A DNA stretch of 50,367 nt, taken from contig NZ_LIQR01000196.1 in NCBI RefSeq assembly GCF_001418575.1, forward strand, positions 1-50,367, given 5' to 3'. The DNA is from Peterkaempfera griseoplana (lineage in GTDB: Bacteria > Actinomycetota > Actinomycetes > Streptomycetales > Streptomycetaceae). Under the pieces are notes generated by a model, which did no database searches, was not told the DNA's origin, and saw only the letters and a list, made by a program, of their open reading frames with translations. The position numbers and the translations under genes are program-made. Below, piece after piece: positions 1 to 50,367 of this stretch. How positions within the stretch are numbered: position 1 is the first letter of the stretch; every line of letters starts with the position of its first letter.

Positions 1-2649
1 GCGCCGCCCCGCTCCGACGTCCCCGGCTCCCCGGCCCCGCGCGGGGGCTGGAGCAAGGACCGTCCCGTTCTGGAGACGCCGGAGGTGCGCGCGCAGCAGC
101 TGTCGGGCTCGCAGCACCGGCACCCCGGGGAACTGACGCAGCTGGTCCGTGACGCCCGCAGCGGAAACGTGGAGGCTCTCAGGGACTGGGTGACCAGGAA
201 CGGCTCCGACGTGGGCCTGAAGACCCTGGACGAGCTGCACAAGGAGATCCCCGAGCACGCGCTCTGGGGCCTCGCGCGGGAGAAGCCCAAGCTTCAGCCG
301 CAGCTGGTCGACCTGATCGGGAAGCGGCGCGGGGGCACCGCGCCGTCCCCGGAGGAGGTCGAGACCCGGCAGGCGGTCCACGCGAAGCTGCAGGAGCACC
401 CGTCCGTCACCGTCGTGGTGGAGTCGGGCCCGGGATCGGGCCACCAGGCGGCGGCTGTCACCCTGGTCCGCTCCCTGCGTGAGCTCGGTTACTCGGGCAG
501 GGTCCGGATCGTCGCCCCGGAGAGTGTGCGGGGCCGTCTGGACCGGCTGCTCGACACGGAGGAGCTGAAGGTCGAGAAGCCGCACTACGTCCCCGAGGAC
601 CTGGAGGAGCGCCGGTACGACCAGCCGGTGCGTCCGGACCTGGGGGAGGGGCTGACCCTGGTGGCGGCGAGCGACAACCTGGAGGTGAGCCACGAGTCCG
701 CCGAGGCGCTGCTGTCGTACACCGGCGGGAGCAAGGCACTGGTGCTCACCCCGTACGCCTGGAGCAAGCCCCGGGCGGTGTACGAGCGGGTGCCCGGACA
801 GGACGGGCAGTACCAGGCATGGCATCTGGACGGAGGCGTCAGCAAGAAGGACGGCCTGTACCAGTTCGACATCCCGGCTCCGGAGAAGGCCGCCTTCCCG
901 GACGACCCCAAGCTCCAGGCGATCGCCGACTCGGTGTTCTCCGGGCAGGTCGACGTGATGCCGGTCTACGGTCTGGTCCGTCTGAACGAGAACCTGCGGG
1001 CGACCGCGCCGGAGTACTTCGCCTCGGCCGTACGGGAGTCCGGTGCCCGGGATGTCGACGGGACCAGGACCTACGGGCGGCCCGCGGTGGTGCTGGAGAT
1101 CGGCGGCAAGGAGGTCGACTACGCGCCGCAGCACCAGGAGGAGTGGCTGAAGCGGGCCCACCTGGACCAGGTCGAGGACGTGCCGGAGCTCCTGTCGGGG
1201 CTGAAGGACGGCGACGTGCTCATCCTGCGCACCGGCCCCACCGGCCAGGGCGACTTCGAGAAGCTGTTCCAGCTCGGTGACCTGCCGGCGGTCCAGGAGG
1301 GGGCCAACACCACCAACGCCAGCCAGCTGACCGGCCGGCCCTATCTGTCGCCGGCCACCAACACCACTCCCTACCCGAAGGTCCATCAGGCGGCCGCCGT
1401 CGACATGCTGCACGAGCGTGTGAGGACCGCACTGGGTCCGGAGCACGCCGACGCGCTGCCCGATCTCGACCGGGCACGTGAGAAGTGGGACGAGGCGACC
1501 TGGAAGAAGCCGCAGCCCTCCGCCGAGGACTTCCGGGACGCGGCGCGGGAGCTGCGGGAGGCCGCCGACCGGGTGAACGGGGTCGCCGACGGGCACCCGG
1601 ACCCGGCCGCCGCCCGGGCCCTTCGCGAGGCGGCGGCGAAGGCCCGGGAGGACGCCTCCGTGCTGGAGCGGTCCTCCGAGGTCCTGCATGTCGACGCCGA
1701 GCTCCAGAAGGCGACCCTGGCGCTGTACGAGGGCACCACCCCCTGGTCCGAGGCGGCGGCCGAGTCCGAGCCCTACCGGCAGCTGGGCAGCGTCAAGTGG
1801 GGCCAGGCCCAGGTGAGGAGCTGGAGCGAACTCGTCTCCGCCAAGCCTGGCACCGAGGCGGTCCGGCTTCCCGTCGACCGGCTGGAGGAGTTCGCGAAGG
1901 CCCTGGTGCACAACGAGGACCGCACCAGGGAACCGTCGGCGGAGGAGAGGGAGGCGGCCCGGGAGAAGGCCTTCGCCATCCTCAGCGAGGGCCTGGACGA
2001 GCAGCGGGCGGCGGAGCTCCGCTCGTTCATGCACCCGTCCAGCTGGGAGACCAAGGAGGTGCTGCCGGAGGTCGATCTCGGGCCCGCCGCCGAGGTCAGG
2101 GGACGGTTCGAGGCCCTCGGCCGCGAGATCGACAAGGCCGCCGCGTTCTACACCCAGGAGGTGAAGAGCCAGCTGGGCGGGCTGTCCAACGCCCCGCGGC
2201 CGGAACACGTGGCCACGATCGCGCAGGTGATCAGGGGCTTCCGGACCGAGGGATCGGAGTACCAGGCCTACACCTCCGAGATCACCGCCCGGGGCCGGGA
2301 CTGGCGGCAGGACCAGGTCCTGATGAGCCTGCGCTACATGGACGATCCGTACGTCCGCAGCAGTACGAGCGTGGAGTCCTCCGCGAACGAGGCGCTCGAC
2401 CGCCGCAAGCAGCAGGTCGAGGCCGAGCAGAGGAGGGCGCGGCAGGCCGAGGAGGCGAAGGCCAGGGAGGAGGCCCGAGCCCGCCGCGAGGCCCAGCAGC
2501 GGGCGGAGCTGGAGGCTCGGCAGCAGGAGAGGGAGCGTGCCGCGCAGCGCGCGGCAGCTGAGGCGGCCGCCCGCGAGCAGCAGGAGGCGGAGGACTCCGA
2601 CTCGGAGTCCGGCTCGGAGATGGAGGGCGACTTCGGCGCCCTGTTCTGA
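1..2649 (+). CDS. Large intracellular protein of unknown function, 5' end outside window
   Basis: The reading frame is open from base 1, so the gene begins upstream; the first in-window start (GTG at 85) is probably internal. I do not recognise a named family. Counting from that GTG, residues 108-147 look like the first strand-loop-helix of a Rossmann fold (VTVVVESGPGSGHQAAA), and near residue 400 a second segment (DLPAVQEGANTTNASQLTG) resembles the acceptor/donor loop of a GT-B glycosyltransferase; this is inference from pattern only. The middle is helical and charged. The last ~80 residues are a Glu/Arg/Ala/Gln coiled coil followed by an acidic Ser/Asp/Glu tail. There is no signal peptide or membrane segment in the visible part. 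Such long proteins with coiled-coil tails are often polymorphic-toxin or effector scaffolds, but no toxin domain is visible. A strong hairpin follows the stop codon. Confidence 0.75.
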   Translation, partial: APPRSDVPGSPAPRGGWSKDRPVLETPEVRAQQLSGSQHRHPGELTQLVRDARSGNVEALRDWVTRNGSDVGLKTLDELHKEIPEHALWGLAREKPKLQPQLVDLIGKRRGGTAPSPEEVETRQAVHAKLQEHPSVTVVVESGPGSGHQAAAVTLVRSLRELGYSGRVRIVAPESVRGRLDRLLDTEELKVEKPHYVPEDLEERRYDQPVRPDLGEGLTLVAASDNLEVSHESAEALLSYTGGSKALVLTPYAWSKPRAVYERVPGQDGQYQAWHLDGGVSKKDGLYQFDIPAPEKAAFPDDPKLQAIADSVFSGQVDVMPVYGLVRLNENLRATAPEYFASAVRESGARDVDGTRTYGRPAVVLEIGGKEVDYAPQHQEEWLKRAHLDQVEDVPELLSGLKDGDVLILRTGPTGQGDFEKLFQLGDLPAVQEGANTTNASQLTGRPYLSPATNTTPYPKVHQAAAVDMLHERVRTALGPEHADALPDLDRAREKWDEATWKKPQPSAEDFRDAARELREAADRVNGVADGHPDPAAARALREAAAKAREDASVLERSSEVLHVDAELQKATLALYEGTTPWSEAAAESEPYRQLGSVKWGQAQVRSWSELVSAKPGTEAVRLPVDRLEEFAKALVHNEDRTREPSAEEREAAREKAFAILSEGLDEQRAAELRSFMHPSSWETKEVLPEVDLGPAAEVRGRFEALGREIDKAAAFYTQEVKSQLGGLSNAPRPEHVATIAQVIRGFRTEGSEYQAYTSEITARGRDWRQDQVLMSLRYMDDPYVRSSTSVESSANEALDRRKQQVEAEQRRARQAEEAKAREEARARREAQQRAELEARQQERERAAQRAAAEAAAREQQEAEDSDSESGSEMEGDFGALF

Positions 2650-2680
2650 CGCGGCCGGGCGCCATGCGCCCCGACGGTCA

Positions 2681-2720
2681 GATGGCGGCGGCCCCCGGAG
2701 ATCCGGGGGCCGCCGCCATC
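2681..2720 (+). terminator. Perfect 19-bp inverted repeat after the first gene
   Basis: Arms 2681-2699 and 2702-2720 are exact complements separated by two bases (GA), starting 31 bases after the TGA at 2647-2649. Very GC-rich stem without a U tract, which is usual for streptomycete terminators. Confidence 0.8.
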
Positions 2721-2802
2721 GCCGTTCCTGCCGGTGCGCCACGGTGCCGCCCGGGGGCAGGCGGACCCATGGGCCCGGCGGACGGGTGCGCGCAGCACGG
2801 CG

Positions 2803-2834
2803 AGGGCGGTGCCCCGACGACGGGGCACCGCCCT
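2803..2834 (-). terminator. 14-bp stem-loop terminator of the DUF4232 lipoprotein gene
   Basis: Arms 2803-2816 and 2821-2834 pair perfectly around a 4-base loop (ACGA), 21 bases beyond the stop codon at 2856-2858 of the minus-strand gene. With the hairpin at 2681-2720 it separates two convergent genes. Confidence 0.75.
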
Positions 2835-2855
2835 GCTGAACGGGCCGGCCGGCCG

Positions 2856-3575
2856 TCAGCCGATCGGGCCGACGTACGTGCCCGGGTGCGTGGCTCCGTC
2901 CTGCAGCAGCACCGGGCCCCACGGCCAGGTCAGCGTCGCGCTGGTGGTCTCGTTCGGCGGGGTCACGGTCACCGTCTTCGGGGTCCACTTTCCGTTGGGC
3001 TGCGGCAGGAAGGTGATTGAGAAGTCGGTCGTGTCCCCGGGGTTGAGCGTGATGGCCTGGTAGCTCGCCGACTTCCTGGTCAGCGACCAGGTGACGCTTC
3101 CGCCGGTGAGGTCGACTCCGGGGAACCCTCCGACGGAGCAGGTGCGCCCGCTCTTGTTGCGCACCGCGATCCCCGTGGACTGCTGCTGGTCCGACGTCAC
3201 GTCGGGCGCCGCGTCCCCTCCTGTCTCGAAGGAGATCGCCAGATCGTTCGTGTGGCACCGGGCCGAGCCCGCCGGGGCGGAGGAGGGCTTGGTGTTCGGC
3301 GACGCGCTGTTCGCGTTGCCCTGGTCCTTGGCCACGGTGTCGGTCCCGCTTCCGGTGCCGGTGCCCCCGGAGGTCGACCCACTGCCGCTCGTACTGTCCG
3401 AGGAGCCGGAGGAGGGGGCGGAGGAGGGCGCCGGGGCAGATGCCGGGACGGATGCCGACGATGACGGGGCGGAGGACGCCGAGTCGGTCGACGACCCGCA
3501 GGCGGTCAGCAGCAGGGCGGACGCGGCGACGGTGACGACGGCCGGGACAGTGGAGCGTCGGCGGCTGGACAGCAT
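2856..3575 (-). CDS. DUF4232 domain-containing lipoprotein
   Basis: 239-residue exported lipoprotein. The start at 3575 is preferred over the longer frame from 3626 because it has a GGGGGGAA ribosome-binding site and begins directly with a signal peptide (MLSSRRRSTVPAVVTVAAS) ending in the lipobox LTAC, whose Cys would be lipidated. A ~90-residue Ser/Pro/Ala/Gly-rich linker follows, including an SGSGSTSGG stretch, and then a C-terminal DUF4232 domain: the conserved Cys near RCHTNDL pairs with the Cys in RTCSVGGFPG, and the domain ends in an immunoglobulin-like beta pattern (TLTWPWGPVLL). DUF4232 proteins are common in Streptomyces envelopes and have no assigned reaction. The family call is firm; the function is unknown. 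Confidence 0.88.
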   Translation of the reverse strand: MLSSRRRSTVPAVVTVAASALLLTACGSSTDSASSAPSSSASVPASAPAPSSAPSSGSSDSTSGSGSTSGGTGTGSGTDTVAKDQGNANSASPNTKPSSAPAGSARCHTNDLAISFETGGDAAPDVTSDQQQSTGIAVRNKSGRTCSVGGFPGVDLTGGSVTWSLTRKSASYQAITLNPGDTTDFSITFLPQPNGKWTPKTVTVTPPNETTSATLTWPWGPVLLQDGATHPGTYVGPIG

Positions 3576-3881
3576 GGTGGAGTTCCCCCCGTGGTGCGGA
3601 CTGTTGAGTGGTGCGTTTGCGATCACCCCTATCCTGTCGGCGGAGTTTCACCGTTCCGTGACAGGCGTACCGCGTCTGCGCGACAAGATCCGGAGCCCTG
3701 AGCCGGACGAACCGGGCCGGCGGGTGGGCGTACCGCCGCGACGGACCTTGGGAACGCTGGGCAGTGGCAGACGAGCCAGGACGAGGGCTCCGGGCAAGGG
3801 ACCCGCTGCGCTGGCCGGCCCTCGTGGCGGTTCGTCAGGCGAAGGAGAGCTCAATCGCAGGTGGGACTGGAACGGCTCCGC
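3576..3881. other. Intergenic region, 306 bases
   Basis: Holds the promoter of the DUF4232 gene and the 3' flank of the MarR gene. I see no convincing coding frame, RNA gene or strong hairpin. Confidence 0.5.
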
Positions 3882-4307
3882 CTACTTGGCCTTCAGGTGT
3901 GCGGTCAGGCGTGACAGCAGGGGTAGCGCCGCTGCGAGCGTCTCCTGCTCCTCGGAGCTGAGGGCATCGTCGATCGCGGAGCCGAGCCAGCCCGCACGCC
4001 TTCGGCGTTCCTCGGCCAACCGGTCGCCTCCCGCCGGGGTGAGGTGGAGCAGCAGCTTGCGCCCGTCACTGGGGTGGGCCTCGGCACGCACAAGCCCCTG
4101 ACCGAGGAGTTCCTTGACCGCCTTGGCGATCGACTGATGGCTGACCCCCCGCTGCTGTGCGATGTCGGCGGTGGTCAGCGGACCGCTTCGGTCCAGGTAG
4201 CCGAGGACGGCGGCCTCGGCGGGGGGCATCGTGTCGGCCGCGCGCACGGTGCGTACGAGTTCTCCAACGGTCCGTCGGAGTTCCTCGGCCATGTGGTTGC
4301 CGTCCAT
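3882..4307 (-). CDS. MarR family transcriptional regulator
   Basis: 141-residue winged helix-turn-helix regulator. The start at 4307 (MDGNHMAEEL) gives the normal MarR length; 4292 is an alternative Met five codons in. Residues 1-30 form the first dimerisation helix, 43-90 the winged HTH (LTTADIAQQRGVSHQSIAKA as recognition region, then DGRKLLLHLTPAG as the wing), and the rest the C-terminal helices with the usual LSSEEQETLAAALPLLSRL ending. It is divergently transcribed from the metallohydrolase gene at 4492. Two near-identical candidate operators lie between the two genes, so it very likely represses both itself and the hydrolase. The ligand is unknown. Confidence 0.92.
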   Translation of the reverse strand: MDGNHMAEELRRTVGELVRTVRAADTMPPAEAAVLGYLDRSGPLTTADIAQQRGVSHQSIAKAVKELLGQGLVRAEAHPSDGRKLLLHLTPAGGDRLAEERRRRAGWLGSAIDDALSSEEQETLAAALPLLSRLTAHLKAK

Positions 4308-4329
4308 GGTGCAGACCCTACCTGCAGTT

Positions 4330-4357
4330 TCCAACCAGGCTGTACACCTTGGGTTCA
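4330..4357. promoter_or_regulatory. Candidate MarR operator 1
   Basis: CCAACCAGGCTGTACACCTT followed by GGGTT. The outer AACC/GGTT arms and the central TGTACA are shared with operator 2 read on the other strand, with one extra T in this copy. It starts about 23 bases upstream of the MarR start codon. Confidence 0.55.
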
Positions 4358-4430
4358 CAGTTCCCGAGGTCCGGCGGCAGATCCCACCGCCCAGGCCAGG
4401 CCGCGACCGACCCGCGCTCACCTCAATATC

Positions 4431-4458
4431 TACAACCCAGGTGTACAGTCTGGTTGTA
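4431..4458. promoter_or_regulatory. Candidate MarR operator 2
   Basis: Perfect 7-base arms TACAACC and GGTTGTA around a 14-base centre containing the self-complementary hexamer TGTACA. It ends 33 bases before the hydrolase start, where a repressor would block the promoter. Confidence 0.65.
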
Positions 4459-4491
4459 AACAGACGCCCGGCTCTGCCTGAAGGGTTCGCC

Positions 4492-5136
4492 ATGAAACTC
4501 ACCAAGCACGTCCACGCCTGCGTCACGCTGGAGAAGGACGACACCCGTCTGGTCATCGACCCCGGGACCCTCACCCCTGGCGCCGCACAGGCCGTCACCG
4601 GGGCGCACGCCATCCTGATCACTCACGAGCACTTCGATCACTTCGACGAGAAACTCGTCGCCGCCGCCCTCGAAACCCAGCCGGAGCTCCAGGTCTACGG
4701 CACACCCGCCGTCGCGGCCGCCCTGGGCGGCCGGAACGGCCGCGTCCACGGTGTTGCCGCTGGGGACACCATCACCGTCGGCTCCATCACCGCCACCGTC
4801 CACGGCCACCGCCACGCGCTGATCCACCCCGACATCCCGTGCCCCGACAACGTCGGCTACCTCTTCGACGACGGAGCCCTCTACCACCCCGGGGACGCGT
4901 ACTTCGCGCCCGACGTCCCCGTGCGCACCCTCCTCCTGCCCACCAGCGGACCGTGGACCAAGCTCGGCGAAGCCGCCGACTTCGTCCGCGCCGTCAAGCC
5001 GGAGCGTGTCATCCAGATTCACGAGCTCATGCTCAGCGACCTCGGCCGGCGCTCCACCGCCGACCTCCTCGGCGAGAACGGCCTGACCGGCATCCCGATC
5101 ACCTGCCTCGAGCCCGGCACCGGCGTCCAGCTGTAA
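4492..5136 (+). CDS. MBL-fold metal-dependent hydrolase
   Basis: 214-residue cytosolic protein of the metallo-beta-lactamase fold, resembling the UPF0173/UlaG-like hydrolases. The ATG at 4492 is chosen because the N-terminus MKLTKHVHACVTLE is the usual family start. Residues 44-51 carry the signature HxHxDH (THEHFDHF), a dinuclear metal site; later ligands are plausibly H98/H100-type histidines in HGHRHALIH, D in HPGDAYF and H in IQIHELML. No signal peptide. It is divergent from a MarR regulator with two shared operators between them, so it is probably induced by a small molecule. The substrate cannot be read from sequence. The frame is open upstream to 4231, but that part covers the operators and is not coding. 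Confidence 0.9.
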   Translation: MKLTKHVHACVTLEKDDTRLVIDPGTLTPGAAQAVTGAHAILITHEHFDHFDEKLVAAALETQPELQVYGTPAVAAALGGRNGRVHGVAAGDTITVGSITATVHGHRHALIHPDIPCPDNVGYLFDDGALYHPGDAYFAPDVPVRTLLLPTSGPWTKLGEAADFVRAVKPERVIQIHELMLSDLGRRSTADLLGENGLTGIPITCLEPGTGVQL

Positions 5137-5540
5137 CCCCCCGGGAGCGGGCACGCGTTCCGCACCCACCCCGGCAACACCCCTTGCCGGGGCCCTTACG
5201 CGGCCACACCACTCCGGCCACCCCGGCGACGCCATGCATGCTTCCGTGCATCGGCTGCGTTGAGCAGGTTCGGGTTCATCCTGCGCCTCACCCAAGTCGC
5301 CCAGCCGAACGAGCAAGCGCCGCAGCGGGCGGGCGCCATGCCGTCAGTTCACCCGGGACAGCGGTGGGAGCACGGTGGCGGATGAAAACGGATGCAACCT
5401 TTCCGGGCGGTCGTCGCATCAACCCAGCGGGCGTCACTAGGCGCCCGTCTGCATCAGACCGTCGACACCGCAGCCCAGGTCCCCGGGAACCCCCGACACG
5501 CCGGGGTCCGGTGCCCGACCAGGGGCCAGGGAGGGGCAAG
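5137..5540. other. Intergenic region, 404 bases
   Basis: No supported gene. A small hairpin at about 5233-5253 (ATGCATG, loop CTTC, CGTGCAT) could end the hydrolase transcript. The 12-mer ACGGATGCAACC at 5388-5399 recurs exactly at 6428-6439 ahead of another exported-protein gene. Confidence 0.5.
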
Positions 5541-5894
5541 ATGAAGTGCGCCAGGGTGAGTTTTGTGGCTGTTGCGGCTGGGGCCGCGGGAGCCCTCGGA
5601 GCGGCTCTCGCGCTCGCCGGAGACACTTCCCGTCCGAATCTGACGGGCAGTCCGACGACATCACTCAAGCGGGCCCGCGACACCAGGAGCGCCAAGCTCG
5701 ACAAGGACAACCACTGGTCGGTTCATGGGAGCTGCCGCCTCGTTCCGCAGAACGCTCACCCCATGGCCGGCAGCAGGCTAGAACGTACCGGACTCACCCC
5801 GGCGACCAGGTACGCAACGGTGACGTCGCACGCGTCCGCGGATATCCACTGGGGGGAGTCCCTCACAGGTTCGAGCGGGACCTGCACGTCCTGA
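5541..5894 (+). CDS. Small exported protein of unknown function
   Basis: 117 residues. The ATG at 5541 has a good ribosome-binding site (GAGGGGC) and starts a signal-peptide-like N-terminus (MKCARVSFVAVAAGAAGALG) with probable cleavage around residues 26-28. The mature part is basic then Ser/Thr/His-rich, with two cysteines (HGSCRLV and SGTCTS at the end) that could form a disulfide. No family recognised. A strong hairpin starts 53 bases after the stop. The same frame is open far upstream, but the upstream part is a shadow of the hydrolase gene. Confidence 0.6.
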   Translation: MKCARVSFVAVAAGAAGALGAALALAGDTSRPNLTGSPTTSLKRARDTRSAKLDKDNHWSVHGSCRLVPQNAHPMAGSRLERTGLTPATRYATVTSHASADIHWGESLTGSSGTCTS

Positions 5895-5947
5895 TCACTC
5901 TGCTGCGTTCCGGCCGCGTCCGAGCCGGGACGCCCGTGTACGTCCCA

Positions 5948-5983
5948 CCTGCTGCCGGGCTGGCTCGCCGGCCCGGCAGCAGG
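5948..5983 (+). terminator. 13-bp perfect stem-loop terminator
   Basis: Arms 5948-5960 and 5971-5983 are exact complements with a 10-base loop, directly downstream of the small exported protein gene. Confidence 0.7.
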
Positions 5984-6148
5984 CGTCCGCACTCCCTCGC
6001 CCGCAGTCCTGAACCGACGGGCGCCGGGCCCCGCTCGGCACTCGTGGCCTGCGGCTGGCGCCACCGCAGCTGGTGCTGTGACCGCGTAGGTTGACCGAGT
6101 CGGGGAGCCGTACCTCCACGCCGGTGCGCCCCGGGCAGGATCGCAGAC

Positions 6149-6295
6149 ATGTTCGAAGAGAAATTGGATGCACTCTCGCAGATGGCGGCCAAGCACATGG
6201 CCATGCCGTTCCCGCCCGGCCTCCGAGGCTTGGACATCGACGGCCAGGACATGGTGATGCTCGACGCGGACGCCTACGGCTACGCGGCAGCGTGA
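6149..6295 (+). CDS. Short 48-residue open frame, possibly a decayed gene
   Basis: MFEEKLDALSQMAAKHMAMP and following residues have natural-looking composition (mixed codons, LDIDGQDMVMLDADAYGY), unlike a random frame. The frame stops at TGA 6293, and the bases after it can still be read in frame as CFVSWVAVADGSPADDP. This suggests a longer ancestral gene truncated by a stop codon. No ribosome-binding site of note and no family recognised. It may be a pseudogene. Confidence 0.3.
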   Translation: MFEEKLDALSQMAAKHMAMPFPPGLRGLDIDGQDMVMLDADAYGYAAA

Positions 6296-6488
6296 TCGCT
6301 TTGCCGCTGCTTCGTCAGCTGGGTCGCTGTCGCCGACGGCAGTCCTGCCGACGACCCGATGAGCTGCTGGAGCGCTGATACATCGTCGGCGGGCGGCCAG
6401 GCGGCCAGGCGGCCGGGTGGACGGATGACGGATGCAACCGGTAGATAGATGGTTCCAGATACGACGGCTACGAACGGGGACAGTCCGC

Positions 6489-7013
6489 ATGCTCAGCCGC
6501 TCTTCCTTGTGCTGCGCGACCGTGGTGTTGCTGATCGCACCAGTGCTGGCCGCCTGTTCGAGCGCGCCGGGTGGTGTCTCCGCTGCGTCTGGCCCCACGG
6601 TGAGTGTCACTGCGTCTCCCACGGCAGCCGGCACGGTTCCGGCACAGCCCAGTGCCTCGGCGTCGGTCGTCTACCCGTCGACGGACGCGGCGCCGGGTGC
6701 AGGTCCGATGGAGGTGCGGGACGCTTTCGCGGTCCTCCAAGCGACCTACAACGACAACTGCGGCACGCCTGGGAACTGCGAGTACTTCCTTGACCGGCTG
6801 CTGCAGAACCTGGACGATCTTGACAACGCCATGAAGGCGAGCCCCAAGGGCAAGAGCCACTTCGCCAAACCGCTCGCCTGGATCGCACAGATGCGGACCA
6901 CCCTCGGCGGAGACATCTCCTTCCCGAGCCTGAAGAAGCAGCAGAGCCTCCTGACAGGCACCCGGGACAGGATCAACACATGGATGCAGTCGCATCCGGA
7001 GGACTACCGGTGA
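6489..7013 (+). CDS. Small lipoprotein of unknown function
   Basis: 174 residues. The ATG at 6489 is chosen over the upstream ATG at 6432 because it starts a signal peptide (MLSRSSLCCATVVLLIAPVL) with lipobox LAAC at about residues 20-23 and has GGGGA upstream. A Ser/Ala/Thr/Pro linker of ~45 residues follows, then a predicted helical domain of ~100 residues (from MEVRDAFAVLQATYNDNC) with two cysteines spaced CGTPGNC, probably a disulfide. No named domain recognised. The gene would be anchored on the outer face of the membrane. Confidence 0.72.
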   Translation: MLSRSSLCCATVVLLIAPVLAACSSAPGGVSAASGPTVSVTASPTAAGTVPAQPSASASVVYPSTDAAPGAGPMEVRDAFAVLQATYNDNCGTPGNCEYFLDRLLQNLDDLDNAMKASPKGKSHFAKPLAWIAQMRTTLGGDISFPSLKKQQSLLTGTRDRINTWMQSHPEDYR

Positions 7014-7137
7014 CGGGCCGGGGCCGGGCTGTCGAGGTCGAGCTGTCTCCGTAGCAGGCAGTGATCACCACCACACCAAGAGAGCTTCCCGCCTGAGCCG
7101 AGATCATCCCCAGGCCTTTCACGGCACTCAGCGGCAA

Positions 7138-7318
7138 CCGACAGGTCGTTAAGTGACTCTTCGGGGGGCTCGAGCATCCGTGCGACGAACTCGACCATGC
7201 CGCAGTCGTGGTGTGTGAACCGTTTCTCCCTGCTGCGGACCACCACTGTCGGATCGCCTGAGCCTGCCGGGATGACGACAGTGGGCCCCGCAACCCAGGT
7301 GTCGGTGGCTGCACGTAC
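7138..7318 (-). pseudogene. Remnant of an SMI1/KNR4-type (SUKH) protein
   Basis: On the minus strand this stretch encodes VVVRSREKRFTHHDCGMVEF followed by VARMLEPPEE and NDLSV, which matches the C-terminal part of streptomycete SMI1/KNR4-like proteins (conserved D-C-G-M-x-x-F and L-S-D-L-S type ending). No start codon, ribosome-binding site or N-terminal domain is present, and the sequence after NDLSV degenerates. It abuts, in opposite orientation, the intact SMI1/KNR4 gene at 7328. Assignment rests on motif memory, not on a search. Confidence 0.45.
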
Positions 7319-7327
7319 GGTCTGGGC

Positions 7328-8008
7328 ATGACTGATCAGTGGTGGGCGGGGGTACGTCAGCGGGTCGAGGCGGTGGGTGCAGGGCCTGGGGGTGGCGAGG
7401 TTTTCGGGGCAAAGGGGCACAAGTGGGCCTTGGAGGCGCCGCTCACCCGGGGCGAGCTTGCTGAACTCGAGGCTCAGACAGGCGTGCGACTGCCGGAGGA
7501 GTACCGGGCCTTCCTTCTCCACGTCGGCGCGGGCGGCGCCGGCCCGGCGTACGGCCTGTTCCCGGTTCGGCGCGTGCAGGGCCGTTGGCGTTGGGAAGGC
7601 GACGGCGCGGGCCTGGCCGACCTGTCGAGGCTTGCCGAGCCGTTTCCCGACCAGGGCCCGGACCCGAAGCTGGTCGACGACCTCCGTGCCCAACGTCCCG
7701 AGGAAGAGGATTTCGACGATGTCGAGGACTTCGACGACGCCATGGAGGCGTGGGACGAACGGTGGGATGCCGTCATGTTCGCTCCCGAACGCACTGCCGG
7801 TGCGATAGTGATCTGTCATCTGGGCTGTGCCCGACGGGAGTGGCTGATCATCAGTGGCAGCCACCGCGGCACGATCTGGTCCGACGACCGGGCGGACGAC
7901 GTCGACCTCGTGCCGCTCCTCAATGACGACGGGAAGCCGGTGACCTTCGCCCGCTGGTACAGCGACTGGCTGCAGCAGGCCGAGCGAACTGCCCTGTCGA
8001 CGCCGTAG
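7328..8008 (+). CDS. SMI1/KNR4 (SUKH) family protein
   Basis: 226 residues, cytosolic. The SUKH core is visible: residues ~36-60 hold the conserved LTRGELAELEAQTGVRLPEE followed by YRAFLLHVGAGG, then a GLFPV turn. Residues ~120-145 are strongly acidic (EEEDFDDVEDFDDAMEAWDE). The C-terminal half (VICHLGCARREWLIISG, then GTIWSDDRADD) follows the family. SUKH proteins in bacteria are often immunity proteins of contact-dependent or polymorphic toxin systems; no toxin gene adjoins this one. The ATG at 7328 has no clear Shine-Dalgarno sequence; a TACGGT six bases upstream would allow leaderless transcription. Confidence 0.85.
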   Translation: MTDQWWAGVRQRVEAVGAGPGGGEVFGAKGHKWALEAPLTRGELAELEAQTGVRLPEEYRAFLLHVGAGGAGPAYGLFPVRRVQGRWRWEGDGAGLADLSRLAEPFPDQGPDPKLVDDLRAQRPEEEDFDDVEDFDDAMEAWDERWDAVMFAPERTAGAIVICHLGCARREWLIISGSHRGTIWSDDRADDVDLVPLLNDDGKPVTFARWYSDWLQQAERTALSTP

Positions 8009-8233
8009 GCCCACCCCGGCGGCTGTAGATCGTGATCACTTGGCGGGGCCGCGTAGTGGGTGACCCGCCACATGATCGTCCATCAGCTGCGGAACGCCTC
8101 CACGTTGGGCGGCCGCCCCGACTTCTTGCCACGGGCAACAGCGGCCCGAGCCGGTTCCGCTGGCCGTTCCTCAGGTCCCACGCACCACGACGCTTGATCA
8201 TCGACGACCTTGATCAACTTTCGGAACAGAGTC

Positions 8234-8313
8234 TGTGAACGCAAGGTCGAGCACTTCCTGGCCTGCGCCGCTGTCGCTTGCGCCCTGATCTGCTACCGAC
8301 ACCTTGCCCGGCT
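8234..8313 (+). mobile_element. 3' scrap of an IS5-type transposase gene (copy 1)
   Basis: Encodes CERKVEHFLACAAVACALIC then YRHLAR, the C-terminal signature of the IS5-like transposases also present at 33496-33881 (RRADHFLAFTGIAAALICYR). Only about 25 codons survive and no terminal repeat is recognisable. The rest of 8009-8347 shows no gene. Confidence 0.6.
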
Positions 8314-8347
8314 GCTCCGCAGCGGGCTGCAGCAGTCCGTCCCGGTG

Positions 8348-8893
8348 TCAGTGGGCAGTCCACTCGCTGCGCAGAATCGAGTAGTACACGCTGTCGCGCC
8401 AGGTACCGTCCCCGCGCGGCCAGTCACGGCGCACCAGCCCGTGCCGGACTGCCCCCAGGCGGTGAAGTGCCTGCTGGGAGCGAGTGTTCTCCGGGTCCGT
8501 GCGGAACACCACCTTCTCGCAGCCCAGCTCGGTGAAGGCATGCTCCAGCAGAAGCCGCTTGGCCGCCCGGTTGACGCCCGTGCCCCACCACGCCCGCCCC
8601 AGCCAGGTCGACCCGATCTCCACCTGCCGACGCACTTCGTCCGGGTACCAGTACGACGTGGTGCCGGCTACCTCCTGGCCGACCAGCACCGCGAACGGCA
8701 GCCGCACCGCCTGACGGCTCGAAGCCGCGCAGATCCACTCACGCATGGCCGGGACGGTCGGCGGACGGTCGTAGGGCAACCTGGCGAAGACCTCGTCGTC
8801 TGCCACGGCCCACAACCCCTCGGCATGCTCAGGGGACAGCGGTTCCAGACGGACGCGCGGGCCGGCCAGGGTGAAAGGCCGCTGGGGAAACAC
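8348..8893 (-). CDS. GNAT family N-acetyltransferase
   Basis: 181 residues, RimJ/RimL-like. N-terminal GPRVRLEPLSPEHAEGLWAV is the usual first strand and helix; the acetyl-CoA-binding core is around residues 95-125 (IGSTWLGRAWWGTGVNRAAK), with motif A shifted to G-R-x-x-W-G-T-G; then the beta-bulge strand KVVFRTDPENTRSQQALHRL with the conserved asparagine, and a C-terminal DSVYYSILRSEW strand. It would transfer acetyl from acetyl-CoA to an amine; the substrate is not predictable. The start is a GTG at 8893 with only a weak ribosome-binding site; there is no better internal start. Confidence 0.9.
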   Translation of the reverse strand: MFPQRPFTLAGPRVRLEPLSPEHAEGLWAVADDEVFARLPYDRPPTVPAMREWICAASSRQAVRLPFAVLVGQEVAGTTSYWYPDEVRRQVEIGSTWLGRAWWGTGVNRAAKRLLLEHAFTELGCEKVVFRTDPENTRSQQALHRLGAVRHGLVRRDWPRGDGTWRDSVYYSILRSEWTAH

Positions 8894-9035
8894 CCCAGAA
8901 GTCTGCCAGCCTCCGATCCCCGCATCCCGGACCTGTCATCCCGGGCGTTCGCAGAGCGGTCGAGACGGCTTCTCAGCCGGGTTCGACGGGCAACCCTGGT
9001 TGCCGCCCCCACCTGATGGAAGCAGCCCGATCAGA

Positions 9036-9464
9036 TCATCCTTCGCGGACCTGCTCCTGTTGACTCATCGTGGTGACCAGAGTGGAGGAGATGTGAGCCA
9101 GGGCGGGGTCTGCAGCCATGAAGAACGTTTCGATTCCGGCCAGTTCGTGGTTCATACGGGCCATCGGCATTTCGTAGTCCAGGTCGGAAGCGCCGCGGAC
9201 TCCGCGGATGACGACGTCGATTCCGCCTCGGCGGCAGTAGTCGATCAGCAGGCCACCGGTGTGGGAGTCGACCGTGACGTTGCTCAGGTCAGCCGCTGCC
9301 GCGCGGAGCCGGTCCAGCCGCTCCGTGACGGTGAAACGGCCGGTCTTCTTCGCGTTGGACATCACACAGACGACGACCTCGTCGAAGAGGAGGGCAGCGC
9401 GCCGGAGTACGTCCTGGTGCCCTTGGGTGACCGGGTCGAAGGATCCTGGGAAGAGGGCTCGCAT
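9036..9464 (-). CDS. Phosphopantetheine adenylyltransferase-like protein (CoaD paralogue)
   Basis: 142 residues from the ATG at 9464; the in-frame extension to 9593 is rejected because MRALFPGSFDPVTQGHQDVL is the canonical CoaD N-terminus. Nucleotidyltransferase motifs are complete: the T/HxGH-type loop T13-x-G-H16 after GSFDP, K in MSNAKKTGRFTV, IRGVRGASDLDYEMPMARMN with the substrate-binding Arg, and HISSTLV corresponding to the ISSS(L/V) motif. It is 15-20 residues shorter than usual CoaD (about 160), lacking the end after the ISS helix. CoaD normally sits beside rsmD/recG; this isolated copy is likely a second paralogue. Reaction if active: 4'-phosphopantetheine + ATP to dephospho-CoA. 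Confidence 0.85.
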   Translation of the reverse strand: MRALFPGSFDPVTQGHQDVLRRAALLFDEVVVCVMSNAKKTGRFTVTERLDRLRAAAADLSNVTVDSHTGGLLIDYCRRGGIDVVIRGVRGASDLDYEMPMARMNHELAGIETFFMAADPALAHISSTLVTTMSQQEQVREG

Positions 9465-10017
9465 GATCGGAGAGGGTAACAAGCGGCCGCCTCGTTCCAT
9501 ACGGCCGGCGACGGGTTCACGCCGACCACCGGCGCAACGCTGAACCCGCCTTCCGCCGTCGTCCGGCTGAGCACGCCGGCCAAGGATTCCCAACGGTCGT
9601 GATCAAGATCTTCCGGGCGAGTATCAGCCTCGCGCAGTCACGAGCGATCGTGGCCGCGGACTGAGCCGAAAAGACTTGCCACGCCGGGGGCCAGCCCCTG
9701 GCGCCCGCCGTACCGAATCACTCCGCCCGATCGGATCCCACTGAGCCGACTCGTACGCTGCGACGCCTGCGGCGGGCAACCGCCTCAGCGGCGGTCTGCG
9801 GTCCGCCGGAGCACATGCCAGGCCGCCCGTCGGCCGTCAGCCGAAAGTCGTAGTGCCGCCCCACAGGTCCGACTTCTGCCCGAAGCCGGGGCGTGCACGG
9901 TCTTCATAGCCTGCTGGTCATGAGCTCCCTCTCGCGGACTCGGTCCCCCGAACGGCCGGCGGTCCTCGTTGCCCACTGGGCACAGGCCCGGTCGTGCGAC
10001 CCCAGGAAAGGCGCCGC
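9465..10017. other. Intergenic region, about 550 bases
   Basis: Divergent promoter region between the coaD-like gene and alr. Short frames here are Arg/Pro-rich and unsupported. I see no RNA gene or clear operator. Confidence 0.45.
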
Positions 10018-11196
10018 ATGTACTGCGCAGCACCGATCGCTCCCGGCGTCCGCGTCGCCGAGCCGCCGCGGCGGACCGGCCGCGGGGACGGCGCGGAGCT
10101 GACGCTCGACCCGTCGGCGATCGCCGCCAACACACGATTCCTCGCCGCGCGGGCCACCCGCCTGATGGCGGTGGTCAAGGCCGACGGTTTCGGCCACGGC
10201 GCCGCCGAGGCCGCCGCGGCCGCCCTCGGCGCGGGCGCGACCTCGCTCGGCGTCACGTCGGTGGAGGAGGCCCTGGTCCTGCGGGCCGCCGGTTTCCGGG
10301 TGCCGATCCTGAGCTGGCTCAACCCGGTGGACGGCGCGTTCGAGGAGGCGCTGCGCGCCCATGTCTCCCTGGCCGTTCCCGGGTGCGCCCACCTGACGTC
10401 CGTCGTACGCGCCGCATCCCGGACGCGTCGCACGGCGCGGATCCATCTACAGCTGGACACCGGGATGGGCCGCGACGGCGCCGAGCCCGAGGCGTGGCCG
10501 GAGCTGTGCCGGCGGGCACGCCAGGCGGAAGCGGACGGTCTGGCCGAGGTCGTGGGGGTGATGAGCCACCTCGGCTGCGCGGAGACCCCCGGTGACCCGT
10601 GCACCGACCGCGCACTCGACCTGTTCAGGACGGCGGTGTCCACTGCGGCGGAGGCCGGGCTGCGTCCCCGGCGGCGGCATCTGGCGGCGACGTCGGCGAC
10701 CCTCACCGACTCGCGGACCCGGTTCGACCTCGCCCGCGTCGGCGCCGGTCTCTTCGGCATCGACCCGACCGGGACGACCCGGCTGCGCCCCGCCCTCACG
10801 CTGACCGCACCCGTGGTGGCGGTACGCGCGGTGCCGGCCGGCGCCGGAGCCGGATACGGACACAGCTGGAGCGCGGAGCGGCGCACCCATCTGGCGCTGC
10901 TGCCGGTGGGGTACGCGGACGGTCTTCCCCGCAGCGCGTCCGCCCGGGCGGAGGTTCTCCTCGGTGGCCGCCGGTGCCGCATCGCGGGCCGGATCTCCAT
11001 GGACCAGGTCATCGTCGACACGGGTGACCGGCCGGCGGTGCCCGGTGAGACCGCCACCGTCTTCGGGCCGGGTGATCGGGGCGAGCCCACGGTCAGGGAG
11101 TGGGCCCGGTGGTCCGGAACCCTGGAGCACGAGATCATGACCGGTCTGGGCGCACGCCTGCGCCGCAGCGTGCGCCGCCAGGCGGTGGCCGCATGA
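10018..11196 (+). CDS. alr: Alanine racemase
   Basis: 392-residue PLP-dependent racemase converting L-Ala to D-Ala for peptidoglycan. The ATG at 10018 has an AGGAAAGG ribosome-binding site at 10004-10011; a GTG at 9994 is the longer alternative. The PLP lysine is K54 in AVVKADGFGHG (the usual form is KA-AYGHG, here G-F). The catalytic Tyr is in GAGYGHSW, followed by LPVGYADGLPR and the C-terminal GRISMDQ motif. There is no N-terminal membrane domain, so it is not a VanT-type serine racemase. The stop overlaps the start of the ligase gene (ATGA), so the two are translationally coupled. Probably a second racemase dedicated to this operon. Confidence 0.93.
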   Translation: MYCAAPIAPGVRVAEPPRRTGRGDGAELTLDPSAIAANTRFLAARATRLMAVVKADGFGHGAAEAAAAALGAGATSLGVTSVEEALVLRAAGFRVPILSWLNPVDGAFEEALRAHVSLAVPGCAHLTSVVRAASRTRRTARIHLQLDTGMGRDGAEPEAWPELCRRARQAEADGLAEVVGVMSHLGCAETPGDPCTDRALDLFRTAVSTAAEAGLRPRRRHLAATSATLTDSRTRFDLARVGAGLFGIDPTGTTRLRPALTLTAPVVAVRAVPAGAGAGYGHSWSAERRTHLALLPVGYADGLPRSASARAEVLLGGRRCRIAGRISMDQVIVDTGDRPAVPGETATVFGPGDRGEPTVREWARWSGTLEHEIMTGLGARLRRSVRRQAVAA

Positions 11197-12239
11197 CCGG
11201 CACCGTACCGTCGCTGGGCGGCCGCATCCGCGTCGCGGTGATCGGCGGCGGCCGCAACTGCGAGCACGAGGTCTCCCTGGCGTCCGCCGCGTCCGTGCGT
11301 TTCGCGCTCGACCCCGCCGTCCACGACGTCCTCGCCCTCATCATAGGCCGCGACGGACGGTGGCAGGACGGCGACGGGCAGCCGCTCGCGGGCACAGCCG
11401 CGGAGAGCCTGTCCGTCGCCCTGATGCTGCTGGCCGGTTGCGACGTGGCCTTCCCCGCGGTCCACGGCCCGTGCGGCGAGGACGGCACGCTGGCCGCGCT
11501 GCTGGAGCTGGCGGACGTGCCGTATGTCGGCGCGGGGGTGCGCGGCGGCGCGCTGGCTATGGACAAGTGGGCGACCAAGCTGGTGGCCGAGGCGGTCGGC
11601 GTCGCCGTGGCGCCGGGCGTCCTGGTGACGGCGGAGGACGCGGACCGGGTGACCTTCGACGGCCCGGTCGTCGTGAAGCCCGTCGCCGCCGGGTCCAGCC
11701 ACGGCGTCTCCCTCGTCCAGCAGCCCTCGGACCTGGCCCCGGCCCTCGCCGAGGCCCTCCGGCTCGACGACCGGGTGCTGGTCGAGGAACTGGTCGTCGG
11801 GCGTGAGGTGGATCTCGCCGTGCTGCGGCGGGCGGACGGCACCCTGACGGTGGGGCCGCCGCTGGAGATCGTCCTGGACGACGGACGCCTGTTCGACACG
11901 GAGCAGAAGTACGACGGCGGCGCCCGGTTCCTGATACCCGCACCGCTGTCCGCCGACGAGCACGACCGACTGGTCGACGCCTCCCTGGCGGTGTTCACCG
12001 CACTGGGCTGCCGCGGAGTCGCCCGGTGCGACTTCTTCCTCACCGCCGACGGCCCCGTCCTCAACGAGGTCAACACCATGCCGGGCATGACCGCGCAGTC
12101 GCAGGTCCCGAAGATGTTCGCGCACCAGGGGCTGAGCTATCCCGCGCTGCTCCACGAACTCGTGCGCGGCGCCCTGCGCCCGGACTCCCGTACCCGTGTC
12201 CGCCCCCATGGCGCGGTCGTCGAGCCGAGCCTCGCATGA
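11193..12239 (+). CDS. ddl: D-alanine--D-alanine ligase family protein
   Basis: 348-residue ATP-grasp ligase. Active-site residues known from E. coli DdlB are present: E24 (in NCEHEVSLAS, DdlB E15), the serine of GSSHG (DdlB S150), the Lys-Tyr of DTEQKY (DdlB K215/Y216), Arg in VARCDFF and the metal-binding NEVNTMPGMTAQS. The Tyr in the omega loop argues for D-Ala-D-Ala (or D-Ser) rather than D-lactate ligation. A histidine replaces the usual hydrophobic residue in GSS-x-G, which is unusual. It overlaps alr by four bases upstream. Cytosolic; would supply D-Ala-D-Ala for peptidoglycan or a self-resistant variant. Symbol by family, not by orthology. Confidence 0.92.
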   Translation: MTGTVPSLGGRIRVAVIGGGRNCEHEVSLASAASVRFALDPAVHDVLALIIGRDGRWQDGDGQPLAGTAAESLSVALMLLAGCDVAFPAVHGPCGEDGTLAALLELADVPYVGAGVRGGALAMDKWATKLVAEAVGVAVAPGVLVTAEDADRVTFDGPVVVKPVAAGSSHGVSLVQQPSDLAPALAEALRLDDRVLVEELVVGREVDLAVLRRADGTLTVGPPLEIVLDDGRLFDTEQKYDGGARFLIPAPLSADEHDRLVDASLAVFTALGCRGVARCDFFLTADGPVLNEVNTMPGMTAQSQVPKMFAHQGLSYPALLHELVRGALRPDSRTRVRPHGAVVEPSLA

Positions 12240-12307
12240 CCGCGCCGCCGAACACCGCCCCTCCCGGCCCCGGCCGGGCCCCCGTCCACCACCACCGGAG
12301 GCTTCCC

Positions 12308-12511
12308 GTGTCCTTCTCCCTGCACCGGCTGCTGCGCTCGGCCCGGGTGTGTGCGTTGACCGCCGTCGAGGTGGCCGTCCTCGGCACGGGTACGGACCTC
12401 ATGTCCGCGGAGCAGGACTCCGCGCGGGAGGCACCGGCGGCGACCGGGCGCCACCGGGCGGCGGTTGCCGGGGTGAGAGGTGCCTCAGGGGCATCCGGAG
12501 CGCTTCGGTGA
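12308..12511 (+). CDS. 67-residue small protein between ligase and kinase
   Basis: GTG start at 12308 with a near-perfect GGAGG (12297-12301) six bases upstream; the stop overlaps the kinase start as GTGA (12508-12511). Begins MSFSLHRLLRSARVCALTAV, a basic N-terminus followed by a modest hydrophobic stretch to about residue 25, then a hydrophilic Ala/Arg/Gly/Ser-rich tail. No family recognised; one cysteine only. A longer reading from an ATG at 12236 that overlaps the ligase stop is possible. It could be a small membrane-associated signal or sensor partner, or a coupling ORF. Confidence 0.5.
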   Translation: MSFSLHRLLRSARVCALTAVEVAVLGTGTDLMSAEQDSAREAPAATGRHRAAVAGVRGASGASGALR

Positions 12512-13737
12512 CACTGGAGGGGACCACCGACGGCGGGCCGCCCGCCCGGCGAGCCGGAGCAGGGAACGAGAGCAGGGACGACGAAGACGTGAACAACAGC
12601 ACGAACCGCTTGCTGGAGCGGCTGGTGCACAGTGTGATGTCGCTGGCGGGCCTGGGGGTCCTGCTGAGCCTGGGGATCGTGGACATGGTCCTGGGCCTGG
12701 CCAGGCCGTCCGTCATCACGTTGGCGGCTCTCGTCGCCGTGATCACATGGCGGCTGTCCGGCCGGGCGCTCGGCAGCAGCGCACTGGTCCTGGGCCTGAT
12801 CATGCTGCTGACGACGGTGAGTCCTGACTCCACTCCCGTGGCGATCCTGCCGTTCGGGGTCACCGCCACCGCCGTCACCCTGCTGGTCATCGGTCTGTCC
12901 GCCTGGCGGGCGGAGCCCACCCGCGCCACGGTCGCGATCCCTCTGCTGCTGGGGAGCCTGGTCCTGGGACCCGTGCAGCTGTCCGCCACCAGGATCGCCC
13001 CGGTCGTCTCCCTCGCCCTGGCGCTGGCCGGTGTCATCGCCGGCGCCACGGGTCTGTGGGCACGCATGCTCCAGACCGGCCGCCGGCGCCAGGCGGTCGC
13101 CGAGCAGTTGGCGCAGCGCGCAAGCATCGCGTCCGATCTCCACGACTACGTCGCCCACCACGTCACGGGCATCGTGGTGCTCGCGCAGGCCGCGCAGAGC
13201 GTCGCAGCCAAACAGCCGCAGGCGGTGCTCCCCGCACTGGAGCGCATCGAGGCGGCCGGGGACGAGGCGATGACCGCCATCCGGCGCATGGTCGCCCTGC
13301 TGCACGAACCCGGCTCACAGGCCCGGCTGACACCGATGGGCACCATCGCCGACATCGCCTCCCTCGCCGACCACTTCACCTCCGGCGACGACGTCAAGGT
13401 GCGGCTGAACATCTCCGGGGACTTCGACGACGTACCCATCGACGTCCAGTCGGCCGCGCACCGGGTGGTGATGGAGGCCCTGACCAACGTCCGCAGGCAC
13501 GCCGAGGGCGTGCAGGCCCTGGAGATCCTGGTGCACCGCGACACCCGGCCCGACTCGGTGACGGTCGAGGTCTCCAACGACGGCCGCGCCCGCGTCGGCC
13601 ACGTCGCGGCGGGCGGCTACGGCCTGGCCGGTCTGCGCGACCGGGCCCTGGCGCTCGGCGGCTCCTTCACCGCAGGTCCGAGGACCCCGGACGGCTGGAC
13701 CGTCCAGGCCCGATTCCCGACGGAGGGCGCACGATGA
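12508..13737 (+). CDS. NarL-type sensor histidine kinase
   Basis: 409 residues from the GTG at 12508, which overlaps the preceding stop and has GGAG at 12497-12500; a GTG at 12589 (382 residues) is a serious alternative. The N-terminal half carries about six hydrophobic segments (e.g. SVMSLAGLGVLLSLGIVDMV, VITLAALVAVITW, VVSLALALAGVIAGATGLWA) with very short loops, so the signal is probably sensed in the membrane. HisKA_3 follows: phospho-acceptor His in SDLHDYVAHHVTGI (H185 of the short form). The ATPase has N-box VVMEALTNVRRHAEG and G-box GGYGLAGLRDRALALGG. It is coupled to its regulator by ATGA. Linkage to alr and ddl suggests it monitors cell-wall state. Confidence 0.92.
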   Translation: MTLEGTTDGGPPARRAGAGNESRDDEDVNNSTNRLLERLVHSVMSLAGLGVLLSLGIVDMVLGLARPSVITLAALVAVITWRLSGRALGSSALVLGLIMLLTTVSPDSTPVAILPFGVTATAVTLLVIGLSAWRAEPTRATVAIPLLLGSLVLGPVQLSATRIAPVVSLALALAGVIAGATGLWARMLQTGRRRQAVAEQLAQRASIASDLHDYVAHHVTGIVVLAQAAQSVAAKQPQAVLPALERIEAAGDEAMTAIRRMVALLHEPGSQARLTPMGTIADIASLADHFTSGDDVKVRLNISGDFDDVPIDVQSAAHRVVMEALTNVRRHAEGVQALEILVHRDTRPDSVTVEVSNDGRARVGHVAAGGYGLAGLRDRALALGGSFTAGPRTPDGWTVQARFPTEGAR

Positions 13738-14375
13738 CCATCCGGGTCCTGCTCGCGGACGACCAGGCCATGGTCCGCACCGGTTTCTCCCTGATCCTCG
13801 GTGCCGAGGACGACATCGAGGTGGTCGGCGAGGCGAAGGACGGCGTCCAGGCCCTGGAGATGGCCCGTCTCCTGAACCCGGACGTCGTCCTCATGGACAT
13901 CCGCATGCCGCGGATGGACGGGCTCCAGGCGCTGCGCGAACTGAACCGCAGCGGCGCCGCCTCCAAGGTCGTGGTCGTCACCACCTTCGACGACGACGCC
14001 TACGTCTACGAGGCGCTCAACTGCGGTGCCTGCGGCTTCCTCCTCAAGGACTCGGGCCCGGTGCTGCTCATCGAGGCGGTGCGCGCGGCCCATTCCGGTG
14101 AGGCCCTGGTGAGTCCGGCGATCACGGTCCGGCTGCTGCGGGGCATCCAGCCACCGCGGACCGCGCCCCCCGCCACGTCCGACCTCTCCTCACGCGAGAC
14201 CGAGGTGGTGCGGCTGGTCGCCGACGGCATGACGAACGCGGAGATCGCTGCCGCGCTCTTCGTCTCCCTGGGCACGGTCAAGACCCATCTGGGGAACATC
14301 CAGACCAAGCTTGCCGCACGCAACCGCGTGGAGATCGCGCTGTGGGCGTGGCGCTCGGGCCTGGTCGAGGGGTAG
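13734..14375 (+). CDS. NarL/FixJ family response regulator
   Basis: 213 residues. Receiver domain 1-120 with acidic pair D9/D10, phospho-acceptor D55 (VVLMDIRMP), Thr83/84 (VVTTFDD) and K105 (GFLLKDSG). The C-terminal LuxR-type HTH spans about residues 145-205 (LSSRETEVVRLVADGMTNAE, then VSLGTVKTHLGNIQTKL). The ATG at 13734 overlaps the kinase stop by four bases, so expression is coupled. It is the last gene of the alr-ddl-ORF-kinase-regulator unit; a strong hairpin follows. Confidence 0.95.
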   Translation: MTIRVLLADDQAMVRTGFSLILGAEDDIEVVGEAKDGVQALEMARLLNPDVVLMDIRMPRMDGLQALRELNRSGAASKVVVVTTFDDDAYVYEALNCGACGFLLKDSGPVLLIEAVRAAHSGEALVSPAITVRLLRGIQPPRTAPPATSDLSSRETEVVRLVADGMTNAEIAAALFVSLGTVKTHLGNIQTKLAARNRVEIALWAWRSGLVEG

Positions 14376-14488
14376 TACGCGGGCCGGACCGGCCCCGACG
14401 GAACCCGCGGCGGGCGCGGGTGAGGGGGAGGGGCTCGGAGCAGCTCCAGAGGGGTTTGCGTCGGGCCGGCAGCTGGGCGACGGCGGTG

Positions 14489-14519
14489 ACCGGCGGTCGG
14501 CCGGAAGCCGACCGCCGGT
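14489..14519. terminator. 13-bp perfect stem-loop, bidirectional terminator
   Basis: Arms 14489-14501 and 14507-14519 pair exactly with a 5-base loop (CGGAA), between the convergent response-regulator and GH26 genes. Confidence 0.8.
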
Positions 14520-14530
14520 TGCCTACGGGG

Positions 14531-15925
14531 TCACGGGCTGGCGCAGGTGACCGCGGGGGTGGCGGGTGATCCGGTGGCGGTGAACCCGAATGTCGTGGAG
14601 CCGTTGGCACCGAGCGTGCCGTTCCAGCTGAGGTTCTTCACCACCGCCGTGGACGCGTCGACGGTCAGGGTGCCGTTCCACAGCTGGCTGATCGTCTGCC
14701 CGGAGGTCAGGGGCCAGCGTGCCGTCCACCCGCTGGTTCCGGCGGCCCCGGCGCTCACCGTCACCTCACCCTGGAACCCTCCGGGCCAGGAGCTGATGGT
14801 CCGGTAGGTCGCCGAGCAGGCACTCGTGGGCGGGGTCGTGGGCGGGGTTGTGGGCGTGGGCGTCGGGCTGGGGCTCGTGGTGCCTTCGTACTGGCCGGCC
14901 ACCCCGGCCAGATCCGTGCCCTTGCCCTTCATGTACGGCTGGTTGACCCAGGAGGTGAAGGCCGTCTGGGTGGCCGGCGAAGAGGTACCCGACCACAGCT
15001 CCTCCTTGTCCTGGTCGAAGTAGCTGATCAGTTTCAGATCGGCGTAACGGCCGGACTGGAGGGTGGTGGACATGTCGTTGATCCACTGCGCCTTGTTTCC
15101 GCCGTCCTCGCTGGACCCGACCTCGGCGAGCATCACCGGCCGGTGCGGGGCGATGGCCCGGGCCTGTGCGTAGGCGTTGGAGAAGGCGGAGTCGAAACTC
15201 GTCCAGTAGTTGCCGCTGGGGTCCCACGACGGGGCCAGTCCCCAGTTGTAGCCGTCGATCGCGACCCAGTCGACGTAGGAGTCGCCCGGGTAGGACTGGC
15301 CGGGGTCGTTGTAGGCGGCGGAGGGGGTGGAGCTGTTGTTGAAGCACCACACCCACTGCACGTTGGTGGCGCCGGCAGCGGCGACGAGGTCGTGCACGTG
15401 CCGGTAGGCGCGTACGTAGAGCGAGGGGTCACTGCTGTTGTTGACGATGCCCCAGGGGTACCAGTTGCCGTTGAACTCGTGGCCCCAGCGGACCATGATC
15501 GGGACGCCGGCCGAGGCGAACTCCGCGCCGCGAGCCTTGATGTAGCTGTCCCACTTCCCGCCGATGATGTCCTGAAGATGGATCTGCCCGGTGTCGTTCA
15601 CACCGAGAGCCGGGTTCCAGGGCTCCCAGGTGAAGTCCGGCATGATGCCCTGCTTCCACAGCGCCTGCGCGTTGGCGACGCCGAAGGCGTTGCCGCTGGC
15701 CCAGTTGTCGAACCACTGGACGCTGGCCGGGGTCACCCCGTAGCGGCTGACGGTGCCCGAGGGGACATCGGTGGGGCTCGTCTCGCGGAAGATCCCCAGG
15801 TACTTCGTCGAGGTGTCCGCGGCCGCGCTCGACGAGGGCATGGCCAAGGCCGCGCCCATGAACAGTCCCGCGACGGTGAAGAAGGCCACCGCCCGGGAGA
15901 GCCCGCTCGTGAATTGGTGTCGCAT
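14531..15925 (-). CDS. Secreted glycoside hydrolase family 26 enzyme with CBM2
   Basis: 464 residues. The ATG at 15925 has GGAGGG upstream and starts the signal peptide MRHQFTSGLSRAVAFFTVAG, with cleavage near AAADT (residues 35-37). Catalytic domain ~40-345: acid/base E150 in RWGHEFNGNWYPWG and nucleophile E268 in VMLAEVGSSE match GH26. A Thr/Pro/Ser linker (about 349-367, SPTPTPTTPPTT) joins a C-terminal CBM2 (about 370-464) with the paired cysteines at its ends (SACSATY and VTCASP) and surface Trp in GTSGWTARWPL. Likely substrates are mannan, mixed-linkage beta-glucan or xylan; the exact specificity is not readable. Downstream of a same-strand LacI regulator, with GAAANNTTTC sites in its upstream region. 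Confidence 0.93.
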   Translation of the reverse strand: MRHQFTSGLSRAVAFFTVAGLFMGAALAMPSSSAAADTSTKYLGIFRETSPTDVPSGTVSRYGVTPASVQWFDNWASGNAFGVANAQALWKQGIMPDFTWEPWNPALGVNDTGQIHLQDIIGGKWDSYIKARGAEFASAGVPIMVRWGHEFNGNWYPWGIVNNSSDPSLYVRAYRHVHDLVAAAGATNVQWVWCFNNSSTPSAAYNDPGQSYPGDSYVDWVAIDGYNWGLAPSWDPSGNYWTSFDSAFSNAYAQARAIAPHRPVMLAEVGSSEDGGNKAQWINDMSTTLQSGRYADLKLISYFDQDKEELWSGTSSPATQTAFTSWVNQPYMKGKGTDLAGVAGQYEGTTSPSPTPTPTTPPTTPPTSACSATYRTISSWPGGFQGEVTVSAGAAGTSGWTARWPLTSGQTISQLWNGTLTVDASTAVVKNLSWNGTLGANGSTTFGFTATGSPATPAVTCASP

Positions 15926-16223
15926 GCGCCCTCCGTGCTCTGGCACGATCCGGCTGGATCGCGGTCATGTCCGGGCGGACGGGCCGGGCGGGGCGGGTGG
16001 TTGATGGGGGTGCATCACCGTCCGCGAGGCCTGTCGCGCTCGTCAGGTGGTCCCGTGCGCCAAGAGGACACGGGTCGGTACCGCTGCCGGAGCTGTCGAG
16101 TGGCGGAGCGCGGGCAGCGTGTCCTGGAAGGGGGTCACCTGGCGCGTGGACGGAGAGCCTCTGCCGCACGGCAAGCAGAGATCTCAGAGCTCCACCACTG
16201 GACAGGTCAGGTTTCCATGCCAG

Positions 16224-16233
16224 GAAATTTTTC
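16224..16233. promoter_or_regulatory. GAAANNTTTC site A upstream of the GH26 gene
   Basis: GAAATTTTTC, about 300 bases upstream of the GH26 start codon, in a locally AT-rich patch. The inverted GAAA/TTTC half-sites are those of LacI-type operators in streptomycete hemicellulase promoters. Confidence 0.45.
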
Positions 16234-16352
16234 GTTCCAGTTGTGCACTCACATGAAGCAACGTCATGGTGGCACAGCCATCTCGTCGCACACAACGGTT
16301 GCGCCGGGGGGCTTTGGCCACTCATGAGCGCATACCGGCACATGGCAGCCCA

Positions 16353-16367
16353 CAGAAAACTTTCCTG
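16353..16367. promoter_or_regulatory. GAAANNTTTC site B
   Basis: CAGAAAACTTTCCTG; its first 12 bases are repeated exactly at 16521-16532. Confidence 0.45.
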
Positions 16368-16520
16368 ACCTTGTCGGCGCGCACGCCTGAGGTCGGGGCC
16401 CGCGGGCTTGGAGGCCGGACGCTTCGAACGGGCGCAGAGCCGCTGCTGAGGCGCTCACCGGCATCCCTCCGGGCGGTGCACCGCACCTCGGGGGGCTCGT
16501 ACGCGGAGGCGCCTATGGCG

Positions 16521-16532
16521 CAGAAAACTTTC
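16521..16532. promoter_or_regulatory. GAAANNTTTC site C
   Basis: CAGAAAACTTTC, exact copy of site B's core, 27 bases past the LacI stop. The remainder of 15926-16558 holds no supported gene. Confidence 0.45.
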
Positions 16533-16558
16533 TTCCCCCCGCGGAACCGCTTGGATCG

Positions 16559-17608
16559 TCAGTGGTCCGGGCGTGGCGGTGCCGAGCTCTGCCGGACGAC
16601 CAGGGTGGTCGGCAGCTCGACACGGTCCTGAGCCGGTCGGCGGCCCGCCGCCAGGTCGAGCATGGTCTCCGCCGCCATCGCGCCCATCTGCGACAGCGGC
16701 TGGCGCACCGTCGTCAGTGCGGGCACCGACCACTGGGTGAACAGCAGGTCGTCGAAGCCCACCACGCTCAGGTCGTCCGGAACCCGCAATCCGGCCTGCC
16801 GGGCCGCCTCGCACACACCCAGCGCCTGGAGGTCGTTGGTCGCGAACACGGCCGTGGGCGGGTCGGGGCGCTCCAGCAGGTGGCGTCCTTCCCGCAGCCC
16901 GCCCTCCACGTACAGCGGCGCCTGACGGACCAGCCGGTCGTCGACCGACGCCCCGGCGGCGTCCATCCCCGCGCGGAAGCCGTCCAGCCTGGCCCGGCAG
17001 CAGAACAGCTCATCGGGGCCGTGGACCACGGCCACCCGGCGGTGGCCCAGTTCCGCCAGGTGCCGGGCGGCGAGCAGCCCGCCGTTCCAGTTCATCGCCC
17101 CCACCGACGGCACCTGGTGCGACGGTTCGCCCGTCGGGTCCAGTGCCACCACGGGAATCGCCCGGCTCGCCAACTGCGCGTACTGCGCGTCAGTCAGCCT
17201 CGCGGACACCGCGATCACCCCCACCGGGTGTCGCGCCAGCACGTCCCGGGTCCACGACCGCCCCGGGGTGAGCCTCCCCTGCATCTGGGTGACCGCGACC
17301 GCGAGGCCCCGCGGGCCGACGACCTCCTCGACACCCCGCACGATCTCCAGCGCCCACAGACTGTCCAGGGCCTGGAACACGAGTTCCACCGACGGTGTGG
17401 AACCGGGGTTCTCGGCCCTGCGGTAGCCGTGCTCCCGGATCAGCTCCTCGATCCGCGCGCGCGTCTCGGCGGACACCCCCGGCCGGCCGTTGATCACCTT
17501 GGACACCGTGGGCACCGACACCCCGGCGAGGACGGCGATCTCGGTGACCGAGATCTCGGCTCGTCGACGCCCGCTCTCGGGAGGGGGCGTGGAGTTGTCA
17601 CTGTCCAC
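16559..17608 (-). CDS. LacI family transcriptional regulator
   Basis: 349 residues. N-terminal HTH at about residues 19-65 (VTEIAVLAGVSVPTVSKVIN, then GRPGVSAETRARI as hinge approach). The periplasmic-binding-protein-like sensor domain follows with the family landmarks ASRAIPVVALDP, GGLLAARHLAELGHRRVAVV, TAVFATNDLQALGV and LSVVGFDDLLFTQWSVPALT. It lies upstream of the secreted GH26 gene on the same strand, with a 633-base gap that holds three candidate operators, so it is the probable repressor of that gene, released by a sugar. A longer N-terminus than usual (MDSDNSTPPPESGRRRAEIS) is present; a downstream start would still retain the HTH. Confidence 0.93.
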   Translation of the reverse strand: MDSDNSTPPPESGRRRAEISVTEIAVLAGVSVPTVSKVINGRPGVSAETRARIEELIREHGYRRAENPGSTPSVELVFQALDSLWALEIVRGVEEVVGPRGLAVAVTQMQGRLTPGRSWTRDVLARHPVGVIAVSARLTDAQYAQLASRAIPVVALDPTGEPSHQVPSVGAMNWNGGLLAARHLAELGHRRVAVVHGPDELFCCRARLDGFRAGMDAAGASVDDRLVRQAPLYVEGGLREGRHLLERPDPPTAVFATNDLQALGVCEAARQAGLRVPDDLSVVGFDDLLFTQWSVPALTTVRQPLSQMGAMAAETMLDLAAGRRPAQDRVELPTTLVVRQSSAPPRPDH

Positions 17609-18055
17609 CGGCGAAGCGTACCGAAGCCGCGAACGCGGCAGGGTGCCCTACCTCGGTGGCCGACAGCCCGGATCTCGGGGGAGGCGAAGGGGGGTGGAAC
17701 TCCCCGGGCCGCAGCGGGCCGCCGACCGCGCGCAGTGCGGCGACCACGGGCAACCCGAAGCAGGGACGGAGTGTCCATTGCGCCACATCCTCGGGCCGGT
17801 CCCGGTACGGAGGCGACTTGGCAGTTCCGCGCGGTGACGACTGCGACCCACGGCATCCGTCGCTCCGGCGGACGGGGGCCCGGAGGGCCGCGCCCGCCGC
17901 GTGGCCGTGACCGGCACGCGTGGCCGAGCCGCCTCTGCGCGCAGTCGCACGGGCCCGGGTGGTAGGCGCTGCCGTGAATTGTGATCCCTGGGCCGTCGGG
18001 ATGGGCGCGGCGGTAGGCTCGGACTGGTTGCTTCGGCGGGGGCGAGGGAGTAGCG
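17609..18055. other. Intergenic region, 447 bases
   Basis: Divergent promoter region of the LacI gene and the NLR pair. I see no gene with good codon bias, no RNA and no GAAANNTTTC copy. Confidence 0.45.
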
Positions 18056-18490
18056 GTGACGGGTGCGGAGATCGCGGTCGGGTACATGTGCGCCTGGCTT
18101 GTGGCCAAGGCCAGGCGCGTTGCGGGGCGGGCGGATGCCGAGGTCGATCGGAGCCTCGACGCAGGGATGAGCCGGCTTCATCAGCTGGTCAGCAGCAAGC
18201 TCGGACAGGACCCGGCACTGGAGCGAGCCGAGGAGGAGGCCGGGGAAGGCCAGGCGGAACCCTCGGAGCGCACCCGGCGCCGGCTGACGGACTCACTGGA
18301 GGACGCGGCCGAGCGTGACCCGGCGTTCTCCGAGGCTCTGGATGCGTTGGTCAGGGAGTTGCAGGACGTCGCTGCCCAGGTGCCGGGAGCGGGCGGCGGC
18401 GGTGGGGTGGGGAGCCGGAACACCTTCTGGGGGCCGGCCGCTCTACAGATAGGCGACCACAACCGGCAGGACAACCGGTTCGGCCGCTGA
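18056..18490 (+). CDS. Putative NLR-partner effector with C-terminal RHIM-like motif
   Basis: 144 residues (GTG start at 18056). Residues 1-110 are almost entirely helical: a short hydrophobic first helix (MTGAEIAVGYMCAWLVAKAR), then amphipathic acidic helices with RTRRRLTDSLEDAAERDPAF, a composition typical of small proteins encoded just ahead of streptomycete NB-ARC genes. A Gly-rich linker (AGGGGGVGS) leads to the last 23 residues, where GPAALQIGDHNRQDNRF (126-142) resembles the RHIM core (I/V-Q-x-G) and the Asn/Gln-rich amyloid signalling motifs of bacterial NLR partners. The next gene begins two bases after the stop and carries the same motif at its N-terminus. Inference: an effector, possibly membrane-acting, switched on by amyloid templating from the receptor. 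Confidence 0.7.
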   Translation: MTGAEIAVGYMCAWLVAKARRVAGRADAEVDRSLDAGMSRLHQLVSSKLGQDPALERAEEEAGEGQAEPSERTRRRLTDSLEDAAERDPAFSEALDALVRELQDVAAQVPGAGGGGGVGSRNTFWGPAALQIGDHNRQDNRFGR

Positions 18491-18492
18491 GC

Positions 18493-21189
18493 ATGGCAGG
18501 CGACGGCTACACCGGGCCCTTCGCCGGTCAGTACGGCGACCACAACGAGCAGAACAACCACTTTCACGCCGCGCCCCGCACCCCCGCTCCCTGGCCGCAC
18601 CAGGTCGGGGTGATACCGCCCAGGGCGCAGTGGCTCCAGGACCGTGCCGAGACCCGCCTGCTGACCCGGGTACTGTCCGAGGGCGGAACAGTGGGCGAGG
18701 CGTTAGGCGGAGCCAGGGGCGGAACCACGAGCACCGAACCTGCCCGGCAGGCACTGGCGAGCGGGGTGCTGGCGGGTATGGGCGGGGTCGGCAAGACCCA
18801 GCTGGCCGCTCACTACGCGCGCACCGCCTGGCGATCGGGTGCCCTCGACGTCCTGGTGTGGATCACCGCCAGCAGCCCGACGGCGATCGTCAACGGATAC
18901 GCGCAGGCCGCCGCCGAAGTCCTCGCCGCCGACACCACCGACCCGCAACGGGCCGCAGCGAACTTCCTGGCCTGGCTGGAACCCAAAGGCGACCGCCCGC
19001 CCTGCCGCTGGCTGGTCGTGCTCGACGACGTCGCCGACCCCAACGACCTGCGAGGCTGGTGGCCACCCGCCAGCCCGACCGGGAGCACGCTCGTCACCAC
19101 CCGGCGCAAGGACGCCGCCCTGACGGCCTCCCGCAGCGTCGTCGAGGTCGGCATGTTCAGCGAGGCGGAGTCCGTCGCCTACCTCACCCAGACACTGGCC
19201 GCTCGCGACCGCCGTGAACCCGACGACGAGCTGGCCGCCCTCGCCGCCCGCCTGGGGCACCTGCCACTCGCGCTGTCCCAGGCTGCCGCATACGTCATCG
19301 ACGCCGACATCACCTGCGCCGCGTACCGGGCCCTGCTGGCCGACCGTGCCCACACCCTGGCCGACGTCGCTCCGGACGCCCTCCCCGACGACCAGCCCCA
19401 CACGGTCGCCGCCGCCTGGTCCCTGTCCGTCGACCGCGCCGACGCCCTGCGCCCCCGCGGGCTGGCCCGCCCGTTGCTCGAGCTTGCTGCGTTCCTCGAC
19501 CCGAACGGCATCCCCGACAGCGTCCTGACCAGTGAGCCCGCGCTCGCCCACCTGAGCCGCCGTCAACGGCACCTCACCGGCGTGCAGAACGTCACCGCCG
19601 ACCGGGTTCTCCTCGCCCTCCGGGCACTGCACCGACTCAGCCTGATCGCCCACACGCCCGCGGTCGCCCATCAGGCTGTCCGCGTCCACCAGCTCCTGCA
19701 GCGTGCCGTCCGCGAGAGCCTCACTCCGGCGCGACACACCCGGCAGGCACACATCGCCGCTGACGCTCTGGCCGCGGCCTGGCCGGAGGTCGAGAACCAC
19801 GCCGTCTTCGCCCAGGCTCTGCGGGCCAACGCCACCGCCCTCATCGCCTGTGCGGGAGATGAACTCCACCAGGCCGGCATCCACCCGGTGCTGTTCCGCG
19901 CGGGCCGCAGCCTGGGCGAGGTCGGACAGCTCGACGCCGCTCGCGCCCACTATCAGCACCTCGCCGACACCGCGCGTCGGCACCTCGGCGCCGAACACGC
20001 CGACACCCTGATAGCGCGCTACCAGACCGCGGCATGGCAGGCCCGGGCGGGGAACACGGCCGACGCCCTGACGGCCCTTGCGAAGGTGCTGCACGACCAG
20101 AGTCGAGTGCTGGGACCTGACCATCCCGACACGCTCAGGACGCGGAGCAGCGTCATCGTCGTCCAGGCCCAGGAGGACGGCGACAGGACCCAGGAGCTGG
20201 CGAGCCTGATCAAGCTGCTGGAGCAGCAGATGCAGGCTCTCGGGCTCGACCATCGGGACTGTCTGGCCACCCGGCGGAGGGTCGCGTCCGTGATGGGGGA
20301 GGCCGGGTTCAAGGCCGAGGCCGTGGGCAGCCTGGCCGAAGTACTGCAGGATCAGGTGCGGGTGCTGGGTCCCGACGACCCGGACACCGTCGCCACGCAG
20401 GATGCGCTGGCGTTCTGGCAGGCAGAGGTGCGGACACAGGACGCGGGCAGTGCCGCGAAGGCCATGAATCAGGTGCTGCAGGAGCAGATGCAGGTCCTCG
20501 GCCCCGACCATCGTGACACCCTCGCCACTCGCCGTAAGATCGCGACCCTGTCAGGGCAGGTGGGCGACATAGCCGGAGCTGTGCAGATCCTGACAGACCT
20601 GCTCGACGACCAGGGGCGGATCCTGGGGGCCGACGATCTCGAAACCCTCAGCACCAGGAAGCAGCTGGCCTTCTGGCAAGGGCGGCTGTCCGGTGCGGAC
20701 AGCGCCGTCGCGGTCCTCACCACGCTGATCGAGGACCAGGCCCGGGTCCTGGGCCGGGACCATGCCGACAGCCTTGACACACGTAAGGAGCTCGCCTTCT
20801 GGCAGGGCCGGGTGCACGGCGGGAGCAGGGCCGTGGAGACCCTGGCCGATCTGGTGGGCGACATGGTCCGGGTACTCGGCCCGGACCACGCCCAGACGCT
20901 CGACGCGATGGACGACCTCGTCTTCTGGCGGGACCAGGTCGACAGAATCCGCAGCACCGCGGCCGGCTACTCCTCGCTGCTCGACCAAGCGCTGACGCTC
21001 CTGGGTCCCGAGCACCCTCGCACCGTCGATGCGGCCGACAAGCTCGCCTTCCACCGCGACCGGGCCGGGGACGCAACCGGCCCCGTGCGGGCGCTGACCA
21101 GGCTGCTGAGCAGCATGAGCAGCACACTGGGACTTGACCACCCGCACACGTCGGCGATCGAGGACCATCTGGCCTTCTGGCGAGCCTGA
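18493..21189 (+). CDS. NLR/STAND protein: N-terminal RHIM-like motif, NB-ARC, TPR array
   Basis: 898 residues. Residues 8-24 (GPFAGQYGDHNEQNNHF) mirror the C-terminal motif of the upstream protein. NB-ARC ATPase: Walker A GMGGVGKT (95-102), Walker B RWLVVLDDV (172-180), sensor TLVTTRR, and the GxP motif GHLPLALSQAAAYV (255-268). A winged-helix-like segment carries VRVHQLLQRAVRES in the MHD position. From about residue 485 ten TPR-like repeats follow, each 42-44 residues with a consensus VLGPDHxDTLxTRxxLAFW, ending at the last codon. Architecture is that of a pathogen/self sensor: ligand binds the repeats, ATP-driven oligomerisation exposes the N-terminal motif, which seeds the partner. Same operon as 18056. 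The ligand is unknown. Confidence 0.92.
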   Translation: MAGDGYTGPFAGQYGDHNEQNNHFHAAPRTPAPWPHQVGVIPPRAQWLQDRAETRLLTRVLSEGGTVGEALGGARGGTTSTEPARQALASGVLAGMGGVGKTQLAAHYARTAWRSGALDVLVWITASSPTAIVNGYAQAAAEVLAADTTDPQRAAANFLAWLEPKGDRPPCRWLVVLDDVADPNDLRGWWPPASPTGSTLVTTRRKDAALTASRSVVEVGMFSEAESVAYLTQTLAARDRREPDDELAALAARLGHLPLALSQAAAYVIDADITCAAYRALLADRAHTLADVAPDALPDDQPHTVAAAWSLSVDRADALRPRGLARPLLELAAFLDPNGIPDSVLTSEPALAHLSRRQRHLTGVQNVTADRVLLALRALHRLSLIAHTPAVAHQAVRVHQLLQRAVRESLTPARHTRQAHIAADALAAAWPEVENHAVFAQALRANATALIACAGDELHQAGIHPVLFRAGRSLGEVGQLDAARAHYQHLADTARRHLGAEHADTLIARYQTAAWQARAGNTADALTALAKVLHDQSRVLGPDHPDTLRTRSSVIVVQAQEDGDRTQELASLIKLLEQQMQALGLDHRDCLATRRRVASVMGEAGFKAEAVGSLAEVLQDQVRVLGPDDPDTVATQDALAFWQAEVRTQDAGSAAKAMNQVLQEQMQVLGPDHRDTLATRRKIATLSGQVGDIAGAVQILTDLLDDQGRILGADDLETLSTRKQLAFWQGRLSGADSAVAVLTTLIEDQARVLGRDHADSLDTRKELAFWQGRVHGGSRAVETLADLVGDMVRVLGPDHAQTLDAMDDLVFWRDQVDRIRSTAAGYSSLLDQALTLLGPEHPRTVDAADKLAFHRDRAGDATGPVRALTRLLSSMSSTLGLDHPHTSAIEDHLAFWRA
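19984..21189 (+). repeat. Ten in-frame tandem repeats of about 126 bases (TPR-like)
   Basis: Codon for the Leu of the L-G-x-x-H/D anchor falls at 19984, 20110, 20239, 20365, 20497, 20623, 20749, 20875, 21001 and 21127, giving spacings of 126, 129, 126, 132 and then five times 126 bases. Coding repeat, not CRISPR. Confidence 0.85.
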
Positions 21190-21518
21190 GCGCCCGCGCC
21201 GCGGGACTCCGCCGCCGCCCGTCACGAGACCCGCGGCCCCCGGCGGTCAAGTCGTCCATGCCGACGCCGAACTGGTGGAACAGCTCGGCCTGCCGAGGGT
21301 CTCCCCGGAGGCGGAGCGTGAACGACGGGTGACGGCCGCAGTGGAACGCACCGTGGTCACCGAGTGGACGCCCTGCCCCGGGACGGCGCCGGTACAGCAC
21401 ACGCCGGGGCGCCGCCGTTCTCGCGCGCGCCCGGCAGTCGGAGGACGGGACCTCCGGTCTCGGTGTCACAAGGGGTTCAGCGGTGCGCGCGTCGAGCGTG
21501 CACACCGCAAGCCCACCG
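21190..21518. other. Intergenic region, 329 bases
   Basis: Between the 3' ends of the NLR gene and the TetR gene. No gene or clear hairpin seen. Confidence 0.45.
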
Positions 21519-22148
21519 TCAGGCGCCGGCCGGTGCGGCGGATCCCAGTCGTGCCGCCGGTGGGAGCGGTGCGCGGTGAGGGCACGCTTCGAATGCCTGG
21601 ATCGCCAGCCCTGCGAAGCGTCGGGAGGCCCTGACCCGGGTGGCGGTGGACGCGGCGTGGATCCCCTTGTTGGCCATGAGGACGAGAACGAGGTCGTCCA
21701 GTACGAAGTCGGGCCTCAGACGCCCTGCGTCCTTGGCTCGCTGGGCCAGTCCGGCGACTGCCTTCAGCGTGTACTCACGTCCCGCGACGTCCGGCGCCCC
21801 CGGGAGGGTCGACAGAAAGGCTTCGGTGAAGCCCCGATCACGTGCGTGCAGCTCACAGATCTTCTCGATCACCAGGCAGAGGCCACGCCAGGGATCGGGA
21901 TCCGCGCACCCCTCGTCGACGATGGTGCGGCATGCGCGCAGCTGGTCCGCGAAGGCTTCGGCGACCAGCGTCTGCTTGGTCGGGAAGTGGCGGTACAAGG
22001 TGGCGGGCCCCACCCCGGCACGCCGCGCGATCTCCCGCATCGGCACATCCAGGCCCTCGGCCGAGAAGAGCGCCCGGGCCGCGTCCTGGATGCGTGCGCG
22101 GTTGTCCATCGCGTCGGAACGCAGCTTGTGAGGCACCTGCTCGGTCAC
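21519..22148 (-). CDS. TetR/AcrR family transcriptional regulator
   Basis: 209 residues from a GTG at 22148; the ATG at 22109 (MDNRARIQDAARALF) is an alternative nearer the usual TetR start. HTH at about residues 30-62: REIARRAGVGPATLYRHFPT is the recognition unit. The C-terminal ligand domain (ERGLCLVIEKIC-like helices, FLSTLPGAPDV, DDLVLVLMANKGIHAAS) resembles TetR members paired with oxidoreductases. It is divergent from the MDR gene at 22341 and probably represses it. Effector unknown. Confidence 0.92.
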   Translation of the reverse strand: MTEQVPHKLRSDAMDNRARIQDAARALFSAEGLDVPMREIARRAGVGPATLYRHFPTKQTLVAEAFADQLRACRTIVDEGCADPDPWRGLCLVIEKICELHARDRGFTEAFLSTLPGAPDVAGREYTLKAVAGLAQRAKDAGRLRPDFVLDDLVLVLMANKGIHAASTATRVRASRRFAGLAIQAFEACPHRAPLPPAARLGSAAPAGA

Positions 22149-22166
22149 TCTCTCACTTTAGCGAAA

Positions 22167-22182
22167 CGGACGAGGGCGTCCG
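22167..22182. promoter_or_regulatory. Possible TetR operator
   Basis: CGGACGAGGGCGTCCG: six-base arms CGGACG and CGTCCG around AGGG, about 20 bases upstream of the TetR start and in the divergent promoter region. Short and GC-rich, so it may be chance. Confidence 0.3.
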
Positions 22183-22340
22183 GTACCGTCCCGGGACACA
22201 GCAGCCCGCCGGGATCACCGGGGCGCACGGCACGCGGGCCGGTCCCGGCTGTGGCCCGAAGCCCCCTCCCACCAGGCGGAGTTCGGTGGCGGGCACGGAG
22301 CAGGACCGTGCCTGAGCAGTCCGAGAACGAGGAGACGACA

Positions 22341-23303
22341 TTGAAGGCGATCGAGATCCGGACGTTCGGGGGCCCTGAAGGTCTGGCCGTTGTGGAGCTG
22401 CCGGTGCCCGCACCTGCTGCCGGGCAGGTGCTGATCGCCGTTGAGGCGGCGGGCGTCGGAGGTGTCGACACCGTGATCCGGAGCGGGGCGCTGGCCGCCT
22501 ACGGCTTCAAGGAGGGTTTCATCCCCGGTGGCGAGGTGGCGGGCACCGTGACCAGGGTCGGGGACGGCGTCGACGCCTCATGGATCGGCCGTCGGGTGTG
22601 GGCCTTCACCGGCACCGGCGGAGGCTACGTCGAACAAGCCGTCGCGCCGGTCGAGCAGATCCTTCCCCTGCCGGACAGCCTGTCCACCGTCGCCGCGGTG
22701 ACGCTCGGCAGCGCTGGTGCGGTGGCCCACTTCGGGCTTCGCCACGCCCGTTTCGCTCCCGGGGAGAGAGTCCTGGTGCGTGGCGCGGCCGGCAGCATCG
22801 GGATCATGGCGGTGCAGCTCGCGGCCCGCGGTGGCGCTGCCGCGGTGGCGGTCACGACCTCGTCGGCCGAGCGCGGCGAGCGGCTGCGCCGTCTCGGCGC
22901 GACCCACGTGCTGGATCGCTCCGGCCAGGGAGGGGCGGAGGCTCCGGCGGGCCATGACGTCATCATCGACATCGTGGCCGGCCAGGACATGCCGTCGTTC
23001 CTGGACAGGCTCAACCCCAACGGCCGCATGGTGGCCGTGGGCGCGGTCGCGGGTCAGCCGCCCGCGGACTTCGGCGCGAGGATCATGGCGGCGTTCCAGA
23101 AGTCGATCTCCTTCTCCACGTTCAGCGCAGCCACCGTCGCCCGGGCCGACTTGCTTGCCGTGCGCGGCGAGCAGTTCGCCGCAGCCGGTCGCGGCGAGAT
23201 CGAGACGGTGGTGCACGAGGTGCTGCCACTGGACGAGGCTGTGCTGGCGCACCAGAAGATGGCCGCGGGCGAGGTCTTCGGGAGGATCGTGCTGACACCG
23301 TAG
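22341..23303 (+). CDS. Zinc-independent MDR oxidoreductase (quinone reductase-like)
   Basis: 320 residues. TTG start at 22341, chosen because GAGGAGA lies six bases upstream and MKAIEIRTFGGPEGLAVVEL is the usual quinone-reductase N-terminus; a GTG 33 bases upstream is possible. GroES-like domain 1-115, with no zinc-binding Cys/His set; NADPH-binding Rossmann domain with RGAAGSIGIMAVQLAARGG (consensus A-x-x-G-x-G-x-x-A in MDRs), then ATHVLDRS and the C-terminal EVFGRIVLTP typical of the family. Would reduce quinones or reactive enones with NADPH. Divergent from TetR. Confidence 0.9.
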   Translation: MKAIEIRTFGGPEGLAVVELPVPAPAAGQVLIAVEAAGVGGVDTVIRSGALAAYGFKEGFIPGGEVAGTVTRVGDGVDASWIGRRVWAFTGTGGGYVEQAVAPVEQILPLPDSLSTVAAVTLGSAGAVAHFGLRHARFAPGERVLVRGAAGSIGIMAVQLAARGGAAAVAVTTSSAERGERLRRLGATHVLDRSGQGGAEAPAGHDVIIDIVAGQDMPSFLDRLNPNGRMVAVGAVAGQPPADFGARIMAAFQKSISFSTFSAATVARADLLAVRGEQFAAAGRGEIETVVHEVLPLDEAVLAHQKMAAGEVFGRIVLTP

Positions 23304-23309
23304 TTGTCC

Positions 23310-23362
23310 ACACCGGACCGCCTCGATCCCACCCGCGCAGGCGGAGGCGAGGGAGTCCGGTG
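23310..23362 (+). terminator. Long bulged stem-loop after the MDR gene
   Basis: Outer arms ACACCGGAC (23310-23318) and GTCCGGTGT (23354-23362) and inner arms CGCCTC (23319-23324) and GAGGCG (23344-23349) pair, with a small bulge, just after the stop codon. Confidence 0.6.
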
Positions 23363-23500
23363 TCGCGGTGTGAACGACGGACCCGGACCCCCTCGCGACG
23401 CCCGCCCGCGGGAGCACGCGGGCTGCGTCCGCGGTGAGGTGAACCATGGCCCCGTGCTGCCGGGCAGGGCCGGCGAACCGCCGAGGGCCTGCGCGGGTGG

Positions 23501-24583
23501 TCAGCTCTCCTGGGTGCTGCGCTCGCGCAGTGCCTGCTCGACGGCGTCCCGCAGACGGGCCTCCTCGTGCAGCTTGCGCCGTGCCGTGCGCCGACGGGTC
23601 AGGACGAGCGCCCCGGCGACGGCCGCGATCAGTGCGAGGAGCAGCAGCGACAGCGTCCAGGGGACGGCCCAGCCGTGCGTGGTGGCGCTGACCGGGTCGA
23701 GCGCGCTGGTGGAGCCCGACGCGTCGGTGAGCAGGGGCGTGAGGGTCGCGGTCGCGGCCAGACTGAACGCGGGTGTGACGCCGTGGACGGGGACGGTCAC
23801 CTTCCAGCGCTCGCCGGGGAGCAGCGCGGGCGGCGGGGCGATCTTGCCCGCATCGACCCGAAGCCACCCGAACGGCCCGGAGAGCGACACCCGCTGCTGG
23901 GCCGTCAGGACGGCGTTGCCGGTGTTGTGGACGGAGTAGGTGACGGTGGCGTCGCCCTTGGCGAACGGGTCGGCGGTTCCGGCGTAGCGCACCTGCAGGT
24001 CCTCCACCGCGAGGCTCGGCTGGAGCTTGCCGCTGACCCGCAGCCGGATCTTGATTCCGAGGCGCCGGTCCACATTGATGCCCGCCGCGTCGTCGGCCTG
24101 CGTCAGGGAGGTGAGGATGCCGCCCACGTGGTCGCCGGGTGTGGCGTTGGCGGGAACGGTGACGGTGAAGGGGATGGTGACGGACTTGCCGGGCTTGATC
24201 ACGACGCTGTCGCGGTCGGCGTGGACCCAGGCGCCGATCCCGACGGACTTCTTGTCCGTGGTGAGCAGGTCGAGCGTGCCCGTCTCGGCGGTGAAGCCGT
24301 CGGCGGCGTGGATCTGCAGGTCGAGCGGGGTCTTGCCGCGGTTGGCGACCACCATGGCGTCCTTGATCTGCCCGCCGGGGTTGGTGTTGTAGCTGTAGCT
24401 GGACCGGTCGTCACCGAACCCGTTGGGGGCCGTGCGGACGCTCCAGGTGACGTCGCCGTCGGCGGCGTGGGCGGGGGCGGCCGCCAGGCCGGTGACCGCG
24501 AGGGCGGCGAGCAGGGCCAGGGCGAGGGTGCGGACGAGGGCGGCGGCGGTGGTGGTCTTCCGGCGCGTTGCTGGCGCTTGCAT
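23501..24583 (-). CDS. DUF916-type exported, membrane-anchored protein
   Basis: 360 residues. Signal peptide (ALVRTLALALLAALAVTGLA, cleavage near AHAADG, ~residue 41). The mature part begins DVTWSVRTAPNGFGDDRSSY and YNTNPGGQIKDAMVVANRGK: the N-terminal DUF916 pattern (Ig-like, binds peptidoglycan or WxL proteins in Firmicutes). A second beta-domain follows (DATVTYSVHNTGNAVLTAQQ). A single membrane helix at ~310-335 (AVPWTLSLLLLALIAAVAGA) is followed by a basic cytosolic tail (TRRRTARRKL). Last of three same-strand genes (HupE-like, phosphoesterase, this one; gap 95 bases). The phosphoesterase ends in a WxL-like domain, the natural partner of DUF916, suggesting a surface complex. Confidence 0.8.
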   Translation of the reverse strand: MQAPATRRKTTTAAALVRTLALALLAALAVTGLAAAPAHAADGDVTWSVRTAPNGFGDDRSSYSYNTNPGGQIKDAMVVANRGKTPLDLQIHAADGFTAETGTLDLLTTDKKSVGIGAWVHADRDSVVIKPGKSVTIPFTVTVPANATPGDHVGGILTSLTQADDAAGINVDRRLGIKIRLRVSGKLQPSLAVEDLQVRYAGTADPFAKGDATVTYSVHNTGNAVLTAQQRVSLSGPFGWLRVDAGKIAPPPALLPGERWKVTVPVHGVTPAFSLAATATLTPLLTDASGSTSALDPVSATTHGWAVPWTLSLLLLALIAAVAGALVLTRRRTARRKLHEEARLRDAVEQALRERSTQES

Positions 24584-24678
24584 CGTGGGGTCCTCGGGCG
24601 GTGTGGTGCCGGGTTCTGAACGGGGGTGGCGGGACGGGCGCCCGAAGGAGCCCGCCCCGCCGGGTCAAGCGGGTCCGA

Positions 24679-26655
24679 TCAGTCGCTCAGCGCGGTGATC
24701 GTCAGGGTGGCGCGGTAGTCGCCCTTCTGGACGCTGTCCGGGATCTTCAGATCCAGGTCGGCGCCCAGCCGGGCGGAGCCGCGGGTGTGGCCCTGCTCGG
24801 CCGAGGCGAGTCCGCGGGAGACCGACAGACCCTTGCCCTGGTCGGTGTAGCCCGAGGCCACCGGCTTGCCGGCCGTGGCGCCCGCGCCGCCGTCGAGGAC
24901 GTACGGGGACCAACCGAGGTTGGCACCGGAGAACGTCTTGTCGCCGTCCTTGAAGTCGCTCACGTTGGCCGAGAGCGACCACGGGGCGAGCGAACGGCGG
25001 CTGTCCGACACGACGATCGGGTTGATCTTGCCGGACGCCTCGAAGTGGTCGCCGCCCAGCTCCTTGGCGGTGCCGAGGTCGACCAGGCCGTTGTAGCCGT
25101 CGATGGTCCAGCCGAACTCACCGGGGGCAACGTTGGGCACGTTGACCTGGAGGGACTGGCCGCCGCCGTTGTACGGGTGGATCTGCACCTTGTCGACGGC
25201 CGAGCCGACCGGCTGGCCCTCGGGGGTGTTGGTGCAGGACAGGCCCTGCTCGACCTCGGAGTTCGGGGCCGCGCAGGTGCCGCTGCGGAGGTTCTCCACC
25301 ACGAGCTTGTTGTTGCGCACCTGGACCTTGACGTAGGTGCGGACGTGCTCCTGGTTCTGAACCGAGTTGTACCAGTAGCTGTCCGGGTTGAGCGGGTCCG
25401 CACCGTTGCCGGCACCGCTGGTGCCGCTGCTGTCCGGCTTGGTGATGTCGTAGTACTTCGAGCCCGACGCGGAGTTCGCCGTCACGTACAGGACACCGCC
25501 GGGACCCGGGTACAGGTCCGCGGCACCGGGCTGCTCGGCCGGGTCGGCCTTCTCGCCGTTCTTGATCAGGTAGCTACGGGAGTAGCTGTGGTCATGACCC
25601 TGCAGCACCAGGTCGACGCCGAGCTTGGAGAAGGCGGTCGGGAAGTCGGTGCGACGGGTCTTGTTGTCGCCGTCCTTGGCGTGCGAGGCCGGCGAGTAGA
25701 TCGAGTGGTGGTAGACGAGCACCTTCCACTTGGCCTCGTCGCCGTGCTTGTTGATGACGTCGGTCACGTAGTTGATGTGCGCCGCGTCGCCGCCACCACC
25801 CGTGGCCGGGTTGTAGCTGTTGCTGTTCAGGTCGATGAACAGCACGTCCTTGTATATGTACCAGTAGTCGCCGCCGGACGAGGTGCCGCCCGGGTTCCCG
25901 TTCGAGTAGTACGGGGCCGTACGGTCGGTGTTCGGCGTGGTGAAGTGCTGCTCGTAGGCCTTGCCGCCGACGTCGTGGTTGCCGATGGTGGCAGCCCACG
26001 GGTACTGGCGCAGCCCGTCGGGAGCGAGGAACGAGTTCCACTGGGACTCGTTGTTCGCGGTCTCGACCTGGTCGCCACCGGACACCAGGAGCTCGGCGTT
26101 CGGGTTGGCCGCCAGCGACACCTTGACGGTGTCCTCCCAGCCGGCCTGGTCGGACGCCAGGTTGCCGGACGAGCCGATCTGCGGGTCGCCGTAGAACAGG
26201 AAGTCGAAGTCGCCCTCGAAGTCCTGCGTCTTGAAGGAGTACGTCTGCGACCAGTTGCCCTCGGAGCCGACGCGGTAGGAGTACTGCGTCTTCTCCTTCA
26301 GGCCGGTGATGGTCGCGTGGCGGTTGAAGCCGCCGCTGGTGGCGATGTTCGCCGCGCCGGTGGCGTCGAAGCTGACGGCGTCGGCCGGGAACTCGCCGTT
26401 GACCAGCTGCGTGGTCGGGGCGACCTGGAGCTTCTGCGCGGTGTCGGCCGAGGAGTACCAGGTCACGGTGCGCTGGGACTCGTTGGCGCCCACGCCGAGG
26501 ACGATGCCGGTCAGAGTGGCGGATTCGGCGGCGCTGGCGGACGACGTCAGACCGCTGCCGAGGGCCAGGGTCAGGCCCAGGAATGCCGCCGTGGCCCCAG
26601 TGGCCATGCGGCGCCGCACAGGCCCGGAGGCCTGTGTCGGGGAGTTCGATGTCAT
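24679..26655 (-). CDS. Secreted purple-acid-phosphatase-like phosphoesterase with C-terminal WxL-like domain
   Basis: 658 residues. The ATG at 26655 has GGAAAG upstream. Signal peptide with Arg cluster VRRRMATGATAAFLGLTLAL, cleaved near SASAAES (Tat-compatible, no strict twin-Arg consensus). Fn3-like domain ~45-155 (TGLKEKTQYSYRVG). Metallophosphatase ~160-445: FLFYGDPQIG (first metal Asp), VSGGDQVE, ATIGNHDVGG, VYHHSIYSPASH and VLQGHDHSYSRS provide the dinuclear site. A linker with CTNTPEGQPVG leads to a C-terminal ~165-residue beta domain with WSLSANVSDF and final GDYRATLTITALSD, the WxL arrangement. Substrate would be an exposed phosphomonoester or diester. AT-richer, structured leader; possible phosphate control is weak. 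Transcribed towards the DUF916 gene. Confidence 0.88.
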   Translation of the reverse strand: MTSNSPTQASGPVRRRMATGATAAFLGLTLALGSGLTSSASAAESATLTGIVLGVGANESQRTVTWYSSADTAQKLQVAPTTQLVNGEFPADAVSFDATGAANIATSGGFNRHATITGLKEKTQYSYRVGSEGNWSQTYSFKTQDFEGDFDFLFYGDPQIGSSGNLASDQAGWEDTVKVSLAANPNAELLVSGGDQVETANNESQWNSFLAPDGLRQYPWAATIGNHDVGGKAYEQHFTTPNTDRTAPYYSNGNPGGTSSGGDYWYIYKDVLFIDLNSNSYNPATGGGGDAAHINYVTDVINKHGDEAKWKVLVYHHSIYSPASHAKDGDNKTRRTDFPTAFSKLGVDLVLQGHDHSYSRSYLIKNGEKADPAEQPGAADLYPGPGGVLYVTANSASGSKYYDITKPDSSGTSGAGNGADPLNPDSYWYNSVQNQEHVRTYVKVQVRNNKLVVENLRSGTCAAPNSEVEQGLSCTNTPEGQPVGSAVDKVQIHPYNGGGQSLQVNVPNVAPGEFGWTIDGYNGLVDLGTAKELGGDHFEASGKINPIVVSDSRRSLAPWSLSANVSDFKDGDKTFSGANLGWSPYVLDGGAGATAGKPVASGYTDQGKGLSVSRGLASAEQGHTRGSARLGADLDLKIPDSVQKGDYRATLTITALSD

Positions 26656-26716
26656 CAGTTTGCTTTCCTTTTATGCCCACACGGGCACATGGGGTTGACT
26701 CCTTTAAGGTTTCATT

Positions 26717-26760
26717 ACCTGGTTAACCCCCTGCGAATGGGATCTTGTGGGCGGCTGAAC
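26717..26760 (-). promoter_or_regulatory. Possible PhoP-type direct repeats upstream of the phosphoesterase
   Basis: On the minus strand GTTCAGCCGCC (26760-26750) and GTTAACCAGGT (26727-26717) resemble PHO-box 11-mers (GTTCACC core) and are spaced exactly 33 bases (three 11-base units) apart, but the two intervening units do not match. Weak. Confidence 0.25.
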
Positions 26761-26783
26761 TTCCCCGAAGGACTGACACGGCC

Positions 26784-27992
26784 TCAGGATCCGGATATGC
26801 GTTGCGCGAACCACAGCAGCCCCATGACGGCCACTCCCGCGGAGACCGCACCGGTGGCCCAGAGCCCGGCCCTCGGCGCACGACGGCGCAGCACGGCCAG
26901 CAGCGGGAAGACGGCGGCGATGATCGCCAGCTGCACGAACTCGATGCCGATGTTGAACACCAGCAACGACCACAGCAGGGTCCACGACCACGCCGCGTCG
27001 ATCCCCAGCGCGCCCGCGAAGCCCAGACCGTGCACCAGGCCGAAGCAGAACACGACCCCGAGGCGGGTCCACCCCGCACGGTCGAGGCTGAAGTGACCGC
27101 CGTCCCCGGTCTCCAGGTCGGCCGCGTGGTCGCCGCGCCGCCAGATCCGCCACAGGTACCAGCCGGCGACGACGGCGATCGACAGCGCGATGACCGGCTC
27201 CACCACCCTCGCCGGCACCTCGACCAGTCCCAGCGCGGCGAGCATGAAGGTCACCGAGTGGGCCAGGGTGAAACTGGTGGCCGCGAGCACGATCTCCCGC
27301 GGCCGCCGCGACCCGGCGATGAGCGCCAGCAGGAACAGGATGTGGTCGATCCCGCTCAGCAGATGCTCGGCGCCCAGACGGAAGAACTCCCAGAACCGCT
27401 GGTACCAGGACTGCCCGATCGAGAAGGACGGATGGGCCGCGTCGAGCGCGGCACTCCCTGACGCGCCGTCGAGCCGGTAGGTGACGATCGTCTTGGTGTC
27501 CTTGACGAAGTTCTCCGCGTCGGGGAACAGCCCGCTGCGCACCTCGATGTTCTCGCCCCGCTCAGGACAGGCCCAGTCCAGCAGCAGTCCGGCGTACGGC
27601 ACGCCCTCCTGCTGCCCCATGGTGAAGCCGCCGACCTGGTGGGGGGTGCAGGCCCGCCCGGCCGAGGTGACCTGGAAGCGCTTGGCGACATAGCCGACGG
27701 CGGACTGCGCATGGGCGGTGAGCGCCGCGGCCTGTTCGCCGGCGTCGCCCGCGTCGAAGGCGGCGGTGCCCCTGCGGAAAAGGGGGTCGTCATGCTCGGA
27801 GTCGGCAGCGGAGACGACCAGCAGGTCGTACTCCAGCCTCAGTGACGTCCGTACCTGAGTCCCGTCCCCGTCGGTGACGTCGACATAGGCGGTCGAGGTG
27901 AACCCGTGGGCGGACGCCGGCTGCCCGGCTGCGAGAAAGGCGATCAGTACGGTGGTGATCCCGACGAGAGTGCGCCGGACCCGGTGTGACAT
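26784..27992 (-). CDS. HupE/UreJ family membrane protein with large extracytoplasmic domain
   Basis: 402 residues. ATG at 27992 with a GAAGGAG site. Signal peptide MSHRVRRTLVGITTVLIAFL, cleaved near ASAHG. Residues ~30-205 are extracytoplasmic beta-rich (TSLRLEYDLLVVSAADSEHD; two Cys in RACTPHQ and DWACPER). From ~210 the HupE/UreJ_2 membrane part follows, with the signature HLLSGIDHILFLLALIAGSR, then TSFTLAHSVTFMLAALGLVE and CFGLVHGLGFAGALG; His and Asp in the helices could bind a metal ion such as Ni2+ or Co2+, or may only be structural. First of the same-strand trio with the phosphoesterase (128-base gap) and DUF916 protein. Confidence 0.85.
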   Translation of the reverse strand: MSHRVRRTLVGITTVLIAFLAAGQPASAHGFTSTAYVDVTDGDGTQVRTSLRLEYDLLVVSAADSEHDDPLFRRGTAAFDAGDAGEQAAALTAHAQSAVGYVAKRFQVTSAGRACTPHQVGGFTMGQQEGVPYAGLLLDWACPERGENIEVRSGLFPDAENFVKDTKTIVTYRLDGASGSAALDAAHPSFSIGQSWYQRFWEFFRLGAEHLLSGIDHILFLLALIAGSRRPREIVLAATSFTLAHSVTFMLAALGLVEVPARVVEPVIALSIAVVAGWYLWRIWRRGDHAADLETGDGGHFSLDRAGWTRLGVVFCFGLVHGLGFAGALGIDAAWSWTLLWSLLVFNIGIEFVQLAIIAAVFPLLAVLRRRAPRAGLWATGAVSAGVAVMGLLWFAQRISGS

Positions 27993-28164
27993 GTTGCTCC
28001 TTCAGGTTGCCAGTGCACGGTGCAGGTCATGGGTGAACGGAAACCGGCCCGTTGGCGAACCTCGGAACAACAAGCCTCAGAACAGCGCCTGCGGGGGAGG
28101 GCAGCGGGCGATCGGATAGCAGGATGGAGGCGCACCACCCGCCACCACCCGGAGGACGATCACC

Positions 28165-28848
28165 TTGCGCCCCCCGCTTCCGACCGCTGCCGTACTCACG
28201 GCGGCCGCCGCAGTGGCCGCCGCACTGGCCGGCGGATGCAGCTCCGCCGACAGCTGGTCGCAGCCGCATCCCGCGCCCACCCCCGTCGGCACTCTCGGCC
28301 CGGGGTTCATCGACCCCGCCACGCCGCCGTCCCCGGAGGCGACCATCACCCCCCGGCCCGGCTCCTGGGCCGGGGTCCATCCGCCGAAGGGCTACCGTGT
28401 GGTGCTGGTCACGGCCGGTGCCGACCGTCCGACCAAGGCCCTCGTGTCGGCGGTGCAGGACTGGGCCAACGACGAGCACGTCGACCTCAGGACGGTGGCC
28501 GCAGACGCCCCGCCGGACTACGTGCCCAGCCTCAGCAAGGCCCTCGGGATGAAACCGGACCTCATCGTCAGCGCGGGCAACGACCTGGTCGACCCGCTCG
28601 CCATGGTCACCCCGAACCATCTGTCCCAGCAGTTCCTGGTGGTGGGCGCAGAACTGGCCGAGCCCACCAGGAACGTCACCGCGGTCGACTGGTCCGGCGC
28701 GTCGTTCCGCGGGGAGGGACTGGGCATGTCGTCGACGTACAACGCCGAGTCGTTCACCGCGGCGCGCTGCGCGGCGGCCATCGACGCGGGCGTTGCGGCG
28801 GTGCTCAACGACAGGACCGGGATCGTGGTCTGGCTCGACGCCGTGTGA
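28165..28848 (+). CDS. BMP family-like substrate-binding lipoprotein, short form
   Basis: 227 residues. TTG start at 28165 with a strong GGAGGACG at 28151-28158. Lipoprotein signal PTAAVLTAAAAVAAALAGGC with lipidated C25 and a Pro/Thr-rich linker. The remaining ~150 residues match the C-terminal half of basic membrane protein (nucleoside-binding) lipoproteins: MKPDLIVSAGNDLVDPLA, then SQQFLVVGAELAEPTRNVTA and a glycine-rich EGLGMSSTYN. The family is usually ~340 residues, so this is a reduced form lacking one lobe element. No permease or ATPase gene adjoins. Confidence 0.65.
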   Translation: MRPPLPTAAVLTAAAAVAAALAGGCSSADSWSQPHPAPTPVGTLGPGFIDPATPPSPEATITPRPGSWAGVHPPKGYRVVLVTAGADRPTKALVSAVQDWANDEHVDLRTVAADAPPDYVPSLSKALGMKPDLIVSAGNDLVDPLAMVTPNHLSQQFLVVGAELAEPTRNVTAVDWSGASFRGEGLGMSSTYNAESFTAARCAAAIDAGVAAVLNDRTGIVVWLDAV

Positions 28849-29162
28849 CGGGGGACGACAGACCCGGCCGGCCGGGGCGCGGGCCGATCGGGTCGGGCGC
28901 GCTGCCGGGGCCGGAGGGGCCGGTCGTACGACCCGCCGCGCGTATCGGCGCTTCCAGGCGCTTCCGGGCGTGAGTACGCGGGGTGGAGGATCCGTGTGAT
29001 CCGGCGACCTGCGCTGGCCGGTCCTCGCGGACGGTTGGCGCGTGCCGCCCGCGGGAGGCGATCCTCCTGCTCGGTCAGATCAACCGAGTGGTGGCCGCCG
29101 CGGACCCCGTACCTGGGGGAGATGGGACTGGCGCTCTGCCGGCTGATCCACCGCCGCCGGAA
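28849..29162. other. Intergenic region, 314 bases
   Basis: Between the BMP-like and HxlR genes; no convincing gene, RNA or hairpin seen. Confidence 0.45.
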
Positions 29163-29546
29163 TCAACTCGCCGCGCGGGCTTGAAGAGCAGCCGCGGTTT
29201 CCGCTGCCTCCTGGAAGGCGACGATGGCCTCGCCGTGCTCCCTCGCCCAGGTGGTCAGGACTTCGATGGGTTCGATGAGGGTCCGGCCGAGGTCGGTGAG
29301 GCTGTACTCGACCTCCCGTGGCGCCTTGGCGTGGCGCTCGACCAGGCCGTACTGCTGGAGTCGGCGCAGGGTCTGGGTGAGGACCTTGCGTGAGATGCCG
29401 CCGATGAGGTCGACGAGGTGGCCGTGCCGACGAGGCTGATGGCTGAGTCCGAAAAGCACGAGCACGGCCCATTTGTCGGAGATGATGTCGATTGCCAGTC
29501 GTGTCGGACAGTCGGCGAGGAAGGCCGGTTCAGCCGTGTTCTGCAT
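29163..29546 (-). CDS. HxlR family transcriptional regulator
   Basis: 127 residues, winged HTH. The ATG at 29546 gives the typical length and start (MQNTAEPAFLADCPTRLAID); the longer frame to 29924 is a shadow of the neighbouring gene. Cys13 matches the redox-sensing Cys position often found in HxlR proteins. The core IISDKWAVLVLFGLSHQPRR, LIGGISRKVLTQTLRRLQQY and GLVERHAKAPREVEYSLTD is canonical. Divergent from the MDR at 29635 with short direct repeats in between, so it is likely the repressor or thiol sensor of that gene. Confidence 0.93.
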   Translation of the reverse strand: MQNTAEPAFLADCPTRLAIDIISDKWAVLVLFGLSHQPRRHGHLVDLIGGISRKVLTQTLRRLQQYGLVERHAKAPREVEYSLTDLGRTLIEPIEVLTTWAREHGEAIVAFQEAAETAAALQARAAS

Positions 29547-29553
29547 GGAAATC

Positions 29554-29573
29554 GAAGGTACCAGAAGGTAACC
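29554..29573. promoter_or_regulatory. Candidate HxlR operator (tandem GAAGGTA)
   Basis: GAAGGTA at 29554-29560 and 29564-29570, one helical turn apart, within GAAGGTACCAGAAGGTAACC. It lies between the divergent start codons (29546 and 29635). Confidence 0.5.
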
Positions 29574-29634
29574 GAGGGCTCCGTAACGTCTTTGGAGAGC
29601 AGGCGGACAGCGCCGGACGAGAAGGAGCATTCCC

Positions 29635-30615
29635 ATGCCACGAGTCGTTGTGTTCGATGAATTCGGCGGACCCGATGTCCTGCGTGTCGTCGACGAACCG
29701 CTGGTCGAGCCCGCAGCCGACGAGGTGCGGGTCAGGATCGAGGCGTTCGCGGTCAACCCGCTGGACCAGCTGATGCGGTCCGGGAATTCGCCCGCGCCCG
29801 TCCCCCTGCCCCACGCCCGCCTCGGCGTTGAGGGAACCGGAGTCGTCGACGCGCTGGGCTCCCAGGTCACCGGGCTGGAGATCGGCACGCCGGTGATCCT
29901 CGCGGCCGTCCCGGACGCGCACATCCGGGGCAGCTACGCCGAGTACACCACCCTCCCCGCGAGCCGGGTCGTCGCCCGGCCTGCCGGGCTCGGGATCACG
30001 GAGGCGGCGGCGGTCTGGGTCGCGTTCAGCACCGCTTACGGCGCGCTCGTCGAGAAGGCGGGGATGCGGCCGGGTGACCACGTGCTGATCTCCGCCGCCA
30101 CCAGCGGCGTCGGCCGCGCGGCGATACAGATCGCCAACCAGATCGGCGCCGTGCCCATCGCGCTCACCCGGCACGCCGCGAGGACGGACGACCTGCTCGA
30201 CGCCGGTGCCGCCGCGGTCGTGGCCACCGATCAGGTGGACGTCGCGGACACTGTCCGCCGGTACACCGGTGGGGCCGGCGCCGACATCGTTCTCGATGTC
30301 GTGATGGGTCCCGGCCAGCAGGATCTTCTGAAGGCGGCACGTCCCGGCGGGACGCTGGTCGCCGCGGGGTTCCTGGATCCCCGGCCCACACCCTTCCCGG
30401 CGGGCGCACTCACGGTCTTCGGCTACCGGAGCTTCGAGCACACCCTCGACCCGGTGGTGGTGAAGCGCATGGCGGCCTTCCTCAACGCCGGTGTGCGCCT
30501 GGGCGCGCTGCGGCCGGCCGTCGGCGACGTGTTCAGCCTCGACGACATCGTCAAGGCACACCTTCACCTTGAGCAGGGGCTCCACGCCGGAAGGAAGATC
30601 GTCGTCACGGTCTGA
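29635..30615 (+). CDS. NADP-dependent MDR oxidoreductase
   Basis: 326 residues. The ATG at 29635 has GAAGGAG upstream. GroES-like domain with GVEGTGVVDALGSQV but no zinc ligands; Rossmann part with HVLISAATSGVGRAAIQIAN (quinone reductase-type nucleotide loop) and ADIVLDVVMGPGQQ. C-terminal LDDIVKAHLHLEQGLHAGRK and IVVTV end as in the family. Reduces quinones or enones with NADPH, probably detoxification. Divergent from HxlR; followed by a 22-bp hairpin. Confidence 0.92.
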   Translation: MPRVVVFDEFGGPDVLRVVDEPLVEPAADEVRVRIEAFAVNPLDQLMRSGNSPAPVPLPHARLGVEGTGVVDALGSQVTGLEIGTPVILAAVPDAHIRGSYAEYTTLPASRVVARPAGLGITEAAAVWVAFSTAYGALVEKAGMRPGDHVLISAATSGVGRAAIQIANQIGAVPIALTRHAARTDDLLDAGAAAVVATDQVDVADTVRRYTGGAGADIVLDVVMGPGQQDLLKAARPGGTLVAAGFLDPRPTPFPAGALTVFGYRSFEHTLDPVVVKRMAAFLNAGVRLGALRPAVGDVFSLDDIVKAHLHLEQGLHAGRKIVVTV

Positions 30616-30813
30616 GCCGGGACGCCCAGCCCTCTCGGTGGGGGCAGGGGCGTTGCGGATCCTTGGGGCCGTCAGGGCTCGTGCACAGGACCTCGGGCCG
30701 ACGCCGGGATCTGGTCGCCGGGGGTGTGGGTCGGCACGGGCGTCCCGCTGGTGTCCCGTGATCACGGGCTGCTTCAGGCCCGTTCGTGCCGGGCGAGCGG
30801 GCGCACGTGCATG

Positions 30814-30860
30814 GGTGATGGTCCGGTGCCTGGCCGTTGGCCGGGCACCGGACCATCACC
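30814..30860. terminator. 22-bp stem-loop, bidirectional terminator
   Basis: Arms 30814-30835 and 30839-30860 pair with a single G-T wobble and a 3-base loop, between the convergent MDR and epoxide hydrolase genes. Confidence 0.85.
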
Positions 30861-30972
30861 ACCCGTACCTCCGCGGCGAATACCCGGTGGTGGCGGCGTA
30901 CGAACGACGACCGGGGCGAACGGGTCGACGGCGCCAAGCGCCGGCCCCCGGCGGGGGCGAGAGGTCACCGCG

Positions 30973-32052
30973 TCACTTGTGCGGCCGGTGTCCGAGTGCG
31001 ACGGCCCTGCGGAGGTCCTCGGCGTAGCGGTGGGGCTGTTCCCAGGCCGCGAAGTGGCCGCCGGTCTCGTGCTCGACGAACTCCTGCACATTGACGTACC
31101 GGGCGGCGAACGAGCGGGGCGCAGGTTTGGTGTCGTGGGCGAAGGCGCTGAGAACGGTCGGCGCCGGCACGTACGGCGCCGGGGCGGCGAACTCGGCGTA
31201 CGGCGCGAAGGAGGTTCCGATCGTGTTCGTGAACCAGTAGGCGCTGATCCAGGTGAGCAGCTCCTCCTCCTCGAACGGGACGTCCGACCAGCTCTGCAGC
31301 TTCTCGACGATCCAGGCCGCGAGCCCCGCCGGCGAATCCGCCAGTGCGGGCGCGAGGGTGTGCGGTTTGGTGGACTGCTGCGCGATGTACCCGCCTTCGG
31401 CGCGCTGCCACCGCGCCACGGTGTCGAGATAGGCGAGCTCCTCCGCGTCCAGTGCGGACCGGTCCGCGAAGACCGCGTGCAGCGGCGAGACGTTCGTCAG
31501 GTGCAACGCCGCCACCCGGTCCGGGTGCGACACGGCGAGCTGTTCGGCGACGTCCGCCCCGACATCGCCGCCGGACACGACGTAGCGGTCGTACCCGAGT
31601 GCCTGCACGGCTCCGGCCGTGAGCGAGGCCATCGCGGCGACGGTCATCCCGGGCTGCGTCAGCTCGTGTGCGAACGGGAAGCCCGGGAGGGCGGGGACGA
31701 CCACGTTCAGGTCTTCGAGCAGGGGGAGCACCCTCTGGAAGCGGAGTACCGAGTCGGGCCATCCGTGCAGCAGGACCACCACCGGGGCGTCGGCGGTGGC
31801 GCGTTGGTGCACGACGCGCAGCGCGCGGTCACCGGAGCCGGTGGTCTCCCACGGCAGGTCGAGGATGCGGGCCTCCTGAGCCCGCCAGTCGAAGCGGTCG
31901 CGCCACGACGTGAGCAGGCCGGCGAGAAAGCCGGCGTCGGTGCCCCGCTCCCATCCGACCCCCTGCGGCAGGGGTGGCCTTCGCGTCGCGGCGAGGCGTC
32001 GACGCAGGTCGTCCACCTCGGAATCGGGGACGGGGCTGAGCGGCAGAGGCAT
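30973..32052 (-). CDS. Epoxide hydrolase (alpha/beta hydrolase with EHN domain)
   Basis: 359 residues. N-terminal epoxide hydrolase domain (1-85, SEVDDLRRRLAATRRP). Oxyanion HGWP at 96-99, nucleophile D163 in SGGDVGADVAE; the charge-relay His is probably in GGHFAAWEQPHRYAED. The start is uncertain: the ATG at 32052 has no ribosome-binding site, but TATGGT sits seven bases upstream, so a leaderless transcript is likely; ATGs further upstream lie inside the operators. Hydrolyses epoxides to diols. Divergent from TetR at 32120 with two twin palindromes between, so it is likely inducible. Confidence 0.88.
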   Translation of the reverse strand: MPLPLSPVPDSEVDDLRRRLAATRRPPLPQGVGWERGTDAGFLAGLLTSWRDRFDWRAQEARILDLPWETTGSGDRALRVVHQRATADAPVVVLLHGWPDSVLRFQRVLPLLEDLNVVVPALPGFPFAHELTQPGMTVAAMASLTAGAVQALGYDRYVVSGGDVGADVAEQLAVSHPDRVAALHLTNVSPLHAVFADRSALDAEELAYLDTVARWQRAEGGYIAQQSTKPHTLAPALADSPAGLAAWIVEKLQSWSDVPFEEEELLTWISAYWFTNTIGTSFAPYAEFAAPAPYVPAPTVLSAFAHDTKPAPRSFAARYVNVQEFVEHETGGHFAAWEQPHRYAEDLRRAVALGHRPHK

Positions 32053-32070
32053 GTGTACAACCATACACAT
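32051..32070. promoter_or_regulatory. TetR operator 1 (20-bp palindrome)
   Basis: ATGTGTACAACCATACACAT: perfect 7-base arms around CAACCA. It touches the epoxide hydrolase ATG, so binding would block a leaderless transcript at its start. Confidence 0.7.
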
Positions 32071-32071
32071 C

Positions 32072-32091
32072 ATGTGTTCGCTCGTACACAT
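32072..32091. promoter_or_regulatory. TetR operator 2 (20-bp palindrome)
   Basis: ATGTGTTCGCTCGTACACAT: six-base arms ATGTGT/ACACAT identical to operator 1, one base away. Centre-to-centre distance 21 bp, about two helical turns, on the same face of the DNA. Confidence 0.7.
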
Positions 32092-32119
32092 CGTGCCCGG
32101 CCGGGGATACCCTGTGCGC

Positions 32120-32698
32120 ATGAGAACCGCGACGGCACAGCCCAAGGACGCCTCACGCACCCGTGAACGGCTCCTTGTCGCGGCACGGCGCGAGTTCGCA
32201 CGCGTCGGGTTCGCCCGCACGACGGTCCGCGCCATCGCCACCGCCGCGGACGTGTCGCCGAACCTCATCACCCGGTACTTCGGTGGCAAGGACGGCCTGT
32301 TCGTCGCCGCCACCGAGGTCCACCTCACGCTCGACCGCCTCTTCGACGGCCCACGCGACTCGCTCGGGCGCCGGATGGCCGAGGGCATCGTCGACCGGTG
32401 GACCACGATGGAAGGCGAGGACCCGCTCCTGGTGCTGCTTCGCGCCGCAGGTGAACGAGGCGAGGCGGCCGAGGCGCTCTCGACCTTTCTCGACCAGGAG
32501 TCACTCCAGCCACTGCGGCGACAGCTGCTCCGCTACGGCATGACCGACGACGAAGCCACCGCCCGCGCCCAGGCCGTCGACATCTTCGTCCTCGGCATCT
32601 CCGCACGACTTCGCGTACTCCGCGACGACCTCGGCGACAGCGAGGCGCTGAAGGGCTGGATCGCCGTCACCATCCAGCGGCTCGTGGACGCCCCGTAG
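32120..32698 (+). CDS. TetR/AcrR family transcriptional regulator
   Basis: 192 residues; ATG at 32120. HTH ~20-62: LLVAARREFARVGFARTTVR, then IATAADVSPNLITRYFGGKD. The C-terminal domain (DRLFDGPRDSLGRRMAEGI, LLVLLRAAGERGEAAEALST) is of the TetR_C type common in Streptomyces (TetR_C_17-like look). Divergent from the epoxide hydrolase; the two 20-bp palindromes lie 29 bases upstream of its start, so autoregulation is expected. Confidence 0.93.
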   Translation: MRTATAQPKDASRTRERLLVAARREFARVGFARTTVRAIATAADVSPNLITRYFGGKDGLFVAATEVHLTLDRLFDGPRDSLGRRMAEGIVDRWTTMEGEDPLLVLLRAAGERGEAAEALSTFLDQESLQPLRRQLLRYGMTDDEATARAQAVDIFVLGISARLRVLRDDLGDSEALKGWIAVTIQRLVDAP

Positions 32699-33495
32699 AA
32701 CACGCCTGTGGTCGCAGGCGCCGGAGCCGGCCTCCGCCGGTCCGGAGACGATCGGGACGGCCCTGGCCTGCGACCGGTGGGGCGGCGCGCAAGGCTTACC
32801 GCTCTCGACCTCACGAGCAGTGACTCCGGCCTCGAAACGCTCGTCGACCTCGGGATCCCCGCCGTCCTCACCTACGCCGCCATCCGAGCAGGCAAGGCCG
32901 CAGTCCGCAGCGGCGGCGCCGGCCGCAGCCGCCAACGCAAGGAAGGGGCGCCCGGCGGCCGTGGGAAAGCTGACGGCCCACCCCCGAACACAGCCGAGCC
33001 GAGCGGGCCGCGCAAGTCCCCAGGGCCGGCCGACGGCACTCCGGCCAACCCCCTATACGGGAGACCGCCGGTCAGTTACTGTGTGCGTGCTGCAGCCCGA
33101 CCCCATCGATGTTTGCAGCAAAGCCCCCGTGGCTCCAAGCCCGGGGGCTCAGCCATGCCCTGCCCCACCCGTCGCGGGCGCTACCGTCGTGGGGTCTGCC
33201 GTGACCAGTCGAGACCGCGCGAGCGGACCACCGGGCCACCTGTCGAGCGCCATCACCAACCCGGCGGCACCGGTCGACGTGGAGGCGGCCGCGAAGGCAC
33301 CGAGCGTCACCGCTCTGGGCATCAACGCCGTGTTCGCCGAAGGCGTCCGCCCGGCGCCCACGCGACCGCCACCCCGAGATACGCCGGACCGTCGGCCGCT
33401 CTGATGCGAGGCGCTTGTCGCCGGGCAACGTTCAGACATCACGATCCAGCATTCGAACAGCGCCGCAAGGCTGACAGCTCCTCGGGGCACCGCTA
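32699..33495. other. Region of about 800 bases without a supported gene
   Basis: A plus-strand stretch near 32820-32930 has good GC3 and protein-like sequence (GLETLVDLGIPAVLTYAAIR) but no credible start and a degenerate continuation, so it may be a gene scrap. Stem-loop AGCCCCCG (33122-33129) / CGGGGGCT (33142-33149). The last bases abut the IS fragment. Confidence 0.4.
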
Positions 33496-33881
33496 AGACG
33501 TCGACTTGTTTGGTGAGTCTGCGGTAGCAGATGAGGGCTGCGGCGATGCCGGTGAAGGCGAGGAAGTGGTCGGCTCGGCGTTCGTAGCGGCGGTGGAGTC
33601 GGCGGAAGCCGGAGAGCCAGGAGATGGTTCTCTCCACGACCCGGCGGTGACGGCCCAGGTGCTCGCTGGATTCGATGCCGCGGCGGGCGATCCGGGGCGT
33701 GATCCCGCGTCCGCGCAACCATCGCCGCAGGTGAGCGTAGTCGTAGGCTTTGTCGGCGTGGAGCTTGGCGGGCTTGCGCCGACGGGGACCGCGCCGGGAA
33801 CGGATCGGCGGGATGCCCCGCACCAGCGTGTGGGGCTCGGAAAGTCGTCGCTGCAGGTCGTCGGCGGGGGACCGACGGGAC
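33496..33881 (-). mobile_element. Truncated IS5-type transposase, 3' part (copy 2)
   Basis: Minus strand. Catalytic C-terminal region of an IS5-family DDE transposase: IPPIRSRRGPRRRKPAKLHA, ADKAYDYAHLRRWL, ITPRIARRGIESSEHLGRHR, VVERTISWLSGFRRL (DDE Glu in VVERT) and the ending DHFLAFTGIAAALICYRRLT-K. The 5' half is missing and the frame ends at the junction with the LuxR gene. Its native stop TAA (kept in copy 3, 39029-39090) is here CAA, so the frame runs on into flanking DNA to 33149. The terminal sequence AGACGTCGACTTGTTTGG (33496-33513) matches copy 3. Confidence 0.75.
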
Positions 33882-34883
33882 TCAGAGCCAGCCCCGGCGA
33901 GCGGCCTGCCAGGCGAGTTGCATCCGCGTGTCGGCGCCGGCCAGCGTCATCATGTGCTGGATGTGGCGCTGCACGGTGCGCCTGCTCAGCCCCATCTGAC
34001 TCGCGATGGCCTTGTCGGCGACACCCGCCACGAGCAGCGAGAGCAGCCGGCGGTCGGTTTCGGTCAGCGGATCGGCGTCGACGACCCCGTCGCTGCCCTC
34101 CACCCCGCCGGACGCGCTGACGTTCAGCGGGACCGCGGTCTCCCAGTAGCGCTCAAAGAGCGAGATGAGCGCCTCCAGCAGGCTGCTGCCCCGCACCAGC
34201 GCGGCCGTCGCCACCTGGGGACTGCCCTGGGGCCCACCGGGGACCAACGGGCAGATGGCGATGGCGCGGTCGGCCACGGCCAGGCGCAGCGGCAGGTGCG
34301 GGACCGACCGGGCCACCTCGCCGGCGCGCACACCTTCCACGACGTTGTCCACGGCGCCCTCGTCGTTGAAGAAGGCCTGCTCGTACAGGACGCGGTAGCG
34401 CACCCCGCGGGCGAGGGCGTCATACTCGGCGCGGTTGCTGCCCGAGGGCATCGCCACGTACTGCGCCTTGCAGAACCAGAGCACCTCGTGGCACGCGTTG
34501 TCCTGCATCTGCCGCAGGTGCTGGCGCAGCGCCTCCGCTCCGGTGATGACCTCGATGAGCTGGCCGGGGTCGTGCCTGCGGCGCGTACTGCGGTAGCTGT
34601 CGAGGAGGTCGGTGACGGCGGTACGGGCTTTGTCGAGCGCGTCGGCGTTGCGCTGCAACCGCGGCAGCAGCGCCACGTCGGGCGGTACGGCGGCGTAGTG
34701 CAGCGGATCGTGGTCGGTGGGGCTGGCGAGGCCCTTGCCGCGCAGGGCCGCGAGGACGGCCTCGACGGAGTCGCGCGGGAGCCCGGTCTCGTCGGCGACC
34801 TCCTGGGCCGACGCGGTCGCGGTCCCGACCAGGAGCCGGTAGACCGTCTCCTCGATCGCCGTGAGACCTGCCGCCTCCAGCAT
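33882..34883 (-). CDS. TrmB-like/LuxR-type HTH transcriptional regulator
   Basis: 333 residues. The ATG at 34883 follows GGAGGGG and begins MLEAAGLTAIEETVYRLLVG, so the longer frame to 35000 is rejected. N-terminal TrmB-type winged HTH (SAQEVADETGLPRDSVEAVL, residues ~22-60). Middle ~90-250 is a PLD-like/TrmB ligand domain (ALRQHLRQMQDNACHEVLWF, CKAQYVAMPSGSN). C-terminal LuxR HTH (LTETDRRLLSLLVAGVADKA, IASQMGLSRRTVQRHIQHMM). This class of regulator is regularly found next to large S8 proteases in Streptomyces. It is downstream of such a protease with a 150-base gap, so it could regulate it. The IS scrap abuts its 3' end. Confidence 0.88.
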   Translation of the reverse strand: MLEAAGLTAIEETVYRLLVGTATASAQEVADETGLPRDSVEAVLAALRGKGLASPTDHDPLHYAAVPPDVALLPRLQRNADALDKARTAVTDLLDSYRSTRRRHDPGQLIEVITGAEALRQHLRQMQDNACHEVLWFCKAQYVAMPSGSNRAEYDALARGVRYRVLYEQAFFNDEGAVDNVVEGVRAGEVARSVPHLPLRLAVADRAIAICPLVPGGPQGSPQVATAALVRGSSLLEALISLFERYWETAVPLNVSASGGVEGSDGVVDADPLTETDRRLLSLLVAGVADKAIASQMGLSRRTVQRHIQHMMTLAGADTRMQLAWQAARRGWL

Positions 34884-35033
34884 GCCGTGCCCCTCCCTCA
34901 CCGCGGCCGGCCCCGAGAAGCGGAACGGCCCGTTGAAGTTTGCACCGCGAGCCACCACCGGGCAAGCAAACGGCGGGTGCCAGGGCTTCCGCCCGGGCAT
35001 CCGCCGTCGTTCAGCCGTTTTGCGGGGCCGGCG

Positions 35034-38000
35034 TCACCGCCCCGAAGAGGGGCCACGGTGCAGGTAGGCACGGTCGACCGTCTGCCGCACGGTGTTGCCC
35101 GCGGCGTCCACCGCGGTCACCCGCAGGCTGACGTACGCGTCCCCGTGCACCCCCGACGGCCGTTCGACCGCAGCGGTGAACCGCGTGCCGCCGTGCCGCG
35201 CGGTGCGGGCGGTGTGCCAGGTACGGCCGTCGTCGTACGACGCCTCGACCTTGAGCGTGACCCCGCGAGGGGCGGCCAGGCCGTCCGGCATCCGTACGTT
35301 CAGACCCAGCGTGTGCGACCGGCGCGGACCCACCGCGTTGCGGAGGTCCACCGGCGCGCTGTAGTCGACCTGGAGAAGCGGCAGCAGCGCGGCCGTCGCC
35401 GCGGTGTCCGAGGTGAACGTCCAGGACGTCCTGGTGCCGGTGCCGAACTGCCAGTCGGCGGAGGTACGGGCGGTGGTGAGGTCCAGCCGGTAGCCGGCCT
35501 TGCCCGCGGGCACCTCGAATCCGCCCCAGGCCCCGGTGTCGGACTGCGCCACGAGCCGGCCGTTGCGGTACACCTCGGCGTGGGCCACGTCGCTCGGGTC
35601 GCCCACCGCGGACACCGCGGCACCGGTTCCTGCACCGCCACCCAGCGAGTTGACCTCCGCGAACGACCAGTGGCCGGACTGGGAGTCGGCGAATTCCGGG
35701 ATGTACAGGGACAAGGTGTCACCGTTGCGCACCGAGCCGGGCCAGCCCGTCACGCCGTGCGGGATTGACGGGCGCACCGGCCCCGCGAACCACTTCTCCG
35801 CGGCGTGCTGGCCGGGCAGGTAGGTGCGGGCGGCGTCCCGCATGCCGACGCCCAGCGCGAGGTCGCGATCCATGACGGTGTCGTGGTGCACGGTGTGGCT
35901 CCACAACGTGTCACCGGCCGTCACGTACTCGGTGCGCTGCTGTCCCACCGGCACGTCACGGGTGTACTGGTTCCAGGCGAACTCCTGGTAGGGGCGCCAG
36001 CCGAAACGCTGCTCGCTCCCCCAGGCCGAGGCGCCGGTGCGGGTGTAGGCGGCCTTCACCACCGCGCTGTTGCGTTCGCTGACCGTGTACACCAGCTTCT
36101 CGGGAACGCGCTGCTGCGACACCTGCATCACGTCGTACAGGTAGGGGCTCTTCACCGTGCCGGAGAACTCCACCGTGGTGGTGCGCTCACCGACGCGCTT
36201 CAGCAGGTCGGTGCCCTCGGTCGAGCCGGCGCGCATGATCGGCAGCGCGAGGCGGTCGCCCTCCGGCTGCCAGCGCGTCCAGGGGAAGAAGCCCTCGGGC
36301 ATGACGAGCATCAGCGCCTTGGCCCCGGCGTCCGCGGCGGCCTTCGCCAGCTCGGCGTCGTTGCCGAAGTCGTAACGGACGACAGCGAGCCTCCCGCGCA
36401 CATGGGCGGCCTCGAGGTCCGCGGCGGTGCCCGCTCCGGCGTCCACCGCGGTCAGCCGGACGCCCCTGTCGTCGAAGACCGGAGAGGTCGGCAGGTAGTA
36501 CGGGGTGAAGGGCGCCGAGGTGCCCGACACCTTCGCCCGCAACTGCGGGGCCGTCATCTGCCAGCGCGAGGCGAACTCGAAGGTGCCGTCGGTGACCTGC
36601 GCGGTCGGGCTGACGTAGATGCGCTTGGCGATGTCGAAGAACATCACGCCCTGGATCAGGCCGTGGCCCTCGATGCGCCGGTACGTCTGGTAGCTGAGGA
36701 TCCCCCGTTGCTCGGCGGGCTCGGGCGTGCGGATCTGCACCTGGGTGACCTTGGAGGCGTCCAGCGTCACCGTGGTGTCCTTTGAGACCTTCACCTGCGG
36801 GTTGATCACCTCGACCAGTTCCTGGCCGTCCGAGGCGTTGTCCAGAGTGCTGAAGTCGACCTGGTAGGTGCCGTCCTCGACGACGGCGACCGCGGGGTCG
36901 GCGCTGGTGTACGAGACGAAGCCGTCCTGGCCCCAGATCGTCGGCAGCCAGCCCGGCAGCACCTTGCCCGCGCGGTCGCGGGCGATCACGGTGAGCCGGT
37001 GCAGCGGCGCGTGCACGACCAGGGAGAGCGTGGTGTGGGCGAGGACGGTGCCGTCCGCGCCGGTCGCGGTGGCGTAGCCGTAGTAGGCGCCGCGCTTGGC
37101 GTCCCTCGCGTCGGTGCTCAGCGGCACGTCGGCGGAGGCGCCTGGGGCGAGGTGGACGGTGCTCGCGCCGGGCGCGACGACACCGGCCGTCAGGGCCACG
37201 CCGTCGGAGTTGGCCAGAGCCACGCTCAGCTTCAGGTCCACTGCCTTGTCACCGGTGTTGGTGTAGTGCAGTGTGGCCGACTGCTGCTTGTCGCCGCCCA
37301 CCTGGACGGGGGGCAGCAGCACGCTGCCGGTGGCCGTGACCGCGCCCATGGCCGCGGCGACGTCGATCCGGCCGCCGCCCTGCTCGGTCACCTTCGTGCC
37401 CGGCACGGTGTGCGCGGTGCTGATCAGGGCGTCCTTCAACTGCTGGGCGGTCCAGTCGGGGTGCTGCTGCGCGATCAGCGCGACGGCACCCGCCACGTGC
37501 GGGGTCGCCATCGAGGTGCCGGACGCCGCCGTGTAGTTGGCGTCGACCGGGTCGCCCATGGTGGTGCCGGAGGCGCGCGCGGCGACGATGCCGACGCCGG
37601 GGGCGGTCACGTCGGGCTTGACGGCCTTGTCGCCGAGGCGCGGACCGCGGCTGGAGAAGGAGGCGAGGGAGTCGTCGCGGTCCACGGCGCCCACCGTCAG
37701 CGCGGCGTCGGCCGCACCGGGCGAACCGATCGTGGAGTCCCCGCTCTGGCCCGCGTTGCCCGCCGCGACGACGAAGAGGGTGTCACCAGAGGCGGACAGC
37801 GTGTTGAGGGCCTGGCTCATCGGGTCGGTGCCGTCGGTCGGCTCGTCGGAGCCGAGGCTCATGTTGACGACCTTGGCGTGCTCGGCGGCCGCCCACTCCA
37901 TGCCGTCGATGACCTGCGACTCCGAACCGTAGCCGTCGTCACCGAGCACCTTGCCGATCAGCAGCTCCGCCTTCGGCGCCACACCCTTGCGGGAACCGGA

Positions 38001-38888
38001 GGACGCCGCGCCCGTCCCGCCGACGATCGACGCCACGTGCGTGCCGTGCCCGAAGTGGTCCACGGTGTTCCCGCTGCCCGAGAAGTCCTTCGCCTCGGCG
38101 ATCCGGCCCGCCAGATCGGGGTGTGCGGCGTCCACACCGGTGTCCAGCACGGCTACCTTCACGCCCTGGCCCTCGTACCCGGCCTTCCACGCCACGGGCG
38201 CGTTGATCTGCGCCGTGCTGCGGTCCAGTACCGGCGCGACCCGGCCGTCCAGCCATACCCGCGGGGTCGCGGCGGCGCGGGCGGTGCCCTCGGCGTCGCC
38301 CGGGTTCAAGGCCTTCCAGAAGGCGCCGAGGTCGTCGTCCGCGACGCGCAGCGACCGCGCGCCGATACTGGCGAGGGTCCGCGCCGGGGCCGAGGCCTCG
38401 TTGAACGCGGCGACCCGGTCCGCGACGGCGGCCGCGGCCTTCTCGCTCTTCGCGGTCGTCCGGGCCACGCCGCCGCGCGGGGAGGCGGAGACGATCAGCG
38501 GCAACGCGGAGGTGCCGGCCTCGTCGTAGCCCTGGGCGATGAGGGCGGAGACGTCGAACAGACGCCGGTCCAGCGTCCCGGCGGAGACGAGGTCCGCAGC
38601 GTCCGACGGAAGCACCGTCAGGTCGCCGCCGTCCTCCTGGTACGTGCGGAAGACGATGCCCTCACGGCCGGGTCCCGGCTCGACCGAGGCGGTGCGGCGG
38701 CCGTCGGCCCCCGGCGTCACCGTCACGCGGTCGCCGGTCACCAGGCGTACGGTCACGGCCGGCGCGCCCTGGCCGTCGACCGGGCGCGCCGCGGTGTCCT
38801 GGGGCGTCTGGGCGGCGGCGGCCGGCATGCCTCCGGCGGCCAGCAGCAGTCCTGTCGATATCGCCGCCGTCAGGCGGATCCATGCCAT
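35034..38888 (-). CDS. Large secreted S8 (subtilisin-like) serine protease
   Basis: 1284 residues. ATG at 38888 preferred: MAWIRLTAAISTGLLLAAGG is a signal peptide and AGAGGTG precedes it. A propeptide-like segment (~27-225) is followed by the S8 catalytic domain: D249 (VAVLDTGVD), H281 (GHGTHVAS), N378 (VVAAGNAG) and S459 (SGTSMATPHVAG). A PA-type insertion is suggested by AKALMLVMPEG. The C-terminal ~700 residues are beta-rich with bacterial Ig-like and IgG-fold repeats (VDLKLSVALANSDG, LHYTNTGDKAVD). Secreted, probably cell-surface associated. The 44.8 kb gene encodes an equal-length paralogue (1284 aa). A HTH regulator lies directly downstream. Confidence 0.92.
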   Translation of the reverse strand: MAWIRLTAAISTGLLLAAGGMPAAAAQTPQDTAARPVDGQGAPAVTVRLVTGDRVTVTPGADGRRTASVEPGPGREGIVFRTYQEDGGDLTVLPSDAADLVSAGTLDRRLFDVSALIAQGYDEAGTSALPLIVSASPRGGVARTTAKSEKAAAAVADRVAAFNEASAPARTLASIGARSLRVADDDLGAFWKALNPGDAEGTARAAATPRVWLDGRVAPVLDRSTAQINAPVAWKAGYEGQGVKVAVLDTGVDAAHPDLAGRIAEAKDFSGSGNTVDHFGHGTHVASIVGGTGAASSGSRKGVAPKAELLIGKVLGDDGYGSESQVIDGMEWAAAEHAKVVNMSLGSDEPTDGTDPMSQALNTLSASGDTLFVVAAGNAGQSGDSTIGSPGAADAALTVGAVDRDDSLASFSSRGPRLGDKAVKPDVTAPGVGIVAARASGTTMGDPVDANYTAASGTSMATPHVAGAVALIAQQHPDWTAQQLKDALISTAHTVPGTKVTEQGGGRIDVAAAMGAVTATGSVLLPPVQVGGDKQQSATLHYTNTGDKAVDLKLSVALANSDGVALTAGVVAPGASTVHLAPGASADVPLSTDARDAKRGAYYGYATATGADGTVLAHTTLSLVVHAPLHRLTVIARDRAGKVLPGWLPTIWGQDGFVSYTSADPAVAVVEDGTYQVDFSTLDNASDGQELVEVINPQVKVSKDTTVTLDASKVTQVQIRTPEPAEQRGILSYQTYRRIEGHGLIQGVMFFDIAKRIYVSPTAQVTDGTFEFASRWQMTAPQLRAKVSGTSAPFTPYYLPTSPVFDDRGVRLTAVDAGAGTAADLEAAHVRGRLAVVRYDFGNDAELAKAAADAGAKALMLVMPEGFFPWTRWQPEGDRLALPIMRAGSTEGTDLLKRVGERTTTVEFSGTVKSPYLYDVMQVSQQRVPEKLVYTVSERNSAVVKAAYTRTGASAWGSEQRFGWRPYQEFAWNQYTRDVPVGQQRTEYVTAGDTLWSHTVHHDTVMDRDLALGVGMRDAARTYLPGQHAAEKWFAGPVRPSIPHGVTGWPGSVRNGDTLSLYIPEFADSQSGHWSFAEVNSLGGGAGTGAAVSAVGDPSDVAHAEVYRNGRLVAQSDTGAWGGFEVPAGKAGYRLDLTTARTSADWQFGTGTRTSWTFTSDTAATAALLPLLQVDYSAPVDLRNAVGPRRSHTLGLNVRMPDGLAAPRGVTLKVEASYDDGRTWHTARTARHGGTRFTAAVERPSGVHGDAYVSLRVTAVDAAGNTVRQTVDRAYLHRGPSSGR

Positions 38889-39028
38889 CAGCCAAGCACC
38901 TCTCGTACAGCTGGGAGTCACACGCTGTCCGACAGAATCTGCTGTGGCGGTGGGCATGTCACCGGCCTCTGGTGTCACACCTGCGACATGTCGCAACGGC
39001 GCCACGGGATGCAGCCGTGGCCCGCTTC

Positions 39029-39090
39029 AGACGTCGTCTTATTTGGTGAGTCTGCGGCGATGCCGGTGAAGGCGAGGAAGTGGTCGGCTC
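39029..39090 (-). mobile_element. 3' end fragment of the same IS5-type element (copy 3)
   Basis: AGACGTCGTCTTATTTGGTG onward matches copy 2 for ~60 bases, with one 19-base deletion between two CTGCGG repeats. It retains the original stop (minus strand CTC ACC AAA TAA). No transposase body is left. Confidence 0.75.
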
Positions 39091-39279
39091 CCTGCCACCG
39101 GCCACCTGCCGGGCGTCTCGACGCGTCGGGTTTCCGTTGGCTCGGGCCTGTGCCGGAACAAGTCCGTGCTGCACGCCCCTTGAGGTGTCAGAGGGGGATG
39201 TGTCAGTCTCATTTGGGCATTTCGCCGGGGCGCCGCCCGGGGGATGCCCGACCGCACAGGCCTGACCCCCACGCTGAAT

Positions 39280-39291
39280 GTGAGCGCTCAC
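39280..39291. promoter_or_regulatory. LacI-type palindrome upstream of the CE1 esterase
   Basis: GTGAGCGCTCAC, perfect 12-bp palindrome with the central CG-type pair of LacI-family operators, in otherwise non-coding DNA ~420 bases upstream of the esterase start. Confidence 0.45.
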
Positions 39292-39672
39292 TTCTTTTTG
39301 CGAGCGACCACACTCCCCCTTTCAGGAGCGCCCCGGTGATCCGAGGACAGACCCTGCCCTGGCTCCGTCATCCGCAGCATCCGCTGGGAGGCGCGAGGAT
39401 CTCGCGCGGCCGGCCGGCCCACTTCTGAGCGATTCACCACCGCTGTGGGTGCCGATTCACCAGACCGCCTGGTCAAGCGGCATGCCATGGGGCGGCCGGC
39501 GGTGAGGCCGCCGACTCGACCAGTGGCCTGGAGGAACGGGCGTGGAGCCAACCCGGCCTTCACACCCCGGTAGCAGTCCAGGGCCGCGACGAGCTCGTCG
39601 TCGCCCTCCGCCTGCCGTGAACGGCGACGCGGAACCCCCGGTGAGGAACCCGGGGGACGTCCCCGCGCACAT

Positions 39673-39686
39673 TGTTAGCGCCAACA
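39673..39686. promoter_or_regulatory. LacI-type operator near the esterase start
   Basis: TGTTAGCGCCAACA, an imperfect palindrome (TGTTNGCGCNAACA) ending 20 bases before the esterase ATG. Similar GTTAGCGCTAAC sites are used by LacI regulators in actinobacteria. Confidence 0.5.
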
Positions 39687-39706
39687 GTACTGGAGGAAGA
39701 GATCCC

Positions 39707-41062
39707 ATGGCGCGAATCCGGTATTTGCAGTCCCGCCTGCTCGGCCTGATCCTCGTGGTGGTCGCTGCGATCGGTGTGAGCCTGCCCGCCGCACCCCAGG
39801 CCGCCGCGGCCTCGTTGACCCAGGTCACGAACTTCGGGACCAACCCGACCAATCTGCAGATGTACGTGTACGTGCCGAACAGCGTCAAGGCCAACCCGCC
39901 GATCCTGCTCGCACTGCACGGCTGCCAGGGCTCTGGGCCTTACTTGTACTCCAGCACCGACTTCGGATCGCTGGCGGACCAGAACGGGTTCATCGTCATC
40001 TACCCCTCGTCCAACCCGGCCGGCAGTTGTTGGGACGTCTCGTCCGACCAGGCGCTGAGGCGGGGCGGCGGCAGTGACCCGGTCGGACTGATGTCGATGA
40101 TCACGTACACCGAGCAGCACTACGGCGGGAACCTCAACGCGGTGTACGTAACCGGGGAGTCGTCGGGCGGGATGATGACCAACGTCATGCTCGCGGACTA
40201 CCCGGACGTGTTCAAGGCCGGCGCGGCGTTCATGGGCGTGCCCTACCACTGCTTCTACACGGGCACTGTACGCGGCTGGAACGGGCCCTGCGCCGGGGGC
40301 CAGGTCTCCATGACCCCGCAGCAGTGGGGCGACCTGGTGCGCAACAATGCCGACCCCGGTTATACCGGGCCGCGTCCCCGGGTGCAGTTGTGGCACGGCA
40401 CCGCCGACACCACCCTGAACTACAACAATCTCGGTGAAGAGACCAAGCAGTGGACGAACGTACTCGGGGTGGGTCAGACCCCGTCCTCGAGTGACACCCC
40501 GGTCGCCAACTGGAACCGGGCCCGATACGCCAACGGCTCCGGCAGCACGCAGGTCGAGACGTACAGCATCGTCGGTGCCGGGCACCAACTGCCGATCCAG
40601 GGCACGCAGATGGCCGCCTACGCCATCCACTTCATGGGCCTGGACGGTACCGGCACCACCACCGCCACCACGGGTGCGCTGCACGCAGTGGGCGCGGGCA
40701 AGTGCCTGGACGACCCGAACTCGACAGCGACGCTCGGCACCCAGCAGCAGATTTACAGCTGTAATGGCCAGGCCAACCAGACCTGGACGCACAACTCGTC
40801 GAACGAACTGACGATCACGGTCGGAGGCAGCACCCTGTGCCTGGACGCGAACGCCAAGGGCACCACGAACGGCACGAAGGCGATTGTCTGGTCCTGCAAC
40901 GGGCAGGCCAACCAGCAGTGGAACGTCAACTCCAACGGCACAATCACCGGCGTCCAGTCCGGCCTGTGCCTGGACGTGACGGGAGGCTCCACTGCCAACG
41001 GAGCTCTGGTGGACCTCTGGTCGTGCAACGGCGGTAGCAACCAGCAGTGGATCCTCGGATAG
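39707..41062 (+). CDS. Secreted CE1/PHB-depolymerase-type esterase with ricin-type lectin domain
   Basis: 451 residues; ATG at 39707 after GGAGGAAG. Signal peptide RLLGLILVVVAAIGVSLPAA, cleaved near QAAAAS. The alpha/beta hydrolase domain (~40-310) carries HGCQGSG (oxyanion) and G-E-S152-S-G (GESSGGMMTNVML) as nucleophile elbow, D in HGTADTT and His in GAGHQLP; this is the CE1 acetylxylan esterase/feruloyl esterase or PHB depolymerase group. The C-terminal ricin B-like domain (~325-451) has three repeats ending QTW, QQW and QQW with CLD motifs (GKCLDDPN, TLCLDANA, GLCLDVTG), probably binding xylan or galactan. Two LacI-type palindromes precede it; a 12-bp hairpin follows. Confidence 0.92.
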   Translation: MARIRYLQSRLLGLILVVVAAIGVSLPAAPQAAAASLTQVTNFGTNPTNLQMYVYVPNSVKANPPILLALHGCQGSGPYLYSSTDFGSLADQNGFIVIYPSSNPAGSCWDVSSDQALRRGGGSDPVGLMSMITYTEQHYGGNLNAVYVTGESSGGMMTNVMLADYPDVFKAGAAFMGVPYHCFYTGTVRGWNGPCAGGQVSMTPQQWGDLVRNNADPGYTGPRPRVQLWHGTADTTLNYNNLGEETKQWTNVLGVGQTPSSSDTPVANWNRARYANGSGSTQVETYSIVGAGHQLPIQGTQMAAYAIHFMGLDGTGTTTATTGALHAVGAGKCLDDPNSTATLGTQQQIYSCNGQANQTWTHNSSNELTITVGGSTLCLDANAKGTTNGTKAIVWSCNGQANQQWNVNSNGTITGVQSGLCLDVTGGSTANGALVDLWSCNGGSNQQWILG

Positions 41063-41169
41063 CCGACCCCCGAGGCAGACCTCGTAGGGAAGCAGATGTT
41101 GCCGTCGTGAACGTGGGGGCGACGTCTTCGCCGGCCAGACATGAGGTCGGTGGGTCCGTGGCGGTCGTG

Positions 41170-41197
41170 GCCCCGCCGGGCTGTTGCCCGGCGGGGC
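41170..41197. terminator. 12-bp perfect stem-loop, bidirectional terminator
   Basis: Arms 41170-41181 and 41186-41197 with loop TGTT, extended outwards by TGGGTCC (41151-41157) / GGACCCA (41202-41208). Between convergent esterase and VOC genes. Confidence 0.8.
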
Positions 41198-41281
41198 GGC
41201 TGGACCCATTGCTTGATGAGTGATTTCCCGCAGTTCCCAGCGCCGGTCTTTCCGGTTCCGAGCCGGGTCAAGCTCCGCCGG

Positions 41282-41665
41282 TCACGCCTCGTCGAAGCAC
41301 AAGCAGAAGGGGTGTCCGGCGGGGTCGAGCATCACCCGGACGTTCTCCTGCGGCTGGAACTCCGCCACGGCGGCGCCCAAGGCGACCGCGTCGGCAACGG
41401 CGGAGTCCAGATCGCCGACTTGGAAGTCGAAGTGCATCATCGGGCGCTGTTCCCCGGCGACCGGAGGCCAGACCGGAGCCCGATAGCCCTCCGCCTGCTG
41501 GAACACGAAGAAGGGTCCTTGCGGGGAGGCGGCGACAATGGCTGTTCCAGGCTCCTCATGTCCGATGTGCCAGCCAAGGAGCTCGGCGTAGAACTTCGCC
41601 AGGCCGCTGGGGTCCGGCGCCTCGATCGTCGTTCCCCACCACATGCCACCGGTTCGAGATCTCAT
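41282..41665 (-). CDS. VOC superfamily (glyoxalase/bleomycin-resistance-like) protein
   Basis: 127 residues from the ATG at 41665, with GGCAGG upstream; 41683 and 41644 are alternatives. Vicinal oxygen chelate fold: paired beta-alpha-beta-beta-beta modules, first IEAPDPSGLAKFYAELLGWH with PFFVFQQAEGYRAP, second MMHFDFQVGDLDSAVADAVA ending VMLDPAGHPFCLCFDE. Metal ligands of the glyoxalase type are only partly present (His, Glu in the second module), so it may be a binding protein rather than an enzyme. Alone in its operon. Confidence 0.9.
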   Translation of the reverse strand: MRSRTGGMWWGTTIEAPDPSGLAKFYAELLGWHIGHEEPGTAIVAASPQGPFFVFQQAEGYRAPVWPPVAGEQRPMMHFDFQVGDLDSAVADAVALGAAVAEFQPQENVRVMLDPAGHPFCLCFDEA

Positions 41666-41745
41666 GCCGGTAGCCTGCCCCATGGTCGAGAGCTTGTCGT
41701 GCGCCTGGTGCGTTCGACCGGGCAGTTGTCGAGGGCCGCGCGGTG

Positions 41746-41982
41746 TCAGGCGGCCGCGGTCTCCTCGCCGTCGACCAGGACGCCGCTCTCAAACCCCGCG
41801 CCCGTGCGGACGAGGGCGACGAGGTGGGCGCCGGTGACCGCGCGCCGGCGGGCCTGGACGGGCTCGTCGCCGTCATCATGCGCCGCGCGGGCCACCCCAC
41901 GCAGGCCGTGGATCTGCTCGCCGCTACCGCCGAGCGCGCCTGAGAGGATCACCGCAGCGACGATACGGGTCCGGCTGGCCAC
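41746..41982 (-). CDS. Possible 78-residue protein
   Basis: A minus-strand frame with strongly GC-ended third positions and an N-terminus with short hydrophobic run (TRIVAAVILSGALGGSG). No recognisable ribosome-binding site and no family. The rest of 41684-42212 holds no better candidate. Confidence 0.25.
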   Translation of the reverse strand: MASRTRIVAAVILSGALGGSGEQIHGLRGVARAAHDDGDEPVQARRRAVTGAHLVALVRTGAGFESGVLVDGEETAAA

Positions 41983-42146
41983 GGGTCGCCGCTGCTCACC
42001 GCCGGCTGCACCGCTGCGGCTGCGGGGAGCAGCGCCGCGCTGGACCTGGTCTCCGAGGTCGGACTTCGACCGCGCTCCGACAGGGCGTCGTAGTACGTCC
42101 CCGTGATGCTGCAGGTCTCGCTCCAGCGCACTCCCGCGTCAGCCGC

Positions 42147-42176
42147 GCGGCTTGCTGCCGGGCGGCTTGCTGCCGG
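42147..42176. repeat. 15-bp tandem duplication
   Basis: GCGGCTTGCTGCCGG occurs twice in a row (42147-42161 and 42162-42176), 37 bases from the alcohol dehydrogenase stop. Confidence 0.7.
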
Positions 42177-42212
42177 GCAGGGGCGACGGCCCCGGCCCGG
42201 CAGATCCAGACG

Positions 42213-43229
42213 TCAGGCAGCGATGTCGAGCACGACCCGGAAGCGGGCCTGGCCCGAGAGCATCCGCTCGTAGGCCTCCATGGCCTGGGAGAAGGGCATG
42301 GTCTCGGTGCTGGGCCGGATCCCCTGGGCGAGGCAGAAGGCGAGGTTGTCCTCGTTCTCGATGGACGACCCCGTCAGGCTGCCGACGATGGAACGGGTAC
42401 CGAAGATCAGGTCGGGGGTGGCGACCGTCAGCGGGTCGGCTGCCGCGCCGACCACCACCAGCCTGCCGCCCGGGGCCAGGCCGTTCACGAGCGGGTTCAT
42501 GGAGGCGCCGCTGGAGGCCGTGGCCACGACGATCGAGGCGCCGCCGAGCTCACGCAGCGCGGCTCCGGGGTCGGTGGTGGTGCTGTCGATGTACTCGTGG
42601 GCGCCCAGCTCGCGGGCGAGCTCCTCCTTCTCCTTGCCGCGGGCGACGGCCGCGACCCGGTAGCCGAGGCTGCGCGCGTACTGCAGGGCCAGGTGCCCCA
42701 GCCCGCCGATGCCCTGCACGGCGACCAGGGCACCGGCCCTGGCCGGGCCCTGCTGCAGTGCGGACAAGGTGGTCAGCCCGGCGCAGAGGAGGGGGGCCGC
42801 CTCGACGGCCGAGAGACCGTCGGGGATGCGCACCAGCCCGCTGGCCCTGGCGTAGGCCACCTCGGCGTAGCCGCCGTCGATGGTCGTCCCGGTCTGCTCC
42901 TGGTTGCGGCAGTTGACGAAGTCGCCACGGCGGCACGGCTCGCACTCCCAGCAGTGCCCGTTGAGGAAGCCGACGCCCACGCGGTCTCCCGGCTGCCAGG
43001 CGGTGACGCCCGCGCCCACGGCGTCGATGACACCGACGAGCTCGTGCCCCGGGACCACGGGCCGGGAGGGGTCGGGACGCAGGCCCTCGACGGCCAGGAC
43101 ATCGGTGTGGCAGATCCCGCAGGCCTCCACCCGGAGTCGGACGTGCCCCGGCTCGGGGTCGACAAGCTCGCGCTCGACCGGTCGGAGGGAGTGGACACCG
43201 GTGGCTTCGAAGGCTCGGTACGTGGACAT
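42213..43229 (-). CDS. Zinc-dependent alcohol dehydrogenase
   Basis: 338 residues from the ATG at 43229 (AGGAG upstream). Catalytic zinc ligands C37 (ACGICHTD), H62 (GHE) and C149 (LLCAG); structural zinc cysteines C93, C96, C99 and C107 (CWECEPCRRGDFVNC). NAD(P)-binding GIGGLGHLALQYA at 173. Closest in look to AdhA/AdhT-type primary alcohol dehydrogenases. Oxidises alcohols or reduces aldehydes. Divergent from a TetR regulator at 43590. Confidence 0.93.
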   Translation of the reverse strand: MSTYRAFEATGVHSLRPVERELVDPEPGHVRLRVEACGICHTDVLAVEGLRPDPSRPVVPGHELVGVIDAVGAGVTAWQPGDRVGVGFLNGHCWECEPCRRGDFVNCRNQEQTGTTIDGGYAEVAYARASGLVRIPDGLSAVEAAPLLCAGLTTLSALQQGPARAGALVAVQGIGGLGHLALQYARSLGYRVAAVARGKEKEELARELGAHEYIDSTTTDPGAALRELGGASIVVATASSGASMNPLVNGLAPGGRLVVVGAAADPLTVATPDLIFGTRSIVGSLTGSSIENEDNLAFCLAQGIRPSTETMPFSQAMEAYERMLSGQARFRVVLDIAA

Positions 43230-43302
43230 GGTGGTGCTCCTGTGTCGGGATCGACGGCTGGTCCCCGGCAGGTGTTGCTGGGCGCGGGGACTCTTCAATA
43301 TG

Positions 43303-43317
43303 ACCAGTCGACTTAGT
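43303..43317. promoter_or_regulatory. Possible TetR operator
   Basis: ACCAGTCGACTTAGT with the perfect 8-bp core AGTCGACT, in AT-richer DNA 75-90 bases upstream of the alcohol dehydrogenase start. Confidence 0.35.
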
Positions 43318-43589
43318 TTTCGTCAAGCGCCGCACAACGCACCACCCGGCGGGCTCGCGGCCGCTCGCCGGCCGCGAGGACGCTCGGCGTAGTCCCTGGT
43401 CGGGCAACGGCCCCGGCCCGAGCGAGGCGCCCGGAGCAGACCCGGGACGGGGGCGCCAGGAGCCAGAACGGCTGGTCACCGGCACCTCCGTTCATCGGCG
43501 ACCTGCCGCAGACGACGATCGTCCCACCGCGACCGGAGCTGGAGTCGTTCCAAGGCGACCGGCCATATACTGGGTGCGAGGTGATGATG

Positions 43590-44162
43590 ATGGCGCGCGC
43601 ATCCAAGCGTGAGGAGATCGCGGAGGCAGCCCTCCAGCAGTTCCACACGCACGGCTTCAACGCCACCGGCATCAGCGACATCACCGCGGCGGCGGGGGCT
43701 CCCAAGGGTTCGTTCTACAACCACTTCTCCAGCAAGGAGGAGAGCGCCCTGGAAGCGCTGAGCCGGTACGGTGCCGGCCTGCGCTTCGACATCCTCACCA
43801 CACCGGGACGGCCGGCGCTGGAGCGGCTCCGGGCGCACTTCGAGCACCTGGGCAGGGACACCGTCGACAGCGGCTTCACCCGGGGATGCCTGGTGGGCAA
43901 CCTGGGTGCTGAGGTGGCCGATCACAGTGAGGAGATCCGCACCGCTGTCAGGCGCGGTTTCGACCTGTGGGCCTCGAACATCCGGCAGGCGCTCACCGAG
44001 GCCCAGGAGGCCGGCGACCTCGACGGCGCTCTGGATACAGCGGCCGCCGCGCGGTTCATCCTCAGCGCCTGGGAGGGCACGCTGATCGTGGCCCGGGCCG
44101 ACAAGTCGACGGCGCCGTTCGAGGCCTTCTTCCACATGGTCTTCGACGTCACTCTGCGCTGA
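43590..44162 (+). CDS. TetR/AcrR family transcriptional regulator
   Basis: 190 residues. Start at the ATG 43590: GAGGTGAT at 43579-43586 is an excellent match to the 16S tail, although three in-frame start codons (43581, 43584, 43587) precede it. HTH with FNATGISDITAAAGAPKGSF followed by YNHFSSKE; C-terminal SGFTRGCLVGNLGAEVADHS and ARFILSAWEGTLIVARADKS resemble AcuR/YxaF-type TetR proteins that control reductases and dehydrogenases. Probably represses the divergent alcohol dehydrogenase. Confidence 0.93.
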   Translation: MARASKREEIAEAALQQFHTHGFNATGISDITAAAGAPKGSFYNHFSSKEESALEALSRYGAGLRFDILTTPGRPALERLRAHFEHLGRDTVDSGFTRGCLVGNLGAEVADHSEEIRTAVRRGFDLWASNIRQALTEAQEAGDLDGALDTAAAARFILSAWEGTLIVARADKSTAPFEAFFHMVFDVTLR

Positions 44163-44525
44163 CGGTCCCCTCCGCCGAGACAGGCCTTCTGCCACGTCCC
44201 CCGGCAGCGGGCCGCGCGCACCGGGTCCAGGAAGCCTGGCGAACGTCCGCCCGGTCCCTGGGGGTTGACCGCTGGGCGCGGCGGTAGCCAGACGCCGGGG
44301 AGTCGCGGCGTTCCCATCCCGGGCTGCCGACGACTGGTCGGCCGGTGCTCCGTGCCCCCATCGACGGTCCTGTCGGCAGCCATGTTCCCGCTGTCGCCTC
44401 GAGGCGCGCGCCGGTGACGACGCAGTCGAGCCCGGTCGGCAGGGGTCCGGAGACCTGTCGGGCCGTCATGTTTCCGCAGATGAATTCTTCGCGTCCGATC
44501 GGTTACCTGTGAATGTCCCCGCACG

Positions 44526-44562
44526 GCCCGTGAGGCTGGCCACCCGGAGCCTCACGGGCTTT
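44526..44562 (+). terminator. 12-bp stem-loop with short T tract
   Basis: GCCCGTGAGGCT (44526-44537) and AGCCTCACGGGC (44548-44559) pair perfectly around 10 bases, followed by TTT. It lies 364 bases past the TetR stop, so it ends a long 3' tail or a small untranslated RNA. Confidence 0.6.
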
Positions 44563-44652
44563 CATGCGCATCTGCCGGCGGGCTGCTGCCTGGATGCAGT
44601 GCGAGCACAACCTGGACAGGCATAACGAAAACGGATGGCTTTGCCGACCTTA

Positions 44653-44744
44653 CTTCCGGAACAATCCGACATGAGTGCTGACCTGCCTGTGCGAGCAGAT
44701 CGCAGGGGCATGGTGTCCCCGGCTGAGCAACCTTCCGGAAACAA
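44653..44744. promoter_or_regulatory. Two TTCCGGAA palindromes upstream of the S8 protease
   Basis: CTTCCGGAACAA (44653-44664) and CTTCCGGAAACAA (44732-44744), each an 8-bp palindrome with the same flanks, 79 bases apart and 107-190 bases before the start. Confidence 0.4.
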
Positions 44745-44846
44745 GGTCGACTGAGAGTCAACTTGGGGATTATTAGGGGAAATTCAAACCAGTACATTGC
44801 CTCCGCGACAGCTGATATTCAGCGGTTCATCAACTCCGGAGGTACT

Positions 44847-47800
44847 GTGCGACCCCCCCTTCCCCGAAGGCGAGCGGTGTTTGTCGGCGCCGCCCTCGTC
44901 GCCGGTCTGTTGCCGCCCATGGCGGCACACAGCGCTGCCGCGCTCACCCCGACGACTCCGGCGTCGTCGGCCGCAAGCGACAACAAGCCCCGCACACCGG
45001 CCACCGTCACCCTGATCACGGGCGACAAGGTGACGGTGACTCCGGGAGCCGCCGGGACGGCTCCCGAGGTGAACGTCTCTCGCGCCCCAGGTGCGACGGG
45101 CTCGGTGCGGGTCTCCACCGAGGGCACCGGCACCTACGTGTACCCGGACGAGGCCATGCCCTACATCGCGGCCGGCCGGCTCGACAAGGAGCTCTTCAAC
45201 GTCACGCAGCTGATATCCCAGGGCTACGACGACAAGCACACGAGTGACCTTCCCCTGATCCTCAGCCACACCGAGGACTCAGCCGCCCTCGAGTCCGGTG
45301 CCGCGAAGGTCGACTCGAACGCCCAGGAGTCCGGCGCCGCGCTTCCGGGCACCGAGACCACGCTGAGCCTTCCCTCCGTCCACGGCGAGGCGGTCCGCAC
45401 CCACCGGGCGAAGGCTGCCGCCTTCTGGTCGGCTCTCACCGGTCCGGCCCGGCACCACGGCAAACCGTCGTCGGCCGACCGGGCCGCCGGCGGCACGTCG
45501 GACGGCACGCAGGTGCCCTCCTTCGCCGAAGGTATCGACAAGGTCTGGCTCGACGGCAAGGCGAAGGGCCTCCTTGCCGAAAGCACCGCACAGATCGGTG
45601 CCCCGGCTGCCTGGGCTGCGGGAGGCACCGGCGCCGGGGTCCGCGTCGCGGTCCTGGACACGGGGGTCGACGCCACCCATCCCGACTTCAAGAACCGCAT
45701 CGTGGCGTCCAGGAGCTTCGTTCCGGGCGAGGACACCACCGACGTGGTCGGGCACGGCACCCACACCGCCTCCACCATCGCGGGGACCGGCGCCGCGTCC
45801 GGCGGCAAGGAGCAGGGAGTCGCGCCCCAGGCCGATCTGCTGGTGGGCAAGGTCCTGAACAACAACAACTTCGGGCAGGATTCCTGGATCATCGCCGGCA
45901 TGGAGTGGGCGGCGAGGACCGAGCACGCCAAGGTGATCAGCATGAGCCTCGGCGACTCGAACCGGCACGGCCAGAACGACCCGGTGAGCCAGGCCCTGAA
46001 CAAGCTGACCACCGAGACGGGAGCTCTCTTCGTCGTCGCCGCGGGCAACGGGGGCCCCGGCCCGTACACCCTGGGAGCACCGGGAACCGCGGATGCCGCG
46101 CTCACCGTCGGCGCCGTGGACGCCACCGACACGCTCGCCCCGTTCTCCAGCGCCGGCCCGCGGATGTACGACGACGCGATCAAGCCGGACATCACCGCGC
46201 CCGGAGTGGGCGTGCTGGCGGCGCGCTCGCATTTCGTCACCAACGGCGGCGATGGCTACTACTGGAACCTCGACGGCACCTCCATGGCGACCCCGCACGT
46301 CGCCGGAGCAGCCGTTCTGCTGGCCCAGAAGCACCCCGAGTGGACCGCGCAGGACATCAAGAACACCTTGATGAGCACCAGCATGCGGACCCCTGCCTAC
46401 ACCCCCTACCAGGCAGGCACCGGCCGCGTGACGGTGTCCGACGCGTACGCCGCCGAGGCTTTCGCCACCGGGTCGGTGAACGCCGGGCTGGTCCCCTGGG
46501 AGCCCAAGACGCGGCCCCAGCCGATCCACCGCGAGATCACCTACACCAACCGCACGGACAAGCCCTTCTCTCTGGCTCTCTCCGTCGACGCGGGCGACTC
46601 TCCGGCGGGAGCCTTCGCGCTGGGCGCGAAGAACGTGACCGTGCCCGCGCGGGGCAGCGTGAAGGCCGACGTGGTGGTGGACCCGAAGGGTCTTGCGCCG
46701 GGCCAGTACGCCGCGCAGGTCGTGGCGAGCGGCAGCAGCCGGGCCGGACGGGTGTCCCTGCACACGGCCGTCGGCGTCTCCGTCGAACCCGAGAAGCACA
46801 GCCTCACGATCAAGCTCAAGGACCGTTCCGGTCGTCCCATCAGCGGCACGGTTCTGATCACCGGTGACTCCGGTGTCGACACCAGCGTGTTCGTACCCGA
46901 GAGCGGGATGCTCACCAGCAGCTGGATCCCCGGCACGTACACCCTCCGCGGCTATGTGGACGTGGAGGGCGTGCACGGGCCCCACTCGCTGGGTGAGGCG
47001 GTGCTGATCGCTCCCGAGGTCGATCTGACCTCGGACCGCGAGGTGCTCCTCGACGCCTCGAAGGCCCGGCAGGTCAAGGTGGCGACCGCCAAGCCGACCA
47101 GCGTCGTCCAGACCCGGATCGACGTGTGGCGCTCCTTCACCTCGGCCGAGCCCGCCCCGTCCAACGATGCCATGTTCGACGCGCTGTTCCCGCCCGACGC
47201 GTACGACAGCGTGTGGGCTCTGCCCACCAAGACCAAGGTGAAGAAGGGCGGTTTCGCCTTCGGCACCAGGTTCCGCGCGGTGCAGCCGCCCCTGACGGTG
47301 TCGTACGGCAAGCAGCACCTGGACGACGCACTGGTGATGCCCGGTACCAAGGCGGTGCCGGACGGCACCTCCAGCCTGGAGGCCGTCTTCGCGGGTGACG
47401 GCCTGGGGGCCGACTACGCCGGTCTGTCCGTCCGCGGCAAGGCCGTCGTCGTGCGCGGCGGCGCGGTCGCCACGGACCAGCAGGCGGCGGCGGCGGAGGC
47501 CGGCGCCGCGCTGCTCCTCGTCGTCAACCAGGAGACCGGTCGCCGCGGCGACCTCTGGTACGGCAAGCCGGACTTCAGCACGGCCGGGTCCGTTCCGGTC
47601 GCCTCGGTGACGCTGGACGAGGGCGAGAAGCTGATCGAGGACATCGCCGCGGCCGGCAAGAAGCGGGTGCAGCTGGCGGTGGAAGGGCACGCCAAGCCGG
47701 CGTACGTGTACGACCTGGCCGACTACCACATCGGTGCGGTGCCGGAGGATCCGTCCGCCGACACCGACCATCTCGCCCGGATCGACCTCGGCTTCGCTCT

Positions 47801-48701
47801 GGCTCCCGGCAAGGAGGGCCGGGAGAAGCGTAACGACTATCCCCCGTACTGGTGGCCGGGCGAGTCCCTGCCGCAGTACGGGGTCGCCTACATCAACCTT
47901 CCGTTCCCGATGCTGCCGGTCGCTGCCGGGGCGCGTACCGACTGGGTCTCCACCAACGGTGTCCGGTGGCAGGAGTTCGCCAATGGGGGGAATGTAAACA
48001 CGCACACCGACACGCTGAGCTACAAGCCTGGCAGCACGCAGCAGGACCGCTGGTTCGGCCCCATCACGCGGCCACGGCTGCTCAGTGACGATGTTCTGTG
48101 GCGGCTGCCGGACGGAACGTTCAACGCAGACATCGATGGCGGCGGTGACGCGGGATCCGCGCACAGCGGCTCGGCCTCGGAGTGGATATCGCTGTACCAG
48201 GGTGACCTGAAGCTGACCGAGGCCCCCGTCCCCAGCATCCGCGCCGGTGACCTGGCACCGCAGAGCCTTCCGTACCGGCTGGTCGTCGACACCACCGGTG
48301 ACCCGGCGGTCAGCTCCTACTCCTCCGCCACGCACACCGAATGGCGCTTCACCTCGGGCGCTGTGACCGAGTCGAAGGCAACCCCCCTGGCGCAGTTGGA
48401 CTTCGAGACCGACCTCGACCTGCAGGGCCGGGCGGAGCACAAGACCACTCTCGCCATCAAGCCCAGCGTGATCGGTGACGCCACCGCGCAGGACGAGGTC
48501 TCCTCGGTCGCGCTCGATGTCTCCTATGACGACGGGCAGACCTGGCACGCCCAGAAACTGAAGGAGAAGAAGGGCACCTGGCAGGCCTCGCTGACCGCGC
48601 CGTCCGGAGCGCAGTACGTCTCGCTCCGGGTGACCGCCGGACAGCGCAGTGGCGGCGGGGTCACTCAGACCATCACCCGGGCCTTCGGCATCCAGCCGTG
48701 A
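44847..48701 (+). CDS. Large secreted S8 (subtilisin-like) serine protease, second copy
   Basis: 1284 residues from a GTG at 44847 after GGAGGT; the open frame upstream to 44763 is not signal-peptide-like. Signal RRRAVFVGAALVAGLLPPMA. Catalytic residues D271 (VAVLDTGVD), H303 (VVGHGTHTAS), N401 (VVAAGNGG) and S479 (DGTSMATPHVAG). PA-like segment near DYAGLSVRGKAVVVRGG, AAAAEAGAALLLVVNQETG. The C-terminal ~500 residues are beta-rich (VALDVSYDDGQTWHAQKLKE, QYVSLRVTAGQRSGG) and end without a sortase motif. Same length (1284 aa) and same order of parts as the protease at 35034; the sequences differ substantially. A strong hairpin follows. Confidence 0.92.
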   Translation: MRPPLPRRRAVFVGAALVAGLLPPMAAHSAAALTPTTPASSAASDNKPRTPATVTLITGDKVTVTPGAAGTAPEVNVSRAPGATGSVRVSTEGTGTYVYPDEAMPYIAAGRLDKELFNVTQLISQGYDDKHTSDLPLILSHTEDSAALESGAAKVDSNAQESGAALPGTETTLSLPSVHGEAVRTHRAKAAAFWSALTGPARHHGKPSSADRAAGGTSDGTQVPSFAEGIDKVWLDGKAKGLLAESTAQIGAPAAWAAGGTGAGVRVAVLDTGVDATHPDFKNRIVASRSFVPGEDTTDVVGHGTHTASTIAGTGAASGGKEQGVAPQADLLVGKVLNNNNFGQDSWIIAGMEWAARTEHAKVISMSLGDSNRHGQNDPVSQALNKLTTETGALFVVAAGNGGPGPYTLGAPGTADAALTVGAVDATDTLAPFSSAGPRMYDDAIKPDITAPGVGVLAARSHFVTNGGDGYYWNLDGTSMATPHVAGAAVLLAQKHPEWTAQDIKNTLMSTSMRTPAYTPYQAGTGRVTVSDAYAAEAFATGSVNAGLVPWEPKTRPQPIHREITYTNRTDKPFSLALSVDAGDSPAGAFALGAKNVTVPARGSVKADVVVDPKGLAPGQYAAQVVASGSSRAGRVSLHTAVGVSVEPEKHSLTIKLKDRSGRPISGTVLITGDSGVDTSVFVPESGMLTSSWIPGTYTLRGYVDVEGVHGPHSLGEAVLIAPEVDLTSDREVLLDASKARQVKVATAKPTSVVQTRIDVWRSFTSAEPAPSNDAMFDALFPPDAYDSVWALPTKTKVKKGGFAFGTRFRAVQPPLTVSYGKQHLDDALVMPGTKAVPDGTSSLEAVFAGDGLGADYAGLSVRGKAVVVRGGAVATDQQAAAAEAGAALLLVVNQETGRRGDLWYGKPDFSTAGSVPVASVTLDEGEKLIEDIAAAGKKRVQLAVEGHAKPAYVYDLADYHIGAVPEDPSADTDHLARIDLGFALAPGKEGREKRNDYPPYWWPGESLPQYGVAYINLPFPMLPVAAGARTDWVSTNGVRWQEFANGGNVNTHTDTLSYKPGSTQQDRWFGPITRPRLLSDDVLWRLPDGTFNADIDGGGDAGSAHSGSASEWISLYQGDLKLTEAPVPSIRAGDLAPQSLPYRLVVDTTGDPAVSSYSSATHTEWRFTSGAVTESKATPLAQLDFETDLDLQGRAEHKTTLAIKPSVIGDATAQDEVSSVALDVSYDDGQTWHAQKLKEKKGTWQASLTAPSGAQYVSLRVTAGQRSGGGVTQTITRAFGIQP

Positions 48702-48740
48702 GCAGGTCGAGGTGAGACCGGAGTGACGGTCGCCGGCTGA

Positions 48741-48778
48741 ACGTCGGGGGAGGGGCCGCCTGGTCCCTCCCCCGACGT
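48741..48778 (+). terminator. 14-bp perfect stem-loop terminator
   Basis: Arms 48741-48754 and 48765-48778 pair exactly, 39 bases after the protease stop. Confidence 0.8.
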
Positions 48779-48781
48779 CCG

Positions 48782-49080
48782 GCGGGGCCACTGCGGTCCT
48801 GTTCACCAACGACTCGATGTCGGGCACACCGTGCCTATCGGCAGACCGTGGCTCGACGACTCGGACTGTGATCACTACCTGGTGAGCCTGCCTTATCCAT
48901 TCGGCCCCGAGTTCGAGATCTGCACGTGGGGCGACGGCGCGCATGCCTGGATCCTGTGGCTGTTGCCGATCACCAAAGGCGCAGGACTTCCGGCGGGAGG
49001 CCGGGTTGGAGGCGCTGGAGAGCCGGTTCAAGGACGTGGGGATCGACCCGGTTGATCCCCGGCGACCGTCGGTGGTCTGA
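48782..49080 (+). pseudogene. Frameshifted remnant of a SUFU-like (suppressor of fused domain) protein
   Basis: The conserved string is split over three frames: ATAVLFTNDSMSG (frame of 48788), then HTVPIGRPWLDDSDCDHYLV and SLPYPFGPEFEICTWGDG after a one-base loss near 48822, then KAQDFRREAGLEALESRFKD and VGIDPVDPRRPSVV after a one-base gain in the AAA at 48975-48977, ending at TGA 49078-49080. Correct joining gives a continuous C-terminal SUFU-like domain; the N-terminal half is absent. SUFU-like proteins in Actinobacteria are mostly small, sometimes toxin-immunity related. The bases 49081-49339 hold nothing else. Confidence 0.55.
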
Positions 49081-49339
49081 GCCGCGGCAGCCGGGGGCAA
49101 GGGCCGAACACGCGATCCGACCGCCCTCCGCGAGCGCGTCGCCGTCCGGATCGACGGGATGGGACCGGGTCGGTCGACGACCGTGCCGTGGCCCGGTCAC
49201 GCGGGCAGTCCGGCACCCGTCGTCCGGGTCACCGCACGGTGGCGGCCATCATGACGGCCCGCTGCGCACAGCGTCCGCGCAGTCCGCGAATCGGTCACGC
49301 CGTCGCACCAGCGCGGAGAGGACCTGCCGCGCGGCGGTC

Positions 49340-49932
49340 CTACCCGCGGGCGGCGGAGTCCTCGGCGAGGGTTCGGGGCGCAGGGTCCGCTTCCGTCGTC
49401 GCGGTGACCCAGTGAGCGGCAGCCAGCACGGTACGGACCTGGTGCGCAACCTGGTCGTCGACCGGGATCCAGCGCGCACCGAATCGCCAGGCGAACCGGT
49501 CGCGCCGTTCGGCGACCTCCTGCTCCAGCCGGCGCCGCACATGCGCCACCCGCAGGCTCTCACCGACGGCGCGCAGCAGCATGGCGGCGGCGCGCAGGGG
49601 CAACCTCTCGGAGGCGATCCGGATGTTGGTCGCCTGGGCCGTGGTCTTTACCCGGGCGACGATCGGTGCCCGCACATCCGTGACCCTCAGGACCACGCCT
49701 TCCTCCTGCGCCTGGCGATGAAGCCGCTCCAGGCCGTCCGCGCCCGAGCAGTCGCAAAATCGCACTGCGCGAAGTCGAGGTCGACGCGGTGGGGCCGGCG
49801 CGCCAGGCACTCCTTGACGCGGCTGGCGAGTTCGGGCGCGGTGGGGAGGCAGATCTCGCCCGTGACCGCGACGGTGGCCTGGCCGTCCCACCAGGCGACG
49901 GCGGTGCGGAACTCGTTGCCGTTCAGAGCCAT
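49340..49932 (-). pseudogene. STAS-domain gene with a one-base frameshift
   Basis: Starts at the ATG 49932 (MALNGNEFRTAVAWWDGQAT), overlapping the J-domain gene by 10 bases. Residues ~15-60 are the beta strands of a STAS (anti-sigma antagonist) domain (VAVTGEICLPTAPELASRVK, VDLDFAQCDF). A one-base deletion in the T run (plus-strand AAAA 49756-49759) moves the frame; in the next frame CDCSGADGLERLHRQAQEEG continues the STAS motif (the D-C-S-G phosphorylation site), followed by ~110 residues (LRAAAMLLRAVGESLRVAHV, AHQVRTVLAA), ending at 49340. It is a sequencing error or a recent pseudogene. Confidence 0.7.
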
Positions 49933-50367
49933 GGGTCCACCTCCCACAGCCGGTGCAGTATCCACTCCCAGAGGTCGCCGGCATCATCCCGCGCCCGCGC
50001 CGGTGCGCCCGGCGGTGCGCTCCGCACCGGGCCCGCCCGAACGAGCGGTTCGGCCCCTGGTCGCATCGCTGCGCCGGGGGAAGTGGGCTCGGCGCTCCCG
50101 GCGTCCCGGATGACCCGGACGGGCACCCGCCGGGGTGCGGCCGGGGGCCGGGCCGAGGTGGGGGCGGTACTCGGGTGGGGCCGGGCGCTCTCGCGTTCGG
50201 CGTCGTAAGCGGTCCGCAGCCGGGGATCGTGCAGCACCTCGTAGGCGGCGACCACTGCGCGGAGTCGCTCCGCCGATCCGGGCTCGACGGGGCGGGTGTC
50301 GGGGTGCAGCAGCCGCACCAGGCTGCGGTAGGCCGAGGTGACCTGCCGCGCGGACGCCGTGGGCTCC
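49923..50367 (-). CDS. J-domain (DnaJ-like) protein, 5' end outside window
   Basis: 148 codons visible, open at the right edge. The visible start is the second helix of a J domain (EPTASARQVTSAYRSLVRLL) with the HPD tripeptide in LLHPDTRP, then AVVAAYEVLHDPRLRTAYDA, the end of the domain. The rest is Pro/Arg/Ala-rich with a C-terminal DLWEWILHRLWEVDPWL aromatic segment. It would stimulate an Hsp70. The stop overlaps the STAS gene start by 10 bases, so they are coupled. The linkage of J and STAS is unusual. Confidence 0.85.
   Translation of the reverse strand, partial: EPTASARQVTSAYRSLVRLLHPDTRPVEPGSAERLRAVVAAYEVLHDPRLRTAYDAERESARPHPSTAPTSARPPAAPRRVPVRVIRDAGSAEPTSPGAAMRPGAEPLVRAGPVRSAPPGAPARARDDAGDLWEWILHRLWEVDPWL

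What the first reader, a model, noticed from the sequence alone, without database searches (positions are those of the whole stretch)
10018..14375. alr-ddl-small ORF-kinase-regulator unit, coupled by overlapping start/stop codons
ATGA at 11193, GTGA at 12508 and ATGA at 13734 join D-Ala supply genes to a two-component system. No vanH, vanX or vanJ is nearby, so it is not a classical van cluster. It could be a cell-wall stress or D-cycloserine/antibiotic tolerance module.
Basis: partly seen in the sequence, partly recalled or inferred. Interest (0 to 1): 0.6.

Follow-up and report, generated by a model that had tools for sequence, protein, structure and literature searches.

The report
Van-like D-amino-acid cassette, probably D-serine-type
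A Streptomyces-family bacterium carries a compact, sensor-controlled gene set that probably makes an altered cell-wall building block (D-Ala-D-Ser instead of D-Ala-D-Ala), and relatives of it, many with vancomycin-resistance-type genes attached, are widespread in soil actinobacteria but largely uncharacterised.

Summary
In detail: alr (10018-11196), ddl (11193-12239), a small ORF, a HisKA_3 kinase and a NarL-type regulator (to 14375) run head to tail with 4-nt overlaps. The genome has separate housekeeping alr and ddl genes. The pair is not a duplicated D-Ala supply. Its ligase belongs to an 83-sequence actinobacterial clade, far from housekeeping Ddl, in which every member has Gln where Ddl has Met/Ala/Val and VanA/VanG have Arg. 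Its racemase has His at the Tyr354 position; VanT serine racemase has Asn there, 29 of 29 housekeeping racemases Tyr. In 80 related loci alr lies next to ddl (77), a VanX-type dipeptidase upstream (55), an acyltransferase-3 gene (30) and a NarL-type two-component system (46) downstream. Best reading: a D-Ala-D-Ser-type peptidoglycan-remodelling cassette. The window clade lost vanX, took another two-component system (relatives sit beside ABC-transporter or VanZ genes), and gained a conserved small protein and promoter block; in one relative that block also precedes an ABC-transporter gene. The substrate is inferred, not shown; D-cycloserine tolerance is the main rival.

The parts
9840..9928 (+). 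Conserved promoter/operator block upstream of alr (GCCGAAAGTCGTAG, then GGTCCGACTTCTGCCCGAAGC, then TTCATAGC and CATGAGCTCC); proposed regulator site
   Evidence: Conserved in G111 and G087 upstream of alr in otherwise diverged DNA, and once more in G111 upstream of a second small ORF and ABC-transporter ATPase gene. The core 19-mer matches exactly only once in the own genome. Binding by the regulator is inferred.
10018..11196 (+). alr-type racemase of the cassette class; His371 at the Geobacillus Tyr354 position
   Evidence: Pfam Ala_racemase_N/C; class-specific residues
11193..12239 (+). D-Ala-D-X ligase of the cassette clade; Gln304 at the DdlB Leu282 position, Tyr240 at the Tyr216 position
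   Evidence: Pfam Dala_Dala_lig_N/C; tree; residues
12236..12511 (+). Small ORF (ATG 12236, or GTG 12308 after GGAGG); conserved core LHRLLRSARVCALTAVEVAVLGTGTD
   Evidence: Core conserved in G111 and G087 at the same place; related small ORFs elsewhere in the family; no Pfam match
12508..13737 (+). HisKA_3 sensor kinase with hydrophobic N-terminal half (start GTG 12508 or 12589)
   Evidence: Pfam HisKA_3; 57 and 64% identical to the kinases of G111 and G087, 26% to that of L111
13734..14375 (+). NarL/LuxR-type response regulator
   Evidence: Pfam Response_reg and GerE; ATGA overlap with the kinase

Best explanation
A two-component-system-controlled peptidoglycan-precursor remodelling cassette of D-Ala-D-Ser type. 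Proposed working: (1) the kinase/regulator pair senses envelope or antibiotic stress and activates the promoter block upstream of alr (inferred); (2) the racemase makes a D-amino acid other than alanine, most likely D-Ser (inferred from His371 and other pocket changes); (3) the ligase joins D-Ala to it (inferred from Gln304), giving stem peptides with weaker affinity for D-Ala-D-Ala-binding antibiotics; (4) in most relatives a VanX-type dipeptidase removes the normal D-Ala-D-Ala. In the window clade that gene is gone from the locus, so the altered dipeptide would compete with the normal one and the effect should be weaker. Shown here: gene content, overlaps, clade membership, fixed residue changes, conserved promoter block, absence of vanX at the locus, a different two-component system. 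Not shown: substrate, product, inducer, phenotype.
For: 83 of 83 cassette ligases, and 6 of 6 of a sister lineage, have Gln at the DdlB Leu282 position; housekeeping and reference Ddl have A/M/V, VanG and VanA have R. Cassette racemases have His (75) or Asn (1) at Tyr354; VanTG has Asn; 29 of 29 housekeeping ones have Tyr. Gene order in 80 loci: VanX-type M15 upstream of alr in 55, AT3 gene after ddl in 30, NarL-type system in 46. The AT3 gene is notable because VanT is an AT3 domain fused to a serine racemase (PMC12423673). A sister variant has a VanY-N match above cut-off and VanR-O/VanS-O-like genes (442 bits each, below strict cut-offs). The ligase clade is well separated from housekeeping Ddl. 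The genome has its own housekeeping alr and ddl. Conserved promoter block upstream of alr.
Against: No NCBIfam Van model reaches its cut-off: D_ala_D_ser 219 against 520, vanT-G-Cterm 192 against 460. Gln and His are not the residues of known D-Ser enzymes (Arg in VanG, Asn in VanT). No VanX-type gene in the cassette; the one M15D gene in the genome (C797) is of another family, and G087 has no match. A change at the Tyr354 position can also reduce D-cycloserine inhibition (PMC5700341). No substrate data.
Confidence: 0.55

Rival explanations
1. D-cycloserine tolerance: the pair are drug-insensitive replacements of the two D-cycloserine targets, still making D-Ala and D-Ala-D-Ala, switched on by stress.
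For: Both targets of the drug are encoded together, apart from the housekeeping copies. M. tuberculosis Alr Y364D, by alignment the same position as His371, raises the D-cycloserine IC50 50-fold (PMC5700341).
Against: A VanX-type D-Ala-D-Ala dipeptidase in 55 of 80 related loci would destroy the product. VanY/VanRS-like neighbours in the sister variant. A fixed Gln at the second-substrate site is not needed for this.
Confidence: 0.2
2. The cassette makes D-Ala linked to another D-amino acid (for example D-Thr or D-Asn), for wall tailoring in development or against other agents, not D-Ser and not glycopeptide resistance.
For: The pocket residues (Gln, His) differ from those of VanG and VanT; the two-component system is not VanRS.
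Against: Van-like gene context in relatives; one cassette racemase has the VanT residue Asn (L093).
Confidence: 0.17
3. An ordinary duplicated alr/ddl pair: D-Ala supply under local control, with no change of specificity.
For: [quoted passage not shown]
Against: Long separate branch; pocket substitutions fixed in 83 of 83 ligases and in all cassette racemases; linked VanX-type dipeptidase in relatives.
Confidence: 0.08

Closest known systems
D-Ala-D-Ser glycopeptide-resistance operons VanC/E/G/L/N (ligase, VanXY, VanT, VanRS)
   Same: Racemase and ligase encoded together under a two-component system; Tyr kept at the omega loop as in VanG; Tyr354 replaced as in VanT. In relatives also an M15 peptidase and an AT3 gene, as separate genes (VanL, as I recall, also splits VanT into two genes).
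   Different: Ligase Gln in place of Arg, racemase His in place of Asn; soluble racemase; NarL-type, not OmpR-type, system; no peptidase and no AT3 in the window; different ligase clade.
Actinobacterial vanY-racemase-ddl-vanRS groups (PMC8698665)
   Same: Racemase and Ddl beside a two-component system; the authors suggested D-Ala-D-Ser. Our sister variant (for example L099) has this layout.
   Different: Described there as rare and tied to VanRS; the window and most relatives have NarL-type systems, and the relatives a VanX-type peptidase.
Micromonosporales pdx operon (PMC8698665)
   Same: Ddl-like ligase, VanX-like dipeptidase and regulatory pair, no vanH
   Different: Has a PALP serine-threonine dehydratase in place of a racemase
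Classical vanHAX-RS (D-Ala-D-Lac)
   Same: Inducible replacement of the D-Ala-D-Ala ligase; VanX-type gene in relatives
   Different: No vanH; ligase keeps the omega-loop Tyr that VanA lacks; Gln not Arg
LiaRS/VraSR-type envelope-stress systems
   Same: HisKA_3 kinase with NarL/LuxR-type regulator
   Different: Only family-level similarity to the LiaS model (27 bits, cut-off 450)

Membership tests
VanC/E/G/L/N D-Ala-D-Ser operon | Ligase reaches the curated D-Ala-D-Ser ligase models | tested here: not met
   NF000207 219 bits against 520; NF000091 (VanG) 220 against 495
VanC/E/G/L/N D-Ala-D-Ser operon | Serine racemase VanT (model match; membrane AT3 domain) | tested here: not met
   vanT-G-Cterm 192 against 460; soluble racemase in the window, AT3 a separate gene in 30 relatives
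VanC/E/G/L/N D-Ala-D-Ser operon | VanXY or VanX plus VanY peptidase in the operon | tested here: not met
   None in the window; VanX-type in 55 of 80 relatives, VanY-N type in 6
VanC/E/G/L/N D-Ala-D-Ser operon | VanRS of OmpR/HisKA type | tested here: not met
   Window pair is NarL/HisKA_3; VanR-O/VanS-O-like only in the sister variant
VanC/E/G/L/N D-Ala-D-Ser operon | D-Ala-D-Ser product and reduced glycopeptide susceptibility | not testable with these tools
   Needs enzyme assays and MICs
Classical vanHAX operon | vanH present; ligase with VanA-type omega loop and Arg | tested here: not met
   No vanH among the window genes near the unit; Tyr240 and Gln304
Actinobacterial alr-ddl(Gln) cassette family (grouped here) | Ligase inside the 83-row clade with Gln; racemase with His/Asn at Tyr354; alr directly upstream of ddl | tested here: met
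Actinobacterial alr-ddl(Gln) cassette family (grouped here) | M15 VanX-type gene and the family's usual NarL-type two-component system | tested here: not met
   The window clade lacks the M15 gene, and its kinase/regulator belong to another HisKA_3/NarL family
Housekeeping alr and ddl | Tyr at racemase 354, Met/Ala/Val/Leu at ligase 282, conserved chromosomal neighbours | tested here: not met
   His371 and Gln304; the housekeeping pair is on C53 and C390

The most novel reading that the evidence does not exclude
An actinobacterial lineage evolved altered-dipeptide (probably D-Ala-D-Ser) precursor synthesis independently of the enterococcal Van systems, with its own specificity residues (ligase Gln, racemase His). 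It is spread over many soil genera in modular forms (VanX-type + AT3 + NarL system; VanY + VanRS-like; peptidase-free with ABC/VanZ-type regulation, as in this window), and so is an unrecognised reservoir of glycopeptide-type target modification.
Probability: 0.45. Interest if true: 0.75.

Novelty: new variant of a known kind. Interest (0 to 1): 0.58.

Why it matters
[quoted passage not shown] The coupled changes, Gln in the ligase and His in the racemase, give a simple sequence signature and a directly testable question about how D-Ser specificity arises. The window clade shows how such a cassette can lose its dipeptidase and be rewired to a different sensor.

Tried and rejected
Two calls were lost to frame errors, one to a search-term format and one to a malformed report. 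The VanG ligase structure paper (PMC3488035) is not held. That the VanX-type gene had merely moved to contig C797 was rejected: that gene belongs to a separate Streptomycetaceae family, 64-71% identical also in genomes in which no close cassette ligase was found. Promoter/terminator consensus scan: nothing found. The promoter block is not a notable RNA fold (z 0.30). A further site of the promoter motif in the own genome: none exact, the next best has 2 mismatches. Spread of the whole unit on known plasmids: no plasmid record covers it. D-Ala-D-Lac was rejected on the kept omega-loop Tyr and the absence of vanH. A first idea that Tyr354 is the Tyr of the SYRVPR motif was corrected by counting on the solved Geobacillus chain: it is the Tyr of TINYEV. 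Structure prediction was not used, because the active-site motifs align without ambiguity.

Full report
What is there. The unit reads alr 10018-11196, ddl 11193-12239, a small ORF ending at 12511, a HisKA_3 kinase to 13737 and a NarL/LuxR-type regulator to 14375, all on the + strand with 4-nt overlaps at 11193, 12508 and 13734. The genome (8.24 Mb, 802 contigs; a Streptomycetaceae member judging by its relatives) has a second ddl on contig C390, beside a gpsA-like gene, and another full-length Alr on contig C53, beside a TsaE-like gene (those neighbour names are from sequence inspection).

Which family. The single genome-contig scan found 305 ligase relatives; the best 80 were kept with flanks. 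The loci were chosen by ligase similarity alone, so their flanks are informative. Genes were called with a codon-usage script and clustered. Alr is immediately upstream in 77 of 80, with a 4-nt overlap in 53; a VanX-type M15 peptidase precedes alr in 55; an acyltransferase-3 gene follows ddl in 30; a HisKA_3 kinase and NarL regulator follow in 46 (Pfam). A sister variant has a VanY-N match above cut-off upstream and VanR-O/VanS-O-like genes downstream (442 bits each, below the strict cut-offs). The same ligase clade therefore sits in recognisably van-like surroundings.

Substrate pocket, ligase. At the DdlB Leu282 position all 83 cassette ligases have Gln, as do all 6 of a sister lineage that includes fused Alr-Ddl proteins. 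Housekeeping and reference Ddl have Met, Ala or Val; VanG and VanA have Arg. The omega-loop Tyr216 is kept in all 83, as in VanG and unlike VanA. That the 282 position governs the second substrate (Arg322 in VanC2) is from my own knowledge of mutagenesis work. In a quick maximum-likelihood tree the 83 form one clade (SH-aLRT 100, branch 1.58), apart from housekeeping Ddl, VanA and VanG; the window groups with G111 and G087 (99), and with G049 (L111) next (88). The careful search did not finish, and the tool warns that the long VanG, VanA and Thermus rows are placed unsurely.

Substrate pocket, racemase. Tyr354 of Geobacillus Alr (located on the solved chain) is Tyr in 29 of 29 housekeeping Streptomycetaceae Alr. 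It is His in 75 cassette racemases, including the window's (His371), and Asn in one, as in VanTG. One Tyr row in the cassette file is an unrelated Tsukamurella gene. Other near-fixed differences include Y43F, W164M, S165G, N203A, S204T, S264G and A311S, in Geobacillus numbering assigned by motif. Racemase and ligase have therefore changed together, which fits one pathway using a D-amino acid other than alanine. VanG, VanT and Geobacillus Alr were recalled only as search queries; the residues are read from the solved chains that came back.

What is special in the window clade. The nearest outgroup, L111, still has vanX-alr-ddl with the family's usual two-component system. In the window, G111 and G087 vanX is gone, the kinase and regulator belong to a different HisKA_3/NarL family (the window kinase is 57-64% identical to theirs, 26% to that of L111), and a conserved small ORF lies between ddl and kinase. 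Relatives of this kinase elsewhere sit beside ABC-transporter genes (L165, L166) or opposite a VanZ-family gene (L167, L170). A block at 9840-9928 upstream of alr is conserved in all three genomes and occurs once more in G111, upstream of a related small ORF followed by an ABC-transporter ATPase gene. I infer that it is the operator of this two-component system. The outer neighbours differ between the three genomes, so the functional unit probably runs from about 9840 to 14375.

VanX question. The genome has one M15D gene, on C797, about 50% identical to cassette VanX proteins. It belongs to a separate Streptomycetaceae family, and G087 has no match at all. If the product is D-Ala-D-Ser, the window clade would make it in competition with normal D-Ala-D-Ala, predicting a weak or tolerance-like phenotype. 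This is inference.

Literature. PMC8698665 recorded vanY-racemase-ddl-vanRS groups in a few actinobacteria and suggested D-Ala-D-Ser. PMC12423673 points out that VanT is an AT3 domain fused to a serine racemase, which makes the separate AT3 gene in 30 loci notable. PMC5700341 shows that M. tuberculosis Alr Y364D, by alignment the same position as His371, raises the D-cycloserine IC50 50-fold; this supports the main rival. I found no paper on the VanX-type/alr/ddl/NarL arrangement, but most subscription papers are not held, so absence is not proof.

Verdict. A real, conserved, regulated unit of the van-like kind, in a variant form; a D-Ala-D-Ser product is the best-supported mechanism but is not shown.

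Noticed in passing
L010 5828-8029, L011 5843-8029, L021 (G132): Fused Alr-Ddl bifunctional proteins, two of them on Streptomyces plasmids; their ligase half also has Gln at the Leu282 position and forms the sister lineage of the cassette clade.
   Followed up: partly
L051, L070, L089 (Nocardioides): The cassette lies between a gpsA-like gene and the housekeeping ddl, at the usual ddl locus.
   Followed up: no
L175, L176, L177; L179 7793-7972: Relatives of the small ORF: one before an ABC-transporter ATPase gene in G111, others opposite a gene that looks like a HelD/HelR-type helicase (named by inspection only).
   Followed up: partly
L167 4603-7211, L170 5102-7887: Kinase/regulator relatives of the window pair stand opposite a VanZ-family gene (Pfam VanZ).
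   Followed up: partly
window 9036-9464, - strand: A cytidylyltransferase-like ORF resembling coaD (phosphopantetheine adenylyltransferase), 142 aa, divergent from alr.
   Followed up: no
window 18056-21189: A large NB-ARC/TPR protein with a 144-aa ORF directly in front of it, a STAND-like pair.
   Followed up: no
L093 (Nocardioides sp. zg-1308), alr 6763-7959: The only cassette racemase with Asn, the VanT residue, at the Tyr354 position; a good candidate for a serine-racemase assay.
   Followed up: no
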